This document shows, in pieces, positions 1-64,000 of a stretch of DNA of 64,000 bases. The position numbers were made by a program, and so were the translations under genes. The stretch spans positions 109,650-173,649 of the forward strand of contig JAFSOC010000031.1 of NCBI GenBank assembly GCA_017447185.1, given 5' to 3'. How positions within the stretch are numbered: the stretch's first letter is position 1; each line of letters starts with the position of its first letter. A model generated the notes under the pieces. That model saw only the letters and a list, made by a program, of their open reading frames with translations. It made no database searches and was not told where the DNA came from. The stretch is from Clostridia bacterium (GTDB lineage Bacteria; Bacillota; Clostridia; Christensenellales; Aristaeellaceae).

Positions 1-56
1 CAAATTTATTTGCCGTTGCCGGCGGATCCGGCACCTGTCCGGACAACCCGGATCAT

Positions 57-85
57 TTGACAAAAAGCCGGAAAACCCGTACAAT
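57..85 (+). promoter_or_regulatory. Sigma-A promoter for the diguanylate cyclase gene
   Basis: TTGACA at 57-62 and TACAAT at 80-85 are separated by 17 bases. Transcription would begin near 92, giving a short leader before the GTG start at 122. Confidence 0.75.
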
Positions 86-121
86 AATTGGTAAGTTCAA
101 CATCAGAAAAGAGGGGCCGGC

Positions 122-1978
122 GTGACAGGCAGAACGTACAGGATCGCATACTTCACCGTTGACTGGAACTACGAGCTCGTGGACCAGACGCTGCACGGCC
201 TCAAACAGTATACCGATACCCACAGGAACGTGATCCTGCGGATTTTTGACTGTTTCGGTACCGACCAGGGCAACGACAAGGACAAAAGCGAATACCGGAT
301 CTTCTCCCTGCCGGACCTGAGCACCTTTGACGGCGCCATCATCCTCAGCAACCAGGTGATCCTCCAGTCCGTCCGGGACGAGCTGGTCCGCCGGATTGAC
401 GAGGCCGGCATCCCGGCTGTCTCCATCGGCTGTCCCCTGCCCGGCTGCGTGCTGGTGGGGCATGACAACCGCGCTGCGCAGAAAGCCGTGGTGGACCATG
501 TGATCCGCGAGCATAACGCCCGCAACCTGGTCTACCTGACGGGCAACCTCTACAACAACTGTCCCGAAGGCCCGGAGCGGCTGGAGGGATTCAGGGATTC
601 CTGCCGGGAAAACAATATCCCTTCCGAAAACATCCAGATCCTTGAGAAAACCTGGCGCACCACCGACGGCGCCGAGACCGTCGCCCAGTGGCTGGAGGAG
701 GATTTCCCCCTGCCGGACGCCTTTATCTGCGCCAACGACGAAATGGCCCTCGGCATGCTGGAAGCCCTGCAGGAGAACCATATCAAAGTGCCGGACGACG
801 TGATCGTCACCGGGTACGACAACCTGGACAGCGCCGTCCTCTCCTGCCCGCGGCTGACTTCCCTCTTCTGCGATTATCAGGAGCTGAACTACCGGGCGAT
901 GGAGACCGTCATCGACATGGTGGACGAAAAGCACGTCCCCTCCACCGTATACGGAAACTTCCAGCTGGTGGCTTCCGAATCCTGCGGCTGTGCCGACCAG
1001 GCCCTGCCGGATACCATCCGTGACCGGTATTTCCGCCAGACCCGTTTCCTGCGTTCCTTCTACTTATTACAGGAACAGCTGGCGGAGGAGCTGTTCGAAG
1101 CCAACAACCTGAAGGACCTGACCGCCGCCGTCCTGCGCAACCGGGGCATCTTCGGCTGCCATGACATTTTCCTGTGCATCAACGACTACTATTTTGACAA
1201 TTATGAAAAGGCCGAGTGGACCCAGGACTCCGAATCCTACGGCGCGGAGATGGTGCTGGCCGGGCGCAGCTACATCCGCTTCCCCACCCACCAGCTGCTG
1301 CCGGAGCCCTATCTGTCCCGGGAGCGTTTCCTGATCTTCTACCCGCTGCATTACAACACCTACTCCATCGGCTATATCGCCATGGACGGGCTGAGCGAAG
1401 CGGCCAAGATGAACCTGCACGAAAGCATCTTCAACTTCCTGGAAATCGCCATTGAAAACATCCGGAAGAAGGAGCTGCTCCGCCGCTTCAACGAAATGCT
1501 GGACAACATGTCCGTCCACGACGGGCTCACCCAGCTGTACAACCGCTTCGGCCTCGAGCGCTACGGGGAGGAAACCTTCCGCCGCATGATCAAGAAATAC
1601 GGCAGCGCCCAGGTGCTCTTCACCGATATGGACGAGATGAAGATGATCAACGACACATACGGCCATGAAGCCGGCGACAACGCCCTGTGCGCCGTGGCCA
1701 CCATCCTGCGGGACAACTGCAACAGCGAGGATTTCATCATGCGCTACGGCGGGGACGAGTTTGTGGTCATCGCCATCGGCACGGATACCGATCTGCGGGA
1801 CCGGATCCTTGCCGCCGCGAACGCCTGGAACCAGAACTCCGGCTACCCCTTCAAACTGGGGCTCTCCGTGGGCGTCGTGCAGTGCCCAAAGAAGGACAAA
1901 CGCTCCCTGGACGACTGCATCAAGGAAGCCGATTCCCTGATGTACGAAATCAAAACCGAAAGAAAAGTAGGCCGCTGA
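122..1978 (+). CDS. Diguanylate cyclase with LacI-like periplasmic-binding sensor domain
   Basis: 618 residues with a GTG start behind a GAGGGG ribosome site. Residues about 5-290 resemble the type I periplasmic-binding fold of LacI/GalR effector domains (FICANDEMALGMLEAL, VTGYDN), but there is no helix-turn-helix, signal peptide or membrane segment. A middle region of about 150 residues links it to a C-terminal GGDEF domain with the motif intact at residues 543-547. The product should be cytoplasmic and make cyclic di-GMP from two GTP in response to a small ligand, probably a sugar. The usual inhibitory RxxD site five residues before GGDEF reads NSED, so product inhibition by that route is probably lost. 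It converges on the polysaccharide locus that fills the next 10 kb, which suggests that sugar sensing is linked to surface or biofilm behaviour (inference). Confidence 0.9.
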   Translation: MTGRTYRIAYFTVDWNYELVDQTLHGLKQYTDTHRNVILRIFDCFGTDQGNDKDKSEYRIFSLPDLSTFDGAIILSNQVILQSVRDELVRRIDEAGIPAVSIGCPLPGCVLVGHDNRAAQKAVVDHVIREHNARNLVYLTGNLYNNCPEGPERLEGFRDSCRENNIPSENIQILEKTWRTTDGAETVAQWLEEDFPLPDAFICANDEMALGMLEALQENHIKVPDDVIVTGYDNLDSAVLSCPRLTSLFCDYQELNYRAMETVIDMVDEKHVPSTVYGNFQLVASESCGCADQALPDTIRDRYFRQTRFLRSFYLLQEQLAEELFEANNLKDLTAAVLRNRGIFGCHDIFLCINDYYFDNYEKAEWTQDSESYGAEMVLAGRSYIRFPTHQLLPEPYLSRERFLIFYPLHYNTYSIGYIAMDGLSEAAKMNLHESIFNFLEIAIENIRKKELLRRFNEMLDNMSVHDGLTQLYNRFGLERYGEETFRRMIKKYGSAQVLFTDMDEMKMINDTYGHEAGDNALCAVATILRDNCNSEDFIMRYGGDEFVVIAIGTDTDLRDRILAAANAWNQNSGYPFKLGLSVGVVQCPKKDKRSLDDCIKEADSLMYEIKTERKVGR

Positions 1979-1990
1979 CGCGGCCTGCTT
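1965..1990 (-). terminator. Intrinsic terminator behind the GH5 gene
   Basis: An 11-bp stem (1965-1975 with 1980-1990, one G-T pair) and four-base loop spans the cyclase stop codon. Read on the minus strand it is followed by a T-rich tract (TTTTCTTT), so it ends the GH5 transcript. No T-run follows on the plus strand. Confidence 0.6.
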
Positions 1991-1997
1991 CATATAT

Positions 1998-3770
1998 TTA
2001 CTGTCTCGGTCCGTACCGGAAGGTGACTTCCAGCGTACGGATCTTTTGCATTGCCGGCAGTTCCCGGTCCAGCACCGTGGCGGAGATTCCCGTCAGGTCT
2101 CCCATCATGACCCGGGCGCTGCCCCGGGCACTTTTCATATCCACCCATTCGTTGAACAGATTGGTCCGCGTGCAGTGGCCGTCATCCGAGCAGGTGTAGT
2201 TCCGGCCTTTCAGCTTCACGGGCTCTCCGTTCACCTTCAGCTCCGTGATGAAGATGCAGTATCCCGGGAACCGGTCCTCGCCGTCCGAGATGCCGATGGC
2301 ACAGAAAGCAGTATTTCCGGCATAACCGGCTGCCGTTCCGGTGAAATCCAGGGAAACCGTGTAGGTGCCCGGACCGGTGATCTCCGCGTCCGCCGGAACG
2401 ATTCCGGGGGTGACGGAATCCGGCGTGTAGATATCCCCCACGCTGTAGGTGGCCCCGTAATCCCCAGCATTGAACATGATCCAGGCCGCACTGGTATCCG
2501 CGGATACATGCACCGCCCGGTCCGACAGCGTTTCCGGCGCAGCCGCGGCGTCCCGGTCAAAGGAGGCCTTCGCCGCGGCAGCGATCTCCGCGTAATCCTT
2601 CCCCACCTCGGAGTCCGCATTGCGGCCGGCGTAGACCGCCGCCATCTCCGCTTCCGGAATACACAGCTTCGACCGGACATAGAACCCGCTGCAGTCCCAC
2701 AGGCAGCCCATCAGGTCCAGGGCATCGCAGCAGTCCAGGAACGCCTTGTGATACGCCGGGGCGTTCCTCTTCATTTCCCCGTCACTGCCCGGCAGGGCGC
2801 CGTATTCCCCGATCACCACGCCGTAGCCGGCGGAAGTGAACTTCTTCATCATGCTCAGGGTGGCATACATGTCCCTGTAATCCTTCTGCTTTCCCCAGAG
2901 AGTTGCACCCTTCGCGGAAGAAGCGCCGCAGTAGCTCCAGGGATCGTAGTAGTGCACAGAGACCATCAGCTTGTTTTTCGCCGGGTCCTGCGGCATGACG
3001 AAACGCCCGTCAAAGGTCTGGGCGATGTTCGTGCCGAAGCCGGCGATCAGCAGGAACCGCTCTCCGTTGTATCCGCCGCCGGCGCGCACCGTATCCACAA
3101 AAGCCTGGTTGATCCGGTTGGTCAGCACGTAGCGTTCGCTGTCCGGCATCCGGGTGGCCAGGGAATCCTGGCAGTACAGCGGGGAATTCTCGTCAAACCG
3201 GGCACCCAGCTCCTCATTGGCGCTCTCGAAAATCAGCCGGGCGTCGTAGTTCGCGAAGCGCTCCGCAATCTGCTGCCACATCCCCACATAGGCTTCCATG
3301 GCCAGGACCCGGGTGGCCTCCGTGTCCGACCCGAACATCCCCCACCATCCGCCGTCCCAGTGATCGTTCAGGATCACTGTCAGCCCGGCGTCCAGGGCTT
3401 CCTTCACCACGGTCTCCACCCGGTCCATGTAAGCGGCGGAAATCGTCCAGTCCCCCCGGTTCAGGTAGGTGGCGTTGGTCATCCAGGCCACCGGAATCCG
3501 GAGGGTGTCAAACCCGGCCGCTTTCATTCCCTGCAGCATGGCAGGGGTGGTCACCGGCTGGCCCCACAGGGTTTCATAGTGCGCCGGATCATCCGTGGTG
3601 TTTCCGCCATGGATGCTGTTGTCGCAGGCTTCCAGGGTGTTTCCCAGGTTGATGCCGTTTCCCATGCGCCGGGTCATTTCCACCGCGTCCGCAGGCAGTT
3701 CCTCCGCTGCGGCATGGGCGCAGAAAAGCAGCGCCAGTAAGGCGGCCAGCAGCAGGATCATTCTCTTCAT
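1998..3770 (-). CDS. Secreted GH5 endo-beta-glucanase with C-terminal accessory module
   Basis: 590 residues from the ATG at 3770, which has AGGAGG about nine bases upstream; an open extension of 12 codons upstream lacks such a site. A signal peptide (about 1-23, ending HAAAEE) precedes a GH5 barrel that starts with GINLGNTL, typical of GH5_4-type cellulases and xyloglucanases. The acid/base is Glu186 in SANEELG and the nucleophile is Glu322 in VIGEYGAL. After a short linker, residues about 420-590 form a beta-rich module closely similar to the repeats of the three-module protein encoded at 9038-10582 (shared PGYxI, KVNGE, YTCSDD, NLFNEWV). It should hydrolyse beta-1,4 glucans outside the cell and feed the adjacent ABC transporter. 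Exact substrate is not resolved. Confidence 0.9.
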   Translation of the reverse strand: MKRMILLLAALLALLFCAHAAAEELPADAVEMTRRMGNGINLGNTLEACDNSIHGGNTTDDPAHYETLWGQPVTTPAMLQGMKAAGFDTLRIPVAWMTNATYLNRGDWTISAAYMDRVETVVKEALDAGLTVILNDHWDGGWWGMFGSDTEATRVLAMEAYVGMWQQIAERFANYDARLIFESANEELGARFDENSPLYCQDSLATRMPDSERYVLTNRINQAFVDTVRAGGGYNGERFLLIAGFGTNIAQTFDGRFVMPQDPAKNKLMVSVHYYDPWSYCGASSAKGATLWGKQKDYRDMYATLSMMKKFTSAGYGVVIGEYGALPGSDGEMKRNAPAYHKAFLDCCDALDLMGCLWDCSGFYVRSKLCIPEAEMAAVYAGRNADSEVGKDYAEIAAAAKASFDRDAAAAPETLSDRAVHVSADTSAAWIMFNAGDYGATYSVGDIYTPDSVTPGIVPADAEITGPGTYTVSLDFTGTAAGYAGNTAFCAIGISDGEDRFPGYCIFITELKVNGEPVKLKGRNYTCSDDGHCTRTNLFNEWVDMKSARGSARVMMGDLTGISATVLDRELPAMQKIRTLEVTFRYGPRQ

Positions 3771-3788
3771 CCTTCCGTTCCTCCTGAC

Positions 3789-3823
3789 AAAAACGGCGTG
3801 CTCCATCCTTCCGAAGCACGCCG
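3789..3823 (-). terminator. Attenuator or terminator between binding-protein and GH5 genes
   Basis: Nine-base complementary arms at 3794-3802 and 3815-3823 are followed on the minus strand by five T residues, just before the GH5 ribosome site. It lies inside an otherwise continuous operon. It may lower GH5 expression relative to the binding protein, or end the main transcript so that GH5 relies on read-through. Confidence 0.6.
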
Positions 3824-3837
3824 CGGTCCGTTTTTCC

Positions 3838-5568
3838 TTATTCGCCGGCCAGCTGCTGGGTCAGCTCCCACATCTGGGCCGCTTCCTGCTTGCACCATTC
3901 CACGCAGTCCGCATAGCCGTACTGCTCGCACAGGCGCTTCATTTCGCTCACATGGAAGTTGAATTCCGCTTCCGCCTTGGCGTTCACCGCGCGCCAGGAA
4001 TAATCCACGATGGCCTTCTTGCAGTTGTTCCACTTCAGGGACAGGTCGCTGGATTTTTCGCTCTCGGAATACGGGATATCCGGCATCACGACGTACTTCT
4101 TGTCGCCGTATTCATCTTCCCGGGCTTCCATGTATTCGTCCGCCAGCACCGCGTGGTTGTATTCCCGCCAGTCCTCCTGGATCGGATAGGATTCCGCCGT
4201 CACCACGGAGGCCCAGGTATCCTTGTTGAAGGTTTCGATTCCGTTGCCTTCCGGATTGACCATGTCCTTGCTCAGGGTGGTGTTGTTGATCTGGATGCTG
4301 CCGTTGTTGTAGGTATCGCTCAGGGTATAGGTCTTGCCGGTATAGGGGGAGGTCCACTCGATACCCGCCATGTTGTAGCTGGAATCCGCGGACGTCTTCT
4401 TTCCCAGTTCCGTGAAATACATATTCCTGTTTTCATCATAGTCCCAGGTCAGGCCCCGGGGTCCGTACCAGCCGGTCATGGCGCCTTCCGGCGTGGCCAG
4501 CCAGTTCAGGATCTCCAGGCACTTTTCCGGATACTGGGTATAGTTTCCGATGGACCAGATCCGGCTGCCGCCGGTGGAGCCCAGGCCGTAAACGATGGGG
4601 GTCGCGTCGTTGGGCACGAGGGAGTACATGTACTTCCCGGCTTCCAGGTGTTCCTTCGTGTTGTAGGCCATGGAGCCCGCATAGTTGAAGATGGACCAGA
4701 AGGTGCCGCCGTTCTTCAGCTTCTCGCTCATCTTGTCATAGGTGTTGGAGGAGGAGTTGGGATCCAGCAGGCCCGCCCGGTTCAGCTTGTTGAAGAACCG
4801 CAGGCATTCCATATAGACGCTGTCGTCGTCCAGGCAGGAAAGGAACTCGCCGTTTTCGGGATTGTAATGGCCGAAGCCCAGCTCGTCATAGCCGTAGAAG
4901 GCGGTTCCCAGTGCCTTCACATACATGACCATGTTGCCGTCCCAGTCCGGCCAGGCGCTCAGGGCGTAGGTCTCGTTGCCGATCTCATCCGTGGGGCAGA
5001 TCTCCTTCATCTTCGTGAACAGGTCCACCAGGTCGTCCAGGTCGTTCACTTCCGGATAGCCCAGCTGCTTGTACAGGTCCCAGCGGGTATCCCAGGTGTA
5101 GAAGAAGGACTGGTGGCTGCCCGTGGAGAACGCCACGTTGAAGCCGAAGCCGTGGATCTTCCCATCGCCGCTGATCCGCCGGTTGCTTTCCAGCGCCGCC
5201 GTATAGTTTTCCATGATGTAGGGGGCGTACTTGCTGCCCATGTCAAACTGTTCCCAGTCCAGCAGCATGCCCTTCGCCACGGCGTTCTTGTAATCCTCGC
5301 CGTTGGCGCCCCAGACCACGATGTCGCCCAGGCTGCCCGCTTCCATGCGGGTGGCGTAGGTGCCGTCCTGTTCCGGGATGATGTTGATTTCCACGTTGAA
5401 CATGTCCTTCAGGAGCGTTGCGCCCCAGCCCAGCTGCAGGCCGGAGAAGTTGGCCAGCTGGCTGTACACATCCAGCCGGATGACCGGTTCCTCCGCGGCG
5501 CCCTCTCCCAGGGCGAAGGCCGGCAGCGCAAGCACCAGGCAAAGAATCAGAGCAACTACCTTTTTCAT
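3838..5568 (-). CDS. Extracellular solute-binding protein, LplA-like family 1
   Basis: 576 residues from the ATG at 5568, with GAAAGGAG in front. A hydrophobic signal sequence (MKKVVALILC..) ends at a signal peptidase I type site near AFALGEG. The mature protein has features of large Gram-positive oligosaccharide/polysaccharide-binding proteins (family 1, LplA-like), rich in Trp and Tyr. It should deliver glucan or hemicellulose oligosaccharides to the two permeases encoded immediately upstream, with gaps of 22 and 12 bases. No lipobox cysteine is seen after the hydrophobic core, so anchoring is unexplained; in Gram-positive bacteria these proteins are usually lipoproteins. Confidence 0.88.
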   Translation of the reverse strand: MKKVVALILCLVLALPAFALGEGAAEEPVIRLDVYSQLANFSGLQLGWGATLLKDMFNVEINIIPEQDGTYATRMEAGSLGDIVVWGANGEDYKNAVAKGMLLDWEQFDMGSKYAPYIMENYTAALESNRRISGDGKIHGFGFNVAFSTGSHQSFFYTWDTRWDLYKQLGYPEVNDLDDLVDLFTKMKEICPTDEIGNETYALSAWPDWDGNMVMYVKALGTAFYGYDELGFGHYNPENGEFLSCLDDDSVYMECLRFFNKLNRAGLLDPNSSSNTYDKMSEKLKNGGTFWSIFNYAGSMAYNTKEHLEAGKYMYSLVPNDATPIVYGLGSTGGSRIWSIGNYTQYPEKCLEILNWLATPEGAMTGWYGPRGLTWDYDENRNMYFTELGKKTSADSSYNMAGIEWTSPYTGKTYTLSDTYNNGSIQINNTTLSKDMVNPEGNGIETFNKDTWASVVTAESYPIQEDWREYNHAVLADEYMEAREDEYGDKKYVVMPDIPYSESEKSSDLSLKWNNCKKAIVDYSWRAVNAKAEAEFNFHVSEMKRLCEQYGYADCVEWCKQEAAQMWELTQQLAGE

Positions 5569-5590
5569 ATCATTTTCTCCTTTCAAGCGG

Positions 5591-7444
5591 TCAGCCTTTG
5601 ACGGCTCCCAGCATGATTCCTTTGACAAAATACCGCTGCATGAACGGATACACCAGCAGGATCGGGATAATCGTCACCATGGCGATGGTGTATTTCGTGG
5701 TGATGCCGTTGTTCAGCAGGTTCTGCGCCATCTGCTCGGATATCTGCTCCGTGTTGATGCTGGTAGTCTGGTTCAGGTAGACATACAGCCGGTGCTGGAG
5801 CGTATACAGGTTCGGCGTCGAGGACATCAGCAGCAGCGAATCCTGGAAGGAGTTCCAGTTTCCAACCGCGCCGAAGATCGAGATCGTCGCCAGGATCGGG
5901 ATGGACAGCGGCAGGATGATCCGCAGGAAGACCTTGGAGGTGGAGGCGCCGTCGATAATGGCGCTTTCCTCCAGGGATCCGGGAATCGATTCGATGTAGG
6001 TCTTCACCAGGATGATGTTGTAGGGGGCCACCATGCCCGGAATGATGTAGGCCAGGAAGTTCCCCGTCAGGCCCAGCATCAGCATGTTGGTGTACCAGGG
6101 AATCAGGCCCGCGTTGAAGTACATGGTCACCACCAGCGCCCGGTACCAGAAGGACCGGTGCCACATTTTACGCTTCGTGACCAGGTATCCGGCCCAGGCG
6201 GAGGTCAGTACCATCAGGGCAGTGCCAAGGATCGTGCGGCCCACGGTGACCACCAGCGCGTTTTTCAGTTCTTCCTGTCCGAGGATCCGGCTGTAGTTGC
6301 CGAAATGGATCCCCTGGGGCAGGAAGTTGATCTGCCCGCCCGCCACCAGGTTGTTGTCCGAGATCGTGTTGATGAACAGGTAGTAGAACGGGAAAACACA
6401 GATGAACGTAAACAGGATAAAGAAGATAACGATCACCGTGTCAAACAGCGGCTGCTGGGAGAACAGGGCATAGCTGACGATCATGGCAATCAGCGTCACC
6501 AGCGCCACGATCAGTCCCGTCCGGGGCCATTCCTTCACGTTCTCGCTGAGCACCACCGGCTCATCCACAGCCGCCTGCCAGACTTCCGCCGTACCGCCGA
6601 AGATCCGGTCCGCCAGGGTCTGCCCGATGGCGGTCACCAGGTTCTTCGCGCCTTCCGGATCCGTCCAGGAGGCCCGCAGCGTCAGTTCCGCCGGATCCGC
6701 CGTGGTGGCCATGCTGACCTTGTTGCGGACCTCGTTTCCCTTGCCGGAGAGGCCGGCCCGCGCGGCCGCTTCCTCGCAGAAGGCAGCGTCCGCCAGGTAG
6801 TTTTTCACCGGCGTTACCAGGTCCAGCGTCTTTCCGAGGAACCTGTCCGGCAGGGAGGAAACCGCTTCCTCCTTCACCCGGAAAACCACCCGGACGATGT
6901 TCGCCTCATCCGTTTCCTCCCGGGTGATCTCCGCGCCTTCCGCGTCTGCCGTACCGAACACCAGGGTACTGAACTGCCTTCCGGCGGCTCCGGCAATGGT
7001 CTCCGCGACAGCGGGATCGCTGTTCTTCACGGTAATGAAAACGGTCCGGTGATCCGCGTCTGCCGCGTCCGCGGCAACGCTGATCATGTTCTTCAGTTCC
7101 TTGGGCTTCATCAGCTCCCCGGTGGAAGCCTTGATGTCGTCCGAAATATTCCGGTAGAAAAGCCCCTTGCTGCCGCTGCCCACGGCGGCCAGCTCATCCC
7201 GCAGGCCGGCGGGAATATCCAGCGTCACCTTCGTCAGCGAAGCATCGCCGGAGGAAGTCAGTGACTCCGTATCCAGGATGCGCAGCTGCGCCCGCACCGA
7301 CGTGGTGTAAACAGGAGAGGCAATCTTTTCACAGTACAGCCAGGAGGCGGCCGCGGCCAGCAGGGTGCAACCCAGCACGATCAGCAGTTTCTGCCAGCCT
7401 TTCAGGGTGACGCGGCGGCTCAGGAATCCTTTTCGCTCGTCCAT
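5591..7444 (-). CDS. Fusion of Wzz-like chain-length domain and LplC-type ABC permease
   Basis: 617 residues from the ATG at 7444; a GTG six bases earlier sits too close to the AAGGGGG ribosome site. Residues about 19-37 are a membrane helix, 38-308 an extracytoplasmic alpha/beta region with the layout of Wzz/YveK polysaccharide co-polymerases, and 309-328 a second helix. From about residue 334 a complete LplC-type carbohydrate permease follows, with six predicted helices and the EAA loop (ESAIIDGAST..ILP) that docks the ATPase. A free-standing permease would be about 290 residues. The frame is open throughout, with no stop or shift at the junction. It should pair with the permease encoded just upstream. 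The Wzz-like part could act as a periplasmic collar for substrate or binding protein (inference). Confidence 0.85.
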   Translation of the reverse strand: MDERKGFLSRRVTLKGWQKLLIVLGCTLLAAAASWLYCEKIASPVYTTSVRAQLRILDTESLTSSGDASLTKVTLDIPAGLRDELAAVGSGSKGLFYRNISDDIKASTGELMKPKELKNMISVAADAADADHRTVFITVKNSDPAVAETIAGAAGRQFSTLVFGTADAEGAEITREETDEANIVRVVFRVKEEAVSSLPDRFLGKTLDLVTPVKNYLADAAFCEEAAARAGLSGKGNEVRNKVSMATTADPAELTLRASWTDPEGAKNLVTAIGQTLADRIFGGTAEVWQAAVDEPVVLSENVKEWPRTGLIVALVTLIAMIVSYALFSQQPLFDTVIVIFFILFTFICVFPFYYLFINTISDNNLVAGGQINFLPQGIHFGNYSRILGQEELKNALVVTVGRTILGTALMVLTSAWAGYLVTKRKMWHRSFWYRALVVTMYFNAGLIPWYTNMLMLGLTGNFLAYIIPGMVAPYNIILVKTYIESIPGSLEESAIIDGASTSKVFLRIILPLSIPILATISIFGAVGNWNSFQDSLLLMSSTPNLYTLQHRLYVYLNQTTSINTEQISEQMAQNLLNNGITTKYTIAMVTIIPILLVYPFMQRYFVKGIMLGAVKG

Positions 7445-7456
7445 GCGCACACCCCC

Positions 7457-8953
7457 TTATATGATGCTCTCGCCGCGGACGGCCTTGGAAATGCCGTTGG
7501 CGCCGAAGAGCAGGACCACCGCGATCAGCGACTTCAGGATGCCGATCACCGTGGAGACAGAGAGCTGGTTGTTGCCGATACCCAGGTTGTACACATACAG
7601 GTCCAGCACCTGGATATAGTCGCCGTTGTAGGGATTGGAGAAAACCAGGTACTGTTCCATTCCGTTGCTGAGGATGCCGGCCACGCTCATCAGCAGCATG
7701 ACCATATAGGTGGGGATCAGGCCCGGCACGGTGATGTGCCAGATGCAGCGGAAGCGGTTGGCACCGTCCACCTTTGCCGCTTCATACAGCTGCTGGTCGA
7801 TGCCGGCGATGCCCGCCACATAGATGATCGCGCTCCAGCCCAGGCCTTTCCAGGTACCCCACAGGAGCATCTTGATCCATGTGGCGTCCGCCGTGGCCAG
7901 GTAATCCGTGCGGACAAAGGCCGCCGGATTGATCATATTGGAAAGGTTGTTCACCAGGCCGTCCGCCGCGAAAATGGACAGGGCCACCGCGTAGACCAGC
8001 ACCCAGCTCAGGAAGTTGGGAATCGTGGTCAGGGTCTGTACCGCCCGCTGGAACTTGGTGTTCCGCACCTCCGCCAGCAGGATGGCGAAGGCGATGGGCA
8101 GCCAGCTGGTGGCAATACCCAGGCCGCTCATGATCAGGGTATTCCGCAGCACCTGCAGGATCTTCGAGGAGAAGCCCGGATCATTGATCAGCAGCCTGAA
8201 ATTGTCAAACCCGACAAAAAGTTCTTTCGTCAGTTCATCCCCGGCCTTGGCGTTGTAGAACGCGTAACGCCAGCCGTAGATCGGCAGGTAGGCAAACACG
8301 AAGGACAGGACCAGCACCGGCAGGAACATGATGAAAAGCTTGTACTTTTCCTCCATCTCTGCCTTCGGCTCCCCGCACTTCCGCCGATAGGCAAAAAACA
8401 CGGCCGTCAGGGAAGAGGCCAGCAGCAGGATGCCGCCGATCATCCAGGCAGTGTTCGCGAAAACCGGCCACTGCAGCGCCAGGTTTTTCAGGTGCTCCTC
8501 AATATGCGATGCCGGCAGATCCATGCCCTTCACGAAGGCTTCGATCTGCCCGAAGGCCGCGCGGTTGACTGCCAGTCCGGCCAGGATCAGCGCGCCGCCC
8601 GCCACCGGAAGCCATACGCCCCAGCGGCGCATTTTCCGGTTGCCCAGGGAAATGCAGGCTCCCACCGCACCCAGCACGGCGCCGGCCAGCACCATGGCAC
8701 AGCCGGCCAGGGACTGCTGCATGTCAGCAGCCCGCAGCGCAAAGCGGTTGCCTTCCGTCATATAGGCGCTGAGCTTGGTCGTCACCGTCGAAAAGGACGT
8801 GGCGGACGTCAGCAGCGTCAGGTTGCCGCTGATCTGCGCGGAAATCCTTCCCGGATTGAACGGCGGGAAGAACACCATCAGCAGTACCAGCACCGCGAGG
8901 ATACGCAGCACCCGGAGGGAAACCCGTTCCGGGCGGGACGTCAAATCAGGCAT
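7457..8953 (-). CDS. LplB-type ABC sugar permease with N-terminal membrane extension
   Basis: 498 residues from the ATG at 8953, which has AGAGG seven bases upstream; an in-frame ATG at 8971 lacks a ribosome site. The C-terminal 300 residues are an LplB-type carbohydrate permease, with the EAA loop YEAAKVDGANR..ITVPGL. About 200 extra residues precede it: one helix near 17-33, an exposed segment of about 45 residues, then three helices near 84-103, 113-131 and 167-190. I do not recognise this extension. Its partner, encoded 12 bases downstream, also carries a large N-terminal addition, so the two probably co-evolved. No ATPase gene is nearby; MsmX-like shared ATPases serve this transporter class. 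Confidence 0.85.
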   Translation of the reverse strand: MPDLTSRPERVSLRVLRILAVLVLLMVFFPPFNPGRISAQISGNLTLLTSATSFSTVTTKLSAYMTEGNRFALRAADMQQSLAGCAMVLAGAVLGAVGACISLGNRKMRRWGVWLPVAGGALILAGLAVNRAAFGQIEAFVKGMDLPASHIEEHLKNLALQWPVFANTAWMIGGILLLASSLTAVFFAYRRKCGEPKAEMEEKYKLFIMFLPVLVLSFVFAYLPIYGWRYAFYNAKAGDELTKELFVGFDNFRLLINDPGFSSKILQVLRNTLIMSGLGIATSWLPIAFAILLAEVRNTKFQRAVQTLTTIPNFLSWVLVYAVALSIFAADGLVNNLSNMINPAAFVRTDYLATADATWIKMLLWGTWKGLGWSAIIYVAGIAGIDQQLYEAAKVDGANRFRCIWHITVPGLIPTYMVMLLMSVAGILSNGMEQYLVFSNPYNGDYIQVLDLYVYNLGIGNNQLSVSTVIGILKSLIAVVLLFGANGISKAVRGESII

Positions 8954-8980
8954 GGATGAACCTCTTTTCATGGAAGAAGT

Positions 8981-9014
8981 GCGGCGGCGCAGTTCCCTGG
9001 ACCAGCGCCGCCGC
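8981..9014 (-). promoter_or_regulatory. GC-only hairpin between the three-module gene and permease genes
   Basis: Perfect 10-bp arms at 8981-8990 and 9005-9014, all G or C, enclose a 14-base loop. On the minus strand no T-run follows, so it is not a classical terminator. It may protect the 3' end of the upstream message, or slow polymerase so that the secreted protein is made in excess of the permeases. Confidence 0.5.
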
Positions 9015-9037
9015 GGGAGTAAATGTCAGTCCGTGAA

Positions 9038-10582
9038 TCAGTCGGCCATTCCGCTCACCGTGAAGGTAATGGTGATGGTCTCGTTGGCACCGGGCACGTT
9101 GTAGCCGAAGGCCGTTTCCGCCGCGTAGGTGTTGATGACGTCGATCCGGGCATAGTCGCCTTCCTCGATGTTGACATTCGCACCTTCCTGGGTGGCACCG
9201 CTGCCGATCTTGGTCTTCACATCGCTGATGGTCAGGTAACCGCCCTTCATCAGCTTGTTCGGGATATCGGTGGAGACAAACAGCAGATTGAACGCCTGAG
9301 TGTCGCCGAAGCCCATGTCGCCGGTGGTCAGGGAAACGGTGTATTCGCCGTCCTTGGTGATTTCAACGTCGGCAAAGGATCCGGCGTAATCCACAGCGTT
9401 GTTGTCCGCATCCCAGCCGGTCAGGCGGCCGAAGAATTCCGGATGATCCGCATCATCGCGGCCATAGTTGTCGTACCAGGCATTGCGGAACACGTAGGTA
9501 TCGGTTCCCTGTACGCCAATGTAGGCATGGAAGCCGGCTTCCTTGGCAGCCTTGGCTTCTTCCTCGGTCATGACTTCGCTTTCTTCCACCGGCGGTTCGC
9601 CGTAGATGAAGTCGAAGGTGGCTTCAATGCTCTTCACATCCGTGAAGGCGGCGGGATCAACCACGACGGGAGCAGCTCCTTCCAGGTCTCCGTCCGCGCG
9701 GCGGGCGTCGGAGGGCAGCTCGGTTACCCATTCATTGAACAGGTTGGAACGCATTTCGATCTTGTCATCGGAGGAGGTGTAGCCCTTTCCGAGTTCGATG
9801 GCTTCGCCGTTGACCTTGACTTCCTTCACATCGATGAAGTAGCCGGGATAGGCAATGTTGCCGTTGTTGAGCTTCACAGCCGCGAAAGCGATGCCGGTGA
9901 AGGCTTCCGGGAACTCCAGGCCCACGGTGTAGGTGCCTTCGCCCTTGATTTCAGCGTTCTTCGCCACAACGGGGGATTCATTGCCGTCATTCCAGTAGGA
10001 AACGGCCCAGTCGGCGCTGGCGATCACAACGGCCGCGCTGACTTCCAGGGGTACCACGTCGAAGTCCACTTCCATGGTCTTCACGCCGGTGAATACATCC
10101 TTGGCCACCATAATGGCGGTCTTGTCTTCGAGGACATTATCCACGGAACGGGCATCTGCGGGAACACCGACCACCCATTCATTGTAGATGTTCATGCGGG
10201 TTTTGCCTTCTTCATCATTGGTGAAGCCCTTCGCGAATTCCACGGCTTCGCCGTTGATGCGGATGGCGGTGATGTTCAGGCACATTTTCGGATAGGCTTC
10301 GATGGCGCCGCTGACGATCAGGGCGTTGAAAGCGGTATCCACGCCGTCAGGAGCGGCCGCGGTGAAATCGAGTCCGACGGTGTAGCTTCCGGCGCCGGTG
10401 ATTTCAGCGTTCTTCGCTACAACGGGGGATTCATTGCCGTCATTCCAGTAGGAAACACTCCAGTCGCCGTTTGCGTAAGCGATGTAGGCTTCGACTTTTT
10501 CAGCCGCGGCTTCTTCCGCGAACGCGGGGATCATCCCCAGCGCGAGCGCCAGGCACAGGACAAGGGCCAGGATCTTCTTCAT
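9038..10582 (-). CDS. Secreted protein of three repeated beta-sandwich-like modules
   Basis: 514 residues from the ATG at 10582 (AAGGAGG site); frame upstream of it lies in the repressor gene. A signal peptide ends at AFAEE. The rest is three related modules at about 30-180, 181-325 and 340-514; modules 1 and 2 are closest (VSYWNDGNESPVVAKNAEI in both), module 3 is diverged. The same module forms the C-terminus of the GH5 enzyme encoded downstream. No catalytic motif is visible. A role in binding polysaccharide at the cell surface, as a free carbohydrate-binding module protein, fits the locus but is inferred. No sortase motif, S-layer domain or membrane anchor is seen, so how it stays with the cell is unknown. 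It is the first structural gene of the operon. Confidence 0.8.
   Translation of the reverse strand: MKKILALVLCLALALGMIPAFAEEAAAEKVEAYIAYANGDWSVSYWNDGNESPVVAKNAEITGAGSYTVGLDFTAAAPDGVDTAFNALIVSGAIEAYPKMCLNITAIRINGEAVEFAKGFTNDEEGKTRMNIYNEWVVGVPADARSVDNVLEDKTAIMVAKDVFTGVKTMEVDFDVVPLEVSAAVVIASADWAVSYWNDGNESPVVAKNAEIKGEGTYTVGLEFPEAFTGIAFAAVKLNNGNIAYPGYFIDVKEVKVNGEAIELGKGYTSSDDKIEMRSNLFNEWVTELPSDARRADGDLEGAAPVVVDPAAFTDVKSIEATFDFIYGEPPVEESEVMTEEEAKAAKEAGFHAYIGVQGTDTYVFRNAWYDNYGRDDADHPEFFGRLTGWDADNNAVDYAGSFADVEITKDGEYTVSLTTGDMGFGDTQAFNLLFVSTDIPNKLMKGGYLTISDVKTKIGSGATQEGANVNIEEGDYARIDVINTYAAETAFGYNVPGANETITITFTVSGMAD
9947..10003. repeat. 57-bp direct repeat, copy A (module 2)
   Basis: This 57-base stretch recurs at 10400-10456 with a single mismatch, 453 bases (151 codons) away and in the same frame. 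It encodes the conserved start of the secreted protein's modules 1 and 2, and indicates recent duplication or gene conversion between them. Confidence 0.85.
10400..10456. repeat. 57-bp direct repeat, copy B (module 1)
   Basis: Partner of the copy at 9947-10003, differing by one base. Confidence 0.85.
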
Positions 10583-10617
10583 GGTTTTTTCCTCCTTCAA
10601 TATATGTTTCATTTTAT

Positions 10618-10631
10618 TGAAACCGTTTTTA
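10618..10631. promoter_or_regulatory. Putative LacI-family or cre operator upstream of the polysaccharide operon
   Basis: TGAAACCGTTTTTA has a central CG and matches the CcpA cre consensus (TGWAANCGNTNWCA) at all but one position. It lies in the 62-base gap between the repressor gene and the three-module gene, where a repressor would block the operon. Either the local LacI-type protein or CcpA could bind. Confidence 0.5.
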
Positions 10632-10644
10632 TCGCTTCCGCCTT

Positions 10645-11646
10645 TCAGCGGGAAAGCTCGCTCAGGGTATCCCCTTCCAGCAGCATCCCCTCCACGGTGA
10701 TCTGCCGGGGCTTGTGCTCCTCCGGTGTTTCGATGGCTTCGATCAGGAGACCGATGGCTTTTTGGGCGATGACCTCTGTGTTCTGCCGGTAGGTGGTCAG
10801 CATCGGCTGGATCATCCGGGTCATCCGGATACCGTCGTAGCCCACGAGACTGACTTCCTCCGGAATCTTCACGCCGGATGCCTTCAGGTCCCACAGGGCG
10901 CCGAGGCAGCTGTAATCATCGGGGCACAGGATGCAGGTGGGCTTCTCCGCGCCGGCAAGCAGGTCCCGCGCGATGGCTGTGCAGCCTTCCGGATCGTGGA
11001 ACTTCCCTTCCCGGACAAAGCCTTCCGGCACCCGGATCCCCAGCTCGGCACACATTTTGTAGAAACCGGCCAGCCGCTCCTTCGTCACCGCACCGGGCTG
11101 CCCCGTGATGAAGGCGATGTTCCGGTGGCCGTGGTCGTAGACGTAGCGGATGATCCGCTCCATGCTGATCCGGTTGTCGCTGCTGACGCAGTCACATCCT
11201 TCATATATATGGTCAATCACCACGGAAGGCATGTCGCTGCTGGCCAGGCGAATCACGTTGGCGGAGTCGAAGTCCGCCTGGATCACCACCACGCCGTCCA
11301 GGTTGCGGCGGCGGGCGTGATCGTAATAGTTTTCACCGTCCCGGTCACCGGTCTGCCCGATCAGCGTCAGATCGTACCCCAGGCGCTCCGCCTCGGAACG
11401 CAGCTCATCCAGCAGGGAACTGAAATACTCATGGTTCATCCGGTCTTCATACAGGATTCCGATGTTGCTCGAGCGGCTCGTCTTCAGCGTGCGGGCTGCC
11501 GCGTTGGGATAATAGCCCATCTCCTTCGCCGTCTGGCAGATGAAGGTCGTCCGTTCTTTATTCTCATTGGTCAATCCGTTCAGTGCCCGGGAAACCGTAG
11601 CCACCGAGACACCGCAGGCTTCCGCTATATCCTTGAGACGGACCAT
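10645..11646 (-). CDS. LacI/GalR-family transcriptional repressor of the polysaccharide locus
   Basis: 333 residues, ATG with AGAAGGAG upstream. The N-terminal helix-turn-helix is canonical (VRLKDIAEACGVSVATVSRALNG), followed by the hinge helix and a periplasmic-binding-type effector domain (NIGILYEDRMN.., CILCPDDYSCLGAL, VGYDGI). It sits at the head of the operon, 62 bases before the three-module gene. A near-palindromic LacI-type site lies just downstream of its own promoter, so autoregulation is likely. The inducer is probably an oligosaccharide released by the GH5 enzyme. Confidence 0.92.
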   Translation of the reverse strand: MVRLKDIAEACGVSVATVSRALNGLTNENKERTTFICQTAKEMGYYPNAAARTLKTSRSSNIGILYEDRMNHEYFSSLLDELRSEAERLGYDLTLIGQTGDRDGENYYDHARRRNLDGVVVIQADFDSANVIRLASSDMPSVVIDHIYEGCDCVSSDNRISMERIIRYVYDHGHRNIAFITGQPGAVTKERLAGFYKMCAELGIRVPEGFVREGKFHDPEGCTAIARDLLAGAEKPTCILCPDDYSCLGALWDLKASGVKIPEEVSLVGYDGIRMTRMIQPMLTTYRQNTEVIAQKAIGLLIEAIETPEEHKPRQITVEGMLLEGDTLSELSR

Positions 11647-11682
11647 GCAATCGCTCCTTCTGTTTCACGATTTTGCAATAAA

Positions 11683-11696
11683 TGCAATCGTTTGCA
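11683..11696. promoter_or_regulatory. LacI-family operator at the repressor promoter
   Basis: TGCAATCGTTTGCA is a 14-base near-palindrome around a central CG (12 of 14 positions symmetric), as expected of LacI/GalR operators. It lies just after the -10 box of the repressor's own promoter. Confidence 0.6.
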
Positions 11697-11701
11697 AACA
11701 G

Positions 11702-11730
11702 ATCATATACCTATGCATTTGGCTTGTCAA
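11702..11730 (-). promoter_or_regulatory. Sigma-A promoter of the lacI-type gene
   Basis: On the minus strand TTGACA (11725-11730) and TATGAT (11702-11707) are 17 bases apart. The rest of 11731-11860 is AT-rich, with no further feature recognised. Confidence 0.75.
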
Positions 11731-11863
11731 GGGAAAATATTGTTGTTTTTGTATGTTTTTTTCCCGTTTTCCACATGTCTGTACAAGTTGTCAATTTTAT
11801 AGCAAAAGCACGCGCAATCGTTTTCTTACTTGCGTTTTTCCGGCAGGCCGGAAAGGCCGCCGA

Positions 11864-11892
11864 TTGCACAAACAGGCAGTTTGTTCTATAAT
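11864..11892 (+). promoter_or_regulatory. Sigma-A promoter of the secreted peptidase-like gene
   Basis: TTGCAC at 11864-11869, 17-base spacer, TATAAT at 11887-11892. The start codon follows at 11932. Confidence 0.75.
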
Positions 11893-11931
11893 ATCCGCGA
11901 AAATCCGTAACGGATCGGAGAGATTTATCGT

Positions 11932-12723
11932 ATGGCCGGAATCAGAAAATTGCTTTGCCTTACGCTGTGCGCACTGTTTGTATTTTCCTGCGCCATCGCG
12001 GAAGAGGATATCGACGTGGAGGAAATCATCCTGAATCCCGACGGGACGCTCCCGGAGCCGGAAGCGACGGAGTCCCCGGCCGGCCGCACCGCGCGGGAAA
12101 GCTTTATTGACGATATCATCGCCCTGGGGGAAGAAATTTACATCAAGGCAGACGGAAAGCCCCAGCGGGCCTACCTGAAAAGCGATATTTACGTTTGCAA
12201 AAATTTCACAGTGTACCTTTTCCGCCAGAACCGGGACAAGTACCGGATGGCGGAATACCCGGACCTGCAGCTGAAAATTCCCAACAACATGCCGGAAAAG
12301 CAATGCAAACCCTACTCCTACGGCTACTGCTGGGAGGATGTGCCCGCCTCCAAGGGCAATCCCTTTGTGGAGGCTGCCCAGTTCCTCTACGACTCCAAGC
12401 AGAGCAAGGAGGAGAACATCGCCCGGGCGCTGGAATTCATGAAGCAGGTGCAGCGCGGGGATTATTTCCAGATGACAGGGGACTACAAGGGCGGCAAAGG
12501 TGCCCACAGCGCGATCTTCATCTCCGACTACGATCCGGAAACCAACACCGTCCACTCCATGGACAGCAACCGGAAAGGCAAGCGCATCAACGGCACCCGG
12601 TATGGCTATGTGCTGTTTGATACAGAAATGCAGATTGACAGCTGGGTCGAATTCTTCTGTATGAAAAAATGCGGTGCAACCCTATACCGCCTGCGGGACG
12701 ATATTATTTTCGCCGGGGAATAA
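11932..12723 (+). CDS. Secreted NlpC/P60- or CHAP-like cysteine peptidase family protein
   Basis: 263 residues, GGAGAG ribosome site. A signal peptide (about 1-23, SCAIAEED) is followed by an acidic linker and a domain whose Cys (SDIYVCKNFTVYLF) and His (GAHSAIFISDYD) are spaced as in NlpC/P60 and CHAP papain-like peptidases. Such enzymes cut peptidoglycan stem peptides. The assignment rests on the motif pattern only; there is no SH3, LysM or other wall-binding domain. The gene is monocistronic, with its own promoter and a terminator whose loop contains the stop codon. A second, unrelated-looking member of the same fold lies at 32634-33434. Confidence 0.6.
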   Translation: MAGIRKLLCLTLCALFVFSCAIAEEDIDVEEIILNPDGTLPEPEATESPAGRTARESFIDDIIALGEEIYIKADGKPQRAYLKSDIYVCKNFTVYLFRQNRDKYRMAEYPDLQLKIPNNMPEKQCKPYSYGYCWEDVPASKGNPFVEAAQFLYDSKQSKEENIARALEFMKQVQRGDYFQMTGDYKGGKGAHSAIFISDYDPETNTVHSMDSNRKGKRINGTRYGYVLFDTEMQIDSWVEFFCMKKCGATLYRLRDDIIFAGE

Positions 12724-12740
12724 TCCCCGGCGAAATTTTT
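12708..12740 (+). terminator. Intrinsic terminator overlapping the stop codon
   Basis: A 12-bp stem (12708-12719 with 12724-12735) and four-base loop is followed by five T residues. It ends the peptidase-like transcript before convergent tex. Confidence 0.75.
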
Positions 12741-12746
12741 CTTTCC

Positions 12747-14894
12747 TTACATTTTTCCCTTGACCATGGTCAGCGCGATCCGCTGTTTCTTCTCATCCAC
12801 ACTGACAACCCAGACCTTCACCACATCCCCCACCTTGACCACTTCCGCGGGATGGCGGATAAACTTGTCCGCCATGCGGGAGATGTGCACCAGGCCGTCC
12901 TGGTGGACACCGATATCCACGAAGGCGCCGAAGTCGATGACATTGCGCACCGTACCGGTCAGCTCCATTCCGGGGGTCAGGTCCTTGATATCCAGCACAT
13001 CCGTCCGCAGCACGGGCTTGGGCAGCTCGTCCCGGGGGTCCCGGCCGGGCTTCTGCAGTTCGGCGATCATATCCTTCAGCGTGGGAATGCCGACGCCGAT
13101 CTCCTCCGCCAGCTTTTCCTCCCCGTAAGCCTTCGCTTTCAGGGGAATCTCCGGAATACCGCCCCGCTTCAGTTCCTTCAGGTCGTATCCCAGCTTCTCC
13201 AGCAGCTTTCCCGCCGCCTCATAGCTTTCGGGATGGACACCGGTGGCGTCCAGCGGGTTTTTGCTGTCCGCCACCCGCAGGAAGCCGGCGCACTGCTCAT
13301 ATGCCTTCGGCCCCAGCTTCGGCACCTTTTTCAGCGCCTGCCGGGTGGCGATGCCGTTCTCCTCCCGGTAGGCCACGATATTCTTTGCCAGCGCCGGACC
13401 GATGCCGGCCACATGGCTCAGCAACTCCGCCGATGCGGTGGAAACCTCCACACCCACCTGGTTCACGCACTGCTCCACCACGCCGTCCAGGGCCTCGGTC
13501 AGCTCGTTCTGCTTCAGGTCGTGCTGGTACTGCCCCACGCCGATGGCCTTCGGATCGATCTTGACCAGTTCCGCCAGGGGATCCTGCATCCGCCGGGCGA
13601 TGGAGACCGCGCTCCGCTGCGTCACGTCGAAATCCGGGAATTCCTCCGCCGCCAGCTTGCTGGCGGAATAGACGGAAGCTCCTGCCTCACTCACAATCAT
13701 ATAGGCTGTGCCCGGCATCTCCGGCAGGAGGGAGACGATGAACTGTTCGCTCTCCCGGCTGGCGGTGCCGTTACCGATGGCGATGGCGGTGACGCCGTAT
13801 TTCTGCACAAAACCCTTGATCAGCCGTGCCGCGGCAGCCTTCCCGTTTTCATTGCCCGGCAAGGTGAAGTAGCCGACGCCGGTATCCAGCACCTTGCCGT
13901 TGGCATCGATGACCGCCAGCTTGCAGCCGGTACGGAAACCCGGGTCCACCCCCAGGGTCACCTTGCCCTTGATGGGCGGCTGCATCAGCAGCTGGTGCAG
14001 GTTCTGGGAGAAAACGCGGATGGCGGACACATTAGCCCGGTCCGTCAGTTCGTTGCGGACTTCCCGCTCCAGGGAGGGGAAAACCAGCCGTTCCCAGGCG
14101 TCCCCGCAGGCTTCTGCCACCTGAGCCGCCGCGGCGGTGGTGTTCCGGACATAGATTTTCCGGATGCTGTCCAGCGCTCTCTCCTCCGGCACTTCCAGGG
14201 TCACCTTCAGGAATTCCTCCCGCTCGCCCCGGTTCACCGCCAGGATCCGATGGGCCGCCATGCTGCGCACCGGCTCCCGGAAATCGTAATACATGCTGTA
14301 GACGCTGTCCTCTTCCTTCGCGGCTTTGGTCACCAGCACGCCTTCCCGCATCATCATTTCCCGCAGGGCCTTGCGGATGTCCGCATCGTCGCTGACCGTC
14401 TCCGCCAGGATGTCCCTTGCGCCGGCCAGGGCGCTTTCCGCGTCCGGTACTTCCTTCTCCGGGTTGATATACTTCGCGGCTTCCGCTGCCGGATCCCCCG
14501 GCTGCTGCAGCATCAGCCACAGGGAAAGAGGCTCCAGGCCCCGTTCCTTCGCCACGATGGCCCGGGTACGGCGCTTCGGCCGGTAGGGCCGGTACAGGTC
14601 CTCCAATTCACTCAGGGTCTTCGCCGCCTGCAGCCGCGACTCCAGCTCCTCTGTCAGCACATCCTGTTCCGTCAGGCTTTTGCGGATTTCCTCCCGGCGC
14701 TTGTCCAGGTTCCGCAGGTATTCCAGCCGCTCGGACATCTCCCGCAGCACCTGGTCATCCAGGGAGCCGGTGGCCTCCTTGCGGTAACGGGCAATAAAAG
14801 GAATGGTATTCCCGGCATCCAGCAGCTCCACCGCTGCCTGTACCTGCTGCGGACGCAGCGAAAATTCGGATGCCAGCAAGCTTGTGTAATCCAT
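12747..14894 (-). CDS. tex: Tex family S1-domain RNA-binding protein
   Basis: 715 residues from the ATG at 14894 (ACGGAGG site); a long open extension upstream overlaps the divergent iorA region and is not used. The order is Tex N-terminal domain (DYTSLLASEF..IPFIARYRKEATG), YqgF-like RNase H fold (TLGVDPGFRTGCKLAVID), helix-hairpin-helix pairs and a C-terminal S1 domain (ELTGTVRNVIDFGAFVDIGVHQDGLVHIS). Tex proteins are conserved cytoplasmic nucleic-acid-binding factors linked to transcription and toxin expression. The length is typical. It is monocistronic. Confidence 0.95.
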   Translation of the reverse strand: MDYTSLLASEFSLRPQQVQAAVELLDAGNTIPFIARYRKEATGSLDDQVLREMSERLEYLRNLDKRREEIRKSLTEQDVLTEELESRLQAAKTLSELEDLYRPYRPKRRTRAIVAKERGLEPLSLWLMLQQPGDPAAEAAKYINPEKEVPDAESALAGARDILAETVSDDADIRKALREMMMREGVLVTKAAKEEDSVYSMYYDFREPVRSMAAHRILAVNRGEREEFLKVTLEVPEERALDSIRKIYVRNTTAAAAQVAEACGDAWERLVFPSLEREVRNELTDRANVSAIRVFSQNLHQLLMQPPIKGKVTLGVDPGFRTGCKLAVIDANGKVLDTGVGYFTLPGNENGKAAAARLIKGFVQKYGVTAIAIGNGTASRESEQFIVSLLPEMPGTAYMIVSEAGASVYSASKLAAEEFPDFDVTQRSAVSIARRMQDPLAELVKIDPKAIGVGQYQHDLKQNELTEALDGVVEQCVNQVGVEVSTASAELLSHVAGIGPALAKNIVAYREENGIATRQALKKVPKLGPKAYEQCAGFLRVADSKNPLDATGVHPESYEAAGKLLEKLGYDLKELKRGGIPEIPLKAKAYGEEKLAEEIGVGIPTLKDMIAELQKPGRDPRDELPKPVLRTDVLDIKDLTPGMELTGTVRNVIDFGAFVDIGVHQDGLVHISRMADKFIRHPAEVVKVGDVVKVWVVSVDEKKQRIALTMVKGKM

Positions 14895-14927
14895 GTCGTT
14901 TCCTCCGTGACACTGTTGGTTCTGCTT

Positions 14928-14956
14928 ATTGTATGCCTTCTTCCCCCTTCCGTCAA
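14928..14956 (-). promoter_or_regulatory. Sigma-A promoter of tex
   Basis: On the minus strand TTGACG (14951-14956) and TACAAT (14928-14933) have a 17-base spacer and lie about 35 bases before the tex start. A likely iorA -10 (TATCAT, 15006-15011) lies on the other strand without a clear -35. Confidence 0.7.
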
Positions 14957-15049
14957 ACCATTGTACTTTCGGGGGTTTTTTGTGGATTTCACCGGTGCTT
15001 TGTGGTATCATCTCATTTGGTTTATTTCCATCCAAGGATGTGTTTGAAC

Positions 15050-16870
15050 ATGCATGATGAATTTGTAATGGGCAATGAGGCCATCGCCCTCGGAGCGCTT
15101 GCTGCCGGGGTAAACCTGGTGTGCGGCTATCCCGGTACGCCCTCCACCGAAGTGCTCGAAACCGTGGCGAAGCGCCGCGGCGAAAATGTCTATGTGGAAT
15201 GGTCCGTGAACGAAAAGGTCGCCATGGAGATCGCCGGCGGAGCCGCCTACGCGGGTGCCCGTGCATTGGTCACCATGAAGCAGATGGGCCTGAACGTGGC
15301 GTCCGATCCTCTGATGTGCCTGGAGTACATCGGGGTGAAGGGCGGCCTGGTGGTGCTGGTGGCGGATGACCCCGGCCCCATCTCCTCCCAGACGGAGCAG
15401 GACACCCGCTCCTTCGCTTCCTTCTCCAAGGTTCCGGTGCTGGATCCTTCCTCCGCGGCGGAAGCTTACGCCATGGTACAGGAAGCCTTTGAAATCTCCG
15501 AAAAATACCAGACGCCTGTTTTCCTCCGGCCTACCACCCGCGTTTCCCACGGCTATGCTTCCATTTCCGTAAAGGATCCGGAGGAATACACCGTACACCC
15601 GGTGGAAGGCTTTGTGAAGGACAGCAGCCGCTGGGTCATTTTCCCGCGCCTCTCTTTCGGCAACCACCGGAAGATCGAGGAGCGCAACGAGCAGCTGCAG
15701 GACGTTTTTTCCGACAACCCGCTGAACCGGATCGAGCCGGAGGAAGCGCTGCTTTCCGGCCTGCGCAGGGGTGTCGCCACCGGCGGCTTCAACTATACCT
15801 ATGTGATGGAAGCCCGGAAAAAGCTGGGCGCCATCCGCACCCTGAAGGTTTCCACCCCTTTCCCCTTCCCGGAGAAGCTGGCCGTCCGCTTCCTGGAGGG
15901 GCTGGATGAAGTGCTCTGCGTGGAGGAACTGGATCCTGTCATCGAACGGGAACTGATCTACCTCTGCGGCAAATACGGCCTGCAAACGAAAATCCTCGGC
16001 AAAATGACCGGCCATATCCCGCGTTCCGGCGAAAACAGCCGGGACAGCGTGACCGCTGCCCTTGCCGGATTCATGAACCTCCCCGTTCCGGCGGAAACAC
16101 CCGAAGCGCCTCCGCCCCTGCCGGTCCGCCCGCCGGTGCTGTGCGCCGGCTGTCCGCACCGGGCTTCCTTCTATGCCGTCAAACAGGCCATGAAGGGCCG
16201 GAAAACCGTCTTCTGCGGGGACATCGGCTGCTACACCCTGGGCAACGCCATGCCGCTGGACATGGTGGATACCTGCCTGTGCATGGGTGCCGGCCTGGGT
16301 ATTGCCCAGAGCCTGAACCACCTGGAGAAGGACCGTTCCTGCTTCGCCTTTGTGGGGGACTCCACCTTCTTCGCCTCCGCGCTGCCCGGCGTGGTGAACG
16401 CGGTATACAACCAGGCGGAATTCACGCTGATCGTGCTGGATAACTCCACCACCGCCATGACCGGCCACCAGCCGCACCCCGGCACCGGCCGCACCATGAT
16501 GGGCGAAGTCGTGGAAAAGGTCAGCATTGAAAACGTGCTGAAGGGCATCGGCGTCACCGCGGTGGAAACCGTGGATCCCCTGAACCACAAGCTGGCGGTG
16601 GAGACCGTCCGCAAAACGGCGGACCTCCCCGGCGTGAAGGCGATCATCTTCCGGTCTCCCTGTGTGGCGCTGTTCCGCGCCTCCTCCCGGGTGACCATCG
16701 ATCCGGAAAAGTGCATCGGCTGCAAAAAGTGCATCCGGGAAATCGGCTGCCCGGCCCTCTCCTTCCGGGGCGGCAAGGCGGTGGCGGATATCGCCCAGTG
16801 CAACGGCTGCACCCTGTGCGCGCAGCTGTGCCCGGCCGGCGCGATTACGGGAGGTGAATCCCATGAATAA
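15050..16870 (+). CDS. iorA: Indolepyruvate:ferredoxin oxidoreductase, alpha subunit
   Basis: 606 residues from the ATG at 15050 (AAGGA site 11 bases upstream); ATG at 15038 is an alternative. The N-terminal transketolase-like region (GNEAIALGALAAGVNLVCGYPGTPSTE) and the thiamine-diphosphate-binding region (CGDIGCYTLGNAMPLDMVDT, GDSTFFASALPGVVNAVYN) are present. A C-terminal two-cluster ferredoxin domain follows (CIGCKKC.., CNGCTLCAQLC). With IorB it converts aryl-pyruvates from Trp, Phe and Tyr to aryl-acetyl-CoA, CO2 and reduced ferredoxin. The beta-subunit gene overlaps its end by eight bases, and an aryl-CoA ligase gene follows. Confidence 0.95.
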   Translation: MHDEFVMGNEAIALGALAAGVNLVCGYPGTPSTEVLETVAKRRGENVYVEWSVNEKVAMEIAGGAAYAGARALVTMKQMGLNVASDPLMCLEYIGVKGGLVVLVADDPGPISSQTEQDTRSFASFSKVPVLDPSSAAEAYAMVQEAFEISEKYQTPVFLRPTTRVSHGYASISVKDPEEYTVHPVEGFVKDSSRWVIFPRLSFGNHRKIEERNEQLQDVFSDNPLNRIEPEEALLSGLRRGVATGGFNYTYVMEARKKLGAIRTLKVSTPFPFPEKLAVRFLEGLDEVLCVEELDPVIERELIYLCGKYGLQTKILGKMTGHIPRSGENSRDSVTAALAGFMNLPVPAETPEAPPPLPVRPPVLCAGCPHRASFYAVKQAMKGRKTVFCGDIGCYTLGNAMPLDMVDTCLCMGAGLGIAQSLNHLEKDRSCFAFVGDSTFFASALPGVVNAVYNQAEFTLIVLDNSTTAMTGHQPHPGTGRTMMGEVVEKVSIENVLKGIGVTAVETVDPLNHKLAVETVRKTADLPGVKAIIFRSPCVALFRASSRVTIDPEKCIGCKKCIREIGCPALSFRGGKAVADIAQCNGCTLCAQLCPAGAITGGESHE

Positions 16871-17435
16871 AAATATTATCCTCTGCGGCGTAGGCGGCCA
16901 GGGAACCGTGCTGGCTTCCCGCCTGATCTCCTCCGCCGCCATGGCCCGCCATATTCCCGTACTCTCCGCCGAGACCATCGGCATGGCCCAGCGGGGCGGC
17001 AGCGTTTTCAGCCACCTGCGGATGGGTGAAGACCTCTGCTCCCCCATGATCGCCCGCGGCGAAGCGGACCTGATCCTGGGGTTTGAGCCCGGCGAAGCGG
17101 TCCGCCTGCTGCCCTTCCTGAAGCCGGAGGGGCAGGTGGTGGTTTCCTCCCGCGCCGTGATGCCGGTCACCGCCGCGCTGTCCGACACCGGTTACCGGGC
17201 GGAAGACATGCTCGCCTACCTCTCCTCCCGGGTGGAGCACCTCACCGTGGTGGACGCGGAAAAAGCGCTGCAGGAAGTCGGTTCCCCGAAGGTGCTGAAC
17301 CTGATCCTGCTGGGTGCCGCAGTCCGCAGCGGCGCGCTGGGACTGGAGGCGGAAGACCTGAAGGACGCTGTCCGCCGCCTGATTCCCGAAAAATTTCATG
17401 AACTGAATTTCCGGGCCCTGGACTATCATGCCTGA
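16863..17435 (+). CDS. iorB: Indolepyruvate:ferredoxin oxidoreductase, beta subunit
   Basis: 190 residues from the ATG at 16863, with GGAGGT seven bases upstream. It is the gamma-type pyruvate:ferredoxin oxidoreductase domain (NIILCGVGGQGTVLASRLI, AETIGMAQRGGSVFSHLR), the usual small IorB subunit of an anaerobe. The eight-base overlap with iorA indicates translational coupling. The enzyme is cytoplasmic and oxygen-sensitive. Confidence 0.93.
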   Translation: MNKNIILCGVGGQGTVLASRLISSAAMARHIPVLSAETIGMAQRGGSVFSHLRMGEDLCSPMIARGEADLILGFEPGEAVRLLPFLKPEGQVVVSSRAVMPVTAALSDTGYRAEDMLAYLSSRVEHLTVVDAEKALQEVGSPKVLNLILLGAAVRSGALGLEAEDLKDAVRRLIPEKFHELNFRALDYHA

Positions 17436-17479
17436 GCCCCTGATACAACTATAATGATCGAAGAAAGAAGGTAATCCCC

Positions 17480-18715
17480 ATGCGCATTTCCGACACCCAG
17501 ATCCAGCAGGTCAACAGCCGGATCGACGCCCTGATCAAGGCCGGCAATTTCTACGGCAAAAAGCTGAAGGAAGCTGGTATCACCTCCATCGCCACCGCCG
17601 ATGATTTCGAGGCGCTTCCCTTCTCGGAAAAAAGCGACCTGCGTGAAGCCTATCCCCTGGGCCTGATGACTGCCCCGGAAGAAGAGATCGTCCGCATCCA
17701 TTCCTCCTCCGGCACCACCGGCCTGCCGGTCATCATCCCCTACACGAAGAAGGACGTGGAAGACTGGGCCATCATGTTTGCCCGCTGCTTTGAGTTCGCC
17801 GGCATCACGAAAAAGGACCGGATCCAGATTACCCCCGGCTACGGCCTGTGGACCGCGGGCATTGGCTTCCAGGCCGGCTGCGAGCGCCTGGGCGCTATGG
17901 CCATCCCCATGGGCCCCGGCAACACGGAAAAGCAGCTGCAGATGATGCAGGACATGGGTTCCACCGTGCTGTGCTCCACTTCTTCCTACGCGCTGCTCCT
18001 TTCCGAAGAAATTGAGAAGCGCGGCCTGAAGAACAAAATCAAGCTGAAAAAGGGTGTCATCGGCTCCGAGCGCTGGAGCGACAAGATGCGCAACACCATC
18101 TCCGAATCCCTGGGCATCGAGCTGTACGATATCTACGGACTGACCGAAATCTACGGCCCCGGTATTGGCATCAACTGCAAATACAACACCGGTATGCACT
18201 GCTGGGACGATTACCTCTACATCGAAATCATCGATCCCAAGACCCTGAAGCCCGTCCCCGACGGCGAATACGGCGAGATCGTCATCACCACCCTGGTGAA
18301 GGAAGGTGCACCCCTGATCCGTTACCGCACCCATGACCTGTCCCGGATCATCCCCGGCGACTGCCCCTGCGGCTGCAAGTATCCACGGATCGACACCATC
18401 ATGGGCCGCACGGACGATATGATGAAGATCAAGGGCGTCAACGTCTTCCCCGCCCAGATCGAGGAAGTCCTCCAGTCCTTCCCGGAGGCCTCCAGCGAAT
18501 ACCAGATCCGCATTTCCCACCTGGATGGCAAGGACACCATGCGCATCTATGTGGAAACCGACGGCACCGTCGACTTCCAGGACCTGGCGGAGCGTATCGC
18601 GGTCCGGGTCAAGAGCAAGATCGGCTTCACCCCCATCGTCAAGGTGGTGGAAAACGGCCTGCTGCCCCGCAGCGAAAAGAAAACCAAGCGCGTCATCGAT
18701 GAGCGCTACGACTGA
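17480..18715 (+). CDS. paaK: Phenylacetate-CoA ligase family enzyme
   Basis: 411 residues; start at the ATG with GAAAGAAGG upstream. It shows the adenylate-forming signature HSSSGTTGLPVIIPYT, the YGLTEIYGPG motif, RTDDMMKIKGVNVFPAQIEE and the C-terminal PaaK domain. It interconverts aryl-acetates and their CoA esters with ATP/AMP. Behind iorAB it may serve fermentation: aryl-acetyl-CoA made by Ior could be released as aryl acid, or aryl acids could be activated for the reverse, carboxylating direction that makes aromatic amino acids. The sequence does not decide between them. The 44-base gap and terminator at 18731 support one operon. Confidence 0.92.
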   Translation: MRISDTQIQQVNSRIDALIKAGNFYGKKLKEAGITSIATADDFEALPFSEKSDLREAYPLGLMTAPEEEIVRIHSSSGTTGLPVIIPYTKKDVEDWAIMFARCFEFAGITKKDRIQITPGYGLWTAGIGFQAGCERLGAMAIPMGPGNTEKQLQMMQDMGSTVLCSTSSYALLLSEEIEKRGLKNKIKLKKGVIGSERWSDKMRNTISESLGIELYDIYGLTEIYGPGIGINCKYNTGMHCWDDYLYIEIIDPKTLKPVPDGEYGEIVITTLVKEGAPLIRYRTHDLSRIIPGDCPCGCKYPRIDTIMGRTDDMMKIKGVNVFPAQIEEVLQSFPEASSEYQIRISHLDGKDTMRIYVETDGTVDFQDLAERIAVRVKSKIGFTPIVKVVENGLLPRSEKKTKRVIDERYD

Positions 18716-18730
18716 TCCCCGCAACGCAAA

Positions 18731-18762
18731 GAAGCACGGAACAGGTTCCGTGCTTCTTTTTT
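18731..18762. terminator. Bidirectional terminator between paaK and the sensor kinase gene
   Basis: Complementary arms at 18731-18742 and 18745-18756 form an almost loopless perfect palindrome followed by a T6 tract on the plus strand. It serves paaK and probably the convergent kinase gene. Confidence 0.75.
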
Positions 18763-18771
18763 ATCTTTCTG

Positions 18772-20166
18772 TCAGGCGGTCATCAGGGGAAGATCCGGCT
18801 TATGGTCCCGGGGAAGGCGCGCGGTAATCACCAGCTTTTCCGCCTCCATCCGGGCGTCCATGGTACCGCCATGCTTCTCTGCAATGGCCGCGGCGATGGA
18901 CAGGCCGATGCCGAACCCGCTTTGCTTTTCCTTGTTCCGGGAAGCATCCGCCCGGTAGAACCGGTTGAATAGCTGGGTGCACTGCTCCTTCGTCAGCGGT
19001 TTCTCCACCGTGTTCGACACCCGGATCACAACGGATTTTCCTTCCGGGGATACTTCAGCGAAGATCTTCCCGCCCTCCGGCGCGTATTTCACCGCGTTGT
19101 CCAGCAGGGTGGACATCAGCCGCTGCAGGGACGCCCGGTCCCCGGTAATCCGCAGGCTGTCGTCCGCCGCCACATTCATCTCCTTGCCGCCGAATTCAGC
19201 CATCGCCTGGAAGGGTTCCGCGGTTTCCCGCAGCATGGCGCCGGGATTCAGGGTCTCCATGGTCAGCGCCGGATGCTCTTCCTCCATCCGGGAGAGGTAC
19301 ACCAGCTCGTCCACCAGGCGGCGCATGGCCGCGGTCTGTTTCTGGGTGCTGCGGACCCAGGGATTGTCCGGGGTTTCCATCTTCAGCAGTTCCATATTGG
19401 TGGAGATCACAGTCAGCGGTGTCTTCAGCTCATGGCTGGCATCTGTGATAAACCGCTTCTGCTGCTCCATATTCCGGATCGTCGGCTCAATCGCTTTCCA
19501 GCTGAACAGCCGCACCAGCAGCCAGGCCAGCAGGATACCGCCGGCACAGGCAATGGCGGAGATCAGCATCAGTTTGCGGACAGCTTCCATCCGCGTCTCG
19601 CAGTTCATCACGACTACGGCCTTGCCCCATTCGCCCTCATCCCGCACCGTAAAGCAGTAATCCCGGATCCACCCGGATTCATTCCCGCTTTCCAGAGCCT
19701 TGCGCGCCAGGGCCTCAAACGTATCCTGGTCCGTATCCGCCAGGTTGCTCACATTGCGCATCCGGACTTCGCCTTCCGTGTCGAAGCGCACGATAAACCA
19801 GCTGGACTCAATCACCATATTCCGGAAATGCCGGCTTCTTTCCCGCATCCAGGCAAAGGCCCGGCCGGCCTCTTCCATATCCACGATTTCCACATCGCCT
19901 TCTTCAGACGCTTCCTGCGCTTCCGGTGCTTCGGGCGCCGGCAGTTCCGGCAGTGCCGGCACATCCGGTTCTTTGGGGCCTTCCGGCATGCCTGAAGCTC
20001 CCCGGACGGGGATCATGTTCTCCGCCAGCACGGACAGGGTACCCGACAGCTCATTCCGGACGCTGATCAGGTTGGCCATGTTCACGATGCCGAGCACCAG
20101 CACCATAGCCAGCGTCAGCACCAGCACGGCAATGCGGATAAACCGCTTTCGCAGTTTCTGGATCAT
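18772..20166 (-). CDS. Sensor histidine kinase, OmpR-partner type
   Basis: 464 residues. TM1 is at about 9-31 and TM2 near 200-222, enclosing an extracytoplasmic domain of about 170 residues with a Pro/Glu/Ala-rich segment (residues about 60-90). A short juxtamembrane region follows, then HisKA with DASHELKTPL, and HATPase_c with N (LLDNAVKYAPEGG), G1 and G2 (GFGIGLSIAAAIAEKHGG) boxes. It overlaps the response-regulator gene by four bases (ATGA), so the pair is co-translated. The stimulus is unknown; the domain is not a recognisable PAS or dCache. Confidence 0.92.
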   Translation of the reverse strand: MIQKLRKRFIRIAVLVLTLAMVLVLGIVNMANLISVRNELSGTLSVLAENMIPVRGASGMPEGPKEPDVPALPELPAPEAPEAQEASEEGDVEIVDMEEAGRAFAWMRERSRHFRNMVIESSWFIVRFDTEGEVRMRNVSNLADTDQDTFEALARKALESGNESGWIRDYCFTVRDEGEWGKAVVVMNCETRMEAVRKLMLISAIACAGGILLAWLLVRLFSWKAIEPTIRNMEQQKRFITDASHELKTPLTVISTNMELLKMETPDNPWVRSTQKQTAAMRRLVDELVYLSRMEEEHPALTMETLNPGAMLRETAEPFQAMAEFGGKEMNVAADDSLRITGDRASLQRLMSTLLDNAVKYAPEGGKIFAEVSPEGKSVVIRVSNTVEKPLTKEQCTQLFNRFYRADASRNKEKQSGFGIGLSIAAAIAEKHGGTMDARMEAEKLVITARLPRDHKPDLPLMTA

Positions 20167-20852
20167 GCTCTCACTCCGTCGTCTTTTTTCTCCAGTGAAT
20201 AACCGGTTCCCCGGTGCACGCGGATTTCCGCCACGGTGTCCAGATCCGCCAGTTTCTTACGCAGCTGGGAAATGTTCACCCAGACCACGTTGATTTCCGC
20301 TTCCGCATCCCAGCCCCAGACCTTATCCATCAGCTGCTGCACGGAAAAGAGAATCCGCGGATTCTCCATAAACAGTTCCATCAGCTGGAACATCTTCCCG
20401 GTTACCCGCACGGACTGGCTGCCGCATTTCAGCTCGCAGCTGCCTTTGTCCAGCGTCAGGTCCTCCCACTGCAGGGTGTCCGGCACATAGCTTTCCCGCC
20501 GCCGGAGCATGGCGCGGATCCGCGCCATTAATTCACCCGCGTCAAAGGGCTTGGGCAGATAGTCGTCCGCCCCGGCGTCCAGGCCGGCTACCCGGTCCTC
20601 CACCGCATCCCGGGCGGTAAGCATGATGCAGGGGGTCTGGATCCCTTTTTCGCGCATTTCCATCAGCGCCTGGATCCCGTCCTTCTCCGGCATCATCCAG
20701 TCCATGACGATGCCGTCGTAATCTTCCGACTCCGCGTAGGAAACAGCCTCCGCCCCATCGTATACGGCATCCACAAGGTATCCGTTACGCTCCAACAGCG
20801 CCTTCACCGCCGCCGACAGGTCCAGGTCGTCTTCCGCAAACAGCAGTCTCAT
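20163..20852 (-). CDS. OmpR/PhoB-family response regulator
   Basis: 229 residues. The receiver domain has the acidic pair (AEDDLD), the phosphoacceptor Asp in GIVMDWMMPEKDG, the Thr in LTARD and the Lys in LPKPFD. The C-terminal winged helix ends with VWVNISQLRKKL..RGTGYSLE. It is the first gene of a two-gene operon with the kinase. Targets cannot be deduced from the window. Confidence 0.94.
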   Translation of the reverse strand: MRLLFAEDDLDLSAAVKALLERNGYLVDAVYDGAEAVSYAESEDYDGIVMDWMMPEKDGIQALMEMREKGIQTPCIMLTARDAVEDRVAGLDAGADDYLPKPFDAGELMARIRAMLRRRESYVPDTLQWEDLTLDKGSCELKCGSQSVRVTGKMFQLMELFMENPRILFSVQQLMDKVWGWDAEAEINVVWVNISQLRKKLADLDTVAEIRVHRGTGYSLEKKDDGVRA

Positions 20853-20894
20853 GCCTTATCCCCCTGCAAATGATTCGTTTTTCCCGTTTATTTC

Positions 20895-20923
20895 AGTATA
20901 CTTTCCCGGCAGCATTTCCGCAA
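20895..20923 (-). promoter_or_regulatory. Promoter of the two-component operon
   Basis: On the minus strand TTGCGG (20918-20923), a 17-base spacer and TATACT (20895-20900). This region also separates the regulator from the gyrA terminator. Confidence 0.6.
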
Positions 20924-20976
20924 TCGGATTCTGCCCCGATGATCCGGATTTTTCCACATCAAACTAAAATGAGCCT

Positions 20977-21009
20977 AAAAAGCCGCGGAAGGGTCTCCCC
21001 TTCCGCGGC
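20977..21009 (-). terminator. Intrinsic terminator of gyrA
   Basis: A 12-bp GC-rich stem (20982-20993 with 20998-21009) with a four-base loop is followed on the minus strand by T5 at 20977-20981. Confidence 0.85.
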
Positions 21010-21022
21010 ACGGTTCATCGTA

Positions 21023-23545
21023 TTATTCCTCGGGCTTCACGGGTTCCTCCGCCGCGGCTTCCGCCGGTGCGGCTTCTTCCGTCACAGCGCCCTCTTCCAG
21101 TTCTTCCGGTTCTTCCTCTTCTTCCTTCTCGGCACGGCATACACCCACCACCGAGCTGCCTTCCGCCAGGCGCATGATCCTCACGCCCTGCGTGGAGCGC
21201 CCGCACAGGCGAACGTCCGCCACCCGGGTCCGGATGATGGTGCCGTCATCCGTGATCAGGAGGATGTCCTCTTCCTCATGCACGAACAGGAGCGCCACCA
21301 GGTCGCCGGTCTTCTCCGTCAGCTGCATGGCCTTGACGCCCATACCGCCGCGGCCCTGCTCCCGGTATTCATCCGGATCGGTCCGCTTGCCGTAGCCCAG
21401 GGCGGTGATGGCCAGTACCGTGGTGTCCGGTTCCACCGTAGCAATATCGATGACCTCGTCCCCCTCCGCGATACGCATGGAGCGTACGCCAATGGAGTTG
21501 CGGCCCACGGTGCGCACATGCTGCTCGTTGAAGCGGATGCACTTGCCCTTCCGGGTGGAAACCAGCATCTCGTCTTCGCCGGTGCTCAGCCGCACGCCGA
21601 TGAGCTCGTCGCCCTCCCGCAGGGCAATGGCGATGAGGCCGTTCTTCCGCAGGTTGCGGAAGTCGCCCAGGGAAGTCTTCTTGATCATACCGTTGCGGGT
21701 GGCCATGACCAGGTTGTACTCATGCTCCGCTTCCTTCGGCATGGGCAGCATGGTGGAAACCTTCTCCCCGCCGGAAATCTGCAGAAGGTTGATGATGGCT
21801 GTGCCGCGGGCCTGGCGGCCCGCCTCAGGAATCTGGTAGCACTTCAGGCTGTACACCCGGCCCAGGTTCGTGAAGAACATGATCTCCTGGTGCGTGCTGG
21901 TGACGAACATCTGGGTGGTGTAGTCCGTCTCCTTCACGTTCATGCCGGACACGCCGCGTCCGCCGCGGTGCTGCGCCCGGTAGGCGGAGGAGGAAACGCG
22001 CTTCACATAACCCTCATGGGTCATGGTGACCACCATGTTCTCTTCCTGGATCAGGTCTTCAATGTCGATATCGTCCTCGGCGATGGTCAGCTCGCTCCGG
22101 CGCTCGTCGCCGTACTTGTCCCGGATCTCGGTGATCTCGGTCTTGATGACCTCCATCAGCAGGTGCTCGTCGGCCAGGATCGCCGTCAGGCGGGCGATGG
22201 TTTTTTCCAGCTCCTGGTATTCCTCCTGCAGCCGTTCACGCTCCAGGCCGGTCAGGCGGGCAAGGCGCATGTCCAGGATGGCCTGTGCCTGCTTCTCGGA
22301 GAACTCGAAGCGGAGCATCAGGGCTTCCTTCGCGGTGGAGGTGTCCTTACTGGCGCGGATGATAGCCACGATCTCGTCGATATGGTCCAGCGCCTTCAGC
22401 AAACCTTCCAGGATATGGGCCCGCTCCTGCGCCTTGTTCAGTTCGAACCGGGTGCGCCGGGTCACCACTTCCTTCTGGTGCTCCAGGTAGTAGTAGATCA
22501 GCTCCCGCAGGTTCAGCACCCGGGGCTTGCCGTTCACCAGGGCCAGCATGTTGGCACCGAAGTTCTCCTGCATGGGGGTATGCTTGAAGAGCATGTTCAG
22601 CACCACCTGGGGCTGCACATCCTTCTTCAGCTCGATGACGATCCGCATACCCTGCCGGTCGTTGGACTCGTCCCGGATATCGCTGATGCCTTCGATCTTC
22701 TTTTCATGCACCAGGTCGGCAATCTTCTTGACGAGGACAGCCTTGTTGACCTGGTAGGGAATTTCCGTCACGATGATCCGTGCGCGGCCGTTGCCCATTT
22801 CCTCGATATTGGTGCGGGCGCGCATGGTAATCCGGCCGTGGCCGGTCAGGTAGGCCTGGCGGATGCCGCTGTAGCCCATGATGAGTCCTGCGGTCGGGAA
22901 ATCCGGCCCCTTGATGTGCTGCATCAGGTCTTCCACCGTGCATTCCGGATTGTCGATCATGCAGATGACGCCGTTGATGACTTCCGTCAGGTTGTGGGGC
23001 GGAATGTTCGTGGCCATACCGACAGCGATACCGCTGGATCCGTTCACCAGCAGGTTCGGGAACCGGGCCGGCAGCACGGAAGGCTGCTGCAGCGTCTCAT
23101 CAAAGTTGGGGTAGAAATCCACCGTATCCTTGTCGATGCCGTCCAGCAGGTGCATGGTCAGCTTCTGCAGGCGGGCTTCCGTATAACGCATGGCGGCCGC
23201 GCCGTCACCGTCCACGGAGCCGAAGTTGCCCTGGCCTTCAATCAGGGGATACCGGATGTTGAAGGGCTGGGCCAGGCGGACCATGGCGTCGTACACGGAG
23301 GAGTCGCCATGGGGATGGAATTTACCCAGAACATCGCCCACCACGCGGGCACTCTTGCGGGTCGGCTTGTCCGGCGTCATGCCCAGTTCCTCGGACATGT
23401 CGTACAGAATCCGCCGGTGCACCGGCTTCAGACCGTCGCGCACATCCGGCAGCGCCCGGTCCACAATCACCGCCATGGCATAGGCGATGAAGCTCTTTTT
23501 CATTTCCTGTTCCAGATTAACGGGTATCAGCTTATCCTGAATCAT
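21023..23545 (-). CDS. gyrA: DNA gyrase subunit A
   Basis: 840 residues from the ATG at 23545, which has GGAG nine bases upstream; an upstream GTG (23560) lacks a ribosome site. The breakage-reunion domain ([35 protein letters not shown], catalytic Tyr in MRYTEARL) is followed by the DNA-wrapping C-terminal beta-pinwheel. A GyrA box (QHRGGRG) distinguishes it from ParC. The last about 45 residues are an acidic Glu/Ala-rich tail. It forms the A2B2 gyrase with GyrB, encoded 57 bases upstream, and introduces negative supercoils using ATP. Confidence 0.97.
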
Positions 23546-23602
23546 CTTCGTTTTCTCCACTCTCAGCTCACTGTAAACTTATTATCAAAACTGGCCACTG
23601 AA

Positions 23603-25878
<2,276 letters not shown>

Positions 25879-27033
25879 ATGGTAAAAATCAATGTAATCT
25901 CCGGGTTCCTCGGCGCGGGGAAAACCACGCTGATCAAAAAACTGCTCACCGGCAGCCTCCGCAACGAAAAGGTGGTGCTGCTGGAAAATGAATACGGCGA
26001 AATCGGCATCGACGGCGGCTTCATGAAGGACGCCGGCATCACCGTGACCGAGCTGAACGCCGGCTGCATCTGCTGCACCCTGGCCGGGGACTTCCAGGCC
26101 GCGGTGGACCAGCTGATCGACACCTACCATCCCGACCGGATCCTGGTGGAGCCCACCGGCGTCGGTAAGCTGAGCGAGATCCTCTCCGCCGTGGAAAAGG
26201 CGAAAACCCGCCATCCCGACATCGAGATCGGCGGCAGCGCCACCGTAGTGGACGCCGGCAAGTGCCGGATGTACATGAAGAACTTCGGCGAATTCTTCCT
26301 GGACCAGGTGAAGAGCGCATCCACCGTGATCTTCAGCCGCACCCAACTGCTGGATGCCGATCGGGTGGAAAAGAGCCGCCTGCTGATCGCCGAAGCCCAT
26401 CCGGATGCCCGCATCATCACCACCCCCTGGGACGATATGGAACCGGATTTCATCCTCGAAGTGATCGAGAACGGCAAGCCCCTGTACTTCGCTCCCCTCG
26501 AAGATGACGATGATGACGAGGATGAGGGCGAACACGAACATCATCATCACCATCATGACCATGACCACGAGGAGCATGAGCATCATCATCACCACGATGT
26601 CGACGATGAGGAAGACGATGACGATGATGAGGACGAACACGAACATCATCACCACCATGACCACGATCATGAAGAGCATGAACATCATCACCATGATCAT
26701 GACCATGAGCATCATCACCATCATCACCATCACCACGGCGAAGGCGAACATGACGCAGACGAAGTTTTCGGCAACATCGGCCTGGAAACCGCGCAGCGCT
26801 ACGAGAAAGACGAGATCCGCTCCATCCTCGGAAAGCTGTCCGACGAAGAGGAATACGGCCGGATCCTCCGCGCCAAGGGTATCCTGCAGAACGCGGCCGG
26901 CGAGTGGTTCCAGTTTGACTATGTGCCCGGCGAGATCGACATGCGGGACGGCAGTGCAGACTACACCGGCCGCCTGTGCGTGATTGGAGCCGACCTGAAC
27001 GAAAAAGCATTGACGGAGCTGTTTCATTTATGA
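25879..27033 (+). CDS. COG0523/CobW-type G3E GTPase with His/Asp-rich metal-binding insert
   Basis: 384 residues. The Walker A (GFLGAGKTTL), the GCICC metal motif (CxCC) and the VEPTG switch define a COG0523 metallochaperone. Residues about 212-290 are almost only His, Asp and Glu, several times the length of the His stretches usual in this family. A CobW C-terminal domain follows (RILRAKGIL..FQFDYVPGE). Such GTPases deliver Zn, Co, Ni or Fe to client proteins, and the insert may store metal. The guanine-specificity motif NKxD reads SRTQ. The next gene overlaps by four bases and encodes a related protein. Confidence 0.92.
   Translation: MVKINVISGFLGAGKTTLIKKLLTGSLRNEKVVLLENEYGEIGIDGGFMKDAGITVTELNAGCICCTLAGDFQAAVDQLIDTYHPDRILVEPTGVGKLSEILSAVEKAKTRHPDIEIGGSATVVDAGKCRMYMKNFGEFFLDQVKSASTVIFSRTQLLDADRVEKSRLLIAEAHPDARIITTPWDDMEPDFILEVIENGKPLYFAPLEDDDDDEDEGEHEHHHHHHDHDHEEHEHHHHHDVDDEEDDDDDEDEHEHHHHHDHDHEEHEHHHHDHDHEHHHHHHHHHGEGEHDADEVFGNIGLETAQRYEKDEIRSILGKLSDEEEYGRILRAKGILQNAAGEWFQFDYVPGEIDMRDGSADYTGRLCVIGADLNEKALTELFHL
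26512..26748 (+). repeat. Low-complexity His/Asp/Glu codon tract
   Basis: About 235 bases built of CAT/CAC, GAT/GAC and GAG/GAA codons inside the GTPase gene. The pattern is imperfect and codon-phased, so it is selected at protein level rather than a DNA satellite. It could vary in length through slippage. Confidence 0.8.
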
Positions 27034-27980
27034 TTCGCAGATTTGTACCGGTATACCTGATCACCGGATTCCTGGAAAGCGGTAAAACCACCCTGGGCCT
27101 CACGGTGCTGGGCAACGAACGCTTCACCAACGGCGGCAAGGCGCTGGTCCTCTGCTGCGAGGACGGTGAAAAGGAATGGGACAAGGCGTCCCTGGAGAAG
27201 AACAAGGGCGTCCTCGTCATGCTCGAGGAGGAAGAGGAACTCAACTCCGCCCGCCTGCAGCAGCTGGAGGACGAGCATAAGCCCACCTGCGTCATCCTGG
27301 AATACAATTCCATGTGGGGCATTGACAAGCTGGATACGCTCCGCCTGCCCCGCCTGTGGGATTGGGCCCAGATGGTCACTGTGGCAGACGGCACCACCTT
27401 CGACAACTACATGGCCAACATGCGCAAGCTGCTGACAGATCCCATGAAAATCGCGGACATGATCTGCGTCAACCGCTGCAAGCCCGAGTTCAACAAAGCC
27501 TCCTGGCGGAAGCAGCTGCGCGCCATGAACAGCAATGCCACCATCTTCTTCGAGAATACGGACGGCACGGTGGATGACGGCATCACCGACGAGGACCTGC
27601 CTTACGATATGAAAGCCGATCCCATCGTCATGACGGACGAGCAGTTCGGCATCTTCTATGTGGACAGCATGGACCACCCGGAGCGGTACGACGGCAAGCG
27701 GGTCCGCCTGGTGGGCCAGGCCTGGAAACGTCCCGGTTTCCCCAAGGGCTACTACTATTTCGCCCGCAATGCCATGACCTGCTGTTCCAACGACATCGCC
27801 CCCTGCGGATGGGTCTGCAAGGGCGAGCGCACGCCGGACAACAAGACCTATTTCACCCTCACCGCCCGCTGCCAGCAAGTGCAGGGGCCGGACGGGCAGG
27901 TGGCCCTCATGCTCAACGAGCTGACCACCGAAAAAGCCAAGACACCCCACGAAGAACTGGTGAATTTTGTAAATCTGTAA
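27030..27980 (+). CDS. CobW-like GTPase fused to a YcgQ-like (TIGR03943/DUF1980) C-terminal domain
   Basis: 316 residues; the ATG overlaps the stop of the preceding gene (ATGA). The N-terminus has the P-loop GFLESGKTTL, but the CxCC motif is absent and the expected NKxD position reads NRCK, so GTP binding may differ. The C-terminal part (YDGKRVRLVGQAWKRPGF, ARNAMTCCSNDIAPCGWVC) resembles the soluble domain of YcgQ-type proteins, usually encoded next to a YcgR-like permease and a CobW protein. Its three clustered Cys could bind metal. With its neighbour it probably forms a metal-allocation pair; no transporter gene is nearby. Confidence 0.75.
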   Translation: MIRRFVPVYLITGFLESGKTTLGLTVLGNERFTNGGKALVLCCEDGEKEWDKASLEKNKGVLVMLEEEEELNSARLQQLEDEHKPTCVILEYNSMWGIDKLDTLRLPRLWDWAQMVTVADGTTFDNYMANMRKLLTDPMKIADMICVNRCKPEFNKASWRKQLRAMNSNATIFFENTDGTVDDGITDEDLPYDMKADPIVMTDEQFGIFYVDSMDHPERYDGKRVRLVGQAWKRPGFPKGYYYFARNAMTCCSNDIAPCGWVCKGERTPDNKTYFTLTARCQQVQGPDGQVALMLNELTTEKAKTPHEELVNFVNL

Positions 27981-27990
27981 TTGCACGAAA

Positions 27991-28018
27991 AAAGCCGGGC
28001 CTCAGGCCCGGCTTTTCG
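27991..28018. terminator. Bidirectional terminator
   Basis: Complementary 11-base arms at 27991-28001 and 28005-28015 with a TCA loop, T-rich on both flanks, between the convergent GTPase and degV genes. Confidence 0.75.
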
Positions 28019-28023
28019 TATGC

Positions 28024-28857
28024 TCAGAATCCCACAATCAGTCCGTGGCGCTCCGCGTAGAAGCTGTCCAGTCCGCGTGTTTCCATCAGGATCACCTTCA
28101 CCCCCTGGAACGTCTGCTCCAGCTGTTCCTTCAGCGCCAGGGCGCATTTCTCGTTCATGCAGTGACTGATCCGGATCTCGTTCCCGGCGGTGCCGATCTT
28201 TTTGATTTCATCCACCAGGAACCGGATCATGCTCCTGTCCCCGCGGGCCTTGCCGCGGATGGCAATCTCGCCCTCGTCGCTGCCGATGCCGATCCCCCAG
28301 AAGCCCAGGTGGCCGGCAATAAAGCCGATCAGCCTGCTGACCCGCCCGGCCTTAATCAGGTTACGGTAGGAAGCCAGGGCGAATACCGTGTGGATCCGCT
28401 CCGCTTCCCGGTTCAGCACCGCTTCGATTTCCCTGAACATTTTCCCTTCCAGGATCAGTTCCCGGGCCTTGTTGATGAGCATCGCCACTTCCGGCCCCGT
28501 CGCCTTGCTGTCGATCACGGCAATCTGCTTCTCCGGATCCTCCTCCTCCAGCATCTGCTTCGCGGTGCAGGCGCTGTTGTAGCTGCCGGACAGCGCGCTG
28601 GAAATGGTGAAGGCCAGTGCCGGGCCGTCAGCGGCAAATTTTTCACGCCAGTCCTCCGGGGAGGGGCAGGACGTCTGTGCCAGTTCCGCCTGGTTCTCGT
28701 TGGCCGTCAGCATTTCCTCCACCGGCATATTCTCGTCGTCAATATATTCCTTGTCCCCGATTCGGATGGAAAAGGGGATCGTCGCAAAGTCGAAAGTCCC
28801 GTTTCCCCCTTCCAGGGAATGCAGGTCACAGCTCGTGTCGGATACAATGTGCCACAT
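28024..28857 (-). CDS. DegV family fatty-acid-binding protein
   Basis: 277 residues; ribosome site GGAGGGTGAT. The N-terminus WHIVSDTSCDL, the TSCPSPEDW motif and the ALAFTISSALSGSYNSA segment match the DegV/FakB family, which binds a fatty acid between its two domains. In Firmicutes FakB presents exogenous fatty acids to the kinase FakA for phospholipid synthesis. No fakA-like gene is in the window. It is probably co-transcribed with ppaC and galE, but the 72-base gap leaves room for its own promoter. Confidence 0.88.
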   Translation of the reverse strand: MWHIVSDTSCDLHSLEGGNGTFDFATIPFSIRIGDKEYIDDENMPVEEMLTANENQAELAQTSCPSPEDWREKFAADGPALAFTISSALSGSYNSACTAKQMLEEEDPEKQIAVIDSKATGPEVAMLINKARELILEGKMFREIEAVLNREAERIHTVFALASYRNLIKAGRVSRLIGFIAGHLGFWGIGIGSDEGEIAIRGKARGDRSMIRFLVDEIKKIGTAGNEIRISHCMNEKCALALKEQLEQTFQGVKVILMETRGLDSFYAERHGLIVGF

Positions 28858-28929
28858 CGGTACATCACCCTCCTTTTTTTGTCCGGGCCATTCTACTCTT
28901 TTTCGCGTCGGTTTGCAACAGGGACACCG

Positions 28930-30543
28930 TCATCCCCACAGCTGGGTCAGCGCGGGAACCAGCTGCTTTTTCCTGGACACAAGGCCCGGGATAAACACCT
29001 GGTTGTCTGCTGTTTCCCGAAGTTCCATGGCGTTTCGGATGATTTCCCCGTCGCCGAGGAACAGCAGCTCCGTGCCTTCCCGCAGCACGTCCGTAATCAT
29101 CAGCAGCACCATGTCCGCCTTCCGGTTCCTGCGGATCTTTTCCATCTCCGAAAGCAGCTCGTCCTTCCGGGCGGTCAGGGCGGCGGAATCCATGGTGGTG
29201 ATCTGGCTGATAATCAGGTAATGATCCCCCAGGTTGAATTCCTTCAGGTCCGTTCCGATCAGCGTTTCCGCCGATTTCTCCGACGAACCCGCAGAGAAAA
29301 CTTCCTGTCCCAGCTTGTCCAGGTCCAGCCCGGCGATCCGGGCCAGCCGCTCCGCCATCCGCCGGTCCCGGGGCGTGGTGGTGGGCGATTTGAACATGAC
29401 CGTGTCACTGATGATCGCGGCGGCCATCAGCCCGGCCAGTTTCTCCCCGGGCATCAGTCCCTGCTCCTGGAACATGGTGGCGATGATCGTATTGGTGGAA
29501 CCCACCGGCTCGTTGCGCACAAACACCGGATATCCGGTCTGCACGTCCGCCAGGCGGTGATGGTCAATGACCCCCACCAGTTCCGCCTGGTCCAGCCCGG
29601 CCACGGTCTGGCCCATCTCGTTATGGTCCACCAGCACGATCCGCTTGCGCTGCGGCTGCAGCAGGTGGTACCGGCTGATGGTGCCCACTACCCGGTTCTG
29701 GTCATCCAGGATCGGATAGCTGCGGTAGCGGCTGTTCAGCATGGCCTCCTTCACATCATCCAGGTAATCGTCCAGATGGAAGGTTTTCAGTTCATCCCTG
29801 CGGGCCACGCGCCCCACCGGCGTCGCCAGGTAGAGCCACCTTGCCGCGCGCCACGCGTCCAGCGGGGTGGAAATAATACAGGTTTCCGAGGAGGTCCGCC
29901 GGTACTTCTCCGCCAGGTCGCTCTGGCAGAGGATCACAGCCCGGGCTTTCTTTTCCAGCGCCGTATCCACCACGTCCGGCTGGCTGCCGCACAGGACGAT
30001 GCTGTCGGGTCCGATGTTACGGAGGTAATCGCCGGCGCCGGGCAGGGCGATCATCACCTCGCCGGAAAGCGTTTCGAAGAAATCGTCCTCCCGGTTCAGG
30101 ATATGCCCCTCCAGGGCGGAGAGGACATTCAGGATCGGCGCGTCCTGCACCACGGGGGTCAGGATCGTCTGCATATCTGTCTGCGCGATGGTGCCGCCGG
30201 CCACCAGGCCGTAGAGCGTATCGTCCTCATTGGTGATAGGCAGCATATTCAGGTTTGGATACTCCATCATCAGGTTCCAGGCGTAGCTTACCGGAACCCC
30301 GGGAGCCAGCTTCGGCGGCGTGTCAAATTCCACGTCCCGTATCTGGGTCCGGACGGAGGTGATCTTCATCGGCGGCTGGAAACCGAAACGCTCCAGCAGG
30401 AATTTCGTCTCATCGTTCAGGTGTCCCAGCCGGACAGGAATATAATCGTTCTCGCCCAGCATATTGCACAGCGAAGCGTAGGCGATGGCTGCCACAATGG
30501 AATCCGTATCCGGATTGCGGTGGCCGCAGACAAAGGTTGGCAT
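28930..30543 (-). CDS. ppaC: Manganese-dependent inorganic pyrophosphatase with CBS and DRTGG domains
   Basis: 537 residues from the ATG at 30543 (GGAG site). The N-terminal DHH domain (CGHRNPDTDSIVAA) is followed by a CBS pair split by a DRTGG domain, then DHH motif LVDHNE, the DHHRLAD motif and the DHHA2 domain with SRKKQLVP. This is the large CBS-PPase form (clostridial type), in which AMP and ADP inhibit and ATP or diadenosine polyphosphates activate through the CBS domains. It hydrolyses pyrophosphate in the cytoplasm. galE lies 17 bases upstream in the same direction. Confidence 0.95.
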   Translation of the reverse strand: MPTFVCGHRNPDTDSIVAAIAYASLCNMLGENDYIPVRLGHLNDETKFLLERFGFQPPMKITSVRTQIRDVEFDTPPKLAPGVPVSYAWNLMMEYPNLNMLPITNEDDTLYGLVAGGTIAQTDMQTILTPVVQDAPILNVLSALEGHILNREDDFFETLSGEVMIALPGAGDYLRNIGPDSIVLCGSQPDVVDTALEKKARAVILCQSDLAEKYRRTSSETCIISTPLDAWRAARWLYLATPVGRVARRDELKTFHLDDYLDDVKEAMLNSRYRSYPILDDQNRVVGTISRYHLLQPQRKRIVLVDHNEMGQTVAGLDQAELVGVIDHHRLADVQTGYPVFVRNEPVGSTNTIIATMFQEQGLMPGEKLAGLMAAAIISDTVMFKSPTTTPRDRRMAERLARIAGLDLDKLGQEVFSAGSSEKSAETLIGTDLKEFNLGDHYLIISQITTMDSAALTARKDELLSEMEKIRRNRKADMVLLMITDVLREGTELLFLGDGEIIRNAMELRETADNQVFIPGLVSRKKQLVPALTQLWG

Positions 30544-30560
30544 GCTTGTTTCTCCTCTTC

Positions 30561-31589
30561 TTACGCGTCTTCTCCGGTGCGGTATCCGTCCGGGTTCATG
30601 CTCTGCCACCGCCAGGAATCAGCGCACATTTCCTCAATCCCGAACTGCGCCTCCCAGCCCAGTTCCTCCTTCGCCTTGCCCGGATCGCAGTAGCAGGTGG
30701 CGATATCCCCGGGGCGCCGCGGTTTGATGACATAGGGAATTTCATGTCCGCAGGCCTTGCCGAAGGCCTTCACTATATCCAGCACGCTGTAACCGTGGCC
30801 GGTTCCCAGGTTGTAGATCCGCACTGCGTTTTCCTCGCTGAACTTTTTCAGCGCCTGTACATGTCCCCGGGCCAGGTCCACCACATGGATGTAATCCCGC
30901 ACGCCCGTTCCGTCCGGCGTGTCATAATCGTCGCCGAAGACGCCCAGCTGCGGCAGCTTGCCCACCGCAACCTGCGCCACATAGGGCACCAGGTTGTTCG
31001 GAATGCCCTTGGGATCTTCGCCGATCTTTCCGCTGGGATGAGCGCCGATGGGGTTAAAGTACCGCAGCAGGATGACGCTCCATTCCGAATCGGCCGTATG
31101 CAGGTCGGTCAGGATCTGCTCCAGCATCCACTTGGTCCATCCGTAGGGATTGGTGCAGACGCCCTTGGGGCATTCCTCGGTGATCGGCACGAAGGCCGGA
31201 TCCCCGTACACTGTTGCGGAGGAGCTGAAGATGATCTTCTTCACCCCGAAGGTGCGCATCAGGTCCGTCAGCGTCAGCGTTCCGTACAGGTTGTTGGTAT
31301 AGTATTCAATGGGCTTGGCCACGGATTCTCCCACCGCCTTGTAGCCGGCGAAATGGATCACCGCGTCAAATCTGTGGGCGCGGAAAACCTTTTCCATGGC
31401 AGGACGGTCACACAGGTCCGCCTCGTAAAAGACCGGCGTCTTTCCCGTGATCTCCCCGATCCGGTCCACCGCCTTGCGGCTGGCATTGTACAGGTTGTCC
31501 ACGATCACGACCTCATGGCCGGCCTCCAGCAGTTCCACGCAGGTATGGCTGCCGATGTATCCGGCGCCGCCCGTTACCAGTATTTTCAT
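30561..31589 (-). CDS. galE: UDP-glucose 4-epimerase
   Basis: 342 residues, GGAGGAAG ribosome site. Rossmann NAD motif GGAGYIGSH, the catalytic Ser/Thr region FSSSATVYGDP and YxxxK (YGWTK), plus the C-terminal SRKAVDR-to-CYCDPGKAKEELGW region, give a full-length extended SDR epimerase. It interconverts UDP-glucose and UDP-galactose for sugar use and envelope glycans. It heads the likely galE-ppaC-degV unit. Confidence 0.95.
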   Translation of the reverse strand: MKILVTGGAGYIGSHTCVELLEAGHEVVIVDNLYNASRKAVDRIGEITGKTPVFYEADLCDRPAMEKVFRAHRFDAVIHFAGYKAVGESVAKPIEYYTNNLYGTLTLTDLMRTFGVKKIIFSSSATVYGDPAFVPITEECPKGVCTNPYGWTKWMLEQILTDLHTADSEWSVILLRYFNPIGAHPSGKIGEDPKGIPNNLVPYVAQVAVGKLPQLGVFGDDYDTPDGTGVRDYIHVVDLARGHVQALKKFSEENAVRIYNLGTGHGYSVLDIVKAFGKACGHEIPYVIKPRRPGDIATCYCDPGKAKEELGWEAQFGIEEMCADSWRWQSMNPDGYRTGEDA

Positions 31590-31643
31590 GTGCTTCCTCC
31601 CGTCTTTTTTCTTCAGTCATTTTATCATAAGTCCCGGCCCGTC

Positions 31644-32462
31644 TCAATCGGCCGGAGCCTTCTCCGCCGTTTCCTCCCCGCTGATACTGGGGATCAGCCA
31701 CAGCCATTCCTGGATTTCCCGCCGGGCGAAAACCTCAAACTGAAGTTCCCCGTGCTTCGTTTCCAGTTCCTCATGATAAGCGGAAATGCCGGCCTCCTGC
31801 AGCATGCCCGTAAAGGTGACCACGGTAGCAGGATTCACGGTTTTGTCCCCGCGGGCTGTGAAGGACATAACCTCCTTGCCGGCAAAAGCCTCCACCGCCT
31901 TCAGTACGGGATAATGGACCTTCCCGCCGATGCTCAGGATCCGGGCATACCTTCCCGGGTCCGCCAGGGCCAGGTCCCACACGCCGATGCCGCCGAGGCT
32001 GTATCCGGAAAGGGCGATCCTGGACTCGTCCACCTCGTACTCCTTCACCACTTTCTCAATAATGGGGATCAGGGATTCGAAGACATCCTCCCACTGGTGC
32101 TCCTTGTTGTATCCGCCCGGCAGCTGCGGCACCAGAACCACGGCATCCGGCTTCTCCGCCCTGCCGTCCTCGATCATGATGGGCAGCCCGTCCCGCAGCG
32201 CCTTTCCGCTCAGGCCGAAGGAGCTGTGCAGGTAGATGACCAGCGGGAGCCCGGGCTCCATCTGCTCCGGCGTATAGACCCAGTAGAACATCCGCGGCTT
32301 TCTCCGGTTGCCGCCGTAGGGCTGTTCAAACCGGGTCCACTCCTTATAGGCTTTGTCCTCTTCTTCCTCTCCGGTTTCTTCGGACGCAAAAGCAGCTGTG
32401 CAGAACATCACCACAGCCAGCAGCAGAAGGAGAAAAACCTTTCCCGTTTTCCTTTCCCGCAT
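31644..32462 (-). CDS. Secreted alpha/beta-hydrolase, esterase-like
   Basis: 272 residues. A signal peptide (about 1-27, TAAFASEE) and an acidic linker precede an alpha/beta-hydrolase domain with the oxyanion strand LVIYLHSSFG, the nucleophile elbow GYSLGG and a C-terminal His (ETKHGELQFEVF). It resembles PHB-depolymerase/feruloyl-esterase-like secreted hydrolases, so the substrate may be an acylated polysaccharide. A TATAAT on the minus strand near 32500 is a possible -10; its -35 is weak. The GGAG site lies about 12 bases from the start, rather far. Confidence 0.75.
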   Translation of the reverse strand: MRERKTGKVFLLLLLAVVMFCTAAFASEETGEEEEDKAYKEWTRFEQPYGGNRRKPRMFYWVYTPEQMEPGLPLVIYLHSSFGLSGKALRDGLPIMIEDGRAEKPDAVVLVPQLPGGYNKEHQWEDVFESLIPIIEKVVKEYEVDESRIALSGYSLGGIGVWDLALADPGRYARILSIGGKVHYPVLKAVEAFAGKEVMSFTARGDKTVNPATVVTFTGMLQEAGISAYHEELETKHGELQFEVFARREIQEWLWLIPSISGEETAEKAPAD

Positions 32463-32561
32463 CGTCCGACAAAACTCCTTTCCGGTATTGGATTGATTAT
32501 ATCATATTTCCGCCGTCTTTTGTTCCTTTTTGCCGCTGTTTTTTTGCGGAAATCCTCCGCC

Positions 32562-32591
32562 TTGACACTGCAAATCCCGGCGATATACAAT
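32562..32591 (+). promoter_or_regulatory. Sigma-A promoter of the CHAP gene
   Basis: TTGACA (32562-32567), 18-base spacer, TACAAT (32586-32591). Confidence 0.65.
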
Positions 32592-32633
32592 ACATTGACA
32601 TTGATTCCCCCTATGGAAAGGAAATGGAAAGCC

Positions 32634-33434
32634 ATGAAGAAATCCGTCCGCCTGTCCGCGCTGCTGATGGCGCTGCTGCTCTGCCTGACTGCCTCCGCGC
32701 AGGCCGCCGGGAAATCCAGTGCGACACCCACCCCCGCGCCCCTGGAAATCCAGACAGAAGTGATTGAAGAAATTCCCGAAACCATTCAGAAGCTGCTGGA
32801 CCTGGCCTATAACGAATGGATTGAAACCGACGGGAAAAACCTGAAGACGAAAAACAAATACACCAAATGGCGCAACAACTATGAGTTCGAATGGTGCGGC
32901 GGGTTTGTAACCTGGTGCATGCTGCAGCTGGAAATTCCGCAGCAGGAATGGGCCAAAACCCCGAAGGAGAAAGTCCCCGGCATCGTCCATGTTAAGGAAG
33001 CCGGCGTCGGAAAACTGGTAACCGGCTACACCCGCATGAGCCGCCTGACCCTGATCCCCCAGAAAGGGTTCATCGCCGTCTTCGGCAACGGAAAAAGCTA
33101 TAAGGGAACCGGCGCCACCCCGCTGTACCACGTGGGCCTGGTATACGACGTGCAGGAGCTCTCCGAGGGAAAATACAGGATCACCACTATTGAGGGCAAC
33201 GTGAACGCCCCCGCGGATGAAACCCACAAGAAGTCCCCCCACACCATCCGGATGTATATCCGGGACTACGACATGAACGCAGAACAAAAGAAGAACATCA
33301 CCCTCGTGCCGGAGGAAGAGCGGACCCGGGAGGAAAACACCCTCTTCTCCTACGGCTATACCTACGACAATGAAAACCTTTACCTGAACCTGTTCCTGAT
33401 GCCCTGGATTCCCGGGGAAAGCGCCGCCGAATAA
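32634..33434 (+). CDS. Secreted CHAP-domain cysteine peptidase/amidase-like protein
   Basis: 266 residues from the ATG at 32634; open frame continues upstream for 2 kb antisense to other genes but is not coding. A signal peptide ends near AQAAGK, followed by a Thr/Pro linker (TPTPAP). The CHAP-type core shows the catalytic Cys in EFEWCGGFVTWC and His in LYHVGLVYDV. Such enzymes hydrolyse peptidoglycan amide bonds. No wall-targeting domain is seen. It is a single-gene unit with its own promoter and terminator. Confidence 0.75.
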   Translation: MKKSVRLSALLMALLLCLTASAQAAGKSSATPTPAPLEIQTEVIEEIPETIQKLLDLAYNEWIETDGKNLKTKNKYTKWRNNYEFEWCGGFVTWCMLQLEIPQQEWAKTPKEKVPGIVHVKEAGVGKLVTGYTRMSRLTLIPQKGFIAVFGNGKSYKGTGATPLYHVGLVYDVQELSEGKYRITTIEGNVNAPADETHKKSPHTIRMYIRDYDMNAEQKKNITLVPEEERTREENTLFSYGYTYDNENLYLNLFLMPWIPGESAAE

Positions 33435-33459
33435 GGCACTCCCGCCGGATCTGATGCAG

Positions 33460-33496
33460 CCGGATTTTCCGCAATGGAAAATCCGGTCACTTTTTT
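33460..33496 (+). terminator. Intrinsic terminator of the CHAP gene
   Basis: An 11-bp stem (33460-33470 with 33476-33486) is followed by TCAC and T6. Confidence 0.8.
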
Positions 33497-33534
33497 GTAA
33501 GAAACATTTCATGTCCATATCCTGAAAAACATGA

Positions 33535-33540
33535 TATAAT
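33535..33540 (+). promoter_or_regulatory. -10 box upstream of the ligase-ACP-oxoamine synthase gene
   Basis: A consensus TATAAT lies 70 bases before the start; the -35 position (TGTCCA, 33512-33517) is weak. Confidence 0.5.
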
Positions 33541-33609
33541 GAAGTGATGCGCAGAAGACGCAGCGACGCGCAGGAGAACGCTCAACCCTTTTTTCGGAAG
33601 GAGAGTTTC

Positions 33610-36600
33610 ATGAGCAACATGGACATAATGCAGGTCAGTGCCCGTCTTTCGGCAGACAAACGGCTGTCCACCCTCTTTGAGATCCTGCGGGATTACGGGG
33701 ACGCGCCGGCTGCCCTCTGGCTGAAGGAGGATAAGGAGTTCACCCGTTCCTTCAAAACCATCACCGAGCGGGCGGACGACCTGGCCGCATACCTGACAGA
33801 GAACACGCCGGCAGGCGGATGGATCGCCATCGCCGTGGATACCTGCCATTACTGGCCCACCCTGTTCTGGGGCGTCATCCGTTCCGGCCATAACGCGCTC
33901 CTGCTGGATGCCTCCGCATCCGACACCCTGATCCAGGGCCTGCTGGAGGAAGCCGGCTGCAAAGTCATCATCTCCCGCAAGCCCCGCGGCCTTTCCGGCG
34001 ATATCCGCCAGATTGACTACAAGGCCGTTGTGGAAGCGCCCCGCACCATCGGATTCACCCCGGTCTGGGGTGAATATGTGGCCATGTGCACCAGCGGAAC
34101 CACCGGCCGCAGCCGGATCTTTGCCTATTCCGGCGCAGCCATCTGCGAGCAGGCGCTCATGTCCGTCCAGATTTATAAAGAGAACCGCCGGATCATCCAT
34201 GACGACAACCGCGGCCGCCGTGCCCTGGCCTTCCTGCCCTTCCATCATGTGTTGGGCTTCATGGCCAACGTGATCCTGGTTCCCTTCTGCGGCGCGGCCA
34301 ATGTCTACCTGCCGGACCGGACGCCCAATTCCATCATGAATGTGTGCCGCCATTTCCCGCCCAATCTGCTGATTGTGGTGCCGCTGGTGGGCAATAACCT
34401 GGTCAAGTCCCTGAAGAAAAACGTCAAAAAAGAAAAGCCCTTCAAACGCTGGCTGTTCAGGACCTCCACGGCCCTGTCCCTGGGCGTGCAGTACGCGGCG
34501 CCCTCCTTCGGCCTGCGCCTGGCGCAGAAGCGCCTCTTCGCGGGGATCGATTCCCGCCTGCTGGGCACGGAAGTGGACGTGGTGATCCTCGGCGGCAGCC
34601 ATACCCCCGCCGATACCCTCCGTTTCCTGAACGCCCTGGGTTACTATACGGTCAACGGCTTCGGCATGACTGAAACCGCCATTGACGGTTTTGAAACCTC
34701 CATGAAGCTGCACAAGCGGCTCAACGGCTCCGTCGGTGCATCCCTCGGTTCCGCCGAGTACCGGCTGGCCGGCGAGCCCGGCGCCAAAACCGGTGAACTG
34801 CAGATCCGCGGTGCGGGCATCCATTCCGGCCGCGTTGTGCATGGGGAGATTCTCCCGCCCGATACGTTGGAGGACAACTGGTTCCCCACCGGCGATGTGG
34901 CCCGCATGGACGACAACGGCCGCGTGTTCATCAAGGGCCGCCTGAAGGACGTCATCATCAACGAATCCGGTGAAAATGTCTACCCGGACGACCTGGAAGA
35001 CGCGTTCTCCGCCCTTTCCGGCGTGGATCAGATGTGCGTGGTCGGCTTCCGCCGTACCCGCCGTGACAAGAATGAAGACGTGGTGCTGGTCATGAACGTC
35101 GGCACCAACTATAACGATAAGGAATACCTGAAGTCCCTGGCCGGCAGGGTGGCTGCCATCAACATGCGGCTGCCGCTCCACGCCCACATCGACCGGGCGC
35201 TGGTCACCCCCATGTCCCTGCCCCTGGTCAGCGGCATCAAGGTCAAGCGACTGGAACTCAAGCGCCTCTATGAAGAAAAGGAACTGATCTACCGCGAGCT
35301 GGACCTGAAAGCCCAGAGCGCAGGCGCGGAAGTCGCCGCCCGGGAAAACACCCAGAGCGCCCACGCGAAATCCGCCGTGCAGGATGAGATCCGCCGCAAG
35401 GTCCGCGCCATGTACGCCGAGGCGCTGGACATTCCGGAAAAGGAAATCTCCGATTCCGCCCACTTCATCGAGGATCTGCAGGGCGACAGTCTGCAGGTGC
35501 TCAGCATCGCCCTCAAAGCGGAAGAGGAATGGGGCATCACCATTCCCGCCGAGCAGTACGGCCAGTGCGCCACTGTTGAAAACATGTCCCGCGTGGTTGA
35601 GGACCTGATGAACGGCACCGCGGAAACCGGCAAGCCCAAGGAGCGCGTCCCCGTCCGGCCCATCACCCGGTTTGAGGACACGCCTGAATACAAGCACTTC
35701 CTGGATCGCCAGAAGGCGCTGGTGGGCAGCGGCGATAATCCCTACTTCGTTGCCCATGAATCCCCGCTGCTGGACACCGGCATTGTGGACGGCAAGGAAA
35801 TTCTCGAGTTCGGCAGCTACAACTATGTGGGCATGTCCGGCCGGAAGGAAGTGAAGGAAGCCGCCAAGGCCGCCATCGACAAATACGGCACCAGCGCTTC
35901 CGGCAGCCGCCTGCTGGCCGGTGAAAAGATGATCCACAAGGAACTGGAAAAGGAACTGGCTGACTGGAAACACACGGAAGACGCCATCGTCTGCGTCGGC
36001 GGCCACTCCACCAATGTTACCTTTGTGGGCAACTTCTGCGGAAAGAACGACCTGATCCTGTACGACGCCCTGGCCCACAACTCCATCGAGCAGGGCTGCA
36101 AGCTCAGCGACGCCACCTCCCGTCCCTTCCCCCACAGCGATGTGGCGGCCCTCGAAACCATCCTGAAGAGCCAGCGGGCTTATTTCGAGAAGGTGCTGAT
36201 CGTTATCGAAGGCGCCTACAGCATGGACGGCGACATCGCCCCCGTGCCGGACTTTGTCCGCATCAAGAAGGAGTACGGCTGCTTCCTGATGGTGGATGAG
36301 GCGCACAGTGCCTGCGTCATCGGCGAGCACGGCGGCGGCGTGGATGAGTATTTCGGCCTGGACGGCAATGATATCGATATCAAGTACGGTACCCTTTCCA
36401 AGGGCCTGGGCACCTGCGGCGGCTACCTGGCCGGCAAAAAGTGCCTGATCGATTACCTGCGTTACAACATGCCGGGCTTCGTCTTCTCCGTCGGGATCTC
36501 CCCGGCTCTGGCCGCCGGTTCCCTGGCTGCCATCCGGACCCTGCGGACCCATCCGGAAATCATGGAGCACCTGCGGACCGCCATCCGCTCCTTCACCGAA

Positions 36601-36885
36601 AGCGCCAAGCGCCGCCACCTGGATATCTGCCTGGCGGGTGAAACTGCAGTGCTGCCGGTGCTGGTGGGCAAGGATGAGGACGCCTGGCTCCTGTCCAACG
36701 AACTGAAAAAGCGGGGCGTCAGCGTACCTCCCGCCATGTATCCCGCCGTTCCAAAGGGCAAGGCCCGCCTCCGCTTCTGCGTGATCAGCGAGCACAAGCC
36801 TGAGCAGATTGAAAAAGCGCTGGATATCCTGGAAGCAACCGCCCAGGAATTCGGTATTGAGCTTCCCCGCAGAAACTATGATTAA
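33610..36885 (+). CDS. Three-domain acyl-AMP ligase / acyl carrier protein / alpha-oxoamine synthase
   Basis: 1091 residues from the ATG at 33610 (GGAAGGAG site). Residues about 1-560 are an adenylate-forming ligase (CTSGTTGRSRIF, GFGMTETA, TGDVARMDDNGRVFIKGRLKD). Residues about 575-665 are an acyl carrier domain with phosphopantetheine Ser627 in GDSLQVL. Residues about 690-1085 are a PLP-dependent alpha-oxoamine synthase of the AONS/serine-palmitoyltransferase family (GSYNYVGMSG, VDEAHSACVIGEHGGG, PLP Lys931 in TLSKGLGTCGG). The chain would activate a free fatty acid, load it on the ACP and condense it with an amino acid to a 3-ketoamine with loss of CO2. Product could be a sphinganine-like base, aminoketone signal or pyrrole precursor. 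The genes usually needed to finish biotin are absent, so a biotin role is unlikely. Confidence 0.85.
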   Translation: MSNMDIMQVSARLSADKRLSTLFEILRDYGDAPAALWLKEDKEFTRSFKTITERADDLAAYLTENTPAGGWIAIAVDTCHYWPTLFWGVIRSGHNALLLDASASDTLIQGLLEEAGCKVIISRKPRGLSGDIRQIDYKAVVEAPRTIGFTPVWGEYVAMCTSGTTGRSRIFAYSGAAICEQALMSVQIYKENRRIIHDDNRGRRALAFLPFHHVLGFMANVILVPFCGAANVYLPDRTPNSIMNVCRHFPPNLLIVVPLVGNNLVKSLKKNVKKEKPFKRWLFRTSTALSLGVQYAAPSFGLRLAQKRLFAGIDSRLLGTEVDVVILGGSHTPADTLRFLNALGYYTVNGFGMTETAIDGFETSMKLHKRLNGSVGASLGSAEYRLAGEPGAKTGELQIRGAGIHSGRVVHGEILPPDTLEDNWFPTGDVARMDDNGRVFIKGRLKDVIINESGENVYPDDLEDAFSALSGVDQMCVVGFRRTRRDKNEDVVLVMNVGTNYNDKEYLKSLAGRVAAINMRLPLHAHIDRALVTPMSLPLVSGIKVKRLELKRLYEEKELIYRELDLKAQSAGAEVAARENTQSAHAKSAVQDEIRRKVRAMYAEALDIPEKEISDSAHFIEDLQGDSLQVLSIALKAEEEWGITIPAEQYGQCATVENMSRVVEDLMNGTAETGKPKERVPVRPITRFEDTPEYKHFLDRQKALVGSGDNPYFVAHESPLLDTGIVDGKEILEFGSYNYVGMSGRKEVKEAAKAAIDKYGTSASGSRLLAGEKMIHKELEKELADWKHTEDAIVCVGGHSTNVTFVGNFCGKNDLILYDALAHNSIEQGCKLSDATSRPFPHSDVAALETILKSQRAYFEKVLIVIEGAYSMDGDIAPVPDFVRIKKEYGCFLMVDEAHSACVIGEHGGGVDEYFGLDGNDIDIKYGTLSKGLGTCGGYLAGKKCLIDYLRYNMPGFVFSVGISPALAAGSLAAIRTLRTHPEIMEHLRTAIRSFTESAKRRHLDICLAGETAVLPVLVGKDEDAWLLSNELKKRGVSVPPAMYPAVPKGKARLRFCVISEHKPEQIEKALDILEATAQEFGIELPRRNYD

Positions 36886-36915
36886 TCATCAGAAATCCTG
36901 AAAGGAGCTGTTCTT

Positions 36916-37053
36916 ATGGATACCGGTGTCGTCGTTGCCATTGCCGTCGTTCTCTTCATTGCCATCTTCGCGGTGCTCGTCTGCATTTTCGGCAGCGTTG
37001 CCGGAACGACCAGCGCCATCAAGCACACCAATGATGAGGATACCAACGCGTAA
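36916..37053 (+). CDS. 45-residue single-pass membrane peptide
   Basis: ATG at 36916 is preceded by AAAGGAG and lies 30 bases after the oxoamine-synthase gene. The peptide has one hydrophobic segment (about residues 4-29, DTGVVVAIAVVLFIAIF..) and a short charged tail (KHTNDEDTNA). The strong ribosome site, gene spacing and terminator right behind it support a real gene. I recognise no family. It could anchor the soluble three-domain enzyme to the membrane, in the way small subunits assist eukaryotic serine palmitoyltransferase (analogy only). Confidence 0.65.
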   Translation: MDTGVVVAIAVVLFIAIFAVLVCIFGSVAGTTSAIKHTNDEDTNA

Positions 37054-37069
37054 AACCAGGCAATGCGCC

Positions 37070-37104
37070 AAAAGGGCCTGACCGCACGGTCAGGCCCTTT
37101 TCCT
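37070..37104. terminator. Strong bidirectional terminator
   Basis: Complementary 14-base arms at 37070-37083 and 37088-37101 with a four-base loop and T/A-rich flanks, between the small membrane gene and the convergent leucine-rich-repeat gene. Confidence 0.85.
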
Positions 37105-38151
37105 TTATTCTTCCGGTGTTTTCATTTCGTCAAACGGAATCCACTGCCGGTTTTTCAGGCATTCGGTATAGTGGGCGTAGCGTGGATGATCCCGCCAGCC
37201 GTCCGCCGTGGCATGCTCCGCGGTGAAATTAACGATTGTCTGCGGTTTCGCCTCTGTAAACCGTTCCTTCTCTTCCCTGCTCAGTCCCCGCATTTCCACG
37301 CCCCAGAAGCGTTCCAGCGCAGGCAGGGAATCCAGCGGGGAAAGATCCTTCACCCGGTTGCAGTAGGACAGGTTCAGGTCCAGCAGCTCCGTGCAGTTCG
37401 CCAGGGGGGAAAGATCCGAAATCTGTGTGTTGAAGATTTCCAGGTACTTCAGGTGCTTCAGCGTCCCGATCATTTCGATGTCCTTAACCGGATTGTCCGC
37501 CAGGATCAGCAGCTCCAGGTCCGGGAAAAACCGCAGGAAGTCAAGGGACGTAACCTGGTTATGCCCCAGGTCCAGCGCCTTCAGGCCCGGTGCATAGCGC
37601 AGCAGCTCCAGCTGCTTCGACGTCACCCGGGGCGGGTTGTTCAGCGGGGAATTGAAGGTGGAATAGGCCGTATCCGTGGTGCAGACGTTGCGCCGGCTGT
37701 TCAGCTCGATCTTCCAGATAAACGTGATCTCCGGAAACTCCTCCATCAGCCGGATCATATCGTCGTTGTACATCCGGTGTCCCCCGGAAAAATCCACCTT
37801 CCGGAGATCCGGCATCAGGCGGAACATCTGCTCCGCATCCGCAAGGGATGGACGCCGCCGGATGGCTGTCAGGTCCAGTTCCCGGTCCGTATCCGAAAAG
37901 GTGATTCCCAGCCACTTTGTGGTGAAATGCAGCACCGCGCCTTCCGGCATATGTTCCCTGAGCTGCATAATTTCCTTGGGCTTGAGCGCCAGTTCCCGCA
38001 GTTCCAGCTCTGCCGGCTGGTTTGCGTCGATATACGCCAGCATTTTCCGGAGACTGCTCTGGTCGATTTCCTCCGCGGCCGCGCAGCCCATAGCCAGCAG
38101 CATGAATAGCGCGCAGATCCCCGCGCAGATTCTCCTCCAGCGATTACCCAC
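37105..38151 (-). CDS. Secreted or lipid-anchored leucine-rich-repeat protein
   Basis: 348 residues from the GTG at 38151, which has GAGG six bases upstream and follows the mnmG stop by 14 bases; an ATG at 38211 would overlap mnmG and lacks a ribosome site. A signal sequence ends with LLAMGCAAAEE, where the Cys could be lipidated, although Met at -2 is unusual. After an N-terminal alpha/beta part, about four leucine-rich repeats follow (LKALDLGHNQVTSLDFL, LELLILADNPVKDIEMI, LKYLEIFNTQISDLSPL, LLDLNLSYCNRVKDLSPL), then a C-terminal tail. Such repeats bind proteins at the cell surface. It is the last gene of an operon with mnmG. Confidence 0.8.
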   Translation of the reverse strand: MGNRWRRICAGICALFMLLAMGCAAAEEIDQSSLRKMLAYIDANQPAELELRELALKPKEIMQLREHMPEGAVLHFTTKWLGITFSDTDRELDLTAIRRRPSLADAEQMFRLMPDLRKVDFSGGHRMYNDDMIRLMEEFPEITFIWKIELNSRRNVCTTDTAYSTFNSPLNNPPRVTSKQLELLRYAPGLKALDLGHNQVTSLDFLRFFPDLELLILADNPVKDIEMIGTLKHLKYLEIFNTQISDLSPLANCTELLDLNLSYCNRVKDLSPLDSLPALERFWGVEMRGLSREEKERFTEAKPQTIVNFTAEHATADGWRDHPRYAHYTECLKNRQWIPFDEMKTPEE

Positions 38152-38165
38152 CTGATTCCTCACCC

Positions 38166-40040
38166 TCAGCTTTGCTCGTTTTCCTTCATCCGGCGCTGTT
38201 TCTCCAGCCATACCGTCAGTACGGCCACATCCGCGGGGTTCACCCCCGGGATCCGGCCAGCCGCTGCCAGCGAAACCGGTTTCTGCTTCGCCAGCTTCTG
38301 CCGCGCCTCCAGGCGGAGATGTTCAATTTCCGCATAGGGAATATCCTCCGCCAGCCGGGTCGTTTCCATTTTCCGGGCCTGGGCGATCAGGTGTGCCTGC
38401 TTCTCCAGGTATCCGGCATATTTTACTTCAATTTCCGCCTGCTCCGCCGCAGCGGGAAGAATCTCCTGCCATTCCGGCTTCAGCTGCTGCAGATCTTTCA
38501 TCGTGATTTCAGGCCGGCGAAGCAATTCCTCCGCCCGCAGGGAGCCCGCCGTTTCCGGCTGTCCCTTTTCCCGCAGCAGGCCGTTCAGCGCTTCGCCAGG
38601 AGCAAACCGGGTGGCCTGCAGATCCCGGATCAGCTGCTCCGTGGCTTCTTTCTTCTTCCGGGTCCGCTCCATCCGTTCTTCCGCGGCCAGTCCGGCCCGG
38701 AAGCCGATCTCCGTCAGCCGCAGGTCCGCATTGTCCTGCCGCAGGAACAGCCGGTGCTCCGCCCGGGATGTCATCATCCGGTAGGGTTCGTCCGTCCCTT
38801 TGGTGGTCAGGTCATCGGTCAGGACACCGATATAGGCCAGGTCCCTCGTCAGAATCACCTGCTCCTTCCCCTGCATCTGCAGGGCGGCGTTCATTCCGGC
38901 CAGCAGTCCCTGGCAGGCCGCCTCCTCATATCCGCTGGTGCCGTTGATCTGCCCGGCGAAGAACAGTCCGCCGATCCGCAGGCTTTCCAGCGTGGGCCGC
39001 AGCTCCAGGCTGTCGATGCAGTCGTATTCGATGGCGTAGCCGAGCCGGGTGAACTCGCAGCGGCGCAGTCCCGGAATCGTCCGGTACATGGCCCACTGCA
39101 CATCCTCCGGCATGGAGGTGGACATACCCTGCACATACCATTCCCGGCTTTCCCGGCCTTCCGGCTCCAGGAAAATCTGGTGCCGGTCCTTGTCCGCGAA
39201 CCGAACCACCTTGTCCTCAATGCTGGGACAGTACCGGGGCCCGATCCCATGGATCTTCCCGCTGTACAGCGGCGCCCGGTCCAAATTGTCCAGGATGATC
39301 CGGTGGGTTTCCGGCGTGGTCCAGGTCAGGTAGCAGCTGTAGGTATTCTCCAGCTTCCGGTCCGTCAGGAAGGAGAAGGGCGTGACCGGTTCGTCCCCCT
39401 TCTGTTCCTGCATCTCATCAAAGTCTATCGTGCGCACGTCCACCCGGGCCGGTGTTCCGGTCTTGTAGCGGCGCAGGGTGAAGCCCAGCTCCTGCAGGCT
39501 TGCGGAAAGGAACGAGGCATTCATCAGCCCCTGGGGACCGCCGTCGTGCCGGTGCTCACCGATAATGATGCTGCCTTTCAGATAGACGCCGGTGGCCACC
39601 ACCACGGCGCGGCAGGGAATGCGCGCGCCGGTGGTGGTGGTCACCGCGGTTACTTTGTTGTTTTCTGTTTCGATGGAGGACGCTTCGCCCTGGCGCACCG
39701 TCAGGTGCTCACAGGTCATCAGCGCTTTGCGCATCCGGTTCTGGTAGGCCTGCTTGTCGGCCTGGGCCCGGAGTGAATGCACCGCGGGCCCCTTGCCCAT
39801 GTTCAGGATACGGCTCTGCAGGAAGGTATCGTCAATCGCCAGACCCATTTCGCCGCCAAGCGCATCCAGTTCCCGCACCAGATGCCCCTTGGCGGATCCG
39901 CCGATGACCGGATTGCAGGCCATCAGTGCCACGCCATCCATGTTCAGTGTCAGCAGCAGCGTGTCGATACCCATCCGGGCTGCGGCGAGGGCTGCCTCAC
40001 ATCCGGCATGCCCTGCGCCGATCACTACAAGGTCAGCCAT
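38166..40040 (-). CDS. mnmG: tRNA uridine-5-carboxymethylaminomethyl modification enzyme MnmG
   Basis: 624 residues from the ATG at 40040. FAD-binding GAGHAGCEAALAAARMG, the GGSAKGHLVRELDALGGEMG motif, NGTSGYEEAACQGLLAGMNAA and the C-terminal helical domain are all present. With MnmE it modifies the wobble uridine of several tRNAs. mnmE, rsmG and jag, its usual neighbours, are absent. Instead the start overlaps by eight bases the end of a gene for a secreted Ig-like protein, and the ribosome site is weak, so translation probably depends on coupling. Confidence 0.95.
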   Translation of the reverse strand: MADLVVIGAGHAGCEAALAAARMGIDTLLLTLNMDGVALMACNPVIGGSAKGHLVRELDALGGEMGLAIDDTFLQSRILNMGKGPAVHSLRAQADKQAYQNRMRKALMTCEHLTVRQGEASSIETENNKVTAVTTTTGARIPCRAVVVATGVYLKGSIIIGEHRHDGGPQGLMNASFLSASLQELGFTLRRYKTGTPARVDVRTIDFDEMQEQKGDEPVTPFSFLTDRKLENTYSCYLTWTTPETHRIILDNLDRAPLYSGKIHGIGPRYCPSIEDKVVRFADKDRHQIFLEPEGRESREWYVQGMSTSMPEDVQWAMYRTIPGLRRCEFTRLGYAIEYDCIDSLELRPTLESLRIGGLFFAGQINGTSGYEEAACQGLLAGMNAALQMQGKEQVILTRDLAYIGVLTDDLTTKGTDEPYRMMTSRAEHRLFLRQDNADLRLTEIGFRAGLAAEERMERTRKKKEATEQLIRDLQATRFAPGEALNGLLREKGQPETAGSLRAEELLRRPEITMKDLQQLKPEWQEILPAAAEQAEIEVKYAGYLEKQAHLIAQARKMETTRLAEDIPYAEIEHLRLEARQKLAKQKPVSLAAAGRIPGVNPADVAVLTVWLEKQRRMKENEQS

Positions 40041-42177
40041 TTCCGCTACTGGACTCCAGGTCAGGTGCGGGAGTGGCGTCCGGTCCAAAGGTGGGAATCG
40101 GCGTGGGGGTCGGCTCGCCGATATGGCTGGAATCATTGGAACGTGCAGCCACCTGATCCTCTTCCGGAATATTCCACTTCTGGTTCGTATCAAATTCGTA
40201 GCCTGTCACGGTAACCGTGAAGTACCCGATGTAGCCGGTTTCAACATAGTTGTCGAAAATAAACCGGCCGTGCTGGGTCCATTCGTTGGGAGCCAGTTCC
40301 AGCGGATAAGACCCGGTAAAGTAAGTGCTCACACCGTCCGTATTGCAAACCATCGGGTTGCGCATTGTATCATAGCAGTCCACCCTGAAGCGGATCTTCT
40401 TCACAAAGAACTGGGAGTTGTAGTTGCCAAAGCAGAGCTTGATCTTGTTGTCATCCGTGATCTGCGGCGGCTGGTTCACGATCATGTGGTTAAAGTCCGC
40501 CACAACCAGTTCAGTGGAGGAGGTATAGCCGCCGTCTTCGGTGGTGGCGGTCAGGATCGTGCTGCCAATCTGCTGGCCGTATGCGTACCCGCCGTTGATG
40601 GAGGCAATGTACGGATCAGCCGTGGACCAGGAAATCCGCTGGTTGTTGGCGTTGCGGGGCAGCACGTGTGTCGTATTGCTGACCCGGGTGTTGGCATACA
40701 GCTGGGCGAAGATCCTGTCCGGCAAGGGTTCAATGCCCGTAACCGGCTGAATCACGTTCACCTGGAACACCGCGCGGACACCGCTGCCATCCGCGGCGTT
40801 GACTTCAATGTTCGCCTGGCCCTTGCTCAGGCCGGTTACGATACCGTTCGCATCCACCGTGGCAATTTTCGGGGCGCGGCTCTTAAAGGTCACATCCTTG
40901 ATGGAGGCATCCGCCGGGAGAACTTCCCACTCCAGCTGTGCGTTTTCGCCTACATTGAAGGATAGTCCCTTGGGATTCAGCACGTTGATCCGGGTCACCA
41001 GCTGGATGACGCGGACCGGGATCGATGCGGTTACCGCCGGATTGGACTGGCTGGCGCAGGTGACGGTGCATTCGCCGGCCCGCACACCGGTGATGACGCC
41101 GTTGCGCACGGTGGCGATGGATTCATCGGAGGAATACCAGTCCACATTCTTATTGTTCGTATTGGTGGGCAGGACGGTCACATGCAGCTGCGCCGCGCGG
41201 CGGCCGGTGGCCACGGTGACGTCCGTTTCCTTGATGGTGATATCGGTGGCATCCTGTGTAACGGTCAGGGTGATGGACGCCTTGACGTTGCTTCCGTCAA
41301 TGGCTTTGGCTTCGATGGTTGCGTTGCCCCGGGCGATACCGGTTACCACGCCGTTGGAATCAACGGTGGCCGCCTTTTCATTCCGGGAGCTCCATTCAAC
41401 GCCCTGGATCGTGGCGTTGTCCGGTGTCACCACAGCGGACAGCTGGAGATAGCCGCCGGCGGAAACCGTCTTCGCGGGAGCGGTCACCTGGAGCCGCTTC
41501 ACGGGCTGGGTTACCAGCACGTGGAAAACTTCCGTGATTTCCGGATTCTGCTGGCTGGCAATGGTCAGGTCGCATTCGCCGGCCTGCACCGCCGTCACCG
41601 TCGCGCCGGAAACCTTCGCCACGCCCAGGTCGCTGCTGGTCACGGTGTAGTTCTTGTTCCGCACGTCCGCCGGAGTGATGGTCGCGGTCAGGCGCGTGCT
41701 CTTGCCGGCCGCCAGCACCAGGATCCGGTTGGCCTGGGGAATCGTCTGTCCCGGATTCTCCGGATCCTCCACCGGCTTGAGCAGCGGGAGGATCGTCGGG
41801 TCATCCGGCTCGTACACCGTCAGGTTGGCGGTGTTGGTGGTGATCTTGGTCACCCGGCGGAGGACAGTTACCCGGGCAGTGGCTTTGCGGACGGTTTTCC
41901 CATCCTGCTGCAGTTCCACGGTCAGGTTCGCACTGCCCGGCGCCACGCCGGTAATCGTGCCCGTCTCATCCACGGTAAAAATTTTGGTGCTGGCGCTCTT
42001 GTACACGAGGGTTCCCTCCGCGTAGCGCCCGTCCTGTTGAATGCCGGGCTGCACCGTTTCGTCGGCATATACGGTAATGGCCTGGTCTGTGAATTTAAAC
42101 ACATCCGCCGCCATGGCCGGGATGGCCGCCAGCAGGCAGAGAATCATGACCAGGATGGCAACTGTCCGTTTCGTCAT
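40033..42177 (-). CDS. Secreted protein with about six bacterial Ig-like (BIG2) repeats
   Basis: 714 residues; AAAGGAG ribosome site and a signal peptide ending AMAADVF. About six BIG2-type repeats follow, each ending with a motif like TVDSNGVVTGIARGNATIEA; the sixth is degenerate. A unique C-terminal region of about 165 residues (residues about 525-690) contains several Trp/Tyr and ends in a Pro/Thr-rich tail (PTPTPIPTFGP). No LPXTG, S-layer or membrane anchor is found. BIG2 domains usually act as surface spacers or adhesins. The gene is first in a unit with mnmG and the leucine-rich-repeat gene. Confidence 0.88.
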   Translation of the reverse strand: MTKRTVAILVMILCLLAAIPAMAADVFKFTDQAITVYADETVQPGIQQDGRYAEGTLVYKSASTKIFTVDETGTITGVAPGSANLTVELQQDGKTVRKATARVTVLRRVTKITTNTANLTVYEPDDPTILPLLKPVEDPENPGQTIPQANRILVLAAGKSTRLTATITPADVRNKNYTVTSSDLGVAKVSGATVTAVQAGECDLTIASQQNPEITEVFHVLVTQPVKRLQVTAPAKTVSAGGYLQLSAVVTPDNATIQGVEWSSRNEKAATVDSNGVVTGIARGNATIEAKAIDGSNVKASITLTVTQDATDITIKETDVTVATGRRAAQLHVTVLPTNTNNKNVDWYSSDESIATVRNGVITGVRAGECTVTCASQSNPAVTASIPVRVIQLVTRINVLNPKGLSFNVGENAQLEWEVLPADASIKDVTFKSRAPKIATVDANGIVTGLSKGQANIEVNAADGSGVRAVFQVNVIQPVTGIEPLPDRIFAQLYANTRVSNTTHVLPRNANNQRISWSTADPYIASINGGYAYGQQIGSTILTATTEDGGYTSSTELVVADFNHMIVNQPPQITDDNKIKLCFGNYNSQFFVKKIRFRVDCYDTMRNPMVCNTDGVSTYFTGSYPLELAPNEWTQHGRFIFDNYVETGYIGYFTVTVTGYEFDTNQKWNIPEEDQVAARSNDSSHIGEPTPTPIPTFGPDATPAPDLESSSGNG

Positions 42178-42256
42178 TGCTTTGGCTCCTTTACTTTCCG
42201 CCCCGCTCCGGGGGCTTTCTGTATATTGAACGGAGGAAAGAAAACTTTCCTTCCCG

Positions 42257-42293
42257 AAAAAAGCAGGCGGCGCCGATTTACGGCTCCGCCTGC
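42257..42293 (-). terminator. Intrinsic terminator of ireB
   Basis: Arms at 42263-42275 and 42281-42293 (one mismatch) with a five-base loop and, on the minus strand, T6 at 42257-42262. It separates ireB from the Ig-like gene. Confidence 0.85.
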
Positions 42294-42299
42294 GTTCCT

Positions 42300-42554
42300 T
42301 CAGTGTGTTTCCAGATAGGAACGGACCAGCTCTTCCAGCAGCGTGTCCCGCTCCACCCGGCGGATCAGGCTCCGGGCGGAATTGTAACTGGTGATGTAGG
42401 TCGGATCCCCGGTGATGATGTAGCCAACCAGCTGATCCACCGGATCGTACCCTTTCACCTTGAGCGCGTCATAAACGAACAGCAGGATATCCCGGGCTGT
42501 ATTCCCCGTACCCACGATCGGATCGTGCTTCATGGTGTTGAACTGATCTTCCAC
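42300..42554 (-). CDS. ireB: IreB family regulatory phosphoprotein (UPF0297)
   Basis: 84 residues from a GTG start with a GAGGGGGG site seven bases upstream; the aligned length supports this start over the internal ATG. The core [55 protein letters not shown] is the family signature (quoted here only to name it: key parts are [12 protein letters not shown], SGDPxYI-like and SARSLIRR). IreB is phosphorylated by the PASTA kinase IreK and affects cephalosporin resistance in enterococci. Here it is monocistronic, without the usual alaS and ruvX neighbours. Confidence 0.92.
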
Positions 42555-42593
42555 ACCAATTCCCCCCTCGTCTGCTTCTATATCTTATGGGTT

Positions 42594-42623
42594 ATTATAC
42601 ACTTTTCTCATGCATCAAGGCAA
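42594..42623 (-). promoter_or_regulatory. Sigma-A promoter of ireB
   Basis: On the minus strand TTGCCT (42618-42623), 18-base spacer and TATAAT (42594-42599), about 40 bases before the GTG start. Confidence 0.7.
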
Positions 42624-42760
42624 GCATTTCCTAGTGTTTTTCACACTTTTTCATACTTTTTCTTTTGCCCCTCCGGCCGCCTTTTCACACGTCACGGTTT
42701 ATGATACACTGAATTCCGGCAAAAGGCCTGCCGCCCCTGTGCGGAAAGGAGTTGTTTTTC

Positions 42761-43324
42761 ATGGAAAAAGATCTGATGTGCGAGGAGATCCGCTGTGAGC
42801 ACCTGGTGCAGGATCAGTGGATCGATTTCAGGCGTTCCGCCTACCGTTTTCCGGACGGCCGGATTTTCGAGCCGTATTACAGCTATACCCGCCGGGATTA
42901 CGCGGTGATCGTCGCCTCCGACGAGGCAGGCAGCTTCCTGTGCGTCCGCCAGTTCCGCCAGGGCATCCGGCAGGTGACCACGGAATTCCCCGCCGGGGGA
43001 ATCGAGCGGAAGGACGGGGAAGCCTGCACTTTGGAGCAGGCCCTTACCGCCGCGCAGCGGGAGCTGCGGGAGGAAACCGGCTATGTTTCCGACCGCTGGA
43101 CCCACCTGCTCACCGTTCCCTCCCAGGCCACCCTGTCCGATAACTACGCCTGGATCTTCCGGGCGGAGAACTGCCGCCCCGCCGCGGAGCAGAAGCTGGA
43201 TGAGATGGAACTGCTGGACGTGCTGAAATACACCCCCGCTGAAATTGAGGAGATGATCGCCTCCGGCCGCTTCCAGCAGGCGGTGCATGTGGCGGCCTGG
43301 CTGCTGGCCTGCCGCAGGGCATGA
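42761..43324 (+). CDS. NUDIX hydrolase, ADP-ribose pyrophosphatase-like
   Basis: 187 residues from the ATG at 42761 (GGAAAGGAG site). The NUDIX box is present around FPAGGIERKDGEA..AAQRELREETGY, with about eight extra residues between the Gly-rich start and the REExEE helix compared with the standard spacing. The preceding YSYTRRDYAVIVA and RQFRQG segments resemble ADP-ribose/NDP-sugar pyrophosphatases. It probably hydrolyses a nucleoside diphosphate derivative in the cytoplasm. It may be co-expressed with ald, but a separate promoter lies in the gap. Confidence 0.88.
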   Translation: MEKDLMCEEIRCEHLVQDQWIDFRRSAYRFPDGRIFEPYYSYTRRDYAVIVASDEAGSFLCVRQFRQGIRQVTTEFPAGGIERKDGEACTLEQALTAAQRELREETGYVSDRWTHLLTVPSQATLSDNYAWIFRAENCRPAAEQKLDEMELLDVLKYTPAEIEEMIASGRFQQAVHVAAWLLACRRA

Positions 43325-43338
43325 TACAGAAAAAATAC

Positions 43339-43367
43339 TTGCCCGGTTATTTCGGATCCCGCATAAT
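43339..43367 (+). promoter_or_regulatory. Sigma-A promoter of ald
   Basis: TTGCCC (43339-43344), 17-base spacer, CATAAT (43362-43367). Confidence 0.6.
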
Positions 43368-43403
43368 AAATCCACCAACAGATTTGAGAAAGGATGAATA
43401 CCA

Positions 43404-44516
43404 TTGAAAATCGGCTGCGTCAAAGAAATCAAGAACAACGAATTCCGTGTCGGCCTCACGCCGGACAATGTCCGGGCGTATATCGCCGCGGGGCATCATG
43501 TGTATATTGAGATGGGAGCCGGCCTCGGCTCCGGCTTCACGGACAACGAATATGTGGACGCCGGCGCTTCCCTGATCGACAACGCTGCGGACGTATGGCA
43601 CCTGGTGGACATGATGGTCAAGGTCAAGGAGCCGCTGGAATCCGAGTATCCGCTCTTCCGTGAAGGTCTGATCCTCTATACCTACCTGCACCTGGCGGCG
43701 GACAGGCAGCAGATGGATGCGCTGCTGGCCGGCAAAGTCAACGCCGTGGCCTATGAAACCCTGCAGGAAAAAGACCGTTCCCTGCCCCTGCTGGCTCCCA
43801 TGAGCCAGATTGCAGGCCGCCTGTCCATCCAGGAAGGCGCCAAGTACCTGGAAAAGAAGTTCGGCGGTGAGGGCATCCTCCTGGCCGGCGTTCCCGGTAC
43901 TCCCAAAGCGAACGTGGTCATCCTCGGCGGCGGCACCGTGGGCATGAACGCCTGCAAGATCGCCGTGGGCATGGGCGCGAACGTCACGATCCTCGACATC
44001 AGCCTGAAGCGGCTGGAGGAGCTGGACAATATGTTCGGCGCCCATATCCAGACGCTGGTTTCCAACGACAGCAACGTGGAGCGCGTCCTGAAGGATGCGG
44101 ACCTGGTCATCGGCTCCGTACTGATCCCCGGCGGCTCCACCCCCAAACTGTTCAAGAAAAAGTACCTGCCTGAGATGAAGGACGGCGCCGTCTTTGTAGA
44201 CGTGGCCATCGACCAGGGCGGCTGCGGCGAATCCTCCCATGTGACCACCCACGACGATCCGGTCTACACCGTGGACGGTGTGGTCCACTACTGCGTCGGC
44301 AACATGCCCGGCGCCGTGCCGCGCACCAGCACCATCGCCCTGACCAACGCCACCGTGCGCTACGGCCTGGAAATTGCTTCCGCCGGCCTGGAAGAAGCCT
44401 GCAAAAAGAGTGAAGTCATTTCCTCCGGTGTCAACACGTACCTGGGCAAGCTCACCAACAAAAATGTTGCCGCCGCCCACAATTACGAATACACCGATCT
44501 TACTTCCCTCCTGTAA
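43404..44516 (+). CDS. ald: Alanine dehydrogenase
   Basis: 370 residues from a TTG start with AAAGGATG eight bases upstream. It matches alanine dehydrogenase along its length: KEIKNNEFRVGLTP, the substrate Lys and His in KVKEP and YLHLA, and the NAD fold VVILGGGTVGMNACKIAVGMGA. It converts alanine, water and NAD to pyruvate, ammonium and NADH, or the reverse. In this anaerobe it could feed pyruvate to the PFOR encoded at 51402-54926, or sink ammonium and electrons into alanine. Confidence 0.95.
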   Translation: MKIGCVKEIKNNEFRVGLTPDNVRAYIAAGHHVYIEMGAGLGSGFTDNEYVDAGASLIDNAADVWHLVDMMVKVKEPLESEYPLFREGLILYTYLHLAADRQQMDALLAGKVNAVAYETLQEKDRSLPLLAPMSQIAGRLSIQEGAKYLEKKFGGEGILLAGVPGTPKANVVILGGGTVGMNACKIAVGMGANVTILDISLKRLEELDNMFGAHIQTLVSNDSNVERVLKDADLVIGSVLIPGGSTPKLFKKKYLPEMKDGAVFVDVAIDQGGCGESSHVTTHDDPVYTVDGVVHYCVGNMPGAVPRTSTIALTNATVRYGLEIASAGLEEACKKSEVISSGVNTYLGKLTNKNVAAAHNYEYTDLTSLL

Positions 44517-44530
44517 TCCGACCGAAATCA

Positions 44531-44566
44531 AAGGAGCCGGGGATTTCTCCCCGGCTCCTTGTTATA
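44531..44566. terminator. Terminator between ald and hflX
   Basis: Perfect 12-base arms at 44531-44542 and 44549-44560 with a six-base loop, between convergent genes. The T-run is short on either side. Confidence 0.7.
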
Positions 44567-44582
44567 TGCAGCTGCGGATGTG

Positions 44583-46343
44583 TTATCCGCCGATCACGGA
44601 ATCCCCGTATTTGCGGATCAGCCGGTCTGCGTCCTCCTTGGCGATCATCACGGTCACATTCGTGCCTTCATCGGTATGCTCCTCCGTGATCACCCGGCCG
44701 GCCGCATGAATCTCCGACAGGATGCCGTAGCGGCTGAAGGGAATCCGGAAGGTCACCGGCGCATAGGTTTCCTGGATTGCTTCGGCAATGGCCGCCTTCA
44801 GTTCCTCCAGTCCCTCCCCCGTTTTCGCGGAGATCAGCAGGGCTCCGGGGAAGGCCGGCGCCGGATCGGCTTCGTCGCACTTGTTGATGACCTCAATCCG
44901 TTTCTGCCCGGTGGCGCCCAGTTCCTCCAGCACCTGTTCCACCGTATCGTGCTGGGCGGCCATATCCGGGCTTGCACCGTCCGAAACGATCACCAGCACA
45001 TCCGCCAGCGCGGCTTCCTCCAGCGTGCTCCGGAACGCGTCGATCAGCGTATGCGGCAGTTTCCGGATAAAGCCCACCGTATCCGTCAGCAGATACGGTG
45101 TTTTTTCCGCTGTTTCCATCCGCCGGCTCACCGCGTCCAGCGTGGCGAAAAGCTGATCCTGCACATAGACGTCTGCGCCGGTCAGCGTGTTCAGCAGTGT
45201 GGATTTGCCGGCGTTGGTGTAGCCCACCAGCGCCACCACCGGCACCTCGTTCTTCTCCCGGTTCTTGCGGCGGATCGCCCGCTGGCGTTCCAGCTCGTCC
45301 AGCCGCCTGCGCAGCTCCGTCATCCGCTCCCGGATCCGTCGCCGGCTCATTTCCAGCTTGCTTTCGCCGGGGCCCCGGGTACCGATGCCGCCGGCCAGGC
45401 GGCTCATCACCGTTCCCAGGCCGATCAGCCTCGCGGAGCGGTACTGCAGCTGCGCCAGTTCCACCTGCAGTTTGCCCTCGGCGCTGGAGGCTCGCTGGGC
45501 AAAAATATCCAGGATCAGTGTCGTCCGGTCAATCACCTTGATCCGCAGGATCTCCTCCAGGTTCCGGGCCTGCACGCCGGTCAGTTCCTCGTCAAAAATA
45601 CAGACATCCGCTTCCAGTGCCTGGCAGTCCCGGGCCAGTTCCTCCGCCCGGCCTTTGCCGATATACAGGGCGCTGTCCGGCCTGTCCCGCTTCTGCAGGA
45701 AGATGCCCACCACCTCGGCGCCGGCTGTCTCCGCCAGGCGGCGGAGCTCCTCCAGGGATTCCCGGCTCTCAATGCCCATCAGCACGGCCTTTTCCCGGGT
45801 ATCCGCCACTTCCAGGGCCGTTTCCCGGCCCACCAGCTCGTCGCTCAGCTCAATCTGGTTCAGCCACTCCGCGTCCGGCAATTTGTACCACCGGACCGGT
45901 TCGTCCATCACCAGGCTGTCCTTTTCCCCGAGGAACGCCGTCTGCACAAAGGTCGGTTCCCCATCCTTCACGCCCACGGCCGTCATGGCGTCATAGCGAA
46001 AAATCTTCAGGGCGCTCAGGTCCACGTCGCTCAGGCGCCCGTCCCCGTCCGGATGGGTGTGCACGCAGCGGACCCGGCTCAGCCGGTCCGCGTTGCGCCG
46101 CAGGCGGTAGTCCGTCAGTTCAACATCGCAGTCCGTGCCGATGGCCACGTTGACGATCTCCCCGTCCCGGGTCAGGTAAATAGCGATTTCCCGGTTCAGG
46201 GCGCAGGAACACTCCGCCAGCAGCTTCATCAGCTCCCGCGGCAGGTAGGTTCCGTTTTCAAGCTCATAGGTATACAGGCTGTCCAGCTTCGCGAGCATCG
46301 CGTCCCGGACGCCATCAATATTTCCGTTGACCTGTGTTTTCAT
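44583..46343 (-). CDS. hflX: GTPase HflX with JAMM-motif N-terminal domain
   Basis: 586 residues, about 170 longer than E. coli HflX. From about residue 185 it is a standard HflX: GTP-binding subdomain (ALYIGKGRAEELA, EELTGVQARNLEE), the glycine-rich GTRGPGESKLE segment and the G domain (VGYTNAGKSTLLNTLTG, DTVGFIRKLP, NKCDEAD). HflX splits stalled ribosomes. The extra N-terminus carries an intact JAMM/MPN+ pattern: Glu52, His95-x-His97-Pro98-x6-Ser105-x2-Asp108. This suggests a zinc-dependent isopeptidase or protease fold. Similar extensions occur in other clostridial HflX proteins as I recall; their function is not established. Last gene of the rsmA operon. Confidence 0.93.
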   Translation of the reverse strand: MKTQVNGNIDGVRDAMLAKLDSLYTYELENGTYLPRELMKLLAECSCALNREIAIYLTRDGEIVNVAIGTDCDVELTDYRLRRNADRLSRVRCVHTHPDGDGRLSDVDLSALKIFRYDAMTAVGVKDGEPTFVQTAFLGEKDSLVMDEPVRWYKLPDAEWLNQIELSDELVGRETALEVADTREKAVLMGIESRESLEELRRLAETAGAEVVGIFLQKRDRPDSALYIGKGRAEELARDCQALEADVCIFDEELTGVQARNLEEILRIKVIDRTTLILDIFAQRASSAEGKLQVELAQLQYRSARLIGLGTVMSRLAGGIGTRGPGESKLEMSRRRIRERMTELRRRLDELERQRAIRRKNREKNEVPVVALVGYTNAGKSTLLNTLTGADVYVQDQLFATLDAVSRRMETAEKTPYLLTDTVGFIRKLPHTLIDAFRSTLEEAALADVLVIVSDGASPDMAAQHDTVEQVLEELGATGQKRIEVINKCDEADPAPAFPGALLISAKTGEGLEELKAAIAEAIQETYAPVTFRIPFSRYGILSEIHAAGRVITEEHTDEGTNVTVMIAKEDADRLIRKYGDSVIGG

Positions 46344-46375
46344 TCTGATTCCGTTCCCCTGTTCCGCGCCGGTCC

Positions 46376-47833
46376 TTATCCGTTCGGCATGGCCAGCGCC
46401 GCATAGCCTTCTCCCCGAAGATGCGTCTTCGGCGCGTTCTTCGGAATCAGGCAGGTTTCTCCTTCATGCAGCTTCATTTCCCCGCTTTCCCAGCGCAGGG
46501 TCAGGCTGCCCTTCAGGGAAGTCAGGATGCCGAATTCATTGATGTCCGGCAGGAGGCCCACGCCGTCGGAGCGGATCACATCCAGTGTGAAGGCGTCTTC
46601 ATTCAGCAGGCGGCGGGTTCCGTAAGCTTCCGACACGCGTACCGGCCGCGGGGCGCACTTCAGGTCCGCCACCTCCAGGCCCTGCTCGATATGCAGTTCC
46701 CGGCTGTTGCCCTCCGCGTCCTTCCGGTCCCAGTCATAGAAGCGGTAGGTCACATCGGAGGATTCCTGGATTTCGTACAGCATGATGCCGGCGCCCACCG
46801 CGTGCACGCATCCGGAGGGAATGTAGCACACATCTCCGGAGGTTACCCGCACCCGGCGCAGCAGCGGTTCCACTGCCTTCCCCTGTTCGCAGGCATCCTT
46901 CAGCTGGCGCAGGGTTGTTCCCGGCTGCAGCCCGTAAACCACTTCACCGTTCTCCGGCGCCTCCAGGATCAGCCAGGCTTCATTTTTTCCCATCTTCCCG
47001 TGCTCATGGGACGCGGCATATTCATTGCCGGGATGCACCTGGACGCTCAGTTTTTCGTGAGCATCAATCAGCTTCAGCAGCAGCGGGAAAGGCTTGTCGG
47101 CATATTTCCCCACCAGCTTGTCCCCGAATTCACGGATCAGGTCCGGCAGTTTCCGTCCCATGGGGTCCCGGCTTTCATATCCGGGCAGGCAGCTGACCTC
47201 CATGCTTTCGCCGGTAGGCAGCCCGCCGGTTTCCTTGCCGTAGCGTTCCATCAGCCGCTGTCCGCCCCAGGGGGTATTCTCCCCGCCGCGGAACGCCGGC
47301 TTCATCCGGATCGGCCAGAGCGGCGTTTCCCGCTTCAGCGTCTTGTCAAAAGTGATATTGTCCCCTTCGTTGCCCTCCCAGTGGATCTTGCCGCAGCGGC
47401 GGAAGCCCAGCTTCTCATACAGCCGCAGCGCAGGACCGTTGTTTTCGGAGGTATCACAGCGAATGCAGTCGCACCCGTTGCGCCGCAGCAGCTGCTGCAC
47501 ATCATCCATCACGATTCCGCCCAGCCCGGCGCCCTGCATGGCGGGATGCACCGCGATGCGGTGGAAGGTGCCCGGATGCATGCCGCAGGTCCAGGGCAGT
47601 GCCTCATATTCCGGTTCCTGCCCGAAAACCACGCCCACTGCCGCGCAGATAGCTTCATCCGTTCGCATGTAATACAGCTGGCCCTTCTGCAGGTCCTCCC
47701 GGATCAGTTCCTCCGTGGGATACCTGCCCCAGTGCCAGTGCCGGATATTCCTTTCTTCCATGTTGTCCGCCACGCACTGATAGAACGAAAGCAGTTCGTC
47801 CAGTTCCCGCTCGGTTGCCTGGATAATTTCCAT
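46376..47833 (-). CDS. Fusion of GNAT acetyltransferase and type I mannose-6-phosphate isomerase
   Basis: 485 residues; GGGGAG ribosome site. Residues 1-165 are a GNAT domain with acetyl-CoA motif A (HRIAVHPAMQGAGLGGIVMDDV) and a typical C-terminal strand (LRLYEKLGFRRCGK). From residue about 172 a class I mannose-6-phosphate isomerase of Firmicutes type follows (MKPAFRGGENTPWGG, metal-binding QVHPGNEYA and NEAWLIL, VTSGDVCYIPSGCVHAVG). The frame is continuous across a short linker. The isomerase interconverts mannose-6-phosphate and fructose-6-phosphate; the acetyl acceptor is unknown. It lies between dut and hflX in one run of genes. Confidence 0.9.
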   Translation of the reverse strand: MEIIQATERELDELLSFYQCVADNMEERNIRHWHWGRYPTEELIREDLQKGQLYYMRTDEAICAAVGVVFGQEPEYEALPWTCGMHPGTFHRIAVHPAMQGAGLGGIVMDDVQQLLRRNGCDCIRCDTSENNGPALRLYEKLGFRRCGKIHWEGNEGDNITFDKTLKRETPLWPIRMKPAFRGGENTPWGGQRLMERYGKETGGLPTGESMEVSCLPGYESRDPMGRKLPDLIREFGDKLVGKYADKPFPLLLKLIDAHEKLSVQVHPGNEYAASHEHGKMGKNEAWLILEAPENGEVVYGLQPGTTLRQLKDACEQGKAVEPLLRRVRVTSGDVCYIPSGCVHAVGAGIMLYEIQESSDVTYRFYDWDRKDAEGNSRELHIEQGLEVADLKCAPRPVRVSEAYGTRRLLNEDAFTLDVIRSDGVGLLPDINEFGILTSLKGSLTLRWESGEMKLHEGETCLIPKNAPKTHLRGEGYAALAMPNG

Positions 47834-47848
47834 TTTCTCTGTCTCCCC

Positions 47849-48334
47849 TTATTTTCCCGTCGATCCGAAGCCTCCGGAACGTTCCGCGAAGTCGCTGTCC
47901 TCCTCCGCTGTGCCATAGGGCAGGAAAACCCCCTGGCAGAACCGTTCCCCCCGCCCGATGGTGACCTCCTGACCGGACGGATTGCGAAGCTTCACCATGA
48001 TGTGCCCTTCATTCTTCGCGAATGCATAGTCGCTGTCGATGATTCCCACGGAATTGGCCAGCCGGATACCGGTTTTGAATCCCAGCGAGCTGCGTGGAAA
48101 CAGCATCAGCACCCAGCCGGGTTCCATCTCCGCCCGGATGCCCGTGCAGATCAGGGCGCTGCCTCCGGCCGGAACCACCGTCTCCGCCGGAGCCACGAAA
48201 TCATATCCCGCGCTGCCGGCCGTTGCCCGCCGGGGCAGGGGGATTTCCTCCAGCGGCAGTGCTTCCGCCGCCCGCTCGCCCATGGCCTCCGCCCACTGGG
48301 AAGCCGAAACATGCCCGAATTTCGCTACTGTCAT
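47849..48334 (-). CDS. dut: dUTP diphosphatase, trimeric type
   Basis: 161 residues. The five dUTPase motifs are visible: AGSAGYDFVAP, PRSSLGFKTG, NSVGIIDSDYAFAKNEG, RGERFCQGVF and the C-terminal RSGGFGSTGK arm. It hydrolyses dUTP to dUMP and pyrophosphate, keeping uracil out of DNA. The 15-base gap to the next gene and 45-base gap to rsmA fit one operon. Confidence 0.95.
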   Translation of the reverse strand: MTVAKFGHVSASQWAEAMGERAAEALPLEEIPLPRRATAGSAGYDFVAPAETVVPAGGSALICTGIRAEMEPGWVLMLFPRSSLGFKTGIRLANSVGIIDSDYAFAKNEGHIMVKLRNPSGQEVTIGRGERFCQGVFLPYGTAEEDSDFAERSGGFGSTGK

Positions 48335-48379
48335 ACCAACGCCCCTGTCCCCGACATCTGATCATCTGAAAACCAACAA

Positions 48380-49210
48380 CTAACAACTGATAACATCCGC
48401 CAGCTGCGCCAACTGCGCAATCGTCAGCTTCTCGCCCCGGATCATCGGATCAATGCCTGCCTTCTCCAGCCAGGCAGCGGCCTCCGGCCGCTCCGTGTGG
48501 AACGCGGCGCACAGCCCGTTCAGCAGGGTTTTCCGCCGCAGGGCGAAGGCGGCGTTCACCACCCGGAAAAACATGTCCTCATCCTTTACCTCCACCGCAG
48601 GTTTTTCCCGCAGGGGCAGGAGGATGAAAGAACTGTCTACCTTCGGCGGCGGGGTGAAGCACGCGGCCGGCACTTCCATGGCCCGCTGCGGCTCGCACAT
48701 GTACTGGCAGCGTACCGCCAGCGGCCCCCAGCCCTCCTCTCCCGGGGAGGAAAGAATCTTGTCCGCCACTTCCTTCTGCACCATCAGCGCCATCCGGCTG
48801 ATCGGCAATCCGGACGTCAGCAGACGCTGGATCAGCGGGGTTGTGATGTAGTAAGGAATATTGGCCACCACGGCAAAAGGCTTCTGCAGCTCTGCCGTGA
48901 CTTCCGCCAGGTTCAGCGCCATAATATCACCCTGGACGACGCTCCAGTTTTTCTCCCCCGCCAGGAACGCCTGCAAAAGCGGAATCAGCCGCTCATCCAA
49001 CTCCACGCTGATCACTTTCCGGGCCGCCGCGCACAGGTGCTTCGTCAGGCTCCCGCAACCGGGGCCGATCTCCAGCACATCCTCCGACGCGGATACGCCG
49101 GCCGCCTCCGTCAGTGACGCCAGCAGTTCATCGTCATAGATGAAGTTCTGTCCCAGCGACTGTTTGTACCGGAGATTGCTCTCCCGGATCCGGTCTTTTG
49201 TCTTGCTCAA
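48380..49210 (-). CDS. rsmA: 16S rRNA dimethyladenosine transferase RsmA (KsgA)
   Basis: 276 residues from a TTG start with GGGGTGAT five bases upstream; no in-frame ATG gives the full N-terminus. SQLGQNF-like SLGQNFIYDD, SAM motif LEIGPGCGSLT, the adenine-binding NIPYYITTP and the FTPPPKVDSSFI segment are diagnostic. It dimethylates two adjacent adenines near the 16S rRNA 3' end. It heads the rsmA-dut-(GNAT-ManA)-hflX operon. A -10 (TATACT, 49268-49273 on the minus strand) lies upstream. Confidence 0.95.
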   Translation of the reverse strand: MSKTKDRIRESNLRYKQSLGQNFIYDDELLASLTEAAGVSASEDVLEIGPGCGSLTKHLCAAARKVISVELDERLIPLLQAFLAGEKNWSVVQGDIMALNLAEVTAELQKPFAVVANIPYYITTPLIQRLLTSGLPISRMALMVQKEVADKILSSPGEEGWGPLAVRCQYMCEPQRAMEVPAACFTPPPKVDSSFILLPLREKPAVEVKDEDMFFRVVNAAFALRRKTLLNGLCAAFHTERPEAAAWLEKAGIDPMIRGEKLTIAQLAQLADVISC

Positions 49211-49326
49211 AGCATATCACCCCAGATTTCCAGCAGCCAAAGATAAAAAACTGATAACGAATAATTAAGTATATCACATTCATCCCGTGAAAAAAAGGGC
49301 GGCCTGCCCGCACTGCCCTGCTCCCG

Positions 49327-49356
49327 TTGACTGTACCGGTTTTTCAATGGTATACT
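49327..49356 (+). promoter_or_regulatory. Promoter of the first glycosidase/Lgt-like pair
   Basis: TTGACT (49327-49332), 18-base spacer, TATACT (49351-49356). Confidence 0.65.
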
Positions 49357-49439
49357 GTTACGGTTTTTAACGCTTTTCCGGAAGGATCCGGCCCGTGCCG
49401 TTCTCCCCCGGACCTGATATGTAAATGAGGTTCTGAACC

Positions 49440-50399
49440 ATGCGCAAAATCGTCTGCCTGCTTTGTGTTTTCATCCTCCTGGCGCTGTCGCTCCCGGCTT
49501 TTTCGGAAGCGCCGGGCATTGTCATACCGGAAGAGGACGGCGGTGAGTTCCGTCCCCTGACCATCGACCTGGAGGGCGGCTCTCCACTGCCCTTTATGCA
49601 GAAGATTGACAAGAAGTTTGAATACTACGAGGATCCCACCATCCGGGTGGAGCGTTACCGGGTGGACCGTTCCCCCGAATTCGGCTGCACCTACTGGTAC
49701 GCCATGATCACGGTCCGGGATCCTTCCCAGCTGCGTACAGCTTCCGCCAGTGAAAACAAGCCCTTCCAGGACAGCCAGAAGAGCACCTGCATCGTCCTGG
49801 CCCGGCGCAAAAAGGCCGTCCTCGCCATCAACGGGGATTACTGCGCGGCTTTTTCGGGGATCAAGGCGTCCAACTATATTCTCCGCCAGGGAACCGTGTA
49901 CCGGGAAACCGTTACCCCCGGCCTGGATCTCCTGCTGATCGATGAAGACGGGGATTTCCACGTCATTACCGCCGATGAGGCGGACCTGGAGGCCGTGGAC
50001 AAAACCCAGGTCGACGGGAAAAAGGTCGTCAATGCCTTCCAGTTCGGTCCGGCGCTGGTGATCAACGGGGAACCGGTGGCGGACGAAATCGTCCTGAGCC
50101 CGGATCATTCCCCGGTGTATTCCAATCCCCACCAGCGGGAGCAGCGGATGTGCATCTGCCAGATTGACCGCCTGCATTACATGACGGTATGCTGCGCCTA
50201 CTGGGGCGCGGACCTGGCCACCCTCCGGGATATTGCCCTTTCCCTGGCGCCGGTGCAGACCGTGTATACCCTGGACGGCGGGAATTCTTCCCAGATGGTT
50301 TTCCTCGGCAATCAGCTCAACGCCTATGCCAACGGCAACAAGGAAGTCCGTCCGATTACCGATATCATCTATTTTGCCAGCGCCTGGTTCACCGAATAA
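49440..50399 (+). CDS. Secreted phosphodiester glycosidase (NAGPA/DUF2233-like) domain protein, copy 1
   Basis: 319 residues, GAGG ribosome site. A signal peptide ends at PAFSEAPG. The rest matches the phosphodiester glycosidase fold named after the mammalian uncovering enzyme: conserved AINGDY (residues about 125-130), ILRQGTVYR, a central DLLLIDEDGDFH and the C-terminal YTLDGGNSSQMVF. Family members cleave a sugar from a phosphodiester, and bacterial forms are suspected to act on wall or capsule glycans. The substrate here is unknown. It is followed after 24 bases by a gene for an Lgt-like membrane protein; the same pair recurs at 58892-60979. Confidence 0.85.
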   Translation: MRKIVCLLCVFILLALSLPAFSEAPGIVIPEEDGGEFRPLTIDLEGGSPLPFMQKIDKKFEYYEDPTIRVERYRVDRSPEFGCTYWYAMITVRDPSQLRTASASENKPFQDSQKSTCIVLARRKKAVLAINGDYCAAFSGIKASNYILRQGTVYRETVTPGLDLLLIDEDGDFHVITADEADLEAVDKTQVDGKKVVNAFQFGPALVINGEPVADEIVLSPDHSPVYSNPHQREQRMCICQIDRLHYMTVCCAYWGADLATLRDIALSLAPVQTVYTLDGGNSSQMVFLGNQLNAYANGNKEVRPITDIIYFASAWFTE

Positions 50400-50423
50400 G
50401 CAACAGAACACGGAGTGGAAAAT

Positions 50424-51344
50424 ATGGAAATCCGCCTGGTGCCCTACCTGATTATGACCGGATGCAGCGCAGCCGCCTGCATCCTGTGGTTTTTCCTTGC
50501 GGACCGGCGCCGCCACACGGACGGAAAATCCCTGCCCCTCAGCCTCCTGGTGCTGGTTTTCGGGATTCTCCTGGGCACCGCCTGTGCCCGGGCGGTCTGG
50601 GTGCTTTTCCGGATCATGATCCATCCGCCGCTGTTCGCCCTGCCGGTGGACGAACTGTCCTACTACGGCGGAATGGCCGGTGTGATCCTGGCAGTGCTCC
50701 TGGCTGCGAAAGCGGTGGGACGCAAACCCCTGGACACGCTGAACACCTTTGCCCCTATGGGCGCTTTCCTGGCGGCCATGTTCCGCTTTGCGGAGGGTTT
50801 CCTGGGCTCCCTCGGCTTCGGCCGCTACCTGGAAGAAGGCATCTTTTTCCCCATCACGGTGGAAATCGTCTGGGATGAATATTTCTCCGAATATTACCTG
50901 GCCGTCTTTATGCTGGAAGGCGTCTGCTCCCTGGCGGCCATGGTGTTTTCCCTGCTGCACGCAAAGGACCGGGACTGCTGGATCCGTACCCTGTTTTACC
51001 TGTGCCTGCCCCAGATCCTCTGCGAAAGCCTCCGGGTCCAGACCATCAGCTGGCTGTTTATCAAAGCGGAGCAGCTGGTCTGCTTCCTGGTATGCGAGGG
51101 AGTGCTCGTCTGGTACGCCCTGCGGAAAAATCCAAGGGCCTTCCGTTCCTGGATCCCTGCCCTTTGCGGCCTGGCCGTCTGCGGCCTGCTCATTGCGATT
51201 GAGTTCGCCCTGGACGGGAAAATCCGTATCGGAGGCGAAGGCCTTCCCCACTGGCTGCTCTACACGCTGATGGTGGCCGGCCTGGCCGTCCTCGCTATCG
51301 CCGAGCATAAGGGATCCCGCTTCGCAAAGCTCCGGGAAGAATAA
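50424..51344 (+). CDS. Lgt-like polytopic membrane protein, copy 1
   Basis: 306 residues from the ATG at 50424 (CGGAG eight bases upstream). About seven to eight hydrophobic helices are spread over the chain, and the arrangement with YYGGMAGVILAVLLAAK and FRFAEGFLGSLGFGR resembles prolipoprotein diacylglyceryl transferase. The His-Gly-Gly and Arg-x-x-Asn..Glu residues needed for Lgt catalysis are not kept in recognisable form. It is therefore a paralogue with another role, probably linked to the secreted glycosidase-like partner encoded just upstream. Confidence 0.6.
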   Translation: MEIRLVPYLIMTGCSAAACILWFFLADRRRHTDGKSLPLSLLVLVFGILLGTACARAVWVLFRIMIHPPLFALPVDELSYYGGMAGVILAVLLAAKAVGRKPLDTLNTFAPMGAFLAAMFRFAEGFLGSLGFGRYLEEGIFFPITVEIVWDEYFSEYYLAVFMLEGVCSLAAMVFSLLHAKDRDCWIRTLFYLCLPQILCESLRVQTISWLFIKAEQLVCFLVCEGVLVWYALRKNPRAFRSWIPALCGLAVCGLLIAIEFALDGKIRIGGEGLPHWLLYTLMVAGLAVLAIAEHKGSRFAKLREE

Positions 51345-51351
51345 AAAAACA

Positions 51352-51390
51352 AAAAAACGGGATTGCCGCTTGAAGCGGCAATCCCTTTTC
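51352..51390. terminator. Bidirectional terminator between the Lgt-like gene and PFOR
   Basis: Perfect 11-base arms at 51359-51369 and 51375-51385 with a five-base loop, T4 on the plus side and T7 on the minus side. Confidence 0.85.
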
Positions 51391-51401
51391 GTTTGGATTG
51401 A

Positions 51402-54400
51402 TTATGCCTGTCCGGCCATCTTCTTGTAGGAATCGCGGCGGACCTTGGCGTCTTCTTCCTGCTGCGCGAACAGCTTCGCGGCAGCATCCGGGAACTGCTG
51501 GGCCAGGGAGGTGTAACGCACTTCGCCCTGCAGGAATTCCTGATAATCGCCGGTGGGATCCTTGCTGTCGACGGTCATCGGATTCTCCAGATCGGGGTTG
51601 TAGCGGTACAGCTGCCAGTAGCCGCAGTCCACAGCCTTCTTGATTTCAGCCTGGGCCTTGCCCATGCCGCCCTTGGCCTTCAGGCCGTGGTTGATGCAGG
51701 GCGCGTAGGCGATGATCAGGCTCGGTCCGTCATAGGCTTCCGCTTCCAGCATGGCCTTGATAACCTGCTGCGGGTTGCTCATGGCAACCTGCGCCACGTA
51801 CACGTAGCCATAGCTCATGGCCATCATGCCCAGGTCCTTCTTCTTGGTGCGCTTGCCGGCCGCTGCGAACTTGGCCACGGAACCGGTGGGCGTCGCCTTG
51901 GAGGCCTGGCCGCCGGTGTTGGAGTACACTTCGGTGTCGAGCACCAGGATGTTGACATCCTGATTCTGCGCCAGCACGTGGTCCACTCCGCCGTATCCGA
52001 TGTCATAGGCCCAGCCGTCGCCGCCGAAGATCCAGATGCTCTTCTTGGTCAGCAGGTCCTTGTTGGCCAGGATGTAGGCCTTCTTGTCCGCTCCGCCGTC
52101 CTTGGCTTCCAGCGCGGCAACCAGCTTCTCACCGGCAGCGCGGGAACCTTCGGCGTTGTTCATGTTCTCGAGCCATTCCTTCGCAGCCGCGACGATGGTT
52201 TCGTCCTTGCCGACTTCGACCACTTCCGCGATCACTTCCGCCAGCTTGGCGCGGCGCTGCTGGGTCGCCAGGTTCATGCCGAAGCCGAACTCAGCGTTGT
52301 CCTCGAACAGGCTGTTGGACCAGGCAGGACCCTGACCCTTCTCGTTGGTGGTGTAGGGGCAGGTCGGAGCGCTGCCGCCGTAGATGGAGGAGCAGCCGGT
52401 CGCGTTCGCGATCATCATCCGGTCGCCGAACAGCTGGGTAACCAGCTTGACATAGGGCGTCTCGCCGCAGCCGGCGCAGGCGCCGCTGAACTCGAACAGG
52501 GGCTTCAGGGCCTGGCTGTTCTTGATGGAGTTCTTGTTCTCCAGCTTGATTTCCGGAACGGTCATGGCGAACTCCCAGTTCGCTTCTTCCTTCCGCTGGG
52601 TATCCAGGGGCTTCATGACCAGCGCCTTCTGGGTGGGATCGTCCTTCTTCTTGCCGAGGCAGACGTCCACGCAGTTGCCGCAGCCGGTACAGTCAAGGGG
52701 AGAAACCTGCACGCGCAGCTGCATGCCGGTGAATTCCTTGCCGATGCCGGGCTTGGTGACGTAGGTTTCCGGAACCTTCAGGTCCGCCGCGTTGTAGATG
52801 GTGCGGATCGCGGCGTGCGGGCACACCACGGAGCACATGCCGCAGCCGACGCAGATGTCAGGCTGCCACTCGGGAACGGTCACGGCGATGCCGCGCTTCT
52901 CGAACTTGGTGGTGCCGGTGGGCACGATACCGCGAGGATCCAGCTTGCTGACAGGCAGCTTGTTGCCTTCCTGGGCCAGGACCGGCGCGATGAATTCATC
53001 GTAGTAGGGGGTCGTTCCCGGAACCTTGGCGGGCACAGCGCCTTCCTTGGTGGTCGCCCAGTCGGCGGGAATGTCAACCTTGACCAGGCCGGTCAGGGCA
53101 GCATCGATGGCCGCAAAGTTCATGTTCACGACATCCTGGCCCTTCTTGCCGTAGGAAGCGACAACCTTTTCCTTCATGTACTTGTCGGCGTCCTCGTAGG
53201 GGATGATGTCGGCCAGTTTGAAGAAGGCAGCCTGCATGGTGGTGTTGGTGCGTCCGCCCATACCGACCTTGCGGGCCAGGTCAATAGCGTTGATGATGTA
53301 GAACTTGGCGTGCTTGGCAGCCAGCTTGTTCTTCATGCTGGCGGGCAGGCGCTCTTCCAGTTCCTTCACATCCCACTGGCAGTTCAGCAGGAAGGTGCCG
53401 CCGTCGCGCAGCGGGGAAACCATGTCATACATGGTCACATACGCCGGGTTGGAGCAGCTGATAAAGTCGGCCACGTCAATCAGATAGGGGCTCTGGATCG
53501 GGGTGTCGCCGAAGCGCAGGTGGGAAACGGTCAGACCGCCGCTCTTCTTGGAATCATAGAAGAAGTAAGCCTGCGCATACTTGTCGGTGTGGTCACCGAT
53601 GATCTTGATGCTGTTCTTGTTGGCGCCGACGGTACCGTCAGAACCCAGACCGTAGAACATGCAGGCGCTGGTGCCGGCGGGAGCAGCCGCGAAGGTTTCG
53701 CCCAGCTTCAGGCTGGTGTTGCTCACGTCGTCATCGATACCGACGGTGAAGTGGTTCTTCATTTCGCCGTCCAGGTTGGCGAACACGGCCTTCACCATGG
53801 TGGGGGTGAATTCCTTGCTGCCCAGGCCGTAACGGCCGCCCACAACCTTGATGTCGCCGCGTCCGGCTTCCGCCAGGGCGCTCACAACGTCCAGGTACAG
53901 GGGCTCGCCCAGGGAGCCGCTTTCCTTCGTGCGGTCCAGCACGGCGATCTTCTTCACGCTCTTCGGGAGCACCTTCATCAGGTATTCCACGCTGAAGGGA
54001 CGGTACAGGTGGCACTTCACAACGCCGACCTTCTCGCCGCTCTCGAGCATCTTGTTCACGGTCTCGTGCGCAACGTCGCAGCTGGAGCCCATGGAGATGA
54101 TGACCTTTTCGGCATCCGGAGCGCCGTCGTACTGGAAGGGCTTGTAGACCCGGCCGGTCAGCTTGGCAACTTCGTCCATGCACTCTTCAACGATGGCAGG
54201 AACAGCCTTGTAGAAGTTGTTGGCCGCTTCACGTCCCTGGAAGTAGATATCGCTGTTCTGGGCGGTACCTGCCTGATGGGGATGTTCGGGATTCAGGGCG
54301 CGGGCGCGGAACTCTTCGATCTTGTCCCACGGAACCAGGGCCTTGATTTCTTCATAATTGTTCTTGGTGTCGATCGCGTCGATCTTCTGGATTTCGTGGC

Positions 54401-54926
54401 TGGTGCGGAAACCGTCGAAGAAGTGCAGGAACGGCACAGAACTCTTCAGGGTCGCCAGGTGGGCAACCAGGGCCAGGTCGTGTGCTTCCTGGACGGAGTT
54501 GCTGGCCAGCATCGCGAAACCGGTCTGGCGGCAGGCCATAACGTCGCTGTGATCACCGAAGATGTTCAGCGCATGATACGCCAGGGCGCGGGCGCTGACA
54601 TGGAAGACCGCGGGCGTCAGTTCGCCGGAGATCTTGTACATGTTGGGGATCATCAGCAGCAGGCCCTGGGACGCGGTAAACGTGGTCGTCAGGGCGCCGG
54701 CGGACAGGGAGCCGTGCACAGCGCCGGCGGCACCGGCTTCACTCTGCATCTCGGCGATACGGACCGTCTGGCCGAACAGGTTTTTCCGGTCATGGGCCGC
54801 CCACTCGTCCGCAACTTCAGCCATGGGGGAAGAAGGCGTGATGGGATAGATCGCTGCCACATCGCTGAATGCATACGCTACGTGGCTGACAGCCGTATTG
54901 CCGTCAATTGTCAGTTTGATGGACAT
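51402..54926 (-). CDS. nifJ: Pyruvate:ferredoxin (flavodoxin) oxidoreductase
   Basis: 1174 residues, AAGGAGG site. The single-chain homodimeric form has all domains in order: the pyruvate-binding N-terminus (YPITPSSPMAEVADEWA), the middle CoA region, two [4Fe-4S] motifs (CVGCGMCSVVCP and CTGCGNCVDVC), a further Cys pair (CAGCGETPY) and the thiamine-diphosphate region (GGDGWAYDIGYGGVDHVLA). It oxidises pyruvate to acetyl-CoA and CO2 with reduction of ferredoxin, the central step of anaerobic fermentation. The consensus promoter suggests high expression. Confidence 0.97.
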   Translation of the reverse strand: MSIKLTIDGNTAVSHVAYAFSDVAAIYPITPSSPMAEVADEWAAHDRKNLFGQTVRIAEMQSEAGAAGAVHGSLSAGALTTTFTASQGLLLMIPNMYKISGELTPAVFHVSARALAYHALNIFGDHSDVMACRQTGFAMLASNSVQEAHDLALVAHLATLKSSVPFLHFFDGFRTSHEIQKIDAIDTKNNYEEIKALVPWDKIEEFRARALNPEHPHQAGTAQNSDIYFQGREAANNFYKAVPAIVEECMDEVAKLTGRVYKPFQYDGAPDAEKVIISMGSSCDVAHETVNKMLESGEKVGVVKCHLYRPFSVEYLMKVLPKSVKKIAVLDRTKESGSLGEPLYLDVVSALAEAGRGDIKVVGGRYGLGSKEFTPTMVKAVFANLDGEMKNHFTVGIDDDVSNTSLKLGETFAAAPAGTSACMFYGLGSDGTVGANKNSIKIIGDHTDKYAQAYFFYDSKKSGGLTVSHLRFGDTPIQSPYLIDVADFISCSNPAYVTMYDMVSPLRDGGTFLLNCQWDVKELEERLPASMKNKLAAKHAKFYIINAIDLARKVGMGGRTNTTMQAAFFKLADIIPYEDADKYMKEKVVASYGKKGQDVVNMNFAAIDAALTGLVKVDIPADWATTKEGAVPAKVPGTTPYYDEFIAPVLAQEGNKLPVSKLDPRGIVPTGTTKFEKRGIAVTVPEWQPDICVGCGMCSVVCPHAAIRTIYNAADLKVPETYVTKPGIGKEFTGMQLRVQVSPLDCTGCGNCVDVCLGKKKDDPTQKALVMKPLDTQRKEEANWEFAMTVPEIKLENKNSIKNSQALKPLFEFSGACAGCGETPYVKLVTQLFGDRMMIANATGCSSIYGGSAPTCPYTTNEKGQGPAWSNSLFEDNAEFGFGMNLATQQRRAKLAEVIAEVVEVGKDETIVAAAKEWLENMNNAEGSRAAGEKLVAALEAKDGGADKKAYILANKDLLTKKSIWIFGGDGWAYDIGYGGVDHVLAQNQDVNILVLDTEVYSNTGGQASKATPTGSVAKFAAAGKRTKKKDLGMMAMSYGYVYVAQVAMSNPQQVIKAMLEAEAYDGPSLIIAYAPCINHGLKAKGGMGKAQAEIKKAVDCGYWQLYRYNPDLENPMTVDSKDPTGDYQEFLQGEVRYTSLAQQFPDAAAKLFAQQEEDAKVRRDSYKKMAGQA

Positions 54927-55000
54927 GAGCTTACCTCCTTATTTTTAACCGTTTTCCGCGCGCGGGCGCACGAAAAAAACAGTCTGCCTCGTAATCATTG

Positions 55001-55029
55001 ATTATATGCCTCCCGTCCTTGAATGTCAA
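55001..55029 (-). promoter_or_regulatory. Consensus sigma-A promoter of PFOR
   Basis: On the minus strand TTGACA (55024-55029), a 17-base spacer and TATAAT (55001-55006), a full consensus match, 75 bases before the start codon. Confidence 0.85.
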
Positions 55030-55036
55030 TGAATAG

Positions 55037-55066
55037 TTGCCTTTTGTAACCCTTTTGTGATAATAT
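55037..55066 (+). promoter_or_regulatory. Promoter of argS
   Basis: TTGCCT (55037-55042), 18-base spacer, TAATAT (55061-55066). It is back-to-back with the PFOR promoter, the two -35 boxes being seven bases apart. Confidence 0.6.
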
Positions 55067-55130
55067 AGGTTGGTTTTCTGTGATGTGAAACGCACTGAAT
55101 ACCGACCACTGAATACCCGGAGGAATGAAA

Positions 55131-56849
55131 ATGGACACCATGACCCGGATTGCCGCGCTGGCGGCGGAATGCATGAAATCTCTCTGGCCTGAAGCGGAAG
55201 GCCTTCCCGCCGCGGAAGAGCTCCGCGGCCTGCTGGCTGTCCCGCCGGATCCGGCGATGGGCGATTATGCCTTCCCCTGCTTCCGCCTGGCAAAACCCCT
55301 CCGCATGGCCCCGCCGAAAATCGCCGAGGCCCTTTGCGCTGCCTGGAATCACCAGGATGTTGCCTCCGTTCAACCGGTGAACGGCTATATGAACTTCTTC
55401 CTGAACCGGGAGAATTTTGCCGCGGAAACCATGGCTGCCCTACAGGCCGCCGGCGACCGGTACGGTTCTTCGGATCTGGGAGCGGGCAAAACCGTCTGCC
55501 TGGACTATTCCTCCATCAATATCGCCAAGCGTTTCCATATCGGCCACCTGTCCACCACCATGATCGGCCATTCCCTGAAGCGGATCTTCGACTTCCTGGG
55601 CTACACCACCGTGGGCATCAACCACCTTGGAGACTGGGGAACCCAGTTCGGCAAAATGGTCTGCGCCTACAAGAAGTGGGGCCGGAAGGAAGATGTGGAG
55701 GAGCGCGGGATTGACGCAATGACCGAGCTTTATGTCCGTTTCCACAAGGAAGCGGAAACCGATCCTTCCCTGGAGGATGAGGGCCGCGCCTGGTTCAAGC
55801 GCATCGAGGACGGGGATCCCGAAGCCCTGGAAGTCTTTACCTGGTTCAAGGAAGTCACCCTCAAGGATGCGGCCCGGGTGTATGACCAGCTGGGCGTCTC
55901 CTTTGACAGCTATGCCGGTGAAAGCTTCTACAATGACAAGATGGATCCCGTGGTGGAGGAGCTGCGGGCCAAGGGTCTCCTGGTGGAAAGCCAGGGCGCC
56001 CAGGTTGTGGACCTGAGCGAGGACAATATGCCTCCCTGCCTGATCCTCAAGAGCGACGGCGCCACCATCTACGCCACCCGGGACCTGGCTGCCGCCATCT
56101 ACCGCCAGAACACCTACCATTTCGATAAATGCCTCTATGTGGTGGCCTATCAGCAGGACCTGCATTTCCGCCAGGTTTTCCGCGTGCTGGAAAAGATGGG
56201 TTACCCCTGGGCGAAGGACTGCGTGCACGTTGCCTTCGGTATGGTCAGTTTCGAGGGCGAGGCTCTTTCCACCCGGAAGGGCAACATGATCCTCCTGGAG
56301 GACCTGCTGTCCCAGGCTGTGACGAAAGCCCGCGAGATCATCGAGGAGAAATCCCCGAACCTGGAAAACAAGGACGAGGTGGCCCGCCAGATCGGCATCG
56401 GCGCCGTCATCTATACGGACCTGTCCGCCAACCGGATCAAAGATATCGATTTCCGGTGGGACCGGGCCCTCAATTTCGACGGGGAATCCGGCCCCTATGT
56501 CCAGTACACCCACGCCCGCTGCTGCAGCGTCCTGCGCAAGGCCGGGGATCTGGCTGCCGCCGTGCCGGACTGGTCCGCCCTCATGGATGACGAAGCCCAG
56601 TCCCTGCTGCGCCTGCTCTCCCGCTTCCCGGATGTGATCCGCGAAGCCGCCGAGAAATATGAGCCCAGCATGATCACCCGGGCGGTCACCGATATTGCCC
56701 AGGCCTACAACAAGTACTACTACGAACACCGCATCCTCGACGGGGAGCCCGCCGGCGCTGCAGCCCGGATCGCACTGACCGACGCCGCGCGGCAGACCAT
56801 CAAAACCGGCCTGTACCTGATCGGCATCGAGGCCCCGGAAAGAATGTAA
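55131..56849 (+). CDS. argS: Arginyl-tRNA synthetase
   Basis: 572 residues from the ATG at 55131, seven bases after GGAGG; an ATG six bases earlier is too close to that site. It has the N-terminal Add-1 domain, the HIGH motif (FHIGHLSTT) after DYSSINIAK, GDWGTQFGK, the region of the second class I motif around EGEALSTRKGN, and the C-terminal DALR anticodon-binding domain (RFPDVIREAAEKYEPSMITRAVTDIAQAYNKYY). It charges tRNA-Arg. A weak hairpin and T-rich tract near 56863-56882 may terminate it. Confidence 0.96.
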   Translation: MDTMTRIAALAAECMKSLWPEAEGLPAAEELRGLLAVPPDPAMGDYAFPCFRLAKPLRMAPPKIAEALCAAWNHQDVASVQPVNGYMNFFLNRENFAAETMAALQAAGDRYGSSDLGAGKTVCLDYSSINIAKRFHIGHLSTTMIGHSLKRIFDFLGYTTVGINHLGDWGTQFGKMVCAYKKWGRKEDVEERGIDAMTELYVRFHKEAETDPSLEDEGRAWFKRIEDGDPEALEVFTWFKEVTLKDAARVYDQLGVSFDSYAGESFYNDKMDPVVEELRAKGLLVESQGAQVVDLSEDNMPPCLILKSDGATIYATRDLAAAIYRQNTYHFDKCLYVVAYQQDLHFRQVFRVLEKMGYPWAKDCVHVAFGMVSFEGEALSTRKGNMILLEDLLSQAVTKAREIIEEKSPNLENKDEVARQIGIGAVIYTDLSANRIKDIDFRWDRALNFDGESGPYVQYTHARCCSVLRKAGDLAAAVPDWSALMDDEAQSLLRLLSRFPDVIREAAEKYEPSMITRAVTDIAQAYNKYYYEHRILDGEPAGAAARIALTDAARQTIKTGLYLIGIEAPERM

Positions 56850-56967
56850 AACGTTTTCCTTCCAAAAAAGAAGGAATTTTACAATCCTGTGACGAACTTT
56901 TTAAGGAAACTTGAATTTTACTCCCGGAACTTCTCCGGATGAATGATTTCAAAGGCAGGTGTAACCC

Positions 56968-58122
56968 ATGAGCAGGAAAAGAAAAAAGAGCAAAGCCGTC
57001 CCGGTAGTCCTGATCATCACCATCCTGGCAGCCGCCCTCGCAGTGGGCTGTTTCCTGGTGCGCCCGCTGGTCACGGATCCGCTCCGCAAGGCGTCTGCTG
57101 ACGACCTGGCCAAGCGCCAGGCGGAAGTTGCGCGCCAGAATCAGGAGATTCAGGCGGAATATGAAGCGACGATCCTGGATCTGCAGAATCAGCGCGCCGT
57201 GGAGCCCAGCAATCCTTCCTGGCCGGAACATAAGTCCGAAGGCTGGGACGTGATTGACCTGACCAATATTCCCCTGGAGAATCCGACGGCTGTGGCTGCC
57301 ACCCGGCAGGACCTGATGCTCGGCGGCATGCTGCTGCTCAATGAGTGGCATTCCCGTCCCGAAGATTTTGACGACACGAAAATTACCAGCGTCGGCAAGT
57401 ATCTCGGCGGCAACACCAAAGTGCAGACCAAGGATTACAACGTATCCCTCTTCCCCGTCGCTGCCGATGCCCTGCTGGAAGCAATCGAGGCTGCCCGGGC
57501 GGAAGGGCTGGAGCATTTCCTGGTTGAGGAAGGTTACCGCAGCTGGGAAACCCAGAATTCCTACTTCCAGAAGCGGATGGAGAAGCTTTCCTCCAAGTAT
57601 TCCGGGGATGCCCTGATCGCCGCTACCAAGAAGGAAGTCAACTATCCCGGCACCAGCGAGTTCAACTCCGGCATGGCTTTCACCCTCCGCCTGTACGACA
57701 AGAAGGATCCGGAGGTTGCCAAGCCCAAGTACTCCACCACCGACCAGGGCAAGTGGATGAACCGCAACTGCTGGAAGTACGGCCTGGTCTTCCGTTTCCC
57801 GCTGGCCGGCTGGCCGCTGGATGAAACCCAGGACAAGAGCTTCAAGACCGGCGTTTCCGTCACCCTGAACCTGTACCGTTATGTGGGCAAGGGCAACGCC
57901 GCCGCCATGCACTACTTCGATTTCTGCATGGAGGAGTATATTGAATACCTGCAGGAGCATCCGCATATCGCGATCTTCGAGGATGGCACCCTGAAGTACG
58001 AAATCTACCGCCAGTATGTGGGCGATGCCGCCTCCTTCAACGTGCAGCTCACCCGCAATGCCCGCTCCTATTCCTCTTCCCTGGATAACATGGGCGGAGT
58101 CATCACCGTCTTTGAATACTGA
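56968..58122 (+). CDS. Membrane-anchored VanY/M15-like protein lacking the zinc ligands
   Basis: 384 residues. A TM segment (about 11-33) is followed by a coiled-coil-like stretch and a domain aligned to D-Ala-D-Ala carboxypeptidases of the VanY/M15B family: GYRSWETQNSYF, PGTSEFNSGMAF, CWKYGLVFRFP, LYRYVG. The zinc motif SxHxxGxAxD reads SEFNSGMAFT, giving Phe232 and Thr239 for His and Asp. The ExxH motif reads TLNL, giving Thr299 and Leu302 for the catalytic Glu and third ligand. Every catalytic residue is replaced while the scaffold and frame are intact, so this is a pseudo-enzyme, probably a peptidoglycan binder, rather than a decayed gene. First gene of a five-gene envelope cluster. Confidence 0.85.
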   Translation: MSRKRKKSKAVPVVLIITILAAALAVGCFLVRPLVTDPLRKASADDLAKRQAEVARQNQEIQAEYEATILDLQNQRAVEPSNPSWPEHKSEGWDVIDLTNIPLENPTAVAATRQDLMLGGMLLLNEWHSRPEDFDDTKITSVGKYLGGNTKVQTKDYNVSLFPVAADALLEAIEAARAEGLEHFLVEEGYRSWETQNSYFQKRMEKLSSKYSGDALIAATKKEVNYPGTSEFNSGMAFTLRLYDKKDPEVAKPKYSTTDQGKWMNRNCWKYGLVFRFPLAGWPLDETQDKSFKTGVSVTLNLYRYVGKGNAAAMHYFDFCMEEYIEYLQEHPHIAIFEDGTLKYEIYRQYVGDAASFNVQLTRNARSYSSSLDNMGGVITVFEY

Positions 58123-58123
58123 T

Positions 58124-58846
58124 ATGAGTACCCTTCTGATCACCGGCGCCTCCCGGGGCGTCGGCCGGGCGCTGGCACTGCGGTGTGCACGCTCCGGCTG
58201 CTACAGCAAAATCATTCTGAACGGCGGCTCCGATGCCGCTGCTCTGGAAGAGACCTCCCGCCTGGTTTCCTCGGCGGGGGATCTTCTTTGTCTGCCGGCT
58301 CTCGGGGATGTGGGTGACCTTGCGTTTGTGGAATCCCTCCGCCGCCGTTTCGGTCCGCTGGATGTGCTGGTCAATAATGCCGCCGTATGCTGGACAGGGC
58401 TGCTGACGGAGATGAAGCCGGAGGAATGGGATTCACTCCTCCGCACCAACCTGACCTCCCTGTACAATACCTGCCACACCTTTGTGCCGGATATGGTTTC
58501 CGCCTCCTCCGGAAAGATCCTGAACATCTCCTCCGTCTGGGGGCTGTCCGGCGCTTCCTGTGAAGTGGCCTACAGCGCCTCCAAAGGCGCCGTCAACGCC
58601 TTTACCCGCGCCCTGGCCCGGGAGCTGGCGCCTTCCCACATCCGGGTAAACGCCCTGGCCCTGGGCATTGTGGACACACGGATGAACGCCCATCTTTCCG
58701 ATGCGGAAATGGACGAAATCCGGGATCAGATTCCCGCAGGCTATATTCTCTCCCCGGAGGAGGCGGCCGACGCGGCCTTCCGTCTCCTGGAAATGCCGGA
58801 ATACTTCAACGGCGAGGTGGTCCGCCTCGACGGCTGCTGGACCTGA
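58124..58846 (+). CDS. Short-chain dehydrogenase/reductase
   Basis: 240 residues; the ATG lies one base after the stop of the VanY-like gene, so translation is coupled. Classical SDR: TGASRGVGRA cofactor motif, NNAA, catalytic Ser in NISSVWG and YSASK, then RVNALALGIVDTRM. It resembles FabG-type 3-ketoacyl reductases, and its tight link to an envelope protein suggests a lipid or sugar-nucleotide substrate, but nothing in the sequence fixes it. Confidence 0.88.
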   Translation: MSTLLITGASRGVGRALALRCARSGCYSKIILNGGSDAAALEETSRLVSSAGDLLCLPALGDVGDLAFVESLRRRFGPLDVLVNNAAVCWTGLLTEMKPEEWDSLLRTNLTSLYNTCHTFVPDMVSASSGKILNISSVWGLSGASCEVAYSASKGAVNAFTRALARELAPSHIRVNALALGIVDTRMNAHLSDAEMDEIRDQIPAGYILSPEEAADAAFRLLEMPEYFNGEVVRLDGCWT

Positions 58847-58891
58847 CAGAGCATCCCGGCCCGATCATTAACACAGAAAGGAAGTCCTACC

Positions 58892-59926
58892 ATGAACCGT
58901 TCTCTTGTTCGCTGGATTATCGTCGCACTGATGGGCATCGCCCTCGTTCTTGTCCTCTCCTCTCCCAACATGGCGGATGCGGAGCTCGTGGCGGAAAACG
59001 GCGTCCTCTCCATGAATATCAAGGAAGGCGGTGTCCCCACGCTGGAAGAAAACTGGACTTTCCAGCCGGACAAAAATGAAAAGAAAAAGGATACCCATCC
59101 CGCCTCCTATGAGGATTCCACCATCAAGGTAACCCTCGAACAGGATTATATTACCCATAAGCTGGTTTCCGGCCCGCACCGGGGAAGCAAGCAGACCGAT
59201 GAAGCCTGGGTGGTCCGCATCAAGATTAACCACGTTTCCCAGCTGCGCACGGCTTTCGCGCAGGATACGGCCAAAGGCCACGGCACAGCCGATATCGTCT
59301 CTGTCTGCAAGCAGAAGAATGCCGTCGTCATTATGAACGGCGACTATTACAAACAGGCGCCGGCCAAGGGCTACACCGTTCGCCAGGGCGAAGTGTACAA
59401 GGATACGACGGACAACTCCAAAGGTATCCTCTTTGATATGCTGCTGATCGACAGCGAAGGCGACTTCCACGCGATCTATGAAGCCACGGACGAGAAGATC
59501 CAGGCCTATGTGGCGGAAAACCTGACGCCTCAGGGCCGCACCGTCCTGGATACCTTCAACATCGGCCCCTTCATTGTGGTGAACGGCGAAGCGCAGGATG
59601 TGAAGAATACCCAGGTGGCCCGCAACAATACCTATGAGTGGCAGTACCCCATCATGCGGATCGCCATTGTGCAGACCGGGCACCTGGAATATGCCATCGT
59701 CTATACCAACGGCCTTGGCAACCGGAAATCCGGCCTCTCCATGGAAGAGTTCGCCAACTATGTGGCTGAAAAGTGTCCGGACGCCATCCTGGCCTACAAC
59801 CTGGACGGCGGCGGCTCCGCCAACGTTGCCGCGCACAACGAACGGATCCACGTACAGAACAAATATATCCGCAAGGTAAACGACTTTATCTACTTTGCCT
59901 CCGCGGAGCCTGAAGCGGACGAATAA
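58892..59926 (+). CDS. Secreted phosphodiester glycosidase (NAGPA/DUF2233-like) domain protein, copy 2
   Basis: 344 residues. The N-terminus is a signal peptide or anchor (MNRSLVRWIIVALMGIALVLV). Family motifs match copy 1 at 49440-50399: VVIMNGDYYKQ, YTVRQGEVYKD, MLLIDSEGDFHAIYEA, LAYNLDGGGSANVAA and a closing DFIYFAS. Sequence identity between the copies outside these motifs is low, so the duplication is old. It is followed after 15 bases by an Lgt-like membrane gene, as is copy 1. Confidence 0.87.
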   Translation: MNRSLVRWIIVALMGIALVLVLSSPNMADAELVAENGVLSMNIKEGGVPTLEENWTFQPDKNEKKKDTHPASYEDSTIKVTLEQDYITHKLVSGPHRGSKQTDEAWVVRIKINHVSQLRTAFAQDTAKGHGTADIVSVCKQKNAVVIMNGDYYKQAPAKGYTVRQGEVYKDTTDNSKGILFDMLLIDSEGDFHAIYEATDEKIQAYVAENLTPQGRTVLDTFNIGPFIVVNGEAQDVKNTQVARNNTYEWQYPIMRIAIVQTGHLEYAIVYTNGLGNRKSGLSMEEFANYVAEKCPDAILAYNLDGGGSANVAAHNERIHVQNKYIRKVNDFIYFASAEPEADE

Positions 59927-59941
59927 GGAAAGGAGAAAGCC

Positions 59942-60979
59942 ATGGAACCGATTCAACTGGGCCCCCTGACGATCTATCCTTTCGGCATTTTCATCGCAGT
60001 GCTCCTGATCCCCTTCTTCCTCCTGATTTCCTTCCGGATGAAGAAAAACGGCCTCAAGCAGGGAACCGCCAGCTGGTTTGCCCTGCTGGCCCTGCCACTG
60101 TCCGTGATCCTGGCGCACCTGCTGTACTGCCTCATGTCCATCGATATGCTGATTGACGGAGAGGATCTCGGGCTGTTCTTCCGCTTCCCAGGCGGCGGAT
60201 ACCTGCTCTGGGGTGCCATCGCCGGCCTGCTCCTGGCCGCAAAATTCACCGGGATGATCACAAAGCAGTCCGGCGCGGAAATCATGGACTGTGTCGCAGT
60301 CCCCACGCTGCTGATGATTGCTGCCATCCGCCTGGTGGCCGGCCTCCTGTTCAAGGTGAACGGCGTGGGCGTGGAGCTGGAGGTCTGGTTCAATCCGGAA
60401 GAGACGGATATGGCCAACCGCCTGAGTATCTTCCGTCCGGAGAACTGGTCCTTCTTTGAGCGTTTCCCCTTTGCGGTGCAGGATTTCTATGAAGTCTGGG
60501 TCTGGGCCGTCTTCTCGCTGCAGGCTGCCTTTGCCGCCCTCGCGGCGATCCCGGTCTCCCGTGTGAAGGCCGCTCCCGGCGGAAAGACTACCTTCTTCCT
60601 CCTCCTGTACTCCTGCGGATCCCTGCTGATGGAGTGCATGCTCATCGGCGGCGAAATCGTCTACCTGCCTTTCAACGGCTTCGTGAAAGTCAACGAACTC
60701 TTCTGTGCCATCGCCATTCTTTCCGTCTTCGGCATCTGCATCCACCGTCTCCCGAAGGGACAGCGCCTGAAGCCGGCCCTGATTACCCTGGTGCAGTTTA
60801 TTCTGGCTGTTGGCATCATCATCGTCATGGAGTTCGCCGCTTTCGAAAAGAAGATTCCCGAAATTGCCTGGCTGCCCGCCGACGGATGCCACCTGCTGGT
60901 CCTGCTGGCCTGCATCTGGATGTTCCTGGCCTTCCGTTCCGTCTGGAAGAAGGCCTATGCCCTGCAGCCTGCCCAATAA
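59942..60979 (+). CDS. Lgt-like polytopic membrane protein, copy 2
   Basis: 345 residues, AAAGGAG site. The start PIQLGPLTIYPFGIFIAVLL closely follows the opening of prolipoprotein diacylglyceryl transferases, and the FPGGGYLLWGAIAGLLLAAK segment sits where the Lgt His-Gly-Gly region lies. The essential His, and the Arg-x-x-Asn / Glu signature, are not present (AAIRLVAGLLFK instead). About eight TM segments. With copy 1 it defines a two-gene unit with phosphodiester-glycosidase-like proteins. Confidence 0.65.
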   Translation: MEPIQLGPLTIYPFGIFIAVLLIPFFLLISFRMKKNGLKQGTASWFALLALPLSVILAHLLYCLMSIDMLIDGEDLGLFFRFPGGGYLLWGAIAGLLLAAKFTGMITKQSGAEIMDCVAVPTLLMIAAIRLVAGLLFKVNGVGVELEVWFNPEETDMANRLSIFRPENWSFFERFPFAVQDFYEVWVWAVFSLQAAFAALAAIPVSRVKAAPGGKTTFFLLLYSCGSLLMECMLIGGEIVYLPFNGFVKVNELFCAIAILSVFGICIHRLPKGQRLKPALITLVQFILAVGIIIVMEFAAFEKKIPEIAWLPADGCHLLVLLACIWMFLAFRSVWKKAYALQPAQ

Positions 60980-60998
60980 TCCTTTGCCGAGGTATTCT

Positions 60999-62162
60999 AT
61001 GAAACGTTTTTTTGCTTTCCTTCTTGTCCTGGCGCTGTGCCTTCCCCTCTGCACCGTTGCGGAAGAGCCCACCCCGGAACCCACCCCGGAACCCACCCCG
61101 GAGCCGTCCCAGCTGGATCTGGATGTGCGGCGGATATTCAAGTCCGCCCAGACGGTCGGCGGTGAAGTGGTGGTCGCGAAGGACGGGGAAATCGTCTACC
61201 AGTACTGCTACGGCTACGCCAACCAGAAAAACAGGATTGCAGCCACCCCGGACCATTACTACCGCCTGGCTTCCGTTTCCAAGATGGTGACCGCCGTGGC
61301 CGTGATGCGCCTGGTTGAAACCGGCCGCCTGGACCTGGACGAAAACCTGGGCACGATCCTCGGCGGCGACGAACCCTTCTTCGCGGGCAGTCCGAAATAC
61401 CCCACCGTCGGGATTACGCCCCGGATGCTGATGAACCATACCTCCTCAATCTGGGACAGCTATTTCTCCACAAAACGACCGCTCCGCACGGCGATCAACG
61501 TCAAAACTGCCTACAAGACTTCCTTCTATAAGGAACAGCCCGGTACTGCCTACCACTATTCCAATTACGGCGCCGGAATCCTGGGCTGCGTCCTGGAAGC
61601 CGTCACCGGCCTGCAGGTAAGCGAAGCCGTTTCCGACCTGGTTTTCAGCCGGATGGGCCTGGATGCCGCCTACGCGCCGCACCTGCTGCAGAATCCGGAC
61701 AATATCACATCCCGGTTTAACCGGCCCTATCCCGAAGCCATTGACCTCGACCGGGATTATTACCTTTCCTACGGCAACTGCTGGATGAAGTGCGCCGACC
61801 TCTGCAAAATCGGCATCATGCTCTGCGATTACGGCAAGTATAACGGAGAGCAGATCCTGGAGGAAGCAACCGTGAAGGAAATGCTCTCCTCCCAGGTCGG
61901 AAAAGGCGGCATCACCGCCGAATCAGAATACGGCCTGAATGTCGCCCGCATCAACGCGCCGAAGCTGTTCCCGGACCGCCTGCTGTACGGCCACCAGGGA
62001 CGGATCGACAGCACCCTGTGCAACCTGTATTTTGATCCGGAAACCCGGTTCGTTTTCGCTATGGTAACCAATTACTGCACTCCGGGCGCACGCATGTACG
62101 GCATCCGCCGTCCCGCCTACACCCTGCTGAAGCGCATGGTGGAAGAGTTTATTCCCCAGTAA
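60999..62162 (+). CDS. Secreted serine hydrolase, class C beta-lactamase/penicillin-binding-protein-like
   Basis: 387 residues from the ATG at 60999 (GAGG six bases upstream). A signal peptide (CTVAEE) is followed by a (PTPE) linker and a class C beta-lactamase-type fold: SxxK as Ser92-Val-Ser-Lys95, YxN in YHYSNYG and HQG in place of KTG. Such proteins are often D-Ala peptidases or esterases rather than true beta-lactamases. In an envelope cluster a role in wall or teichoic-acid ester trimming is plausible. It is the last gene of the run that begins at 56968. Confidence 0.88.
   Translation: MKRFFAFLLVLALCLPLCTVAEEPTPEPTPEPTPEPSQLDLDVRRIFKSAQTVGGEVVVAKDGEIVYQYCYGYANQKNRIAATPDHYYRLASVSKMVTAVAVMRLVETGRLDLDENLGTILGGDEPFFAGSPKYPTVGITPRMLMNHTSSIWDSYFSTKRPLRTAINVKTAYKTSFYKEQPGTAYHYSNYGAGILGCVLEAVTGLQVSEAVSDLVFSRMGLDAAYAPHLLQNPDNITSRFNRPYPEAIDLDRDYYLSYGNCWMKCADLCKIGIMLCDYGKYNGEQILEEATVKEMLSSQVGKGGITAESEYGLNVARINAPKLFPDRLLYGHQGRIDSTLCNLYFDPETRFVFAMVTNYCTPGARMYGIRRPAYTLLKRMVEEFIPQ
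61068..61103 (+). repeat. Three 12-bp tandem repeats coding a Pro-Thr-Pro-Glu linker
   Basis: CCCACCCCGGAA occurs at 61068-61079 and 61080-61091, and with a final G at 61092-61103, in frame, directly after the signal peptide. The number of copies could vary by slippage. Confidence 0.85.
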
Positions 62163-62182
62163 CGGATCCCGGCAAAAGAAAT

Positions 62183-62212
62183 CGGAGGATCGGCATCAGC
62201 GCCGGTCCTCCG
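62183..62212. terminator. Terminator between the serine hydrolase and serine acetyltransferase genes
   Basis: 12-base arms (62183-62194 with 62201-62212, one G-T pair) overlap the end of the acetyltransferase gene. On the minus strand a T-rich tract follows. Confidence 0.65.
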
Positions 62213-62987
62213 TTGCTGTATAGGCCACTGTGGATCCCGCGGGCACGGAATGCGTCAGCCAGGTATTGCCGCCGATCACGCATCTGTCGCCGATCACTGT
62301 ATCCCCGCCCAGGATGGTCGCGTTGGCGTAAATCACCACGTGGTTCCCGATGTCCGGGTGCCGTTTGATCTTCTTCACGGGATTCCCGTTTTCGTCCAGT
62401 TCAAAGCTGCGGGCACCCAGGGTTACGCCCTGGTACAGCTTCACATGATCCCCGATGGTCGTCGTCTCACCGATGACGATGCCCGTTCCGTGGTCGATGA
62501 AGAAATACTCCCCGATAGTCGCGCCGGGATGAATGTCGATCCCGGTTTTTTCATGGGCAAATTCCGTCATGATCCGTGGAATCAGCGGCGTCTGCAGTTT
62601 CTGCAGCTCATGGGCCAGCCGATAGATGGAAATCGCATAGAATCCGGGATAGCAGATCATAACCTCTTCCCGGCTTTCCGCCGCGGGGTCCCCCTCGTAC
62701 AGCGCTTCCACATCCTTCATCAGCAGTTCCCTGATCCGGGGCAGCTGATCCATAAAGGAAGCGCAGATCTTCCGTGCCTTTGCCTTCGGTTCCGTTTCCC
62801 CGCGGAACAGCATCGCGGCGCAGAGCTCCCGCTCCAGCAGCAGCTCTGTTTCCTCCGTCAGCTGTTCATCCGTCATCTCCGGATCTTCCCGCCGGAAGCA
62901 CATCGGGAACATCAGCGCCTGCAGTCCCTTGATCACCCTGACAACCTGCCGCCGGTCCGGCGGAAGGATCCTGTTCTTCTCTTCCAT
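62196..62987 (-). CDS. cysE: Serine O-acetyltransferase, EpsC/CysE type
   Basis: 263 residues from the ATG at 62987, the first start after the promoter at 63022-63050; AGGAG lies about 13 bases upstream. An N-terminal helical domain (AHELQKLQTPLIPRIMTEFAH) is followed by the left-handed beta-helix of hexapeptide repeats with the active-site TGIDIHPGATIG and HGTGIVIGET and the C-terminal GNTWLTHSVPAGS. It transfers acetyl from acetyl-CoA to serine for cysteine synthesis. No cysK is adjacent. Confidence 0.92.
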   Translation of the reverse strand: MEEKNRILPPDRRQVVRVIKGLQALMFPMCFRREDPEMTDEQLTEETELLLERELCAAMLFRGETEPKAKARKICASFMDQLPRIRELLMKDVEALYEGDPAAESREEVMICYPGFYAISIYRLAHELQKLQTPLIPRIMTEFAHEKTGIDIHPGATIGEYFFIDHGTGIVIGETTTIGDHVKLYQGVTLGARSFELDENGNPVKKIKRHPDIGNHVVIYANATILGGDTVIGDRCVIGGNTWLTHSVPAGSTVAYTATEDRR

Positions 62988-63021
62988 CTGTTTCTGTTTC
63001 TCCTGCCGTATTACGCGGAGT

Positions 63022-63050
63022 ATTGTATCATTTCTGTGCCTGCAATTCAA
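63022..63050 (-). promoter_or_regulatory. Promoter of the serine acetyltransferase gene
   Basis: On the minus strand TTGAAT (63045-63050), 17-base spacer, TACAAT (63022-63027). Its position rules out the long upstream open frame as coding. A weaker plus-strand promoter (TTGTGT 63067-63072, 17 bases, TAGTAT 63090-63095) serves the deacetylase gene. Confidence 0.65.
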
Positions 63051-63140
63051 CGCCCCGCTTTCGCTCTTGTGTTCTGTACCGGGAAATGCTAGTATAGTTT
63101 CCGACCTGATTTCAGCTGTTGCGGAAGGAGATCCTGTGTT

Positions 63141-63773
63141 ATGCGTATTGCCCTCACTTTCGATGACGGCCCCAACACCTCCATCACTCCCCAGGTGCTC
63201 GACCTGCTTGAGGAGCACCGGATTGTCGGCACGTTCTTCCTGATCGCCAACAATATTACGCCGGAATCCGCTGAAATGGTCCGCCGCGCCCAGTCCCTCG
63301 GCTGCGATATTGAAAACCATTCCGTCACCCACGGGTTTATGGACAAAATGACGCCGGAGGAGATCCGGCGCGAAGTGGCTGAATGCACCCGGCAGATCGT
63401 GGAGATCACCGGCCGGAGACCCGCCTTCTTCCGTCCGCCCTATATCGCTGTCAACCAGCAGCTTTTTGACAACGTGGACCTGACCTTTATCTGCGGCTCC
63501 GGCTGCGAGGACTGGGTCCCCACGGTTTCCGCCGAAGAGCGCGCCCGCCGCACCCTTGAAAATGCAAAGGACGGCGAGATCGTCCTCCTGCATGATATGC
63601 TCTGGAACGGCAACACCGTGGAAGCGCTGAAAACCATTATCCCCGGCCTGAAGGAGCGGGGCTTCACCTTCTATACCGTGGCCGGCCTCTTTGAATCCTG
63701 CGGTGTCACGCCCATCCGCAACCGCCTCTATTCCAATGTTTTCCAGACCGTTGACCGCCCGGATCTCGCCTGA
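63141..63773 (+). CDS. Polysaccharide deacetylase (NodB-like)
   Basis: 210 residues, GGAAGGAG site. NodB motifs are intact: TFDDGPN (catalytic base and metal Asp), HSVTH (metal His pair), RPPY and LLHDM. Metal-dependent enzymes of this family remove acetyl groups from chitin-like or peptidoglycan sugars. There is no signal peptide or TM segment, and the protein begins straight into the catalytic domain, so it may act in the cytoplasm on a precursor or be exported by another route. Confidence 0.92.
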   Translation: MRIALTFDDGPNTSITPQVLDLLEEHRIVGTFFLIANNITPESAEMVRRAQSLGCDIENHSVTHGFMDKMTPEEIRREVAECTRQIVEITGRRPAFFRPPYIAVNQQLFDNVDLTFICGSGCEDWVPTVSAEERARRTLENAKDGEIVLLHDMLWNGNTVEALKTIIPGLKERGFTFYTVAGLFESCGVTPIRNRLYSNVFQTVDRPDLA

Positions 63774-63787
63774 CAGAGAATTTTTGC

Positions 63788-63816
63788 TTGACCATTCTCC
63801 CTTTGCATGATATGAT
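63788..63816 (+). promoter_or_regulatory. Promoter of the tRNA-Val gene
   Basis: TTGACC (63788-63793), 17-base spacer, TATGAT (63811-63816), 24 bases before the tRNA. Confidence 0.7.
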
Positions 63817-63839
63817 ATCTTTTGTTCCGACCGGAACAT

Positions 63840-63912
63840 GGTCTGTTGGCTCAGTTGGTAGAGCACATCGTTCACATCGATGGGGTCACTGGTTCGAGTC
63901 CAGTACAGACCA
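63840..63912 (+). tRNA. tRNA-Val (anticodon CAC)
   Basis: 73 bases fold into a complete cloverleaf. The acceptor stem GGTCTGT pairs with ACAGACC, the D arm is GCTC/GAGC, the anticodon stem CATCG/CGATG carries loop TTCACAT, and the T arm is ACTGG-TTCGAGT-CCAGT. Anticodon CAC reads GUG. The CCA end is not encoded. Confidence 0.97.
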
Positions 63913-63957
63913 CATAAGAAATACCACCCTTCACGGGTGGTATTTCTTATGTTATTT
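63913..63957 (+). terminator. Long hairpin after tRNA-Val
   Basis: Perfect 17-base arms at 63913-63929 and 63935-63951 with a five-base loop, starting on the base after the tRNA and followed by TTATTT. It probably terminates the tRNA transcript, but is longer than usual terminators. Confidence 0.65.
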
Positions 63958-63961
63958 GTCA

Positions 63962-64000
63962 TGTGGATCCGTACCAGTGATCTATCAGCGATGTGAACAC
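63962..64000 (-). other. Inverted tRNA-Val-like fragment at the window edge
   Basis: Read on the minus strand, the last 39 bases contain GTTCACATCG followed by TCACTGGTACG, matching the anticodon-loop-to-T-loop part of the tRNA-Val at 63840-63912 with substitutions and a two-base insertion. The T stem does not pair fully. The element runs off the window, so it could be a divergent tRNA, a tRNA remnant or an attachment-site-like copy. Confidence 0.4.

Follow-up and report, generated by a model that had tools for sequence, protein, structure and literature searches.

A fused acyl-adenylating ligase, acyl carrier and alpha-oxoamine synthase in a Clostridia bacterium: a candidate one-chain sphingoid-base synthase

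Described systems and the fused gene

Bacterial sphingolipids have been credited to Bacteroidetes and Proteobacteria (PMC9386255), and some Actinobacteria are predicted producers (PMC12134224). In the AasR/AcpR/SPT system of Rhodobacteria, a dedicated ligase loads a free fatty acid on a dedicated carrier, after which an alpha-oxoamine synthase (AOS) performs the condensation (PMC9386255). This system comprises Caulobacter CC_1165, CC_1163 and CC_1162 as well as homologues in E. coli BL21. In the stretch of DNA analysed here (64,000 nucleotides in full, "the window"), ligase, carrier and AOS functions are likewise predicted together from the domains, but in a single chain instead of three genes. 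The E. coli BL21 proteins AasR, AcpR and Spt score 54, 21 and 245 bits, respectively, against the profiles of the fused family, the ligase and ACP being remote kin, and Spt, with 32% identity to the fused AOS, falls in another clade. The presumptive reductase differs as well, being an epimerase-type protein in the AasR/AcpR/SPT system and a classical SDR with the fused family.

A second group of relatives is that of the PKS-partnered AOS, among them the S. meliloti pSymB locus, the Planktothrix PKS-AOS and SgaA/SgaB/SgaC of Pseudomonas fluorescens; their AOS domains make up the sister clade, to which SgaB would also belong. In SgaB-like systems a type I PKS makes the acyl chain, whereas here it would come from a free acid via the fused ligase-ACP; no PKS was recognised among the window ORFs at 24-46 kb. 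The PKS-partnered AOS compared, a set with the SgaB sequence outside it, show 42-48% identity to the fused AOS domain, and Shinella and S. meliloti have an SDR gene after that for the AOS, the genes of the S. meliloti pSymB locus presumably being RkpG/RkpH. Canonical bacterial SPTs (Sphingobacterium 3a2b, S. wittichii 2x8u, Bacteroidetes) share the AOS family, the PLP lysine and the T-x-S-K motif, but they are stand-alone, belong to another clade and are 34-36% identical. Finally, BioWF resembles the present protein in the fusion of an acid-activating enzyme to an AOS (PMC9544090), but uses pimelate, a CoA thioester and alanine in two domains, whereas here a carrier domain is present and the genome has no bioB. 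The features of the locus are as follows.

30561-31589, minus strand: GalE-like epimerase ORF, by sequence reading
33598..33603, plus strand: Shine-Dalgarno-like AAGGAG, 6 bases 5' of the fused-gene ATG, by direct reading
33610..36885, plus strand: fused acyl-adenylating ligase/ACP/AOS, 1091 aa, from the start ATG (33610) to the last stop base (36885) (open frame, Pfam, alignment, purifying selection)
33688..34830, plus strand: ANL ligase N-terminal domain, aa 27-407 (Pfam AMP-binding, E 3.3e-33; TSGTTG at aa 161)
34948..35217, plus strand: ANL ligase C-terminal domain, aa 447-536 (Pfam AMP-binding_C_3, E 3e-5)
35239-35241, plus strand: Lys544 codon of the ligase, 3' of the AMP-binding_C_3 match (invariant in 31/31 aligned fused proteins)
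35398..35595, plus strand: acyl carrier domain, aa 597-662 (Pfam PP-binding, E 1.3e-10)
35488-35490, plus strand: phosphopantetheine Ser627 codon (AGT, GDSL motif; G625, D626, S627 and L628 invariant in the alignment)
35797..36828, plus strand: AOS domain, aa 730-1073 (Pfam Aminotran_1_2, E 1.2e-44; trees)
36400-36402, plus strand: PLP Lys931 codon (AAG, LSKG motif; sequence reading, alignment)
36916..37053, plus strand: small ORF of 45 aa directly 3' of the fused gene, hydrophobic, perhaps one membrane helix, by sequence reading
37074..37100, plus strand: intrinsic-terminator-like inverted repeat (37074-37083 with 37088-37097), then T, an unscored sequence reading

All four Pfam domains score above their gathering scores, which bears out the three-domain architecture that the initial annotation had read from the 1091-residue chain; its catalytic residues Ser627 and Lys931 are likewise in place and correctly numbered. 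Across 31 aligned fused proteins, the window protein among them, Ser627 and Lys544 are invariant and Lys931 is nearly so, missing in two rows (L043 and L044). D896 and H899 of the AOS domain are also invariant in the 31 rows, and we take D896, H899 and K931 to be catalytic residues of the alpha-oxoamine synthase family. The K, D/E and H columns are common to the SPT, Kbl, BioF and ALAS rows, and on this alignment the PLP domain is a member of that family. Comparisons with four close relatives show the gene to be under purifying selection, at a dN/dS of about 0.11-0.25. The genome has no strong AOS match besides the fused protein. Stand-alone AOS forms occur in relatives. The annotation had further called the protein self-contained; this fits the three domains in one chain, but not the partners expected in trans, namely an ACPS-family phosphopantetheinyl transferase, one of which is encoded in the genome, and probably an SDR encoded elsewhere.

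The model of the ligase (aa 1-560) reached a pLDDT of 89.4, and the PDB folds that match it best come from acyl-CoA synthetases and further adenylating enzymes; the full-length model is weaker (pLDDT 78.4, pTM 0.50), with low confidence in the AOS part. By sequence, OSB-CoA ligase and FadD13 are the PDB entries closest to the ligase; the best 60 of 79 matches also include an acyl-ACP synthetase. A FAAL subtype was considered and found unsupported, with no FAAL name among those best 60 of 79 sequence matches or among the best 50 PDB folds. A plasmid FAAL (Diaphorobacter) scores 61 bits against the profile of the fused family.

A probable SDR partner in relatives

The initial annotation had pointed to the neighbourhoods of relatives as the place to look for reductases, and a candidate recurs there. 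Among the matches listed, an SDR is directly adjacent on the same strand in 32 of the 64 full-length fused named loci, compared with 1 of 463 other genes; in the other 32 full-length loci, by the same listed matches, no co-directional adjacent SDR was seen. The named loci represent 80 of 575 confirmed stretches, and the 16 whose match starts after residue 150 or ends before residue 1000 are outside the full-length count. The adjacent co-directional pairs include a Treponema-titled locus (L170) and one of Clostridium sp. N3C (L164), while in a second Treponema-titled locus (L171) the SDR is adjacent on the opposite strand. Three Planctomycetota-titled loci and one Brocadiia-titled locus (L172, L173, L175, L184) show no co-directional adjacent SDR, nor does any of the ten loci at least 66% identical to the window protein (L128-L136, L174). 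In the genome under study, the SDR orthologue lies on contig C25, unlinked to the fused gene, and shares 85% identity with that of a congener.

By co-occurrence, 41 of the 48 family genomes that carry this AOS clade have the SDR, against 4 of the 52 that lack the clade; where the AOS is in its fused form, the figure is 32 of 34. These figures overlap with the adjacency counts (e.g., L137/G057:C25 and L198/G313:C2) and are not independent of them, and the P values ignore shared ancestry. An SDR was counted at E 1e-62 or better, leaving three weaker matches (E about 1e-37) uncounted, and one genome (G018) whose AOS match is cut by a contig end was placed among those without AOS. MAG incompleteness may lie behind part of the exceptions, which are seven AOS genomes without an SDR match and four genomes with the SDR and no AOS. 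The partner is a classical SDR (Pfam adh_short) with a YTASK motif in its sequence, and is probably a ketoreductase-like partner of the fused protein. MTA/SAH nucleosidase-like, rRNA methyltransferase-like and SPFH-like genes, so named by sequence reading, recur beside the stand-alone SDR; they were not taken as pathway genes.

Proposed function and choice of amino acid

In the tree (45 hand-chosen rows), the AOS domain is sister to the PKS-partnered AOS at 100/100, outside that clade, and lies apart from canonical SPT and Kbl; the SPT group (100/100) is separate from the fused/stand-alone AOS group (100/99). Rows left out of it are the long ones (BioF, ALAS and Acidisoma), ref_Methylobact_AOS, which had 14 stops from a wrong frame, and two proteins with a degenerate AOS (L043 and L044). 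C936 and G962 are common to 12/12 rows of the fused and PKS-partnered clade and to 0/11 others among 23 hand-picked rows; residue numbers of 3a2b in the SPT column comparison are chain indices.

The domains, the catalytic residues and their conservation, the SDR linkage and co-occurrence, and the phylogeny together suggest that the fused protein is probably a one-chain 3-ketosphinganine-type (sphingoid-base) synthase, with a separate SDR reducing the product. From these observations we infer the chemical steps, the serine substrate, the chain length and the fate of the base. The ligase domain would convert a free fatty acid and ATP to an acyl-AMP and then load the acyl group on the phosphopantetheine of Ser627, which the ACPS-family transferase of the genome would attach in trans. 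From the carrier domain the acyl group would move to the PLP domain with its Lys931, where condensation with an amino acid (L-serine being the likeliest) and loss of CO2 would give a 3-ketosphinganine-type aminoketone. The SDR, encoded on contig C25 here and adjoining the fused gene in many relatives, would then reduce the keto group, giving a sphinganine-type amino alcohol. Thioesterase-family genes adjoin the fused gene in four named loci and could be a source of the free acid. On the best reading, the fused protein and the SDR are the counterpart of the three-gene AasR/AcpR/SPT system, assembled independently. Whether they amount to a further independently assembled sphingoid-base route, in which activating the acid, carrying it and condensing it all fall to one protein and the backbone is completed by a small SDR, we regard as evenly balanced.

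Serine is suggested by SgaB, a PKS-partnered AOS with SPT activity whose preference for L-serine over alanine and glycine is almost exclusive, whose products are 3-ketosphinganines and whose cluster includes a KDSR-like SDR; cysteate is unmentioned in the accessible part of that paper (PMC12134224). SgaB would belong to the PKS-partnered sister clade, as judged from gene organisation such as that of a Pseudomonas plasmid pair (L217). The same chemistry with another amino acid, namely alanine or glycine (yielding a 1-deoxy-type base or aminoketone) or cysteate (yielding a capnine/sulfonolipid precursor), is unlikely but carries some weight. No substrate could be read from the sequence, and every listed NCBIfam AOS model scores the domain below its cut-off, the SPT equivalogs included (NF047600, 296.1/640; NF047599, 274.9/500; NF047603, 238.4/670). 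A cysteate-C-fatty acyltransferase is also among the PDB matches (E 2.3e-48), but it scores below bacterial SPTs and Kbl.

Fate of the product and neighbouring features

The base might alternatively serve as the lipid anchor of a surface polysaccharide instead of a free sphingolipid, which we consider improbable. Capsule-biosynthesis annotations lie nearby in four of seven annotated plasmid loci with nearer AOS relatives (L215, L217, L219 and L221, the others being L213, L214 and L216), and the window holds the GalE-like epimerase ORF; however, no capsule export genes were recognised in an unsystematic reading of the ORFs beside the fused gene. An anchor would also fit the proposed synthase, only the fate of the base being different. 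An autoinducer-like aminoketone signal, released unreduced, has a slim chance: CqsA-type autoinducer synthases are AOS homologues, but CAI-1 synthase is among the weaker AOS matches (E about 1e-23), and the strong SDR association of the fused gene together with the AOS-domain clade favours a reduced sphingoid base. Among the products first suggested for this gene, the sphingoid-like lipid is the leading option and the aminoketone signal is disfavoured. Biotin precursor synthesis by a KAPA synthase with built-in pimelate activation, for which BioWF fusions provide a precedent (PMC9544090) and bioF, as the best NCBIfam model (338.8-342.3 bits, below the cut-off of 426.45), a hint, is very unlikely, with almost no chance left, because the fused protein is the sole strong AOS match in its genome and bioB exceeds its cut-off in 0/100 family genomes (weaker, sub-cut-off matches occur in 27/100); moreover, bioB has no match in the genome itself, the protein holds a carrier domain and its AOS domain is 29% identical to E. 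coli BioF. On the bioB and bioF models, the non-biotin role presumed at the outset stands.

If the reading of a one-chain sphingoid-base synthase is true, a family of anaerobic Clostridia from gut and rumen, and perhaps some Treponema and Planctomycetota, would be producers of sphingolipid-type lipids, and free host or dietary fatty acids would be a possible chain source. If the two-gene module makes long-chain bases, gut and rumen Clostridia would become possible producers, and the module would serve as a compact metagenome marker for them and supply a naturally occurring one-chain biocatalyst that turns free fatty acid into aminoketone. The literature covered, consisting of titles and abstract openings with subscription papers mostly outside, showed nothing on the fused protein or on sphingolipid synthesis in these Clostridia.

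Besides the SDR, the loci read showed no dedicated gene cluster around the fused gene, the neighbours being varied and mostly housekeeping-like. A search for a ceramide-type N-acyltransferase with a single probe, E. coli YghO, gave no match and carries no weight. The 45-aa ORF directly 3' of the fused gene has no Pfam match; L128 and L135, both close named relatives, carry a 45-aa ORF of one cluster in the corresponding position.

Structure and conservation of the fused gene

The initial annotation had described an acyl-adenylating ligase (ANL), an acyl carrier (ACP) and an alpha-oxoamine synthase (AOS) in a single chain of 1091 residues, which was borne out by the open frame and the Pfam domains of the following gene.

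33610-36885, + strand: fused gene, ATG start, 1091 codons plus stop
Six bases 5' of this ATG, + strand: the sequence AAGGAG

The encoded protein contains AMP-binding (residues 27-407), AMP-binding_C_3 (447-536), PP-binding (597-662) and Aminotran_1_2 (730-1073) domains, each exceeding its gathering score, and the positions assigned earlier to Ser627 and Lys931 were correct in the translation. Across an alignment of 31 fused proteins, Ser627 and Lys544 of the ligase showed no variation and Lys931 was nearly invariant; the lysine is missing in two loci, L043 and L044, whose sequences suggest fused homologues with a ligase-ACP and a probably dead AOS domain. Comparison with four close relatives gave dN of 0.075-0.175 and dS of 0.63-0.71, indicating that the fused gene is under purifying selection. 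It is a real, conserved gene and more than an odd fusion. An antisense open frame at 33487-36795 (- strand, 1102 aa) overlaps nearly the whole of it and probably reflects the codon usage of the fused gene rather than a gene of its own. Elsewhere in the window, a CobW-like protein (25879-27033) was read from the sequence to carry a long His/Asp/Glu-rich stretch, which perhaps binds metal.

Phylogenetic position and distribution of the AOS domain

A role in biotin synthesis was rejected, since the AOS domain scored 342 bits with the bioF model against a cut-off of 426, and bioB exceeded its cut-off in none of 100 sampled genomes of the family Aristaeellaceae (27 had weaker matches below it). In agreement with the initial annotation, which had reported no biotin genes nearby, bioB was not found in the window's genome, a MAG that is 88.7% complete. 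The domain also fell under the cut-off for all other AOS models listed, including serine palmitoyltransferase (SPT). This genome has one strong AOS match (295.8 bits; the next scored 20.9).

A match joining ligase, carrier and AOS was found in 33 of the 100 family genomes, the window's own included; within these, the match in G021 spans residues 349-1089 only and has one stop, and that in G088 has one stop. In one further genome (G022) the fusion is split over two contigs, and in another (G018) the match is interrupted at a contig end. Stand-alone AOS with 64-69% identity occurred in 14 genomes and more distant AOS with 33-37% identity in 13, one of which (G036) additionally has a ligase-ACP piece; the remaining 38 gave no match at 1e-60. 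When the 14 stand-alone-AOS genomes and four others were searched for the ligase-ACP, it was absent from the 14 (best match 5e-17, all starting after residue 310). At E 1e-100, 23 of 248 order-wide genomes matched (own genome, stand-alone and partial forms all included), 13 of them from the family, while phylum-wide only 4 of 398 matched; apart from the window's own, these comprised two ACP-AOS forms and one ligase-ACP, with no full fusion. The fused/stand-alone AOS is common in the family and patchy outside it. Two-domain ACP-AOS forms without a ligase were seen at L195, L203, G365:C3:77222-78718 and G669:C2:61632-63203, and genome G119 encodes two ligase-ACP proteins without an AOS domain (L065 and L066; 668 and 677 aa).

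The fused and 64-69% stand-alone AOS formed one clade (support 100/100 in a 91-row tree and 100/99 in a 45-row tree), which also contains rows titled Clostridium sp. N3C, Treponema, Planctomycetota and Burkholderiales. Because the stand-alone AOS (L049, L052-L064) are nested at two places inside the fused clade, their ligase and carrier were probably lost; a single loss is possible on this tree, the forks between the two places being weakly supported. The sister group (100/100, 45-row tree) consists of AOS from polyketide synthase (PKS) loci of Pseudomonas, Paraburkholderia, Shinella, S. meliloti, Planktothrix (AOS at the PKS end) and Streptomyces (KS-AT-ACP-AOS). On a Streptomyces plasmid (L214:11749-16572), this 1607-aa one-chain KS-AT-ACP-AOS adjoins an MMPL transporter gene. 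Canonical SPTs, E. coli BL21 Spt among them, formed a separate group, and C936 and G962 were common to all 12 clade rows and to none of the 11 others in a 23-row alignment.

Eight of the 13 distant AOS were placed in the 91-row tree, and all eight grouped with canonical SPTs. In the 100 family genomes, none of the 13 shared a genome with the fused/stand-alone clade, a lack of overlap with a chance of about 9e-5 if ancestry is ignored. At four of eight mapped distant loci (L118, L119, L120 and L123, from genomes G038, G005, G052 and G001, respectively; AOS 34-36% identical to that of the fused protein), the AOS is directly followed by a short-chain dehydrogenase/reductase (SDR).

Association with a ketoreductase-like SDR

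Gene maps of many relatives showed an SDR of ~270 aa immediately upstream of the fused gene and co-directional with it, or immediately downstream instead (L170, Treponema-titled; L183, L192, L194). Among the 80 named loci listed, out of 575 matches, 32 of 64 full-length fused loci had an adjacent co-directional SDR, against an SDR-profile background of 1 in 463 other genes at these 64 loci. The 32 listed loci without one include all ten that are at least 66% identical to the fused protein and all four titled Planctomycetota or Brocadiia; also among the 32 is the Treponema-titled L171, whose SDR adjoins on the opposite strand. In the window's genome the SDR is unlinked to the fused gene (G000:C25:99896-100702) and is 85% identical to the copy in the congener G091, where seven genes' distance places it upstream of that genome's own fused gene (L069).

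Of the same 100 family genomes, those with the fused/stand-alone AOS clade had a strong SDR match (E no higher than 1e-62) in 41 of 48 cases (fused, 32/34; stand-alone, 9/14), and those without it in 4 of 52 (Fisher P about 4e-16, uncorrected for ancestry). Being retained through domain loss and linked in more than one phylum, the SDR behaves as expected of a dedicated ketoreductase.

A predicted sphingoid-base pathway

Together with the SDR, the fused protein looks like a compact sphingoid-base pathway. Judging from the domains and invariant residues, the ligase would form an acyl-AMP and load the acyl group on Ser627; the acyl group would then pass to the AOS for decarboxylative condensation, as membership of the AOS enzyme family suggests, and the condensation product would be reduced by the SDR, as linkage and co-occurrence suggest. 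By analogy with the sister clade, the amino acid is likely to be serine. According to PMC12134224, SgaB, an AOS paired with a PKS, binds and condenses L-serine in near-exclusive preference to alanine and glycine, yielding 3-ketosphinganines, and its cluster contains a KDSR-like SDR; gene organisation rather than sequence would place SgaB in this sister clade.

Modelling of residues 1-560 (pLDDT 89.4) predicts that the ligase has an ANL fold; among the matches listed, the ones it most resembles are OSB-CoA ligase and FadD13 by profile, and acyl-CoA synthetases by fold. Transfer of a free acid via a carrier to an AOS has been demonstrated in Rhodobacteria (PMC9386255) with three separate proteins, AasR, AcpR and SPT, whereas here the same logic would occupy one chain. 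AasR is only distantly related to the fused ligase (54 bits, compared with 61 for a plasmid FAAL), as is AcpR to the carrier (21 bits), so the fused protein would act alike but be built from other parts. Among the matches listed, a thioesterase-family gene divergently adjoins the fused gene at four Clostridiaceae-titled loci (L182, L187, L189 and L197), an arrangement consistent with the provision of free fatty acids; all four pass 4HBT_2 and one additionally the acyl-ACP thioesterase C-terminal model. One ACPS-family transferase was found in the window's genome.

The predicted pathway would operate in bacteria outside the sphingolipid producers named in the available parts of PMC9386255 and PMC12134224, and titles and opening lines of abstracts retrieved by literature searches yielded no description of the fused protein or of sphingolipid synthesis in these Clostridia. 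The resulting base may be free or N-acylated; it is also possible that it serves as an anchor for a polysaccharide, as capsule-annotated genes lie close to related AOS in four of seven annotated plasmid loci. At a locus from a Burkholderiales-titled MAG (L178:10480-15178), the genes after the fused one begin with a carrier-sized ORF and end with a ligase-like ORF, both named by sequence reading, and between these two lie genes for a cyclopropane-synthase-type methyltransferase and a fatty acid desaturase.
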